Positions 1-6,991 of a DNA stretch of 6,991 nt are shown piece by piece (position 1 is the stretch's first letter; each line of letters opens with the position of its first letter). This stretch comes from Gammaproteobacteria bacterium. Its GTDB lineage: Bacteria > Pseudomonadota > Gammaproteobacteria > UBA9214. Location: contig JAOUCV010000114.1 in the NCBI GenBank assembly GCA_029859555.1, positions 1 through 6,991 of the forward strand, read 5' to 3'. The notes under the pieces were generated by a model that was not told the DNA's origin, did no database searches, and was given only the letters and a program-made list of their open reading frames with translations. A program made the translations under genes and the position numbers.

Positions 1-408
1 ACGCAACAACTGCAATAACAGGGTTTCAGCCTGATCATCCTGGTGCTGTGCCGTCAGCAGACAGTCATTCTCCGGCAACCACTCAGCCAGCGCCGCGTAA
101 CGTGCGGCGCGCGCCGCCGCTTCCGGGCTTTCACCACGCAAGGCACGCCCGTCAGCCTGCAAGGAAACGAGGGGGATATTAAGTTCAGCGCAAACTTGCT
201 GGCAATGTGTCACCCAGTCATCCGCTACTGCTTGCAACCCGTGATTAACATGCACCGCAGCGATGGCTGCATCCAGCACCTCGCGCAGCTGGTACAACGC
301 ATGCAGCAATACATGTGAATCCATGCCACCACTGAAAGCCACCCAGTAGCGGGCTGCACCGGGCTGCCGGCGCAGTTGTTTTAAGAGGTAGTCAGCTGAA
401 AAATTCAT
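1..408 (-). CDS. tilS: tRNA(Ile)-lysidine synthetase TilS, N-terminal part (C-terminus beyond left edge)
   Basis: TilS is an ATP-dependent cytoplasmic enzyme that joins lysine to C34 of the CAU anticodon of tRNA-Ile2, so that it reads AUA and is charged with isoleucine. Translating the minus strand gives 136 residues with the N-type ATP pyrophosphatase P-loop SGGMDS at 26-31, the VHVNHGL strand-turn at 52-58 and HQDDQAETLLLQLLR at 122-136, all typical of TilS. The substrate-binding and C-terminal domains lie outside the window. The ATG at 406-408 is the only usual start codon in the open frame: an in-frame stop lies at 454-456 and no ATG, GTG or TTG lies between. No purine-rich ribosome site is visible at the usual distance, which is odd. 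It follows accA after 111 bp, the standard gammaproteobacterial order. Other PP-loop enzymes such as TtcA are less likely because the NHGL and DDQAETLLL blocks and the accA neighbour fit TilS. Confidence 0.95.
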   Translation of the reverse strand, partial: MNFSADYLLKQLRRQPGAARYWVAFSGGMDSHVLLHALYQLREVLDAAIAAVHVNHGLQAVADDWVTHCQQVCAELNIPLVSLQADGRALRGESPEAAARAARYAALAEWLPENDCLLTAQHQDDQAETLLLQLLR

Positions 409-470
409 AGGCCAATAGGAACGTTCTTGCCCGACGCCTGCGCAACTTTTATTTCAGACTTTCAATGTGT

Positions 471-492
471 AAAAACCGTTGCCACAGGCCGG
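471..492 (-). terminator. weak intrinsic terminator candidate downstream of accA
   Basis: Read on the minus strand, about 28 bases after the accA stop, there is a small GC-rich hairpin (CCGGCC, loop TGT, GGC, a two-base AA bulge, CGG) followed directly by five T. The stem is short (six pairs with a bulge), so termination would be partial at best and read-through into tilS is likely. A separate 5-bp stem with a 3-base loop (ACAGC-AAG-GCTGT, 503-515) lies just upstream without a T tract. The rest of the 409-519 spacer shows nothing else I can support. Confidence 0.3.
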
Positions 493-519
493 AGAACAGA
501 GAACAGCAAGGCTGTGCGA

Positions 520-1479
520 TTAACGGTCGGTGAACTGTCCGTAGGCCTGCAAACGCCTGTAACGGTCAGTCAGTAAATCCTCAAGCGACTTCTTCTGCAA
601 GTCTGCCAGCGTTTCCTGCAGTGCCTGCTTGACATTGGCGGCAACTGCATCGACATCACGATGAGCACCGCCCAGTGGCTCCGCAACAATCTTGTCGACC
701 ATACCCAGGTCACGCAGTTTTCCGGAGGTGATACCCAGTGCATCGGCAGCTTCCGAGGCCTTCTCTGCACTCTTCCATAAAATCGACGCACAACCTTCCG
801 GCGAAATAACCGAGTAAGTACCGTACTGCAGCATCAGGGTCTGGTCACCAACACCAATCGCCAGCGCTCCGCCGGAGCCGCCCTCACCTATCACCGTGCA
901 AACGATCGGCGTCTTCAAGCCTGACATAACCATCAGGTTCCTGGCGATGGCCTCACTCTGGCCACGTTCTTCTGCACCAATGCCGGGATAGGCTCCCGGG
1001 GTATCGATAAACGTCAGTATCGGCATACCGAAACGCTCTGCCATCTCCATCAGGCGCAGCGCCTTGCGATACCCCTCGGGGCGTGGCATACCGAAATTAC
1101 GCCGCAGTTTTTCCTTGGTGTCACGTCCCTTCTGCTGCCCAATAACCATCACCGGCTGGCCATCAAGGCGGGCAATGCCACCGATAATGGCATGATCATC
1201 AGCATAGTGACGGTCGCCGTGCAGCTCTTCGAAATCCGTAAAAATGCGGATAATGTAATCCAGCGTGTATGGACGCTGCGGATGGCGTGCCAGCTGTGAA
1301 ACCTGCCAGGGTGTCAGGTTCGAAAATATCGACTCGGTCAGTGCACGATTTTTTTCTTTCAGCTTTTTTACTTCATCGCTGATGTTGATGTCTGCATCAT
1401 CACTGACATACTTAAGCTCGTCGATCTTTGCTTCCAGCTCGGCGATGGGTTGTTCAAATTCCAGGAAATTAAGATTCAT
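520..1479 (-). CDS. accA: acetyl-CoA carboxylase, carboxyltransferase subunit alpha
   Basis: AccA pairs with AccD to form the carboxyltransferase half of acetyl-CoA carboxylase. It moves CO2 from biotin on AccB to acetyl-CoA, giving malonyl-CoA, the first committed step of fatty acid synthesis in the cytoplasm. The 319-residue product matches the usual length and the E. coli protein throughout. Landmarks are the N-terminal [20 protein letters not shown] (3-22), [11 protein letters not shown] (65-75), the crotonase-like block [20 protein letters not shown] (157-176), the Gly-rich oxyanion-hole loop [15 protein letters not shown] (198-212) and [11 protein letters not shown] (226-236). The ATG at 1477-1479 is chosen because it restores the family N-terminus and has a GGAA-type ribosome site six bases upstream. 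A longer reading from a TTG at 1546-1548 would add 23 residues unlike any AccA. It lies 90 bp after dnaE and before tilS, probably in the same transcription unit as dnaE. Confidence 0.98.
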
Positions 1480-1485
1480 TGAGAA

Positions 1486-1490
1486 TTCCG
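1486..1490 (-). promoter_or_regulatory. ribosome binding site deciding the accA start
   Basis: On the minus strand CGGAA lies six bases before the ATG at 1477-1479. It supports this start over the upstream in-frame TTG. The remainder of the 90-bp dnaE-accA spacer shows no promoter close to the sigma-70 consensus, which fits co-transcription with dnaE. Confidence 0.55.
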
Positions 1491-1569
1491 CAGTGTCATT
1501 TTCATTGCGCCAAGGTACCGTTTTTGCAGCATTTAAACAAGTCGGCAAGGTGAAAACGCAGGCATAAAG

Positions 1570-4500
1570 CTACACGTATTCAACCTGCACACAGCCCTTG
1601 CCCGCCAGGTCGCGCAGGCGGTGCAGCAATTCATCGGTCGGGTGAACCGTCCACTCTTCACCGAGCGCCACCCTGGCGCGGGCATCGCCACCGCTGTAAT
1701 CGATACACACCGGGCAGTGCCCTTCCCTGAACGGCTGCAGTATCTCTGCAAGGTGGCCGACAAACCCGTTACCTGCCTGACTGGACTCAACCCCGACAAC
1801 CACGCGCCGCGCAAACAAACCACGCGCCTGGTTGATGTCATAAATACTCTGCGCGGTCACCTGGTAGCCGCCGGTAAAATCATCCAGCCCGATCCCGCCC
1901 TGCACGACCAGCACCTTGTTCTTGCCGAGCATGGCCTGGTACTTCTCATAGACATCAGGAAACACCCGCACATCCAGCCGTGCGCTGCGGTCATCCAGCG
2001 TCAGGAAGGCAATCTTGCCACCACGCTGTGTCTTGATTACACGCATGCTCATCACCAGTCCGGCAATCGTCACAGGGCGCTCGTCCGCGCCGGGGCGGCC
2101 CTTGCGTTCCTTGTTCTTGTTCTGGCTGGCAGGCGGCGCAGTCGTACACATGGCAGCCAGCTCAGCCAGCTTGCCACTGGTAATGTTGGCAAGCTCGTAT
2201 TCATAACGGGTTATCGGGTGACCGGTCAGGTACAGACCCAGCGCATCCATTTCACCCTGCAGCCGCTGCTCCTCTTCCCACTCCGGCAGCACCTGCTTTT
2301 CTACCGGCAGCGGTGTGGCGGATGTGGCGTCGCCGAACAAATCATTCTGACCGGTATCGAGGTTGCGCGAATGCTGCTCGGCCATCTTCAATGCCTTGTC
2401 GAGATTCGCCAGTTGTGAAGCACGCGTATCGCCCATCGGATCGAGCGCACCGCCACGGATCATGGCATCAAACACACGCCGGTTTACCTTGCGGGTGTCG
2501 ACGCGACGACAGAGATCAAACAGGTCGGCAAAAGCGCCACCTTCATTACGTTCCGCAATCATGCCTTCAATCGCGGCCTGTCCGACACCCTTGATCGCAC
2601 CCAGGCCATAAACGATGGTGTCTGCCTCGGTAGCAGTAAAGTGATATTGCGACTGATTAACGTCCGGCGGCACCACCTTCAGTTTCATGTCGCTGCACTC
2701 GGCAATCAGGTTCACAATCTTGTCAGTGTTGTCCATGTCTGCTGACAATACTGCGGCCATAAAGGCGGCTGGATAATGCGCCTTCAGCCAGGCCGTCTGG
2801 TATGACACCAGCGCATAGGCCGCGGAGTGACTCTTGTTGAAGCCGTAACCGGCAAACTTCTCCATCAGATCAAAGATGCCGGCTGCGACCTTTTCGTCAA
2901 CTTCTCTCTGCAGGGCACCTTCGAGAAAGATGGAACGTTGCTTCGCCATCTCCTCGGGTTTCTTCTTGCCCATGGCGCGCCGCAACATGTCAGCACCACC
3001 CAGCGTGTAGCCAGCCAGCACCTGGGCAATCTGCATCACCTGTTCCTGGTACAGGATGATGCCGTAGGTCGGCTTCAGTATCGGTTCCAGATCAGGGTGC
3101 GGGTACTTGATTTCAGCACCGTGTTTACGCGCGATAAAATCGTCCACCATGCCGGACTGTAACGGCCCGGGACGAAACAGCGCCACCAGTGCGACGATAT
3201 CCTCAAAGGTATCCGGGCGCAGCCGCCGGATCAGGTCCTTCATGCCGCTTGATTCCAGCTGGAACACAGCCGTGGTTGCAGATGACTTCAACAGCTCAAA
3301 GGCTGCCCTGTCGACCAGCGGAATGGTTTCGATATCGACCAGCGGTTTGTCGCTCTCCGCGAGCCGGGCATTGATGGTCTTCAGCGCCCAGTCAATAATG
3401 GTTAGTGTGCGCAGACCGAGGAAGTCAAACTTTACCAGTCCGACCGCTTCGACGTCATCCTTGTCAAACTGGCTTACCAGTGCCCCACCACCCTGCTCGC
3501 AGTACAGTGGCGTGAAGTCGGTCAGTTGCGAAGGTGCGATAACAACACCACCGGCATGCTTGCCGGCATTTCTTGCCAGGCCTTCCAGTGAGCGCGCCAG
3601 GTCAACCAGCGTCCGCACATCTTCATCGGCATCATACAGTTCGCTGAAGGCCGGCTCCTGTTCCAGCGTCTTATCAAGTGTTATTCCGATTTCAAACGGA
3701 ATCAGTTTTGCGATTCTGTCGACAAAGCCGTAGGGATGACCAAGCACACGGCCGACATCGCGAACCACTGCCTTCGCCGCCATGGAACCATAGGTAATAA
3801 TCTGGGAAACCTTGTCACGCCCGTAAGTCTCGGCAACATAATCAATGACGCGATCACGTCCTTCCATACAGAAGTCGACATCGAAATCCGGCATGGAGAC
3901 ACGTTCCGGATTCAGGAAACGTTCAAACAACAGGTCGTAGCGAATCGGGTCAAGGTCGGTAATCGTCAGGGCATAGGCCACCAGCGAGCCCGCACCGGAA
4001 CCACGTCCTGGACCGACGGGAATACCGTTTTTCTTGGCCCAGATAATAAAATCGGCAACAATAAGAAAGTAACCGGGGAAACCCATATCCAGGATGACCT
4101 TGATTTCGTGTTCAAGCCGGTCATGGTATAACTGCCGCTGTGCCTCAATATCCGCACTGTCCGGATCAAGAATCTGCTGCAAACGATTTTCCAGTCCCTG
4201 TTCGGCCTGCATCTTGAAATAACCGGCCATATCCATACCTTCCGGTACCGGAAAGTCAGGCAGGTAATTTTTACCCAGTTCAAGTTCCAGGTTACAGCGG
4301 CGCGCGATCTCGACAGTATTTTCCAGTGCCTCGGGAATATCACTAAACAACTCCCGCATTTCATCGGCAGAACGCAAATACTGTTGCTCGGTAAATTCCT
4401 TGCTGCGACGCGGATCATCCAGTGTACGGCCTTCGTTGATACAGACACGCGCCTCATGCGCATCGAAATCCCCGGCACGCAGGAAATGCACATCGTTGCT

Positions 4501-5091
4501 GGCCACCACCGGTACACCCTTCTGTTCAGCGAGATGAATTGCCTTGTGAAGGTAGCTCTCTTCACCTGTCCGGCCGGTACGTTGCAGTTCCAGGTAAAAA
4601 CTGTCAGGAAATATCTGTAACCACTCATCGAGGCGCTCGGCCGCCAGCGCATGCTTGTTAGCGAGCAGTGCCTGCCCGACATCGCCGGCACGTCCGCCGG
4701 ACAATGCAATCAAACCATCCGCATGCCCCTCGAACCAGTCCCGCTCCAGCACCGGTATGCCACGCTGCTGTCCTTCGGTGTAGGAGCGTGACACCAGCCG
4801 GGTAAGATTCAGATAGCCATGATTGGTTTTACAAAGTAATACCAGCCGTGTCGGCGGTTTGCCGCCGAGCCGGTCTGCCACCCAGACATCCACGCCGACA
4901 ATGGGCTTGATCCCCTGCGCCATGGCGGCACGATAGAACTTCACCATGGAAAACATGTTGCATTGGTCGGTGACCGCCACTGCCGGCATGCCTGCCGCGG
5001 CAACGCATTTGACCAGCGGTTTGACCCGCACAGTGCCGTTCACCAGCGAATATTCGGTGTGCACGTGCAGATGTACGAAGGCAGGTTGCAT
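1570..5091 (-). CDS. dnaE: DNA polymerase III alpha subunit (replicative polymerase)
   Basis: This is the catalytic subunit of the replicative polymerase, a C-family polymerase that works with epsilon and theta in the core and with the beta clamp and tau at the fork. The product has 1173 residues (E. coli 1160). Order: PHP domain from HLHVH (7-11) to about 280; palm with GPGRGSGAGSLVAY (360-373) and PDFDVDF (401-407), where D402 and D404 correspond to E. coli D401 and D403; third catalytic Asp D556 in KFDFLGLRTL; fingers with YGIILYQEQVMQIAQ (676-690), MGKKKPEEMAKQRS (707-720) and GFNKSHSAAYALVSYQ (750-765); helix-hairpin-helix near 828-845; internal clamp-binding motif QNDLF (915-919, E. coli QADMF); OB fold about 1006-1090; C-terminal tau-binding region. 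It is the DnaE1 type, with no exonuclease insertion (not PolC). The ATG at 5089-5091 matches family N-termini, with GGAA nine bases upstream. A Lys/Arg-rich linker near 982-1005 accounts for much of the extra length. Confidence 0.98.
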   Translation of the reverse strand: MQPAFVHLHVHTEYSLVNGTVRVKPLVKCVAAAGMPAVAVTDQCNMFSMVKFYRAAMAQGIKPIVGVDVWVADRLGGKPPTRLVLLCKTNHGYLNLTRLVSRSYTEGQQRGIPVLERDWFEGHADGLIALSGGRAGDVGQALLANKHALAAERLDEWLQIFPDSFYLELQRTGRTGEESYLHKAIHLAEQKGVPVVASNDVHFLRAGDFDAHEARVCINEGRTLDDPRRSKEFTEQQYLRSADEMRELFSDIPEALENTVEIARRCNLELELGKNYLPDFPVPEGMDMAGYFKMQAEQGLENRLQQILDPDSADIEAQRQLYHDRLEHEIKVILDMGFPGYFLIVADFIIWAKKNGIPVGPGRGSGAGSLVAYALTITDLDPIRYDLLFERFLNPERVSMPDFDVDFCMEGRDRVIDYVAETYGRDKVSQIITYGSMAAKAVVRDVGRVLGHPYGFVDRIAKLIPFEIGITLDKTLEQEPAFSELYDADEDVRTLVDLARSLEGLARNAGKHAGGVVIAPSQLTDFTPLYCEQGGGALVSQFDKDDVEAVGLVKFDFLGLRTLTIIDWALKTINARLAESDKPLVDIETIPLVDRAAFELLKSSATTAVFQLESSGMKDLIRRLRPDTFEDIVALVALFRPGPLQSGMVDDFIARKHGAEIKYPHPDLEPILKPTYGIILYQEQVMQIAQVLAGYTLGGADMLRRAMGKKKPEEMAKQRSIFLEGALQREVDEKVAAGIFDLMEKFAGYGFNKSHSAAYALVSYQTAWLKAHYPAAFMAAVLSADMDNTDKIVNLIAECSDMKLKVVPPDVNQSQYHFTATEADTIVYGLGAIKGVGQAAIEGMIAERNEGGAFADLFDLCRRVDTRKVNRRVFDAMIRGGALDPMGDTRASQLANLDKALKMAEQHSRNLDTGQNDLFGDATSATPLPVEKQVLPEWEEEQRLQGEMDALGLYLTGHPITRYEYELANITSGKLAELAAMCTTAPPASQNKNKERKGRPGADERPVTIAGLVMSMRVIKTQRGGKIAFLTLDDRSARLDVRVFPDVYEKYQAMLGKNKVLVVQGGIGLDDFTGGYQVTAQSIYDINQARGLFARRVVVGVESSQAGNGFVGHLAEILQPFREGHCPVCIDYSGGDARARVALGEEWTVHPTDELLHRLRDLAGKGCVQVEYV

Positions 5092-5100
5092 GCAAAAGTT

Positions 5101-5104
5101 TTCC
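5101..5104 (-). promoter_or_regulatory. ribosome binding site candidate of dnaE
   Basis: On the minus strand GGAA lies nine bases before the dnaE ATG, inside a purine-rich run. It is a modest Shine-Dalgarno match at a slightly long spacing. Confidence 0.4.
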
Positions 5105-5120
5105 GTTTTCCCCGGGCGGA

Positions 5121-5200
5121 TTCAAGGCGCAATCCGGTTATAAATATAATTCGAGATAGATATTCTATCTATATGTTTTTATTTGTTATATTTTTATTTC
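5121..5200. promoter_or_regulatory. AT-rich divergent promoter region between dnaE and the GGDEF gene
   Basis: Positions 5138-5200 contain only 9 G or C in 63 bases (14 percent), in a window that is otherwise clearly richer in GC. On the plus strand there is a perfect -10 hexamer TATAAT at 5145-5150. The best -35 match I see, TTCAAG at 5121-5126 (18-base spacer), is poor. A start near 5157 would give the GGDEF gene a leader of about 220 bases. On the minus strand the -10-like TAGAAT (5162-5167) and TATAAC (within 5186-5191) could serve dnaE, but no convincing -35 pairs with them. This is the only divergent spacer in the window, so promoters for both genes are expected here. The exact hexamers are uncertain. 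Confidence 0.5.
5154..5170. repeat. 17-bp palindrome, possible operator at the divergent promoter
   Basis: AGATAGA and TCTATCT are perfect 7-bp inverted arms around TAT. The element begins 4 bases after the plus-strand TATAAT and covers the expected start point of the GGDEF transcript. It also contains the minus-strand TAGAAT. Its position suits a dimeric regulator acting on one or both promoters. I do not recognise it as the site of a named regulator, and AT-rich sequence yields chance palindromes more often than average. Confidence 0.45.
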
Positions 5201-5221
5201 CTGCTTCAGAAACAACAAACC

Positions 5222-5271
5222 CGGCAGGCTAACATGCCGACAATAAACAGGCCCGGGGGCAAGTGCCCGGC
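5222..5271 (+). other. two GC-rich hairpins in the probable GGDEF-gene leader
   Basis: Hairpin one has CGGCA (5222-5226) pairing with TGCCG (5235-5239) around an 8-base loop. Hairpin two spans 5251-5271: GGGC (5257-5260) pairs with GCCC (5265-5268) around AAGT, and GCC (5251-5253) can extend it with GGC (5269-5271) across a 3-base bulge. Neither is followed by a T tract, so they are not standard terminators on the plus strand. Their role is unknown. The remaining leader to about 5335 shows no structure that I can name. Confidence 0.35.
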
Positions 5272-5335
5272 AGAGTCAATCACCGTAACCGGATTATGGC
5301 CCGCCGACTGGCTAAATAACAGGATTTCCCGGTCG

Positions 5336-5366
5336 ATAAACCAGTAACAACTACACATAAACCAGT
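5336..5366 (+). repeat. tandem direct repeat ATAAACCAGT, 21-bp spacing
   Basis: ATAAACCAGT occurs at 5336-5345 and again at 5357-5366, with starts 21 bp apart, about two helical turns. The similarity runs on for some bases (AACAA after the first copy, TACAG after the second). The pair ends two bases before the ribosome site of the GGDEF gene. Such spacing suits two regulator molecules on the same DNA face, or an RNA element at the translation start. No named binding site is recognised. Confidence 0.45.
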
Positions 5367-5367
5367 T

Positions 5368-5372
5368 ACAGG
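5368..5372 (+). promoter_or_regulatory. ribosome binding site of the GGDEF gene
   Basis: ACAGG with AGG six bases before the ATG at 5379-5381 supports that start. The site overlaps the 8-bp palindrome CAGGCCTG (5369-5376). The next in-frame ATG (5451) has GGAG only one base away, too close to work well, and using it would remove most of the short N-terminal cytoplasmic tail. Confidence 0.55.
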
Positions 5373-5378
5373 CCTGCA

Positions 5379-6467
5379 ATGCTGCGAGTTAACAACAATC
5401 CGGTCACATCGTCCTATGAGAAAGAAGAGCTGAAAGGCTTCTCGCGGAGCATGGCGGAATTGCAGTGGTTGCTACTGATTCTTGTCATCCTGTACTTTTT
5501 TATACCCATTCGGCCCATCGACAACCATGACGGACTGATACTCACCATGGTGTGCTACTCGGGATTCGTGCTGCTGTTTCGGTATCTCAACTTCCAGGCG
5601 CGCGAGTCGCGCATGAAGCTGGCAATGGAAACCTGGGCGATGGTGAGTTTTATCACCATTGTTCTGTGGTATACCGGCAAGGTCGACAGCCCGTTATTAA
5701 ACCTCTATCTGCTGGTCATCATCGCCTGCGCCATAACGCTGGGCAAGATCATGACACTGCTTGAAGTCGGCCTGATTGCCTGCTGTTACCTGTACATGGG
5801 CTATAGCACACATTCCGAGGCATTGTTCGCACCACAAACGTTTACTGCACTGATGGCAAAGTTCTCGCCATTCCTGCTGGTGGCGTATGTAACCTCCATG
5901 CTCGCCGCAGATATCCTGCAGGCCAAGAAGCGTATTACCCTGTTGTCACAAACAGATGACCTGACCGGCTTACTGAACATGCGTGCCTTCAATCAGGTGC
6001 TCGACAAGGAAATCGCCCGGGCAGCGCGTTATGCACAGCAATTCACCGTAATCATGATTGATGTTGACGGACTCAAGAATATCAACGACCAGCACGGTCA
6101 TACAGCCGGCAGCCGACTGATCAGGATCATCGCACAGTCAATCAAGGAGTGCGTCAGAACATCTGACGTGCTGGCCCGCTATGGCGGTGACGAGTTTGTC
6201 ATTATGATGGCGCATACCAGTACCGAGCATGCACGTACGGCTGCCGAGCGTATCCGTACAGCCGTCAACAACTCTTCATTTGACATGAAAGGGATGCGCA
6301 TCGCGAGCACGGTGAGCGTCGGTATCGCCAGTTTCCCTGAATGCGTGGAAGATGCAGCCGAGGTTCTCGACAAGGCAGATATTGCGCTCTACCAGAGCAA
6401 ACAGGATGGCCGTAACAAGGTCACCTACTACGACAAGGCAATGGAGAATATTGCGATCTACGCCTGA
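5379..6467 (+). CDS. membrane GGDEF-domain cyclic dinucleotide synthase; candidate Hypr (cGAMP-type) enzyme
   Basis: The 362-residue protein has six predicted membrane helices (about 27-44, 52-69, 85-99, 104-121, 123-142, 156-177) with Arg/Lys-rich inner loops, placing both termini in the cytoplasm. A short helix (178-190) leads to the GGDEF domain (191-352). Seen there: DDLTGLLN (193-200), metal-binding DVD (228-230), N236 (PleD N335), GGDEF itself (269-273), RTSD (260-263) five residues before it as a classical inhibitory I-site, and K341 and R345 of the SKxxGRN block. GGDEF enzymes normally dimerise and condense two GTP into c-di-GMP. Here the second guanine-recognising residue, PleD D344, is S245 (GHTAGS), the substitution known from Hypr enzymes that make 3',3'-cGAMP. 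Activity looks intact; product identity is inferred. The sensor is not one I can name, and no EAL domain is present. The gene is divergent from dnaE and overlaps rnhB tail to tail. Confidence 0.9.
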
Positions 6468-6991
6468 GGCAATCCTGCCTGTCTTTCCATCACCCTTCTG
6501 ACCGGCGCATAACTCCGCCGGTGAATCGGCGTCACACCCAGATTCTCCAGCGCCTCGATATGTGCCTTGCTTGGATATCCCTTGTGCCGGGCCAGGCCGT
6601 AGCCGGGATACTGCAGGTCCAGTGACAACATCTCGCGATCACGCGTAACCTTGGCCATTATTGATGCGGCACTGATAGCCGCCACACGACTGTCACCCTT
6701 GACGATTGCCTGTGCCGGGCAAGCAAGTAGCGGACAACGATTACCGTCGATCAGCGCATGTTGCGCCGTCGGCTGCAAGGCCTCCACGGCACGCTGCATT
6801 GCCAGCATGGTTGCCTGCAGGATATTAATGCGGTCAATTTCCCCGACATCAGCAGAAGCAACAGCCCAGGCGAGTGCCTTTTCCTGAATTTCCTCGTACA
6901 GCAGTTCCCGCCGCGCGGCAGTCAAACGCTTTGAATCCTGCAAGCCCTCGATCGGCCTGTATGGATCAAGGATGACCGCACCGGCGACCAC
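6458..6991 (-). CDS. rnhB: ribonuclease HII, C-terminal part (N-terminus beyond right edge)
   Basis: RNase HII cuts the RNA strand of RNA-DNA hybrids and nicks 5' of single ribonucleotides embedded in duplex DNA, starting ribonucleotide excision repair. The visible 177 residues align with E. coli RnhB from the AVILDP strand to the end: [19 protein letters not shown] (17-35), [17 protein letters not shown] (56-72), IDGNRCP (81-87), [22 protein letters not shown] (97-118, with key acidic residues at 82 and 100, 18 apart as in the family), [15 protein letters not shown] (130-144) and the C-terminal HRRSYAPV (157-164). The first two residues of the DEDD active site (the DEVGRG motif) lie beyond the edge, so the window does not contain the start; the GTG at 6989-6991 is an internal valine. 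The TAG stop at 6458-6460 lies inside the GGDEF gene. rnhB normally directly precedes dnaE in this class. Confidence 0.97.
6467..6480 (+). terminator. short hairpin after the GGDEF stop codon
   Basis: AGGCA (6467-6471) pairs perfectly with TGCCT (6476-6480) around the 4-base loop ATCC, starting at the last base of the TGA stop and followed by GTCTTTCC. The 5-bp stem and broken T tract make it a weak terminator candidate. It lies inside the 3' coding part of rnhB, so it may simply be codon sequence. No alternative terminator for the plus-strand gene is visible nearby. Confidence 0.25.

Follow-up and report, generated by a model that had tools for sequence, protein, structure and literature searches.

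A candidate Hypr-type GGDEF enzyme encoded beside dnaE in a gammaproteobacterial order

Hypr enzymes are GGDEF proteins defined by one residue, a Ser or Thr where ordinary diguanylate cyclases have the Asp that reads guanine (PleD D344), and by their product, and not by descent (PMC6456294, PMC9140294; here and below, papers are cited for the excerpts concerned). They amount to 0.17% of GGDEF domains (PMC9140294) and are treated in passages of a review (PMC7288161). In GacA of Geobacter, the base is bonded by Ser348 at its Watson-Crick face and by Asn339 at its sugar face (PMC6456294). In Bd0367 of Bdellovibrio bacteriovorus, where S214 corresponds to the PleD D344 position, the selectivity Ser is combined with a Met at the cross-dimer position and the product is mainly cGAMP (PMC9140294). 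At that second position, Tyr304 in GacA, 94% of predicted diguanylate cyclases carry an Arg, which shifts the product towards c-di-GMP, and two Hypr enzymes that have this Arg yield more c-di-GMP (PMC6456294), so that the product ratio must be set by more than the Ser. As to the loop, GacA with Ser and GGEEF is inactive, and natural Ser/Thr-type enzymes have been reported exclusively with GGDE[F/Y] (PMC6456294), an exception to this rule being GSU1937 of Geobacter sulfurreducens, which has Ser with GGDDF (PMC8835794). On the basis of mutants, the GacA study described a path in which the GGDEF loop comes first, after which the cross-dimer Arg and the Asp are lost in either order (PMC6456294). 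Among open-licence papers we found no description of a Hypr enzyme from Gammaproteobacteria; the matching passages of a Salmonella review (PMC9275015) deal with other matters.

The nucleotide pocket of a predicted membrane GGDEF protein

The window, as we call the whole stretch of DNA analysed (6,991 nucleotides), encodes a GGDEF protein whose parts and neighbours are collected in Table 1. A sequence-only reading had proposed it as a membrane-bound candidate Hypr cGAMP synthase, lying beside dnaE, with a Ser aligned to PleD D344 and possibly accepting ATP as well as GTP. The letters bear out the Ser: residues 228-245 read as had been given, and codon 245 is AGC. Six membrane helices are predicted, and dnaE adjoins divergently. 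The GGDEF domain (Pfam, 155.9 bits, residues 191-347) forms the C-terminal half of the protein. An AlphaFold2 model built from 76 aligned relatives (mean pLDDT 86.5 over its full length), which supersedes an earlier model from 21 near relatives (pLDDT 66.1), has six long N-terminal helices (residues 8-41, 50-69, 78-99, 105-120, 123-150 and 152-191), the last of which continues into the GGDEF domain. The Pfam family 6TM_PilS (PF25323) stays below threshold on the window protein itself (15.1 bits against a cut-off of 27, E 0.019), whereas 30 of the 76 family members match it with E<=0.01. The structure search tested mainly the GGDEF part of the model, and the fold match is uninformative on the product.

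Table 1. Features of the window, with positions in nucleotides
Feature	Position	Strand	Basis or remark
dnaE, divergent neighbour	1570..5091	-	divergent in 15/17 named related loci; landmark of the conserved locus, outside the pathway
Gene of predicted six-helix membrane GGDEF protein	5379..6467	+	ORF, 362 aa
N-terminal six-helix domain and signalling helix, distantly PilS-like	5400..5951	+	residues 8-191, AlphaFold2
Met201 (ATG), cross-dimer position	5979..5981	+	alignment to GmGacA Tyr304
Asn236, base-contact residue, equivalent to GmGacA Asn339	6084..6086	+	Asn in 264/264 rows
Ser245 (AGC), Hypr selectivity position, equivalent to PleD Asp344, GmGacA Ser348 and Bd0367 Ser214	6111..6113	+	alignment
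RTSD inhibitory site (Arg260, Asp263)	6156..6167	+	sequence; both residues in 264/264 rows
GGDEF loop (residues 269-273) with the magnesium ligand Asp271 and the presumed general base Glu272	6183..6197	+	sequence; Asp271 in 264/264 rows
rnhB (RNase HII), convergent neighbour, cut by window end	6458..6991	-	ORF and related loci

The phmmer alignment with GacA of Geobacter metallireducens (GmGacA, PDB 6d9m) has no gaps across the pocket, and the spacing of Tyr304-Asn339-Ser348-Asp374 (35, 9 and 26 residues) recurs identically in Met201-Asn236-Ser245-Asp271. Because the register is the same, Asn236 and Ser245 can be assigned as the base-contacting pair, and the proposed equivalence of S245 with PleD D344 holds by way of this register and of Bd0367 S214 (PMC9140294) instead of a direct PleD alignment. 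Ser245 thus replaces the guanine-reading Asp, the loop is GGDEF and not GGEEF (Asp271), and Met201 stands where the cross-dimer Arg is likewise replaced in the enzymes that make mainly cGAMP. The pair that marks a canonical diguanylate cyclase, Asp at PleD 344 and the cross-dimer Arg, is absent from the window protein, which with Ser245 and Met201 carries the combination found in Bd0367. The loop, the metal ligands and the K341/R345 pair had been described as intact, and D228, D271, E272, R260/D263 and K341/R345 are indeed invariant in a 21-member alignment. Met201 and the meaning of GGDEF as against GGEEF are additions to the Ser, the loop and the catalytic set recognised before.

We consider it probable, if far from certain, that the window protein is a new, separately evolved Hypr-type enzyme, predicted to join ATP and GTP into cGAMP and not to make c-di-GMP alone. 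The candidate has passed the tests applied to its sequence (Ser245, GGDEF loop, Met for Arg), its product being a prediction. The case is stronger than in the sequence-only reading, given that loop and cross-dimer residue fit as well, that the pocket is kept across the order and that the gene occupies one chromosomal place wherever this was checked. In the mechanism that we propose, the six-helix membrane domain would sense a signal and set the dimer. Either purine would be hydrogen-bonded by Ser245 at its Watson-Crick edge, whereas an Asp would require guanine. Met201 of the partner subunit would pack against the base and would not provide the cation-pi contact by which an Arg favours guanine. 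Asp271 would hold magnesium and Glu272 would activate the 3'-OH across the dimer, their equivalents having been described as magnesium ligand and presumed general base (PMC6456294). Finally, binding of c-di-GMP to R260/D263 would dampen activity, as it does in GacA, so that the cell's ordinary c-di-GMP network could gate cGAMP.

The locus and position 245 across the order

We sampled 23 genomes of the GTDB order of the window, which belong to one family and five genera. The gene was found in 22 of them, with one copy cut by a contig end, and the sole genome in which it was not found (G030) is 89% complete. It is solitary, without an operon partner, between the divergent dnaE and the convergent rnhB, with accA and tilS beyond dnaE; these four gene names are putative assignments from sequence. 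Both dnaE (divergent) and rnhB (convergent) flank the gene in all 14 full-length named loci of 65-95% identity (L052-L065), dnaE is present in a further locus cut by a contig end (L068), and two order genomes (G016 and G014) also have both. Two more distant loci of the Asn type (L066 and L067, 55% identity) have neither within the 17 and 7 kb examined. Within the order, the gene lies between dnaE and rnhB wherever synteny was checked. In the window and the related loci, these conserved neighbours include no receptor or phosphodiesterase. Sixteen of the 17 nearest named relatives are labelled as Gammaproteobacteria or Ectothiorhodospiraceae. One record titled Halobacteria archaeon (L063, JABDRC010000289.1) has tilS-accA-dnaE-GGDEF-rnhB 65-81% identical to the window and is mislabelled or contaminated. 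An open reading frame of 102 amino acids in the window (1533-1841, - strand), out of frame with dnaE and overlapping its end, is apparently spurious.

The 21 full-length copies of the order have Ser (17), Asn (3) or Thr (1) at position 245, never Asp, and Met (20) or Leu (1) at position 201. Of the 17 Ser copies, 15 use AGC and 2 use AGT, codons that a single base change turns into Asn or Thr and that lie two changes away from Asp. The query and the best 120 of 6,324 homologue matches give a similar picture, with Ser in 115 of 121 at position 245 (Asn in 4, Thr in 2, Asp in none), Met in 118 and Leu in 3 at position 201, and Asp271, Arg260 and Asp263 kept in all 121. In a clade of 138 rows, position 245 is Asn in seven and Thr in three, and it has undergone at least 6 changes on the tree. 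For comparison, 69 of the 161 GGDEF positions change 6 times or fewer (median 10), and the neighbouring positions 242 and 243 change 28 and 29 times. Position 245 therefore appears constrained to Ser, Asn or Thr without being frozen, and, judged by these counts, Ser at 245 is not chance drift. Drift of the Ser with Asp, Asn or Gly, which the sequence-only reading had named as evidence against itself, is real for Asn (and for Thr as well) and does not occur for Asp or Gly, neither of which appears in the 138 rows; free interchange of Ser and Asp is thereby ruled out. Among the 13 other GGDEF matches in the window's genome, 11 have Asp at this position, one has Glu and one Asn, and none has Ser. 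Three of these matches have ruined GGDEF loops, namely L012, which nevertheless has Asp, L013, with Glu at both specificity positions, and L014, which carries the Asn; two of the loops read GDCSF and GTARF and the third domain has no recognisable loop.

These data bear on the best surviving alternative, which we regard as unlikely: that the protein is effectively a diguanylate cyclase, with GTP abundant, Ser still bonding guanine and c-di-GMP as the product in the cell, residues other than Asp being tolerated at 245 since other contacts suffice. The interchange of Ser, Asn and Thr within the clade is what such tolerance would give, and Hypr enzymes do also make c-di-GMP, more of it in the two with a cross-dimer Arg (PMC9140294, PMC6456294). 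Yet Asp never appears in the 138 rows of the clade even though the Asn codons (AAY) are one base from those of Asp (GAY), and Bd0367, with the identical Ser/Met pair, makes mainly cGAMP (PMC9140294).

The membrane-domain family and the origin of the pocket

With the first 204 residues as query, the membrane domain was detected at E<=1e-12 in 12 of 369 evenly drawn Gammaproteobacteria genomes, four of them of the order. At positions 201/245, the eight members from outside the order have Arg/Asp (L077, L078, L082), Lys/Asp (L075), Met/Asp (L079, L080, L081) and Met/Asn (L076, a protein of Halofilum ochraceum, Ectothiorhodospiraceae), and none of their loci (5.7-10.5 kb each) gave a match to dnaE, accA, tilS or rnhB (tblastn, E 1e-10). 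A larger set of 264 distinct proteins, out of 268 gathered and including the best 120 of 4,393 relatives from a profile search, has Ser in 129 rows, Asp in 72, Asn in 60 and Thr in 3 at position 245. The residue at 201 goes with this division: it is hydrophobic in all 132 Ser/Thr rows and in 59 of the 60 Asn rows, and Lys or Arg in 55 of the 72 Asp rows, although these counts are inflated by shared descent. That 191 of the 192 rows without Asp also lack Arg or Lys at 201 speaks against a mere diguanylate cyclase. On the other side, two observations count against the Hypr reading: the pairing of 201 with 245 comes down to few independent events, and 17 of the 72 Asp rows are hydrophobic at 201. 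On a quick tree of 70 rows, thinned from the 264 and built without columns 201 and 245, the Asp label changes 6 times and the cationic label 4 times, and the starred branches hold just 3 independent pairs, a number that does not permit a test. The clade with the sampled order members (19 rows, 16 of them Ser/Thr and 3 Asn) has a branch support of 90 on this tree, or 100 without L030.

A tree of 55 GGDEF domains sets the family apart from GmGacA with 98/97 support, on a bootstrap that is not fully settled and with several long branches meeting there. Forcing GmGacA and the sampled Ser/Thr members into one clade costs 17.7 log units, an arrangement that the AU test does not formally reject (p 0.164). 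A separate origin from GacA is the better reading, given this tree and the membrane domain common to Asp and Ser members. Since relatives from other orders with the same membrane domain show Arg/Asp, Lys/Asp, Met/Asp and Met/Asn, it is probable that the Hypr-like pocket originated within the family, apart from GacA. Horizontal arrival from Geobacter, with which the AU test taken alone is compatible, is unlikely because the nearest relatives by both the membrane and the GGDEF domain are Asp and Asn types of other Gammaproteobacteria.

What goes beyond one additional member of the Hypr class is a natural series from Asp to Asn or Ser types within a single membrane family. The family would thus offer natural intermediates of the path described in the GacA study, so that the proposal can be tested with real proteins. 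Asn at the guanine-reading position was observed in many relatives, among them L066, L067, P0209 and the Halofilum ochraceum member (L076, P0131), nearly always with a hydrophobic cross-dimer residue. In the open-licence literature we found neither a described product for Asn-type GGDEF enzymes nor any account of D344N GGDEF variants or of Halofilum GGDEF proteins. More speculatively, and we hold this as a conjecture only, the whole gammaproteobacterial membrane GGDEF family may have left guanine specificity independently, by steps still seen in living relatives (Arg/Lys with Asp, then Met with Asp, Met with Asn and Met with Ser). Under that conjecture cGAMP, or an adenine-rich dinucleotide for the Asn forms, might serve the entire order as a housekeeping signal, its gene fixed beside dnaE and no known riboswitch reading it, and the Asn forms, including that of Halofilum ochraceum, might represent a further undescribed specificity class.

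Signalling context and comparison with known systems

No c-di-GMP-I (GEMM-I) riboswitch (RF01051) scored over the cut-off in the 23 order genomes, which gave three weak matches of 19-22 bits. When the filters were made stricter, this riboswitch family turned up in 3 of 57 genomes, all Gammaproteobacteria outside the order, so the search is able to detect it in the class. The window itself has no riboswitch over threshold, its one match (13.6 bits, to an unrelated family) being due to chance. A riboswitch read-out of cGAMP was thus not found in the window or in the 23 genomes, and for this reason the receptor of cGAMP would probably be a protein. Together with the solitary gene and the interchange of Ser, Asn and Thr, this result counts against the Hypr reading; it also fits a diguanylate cyclase, as does the full c-di-GMP network of the window's genome (14 GGDEF and 11 EAL matches). 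Twenty of the 23 order genomes encode HD-GYP (PF13487) domains. Many of these lie in open frames 350-400 amino acids long (e.g. L094-L099), and such proteins could degrade cGAMP.

We also searched for two other synthase families. DAC enzymes were not found over the cut-off in any of the 23 order genomes (control positive in 11 of 14 genomes), nor was a SMODS synthase (control positive in 3 of 14); these absences are soft because many of the order genomes are incomplete. The window's own genome has a weak DAC-like match (G000:C78:786-1049, 21.5 bits, below cut-off) with one internal stop. If adenine-containing cyclic dinucleotides exist in the order, the gene is their only candidate source among the families searched. 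This leads to a second alternative, in which adenine is preferred at both half-sites or at least favoured, giving c-di-AMP or a mixture of c-di-AMP and cGAMP, the more so in the Asn245 homologues since Asn pairs naturally with adenine. On chemical grounds Asn, Ser and Thr can each fit adenine, Arg201 is absent, and c-di-AMP would otherwise lack a source in the order; against this, bacteria without DAC may simply be without c-di-AMP, and in Bd0367 the Ser/Met pair gives c-di-AMP as a minor product only (PMC9140294), and we think an adenine bias improbable. Least credible of all is a decayed or purely regulatory protein that binds nucleotides without catalysis: the specificity residue is altered and some degenerate GGDEF domains are nucleotide sensors (PMC12943098), but D228, K233, N236, D271, E272, R260 and D263 show no change on the 138-row clade tree, Asp271 is constant in the 264 rows and the ruined domains of the same genome look different, so that decay can be dismissed.

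Should the Hypr reading be correct, GGDEF-made mixed cyclic dinucleotide signalling would have arisen at least once more, in Gammaproteobacteria, and would have been kept throughout an order in which DAC and SMODS were not found. The relatives are named in their sources 'diguanylate cyclase (GGDEF)-like protein', 'GGDEF domain-containing protein' or similar, names that may misdirect c-di-GMP work in these lineages.

With ordinary cyclases (PleD, WspR, SadC and 3ign) the window protein shares the fold, the catalytic site and the inhibitory site. SadC has Asp at the guanine-reading position. The same Asp is found in WspR and 3ign in our alignment and in PleD (PMC9140294), and ordinary cyclases as a rule have the cross-dimer Arg (PMC6456294), in contrast to Ser245 and Met201. 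GSU1937 is, like the window protein, a membrane-anchored Ser-type GGDEF protein, and its deletion lowered a cGAMP reporter; it differs in its GGDDF loop and transmembrane HAMP domains (PMC8835794), in place of GGDEF and the six-helix domain. GacA (GSU1658, Gmet_1914; PDB 6d9m) has Ser348, Asn339 and Asp374 in an identical register and is the second best row in the structural re-alignment to our model, tied with ordinary cyclases. Its GGDEF domain nevertheless falls outside the window family. GacA differs further in Tyr304 (Met in the window protein), in its Rec domain (a membrane domain in the window protein) and in its cGAMP riboswitch regulon (PMC6456294, PMC8835794), no riboswitch having scored over threshold here. 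Bd0367, compared by its published description (PMC9140294), shares the selectivity Ser, the cross-dimer Met, the GGDEF loop and the inhibitory site with the window protein, which is distinguished from it by six predicted membrane helices and by named relatives that belong to Gammaproteobacteria.
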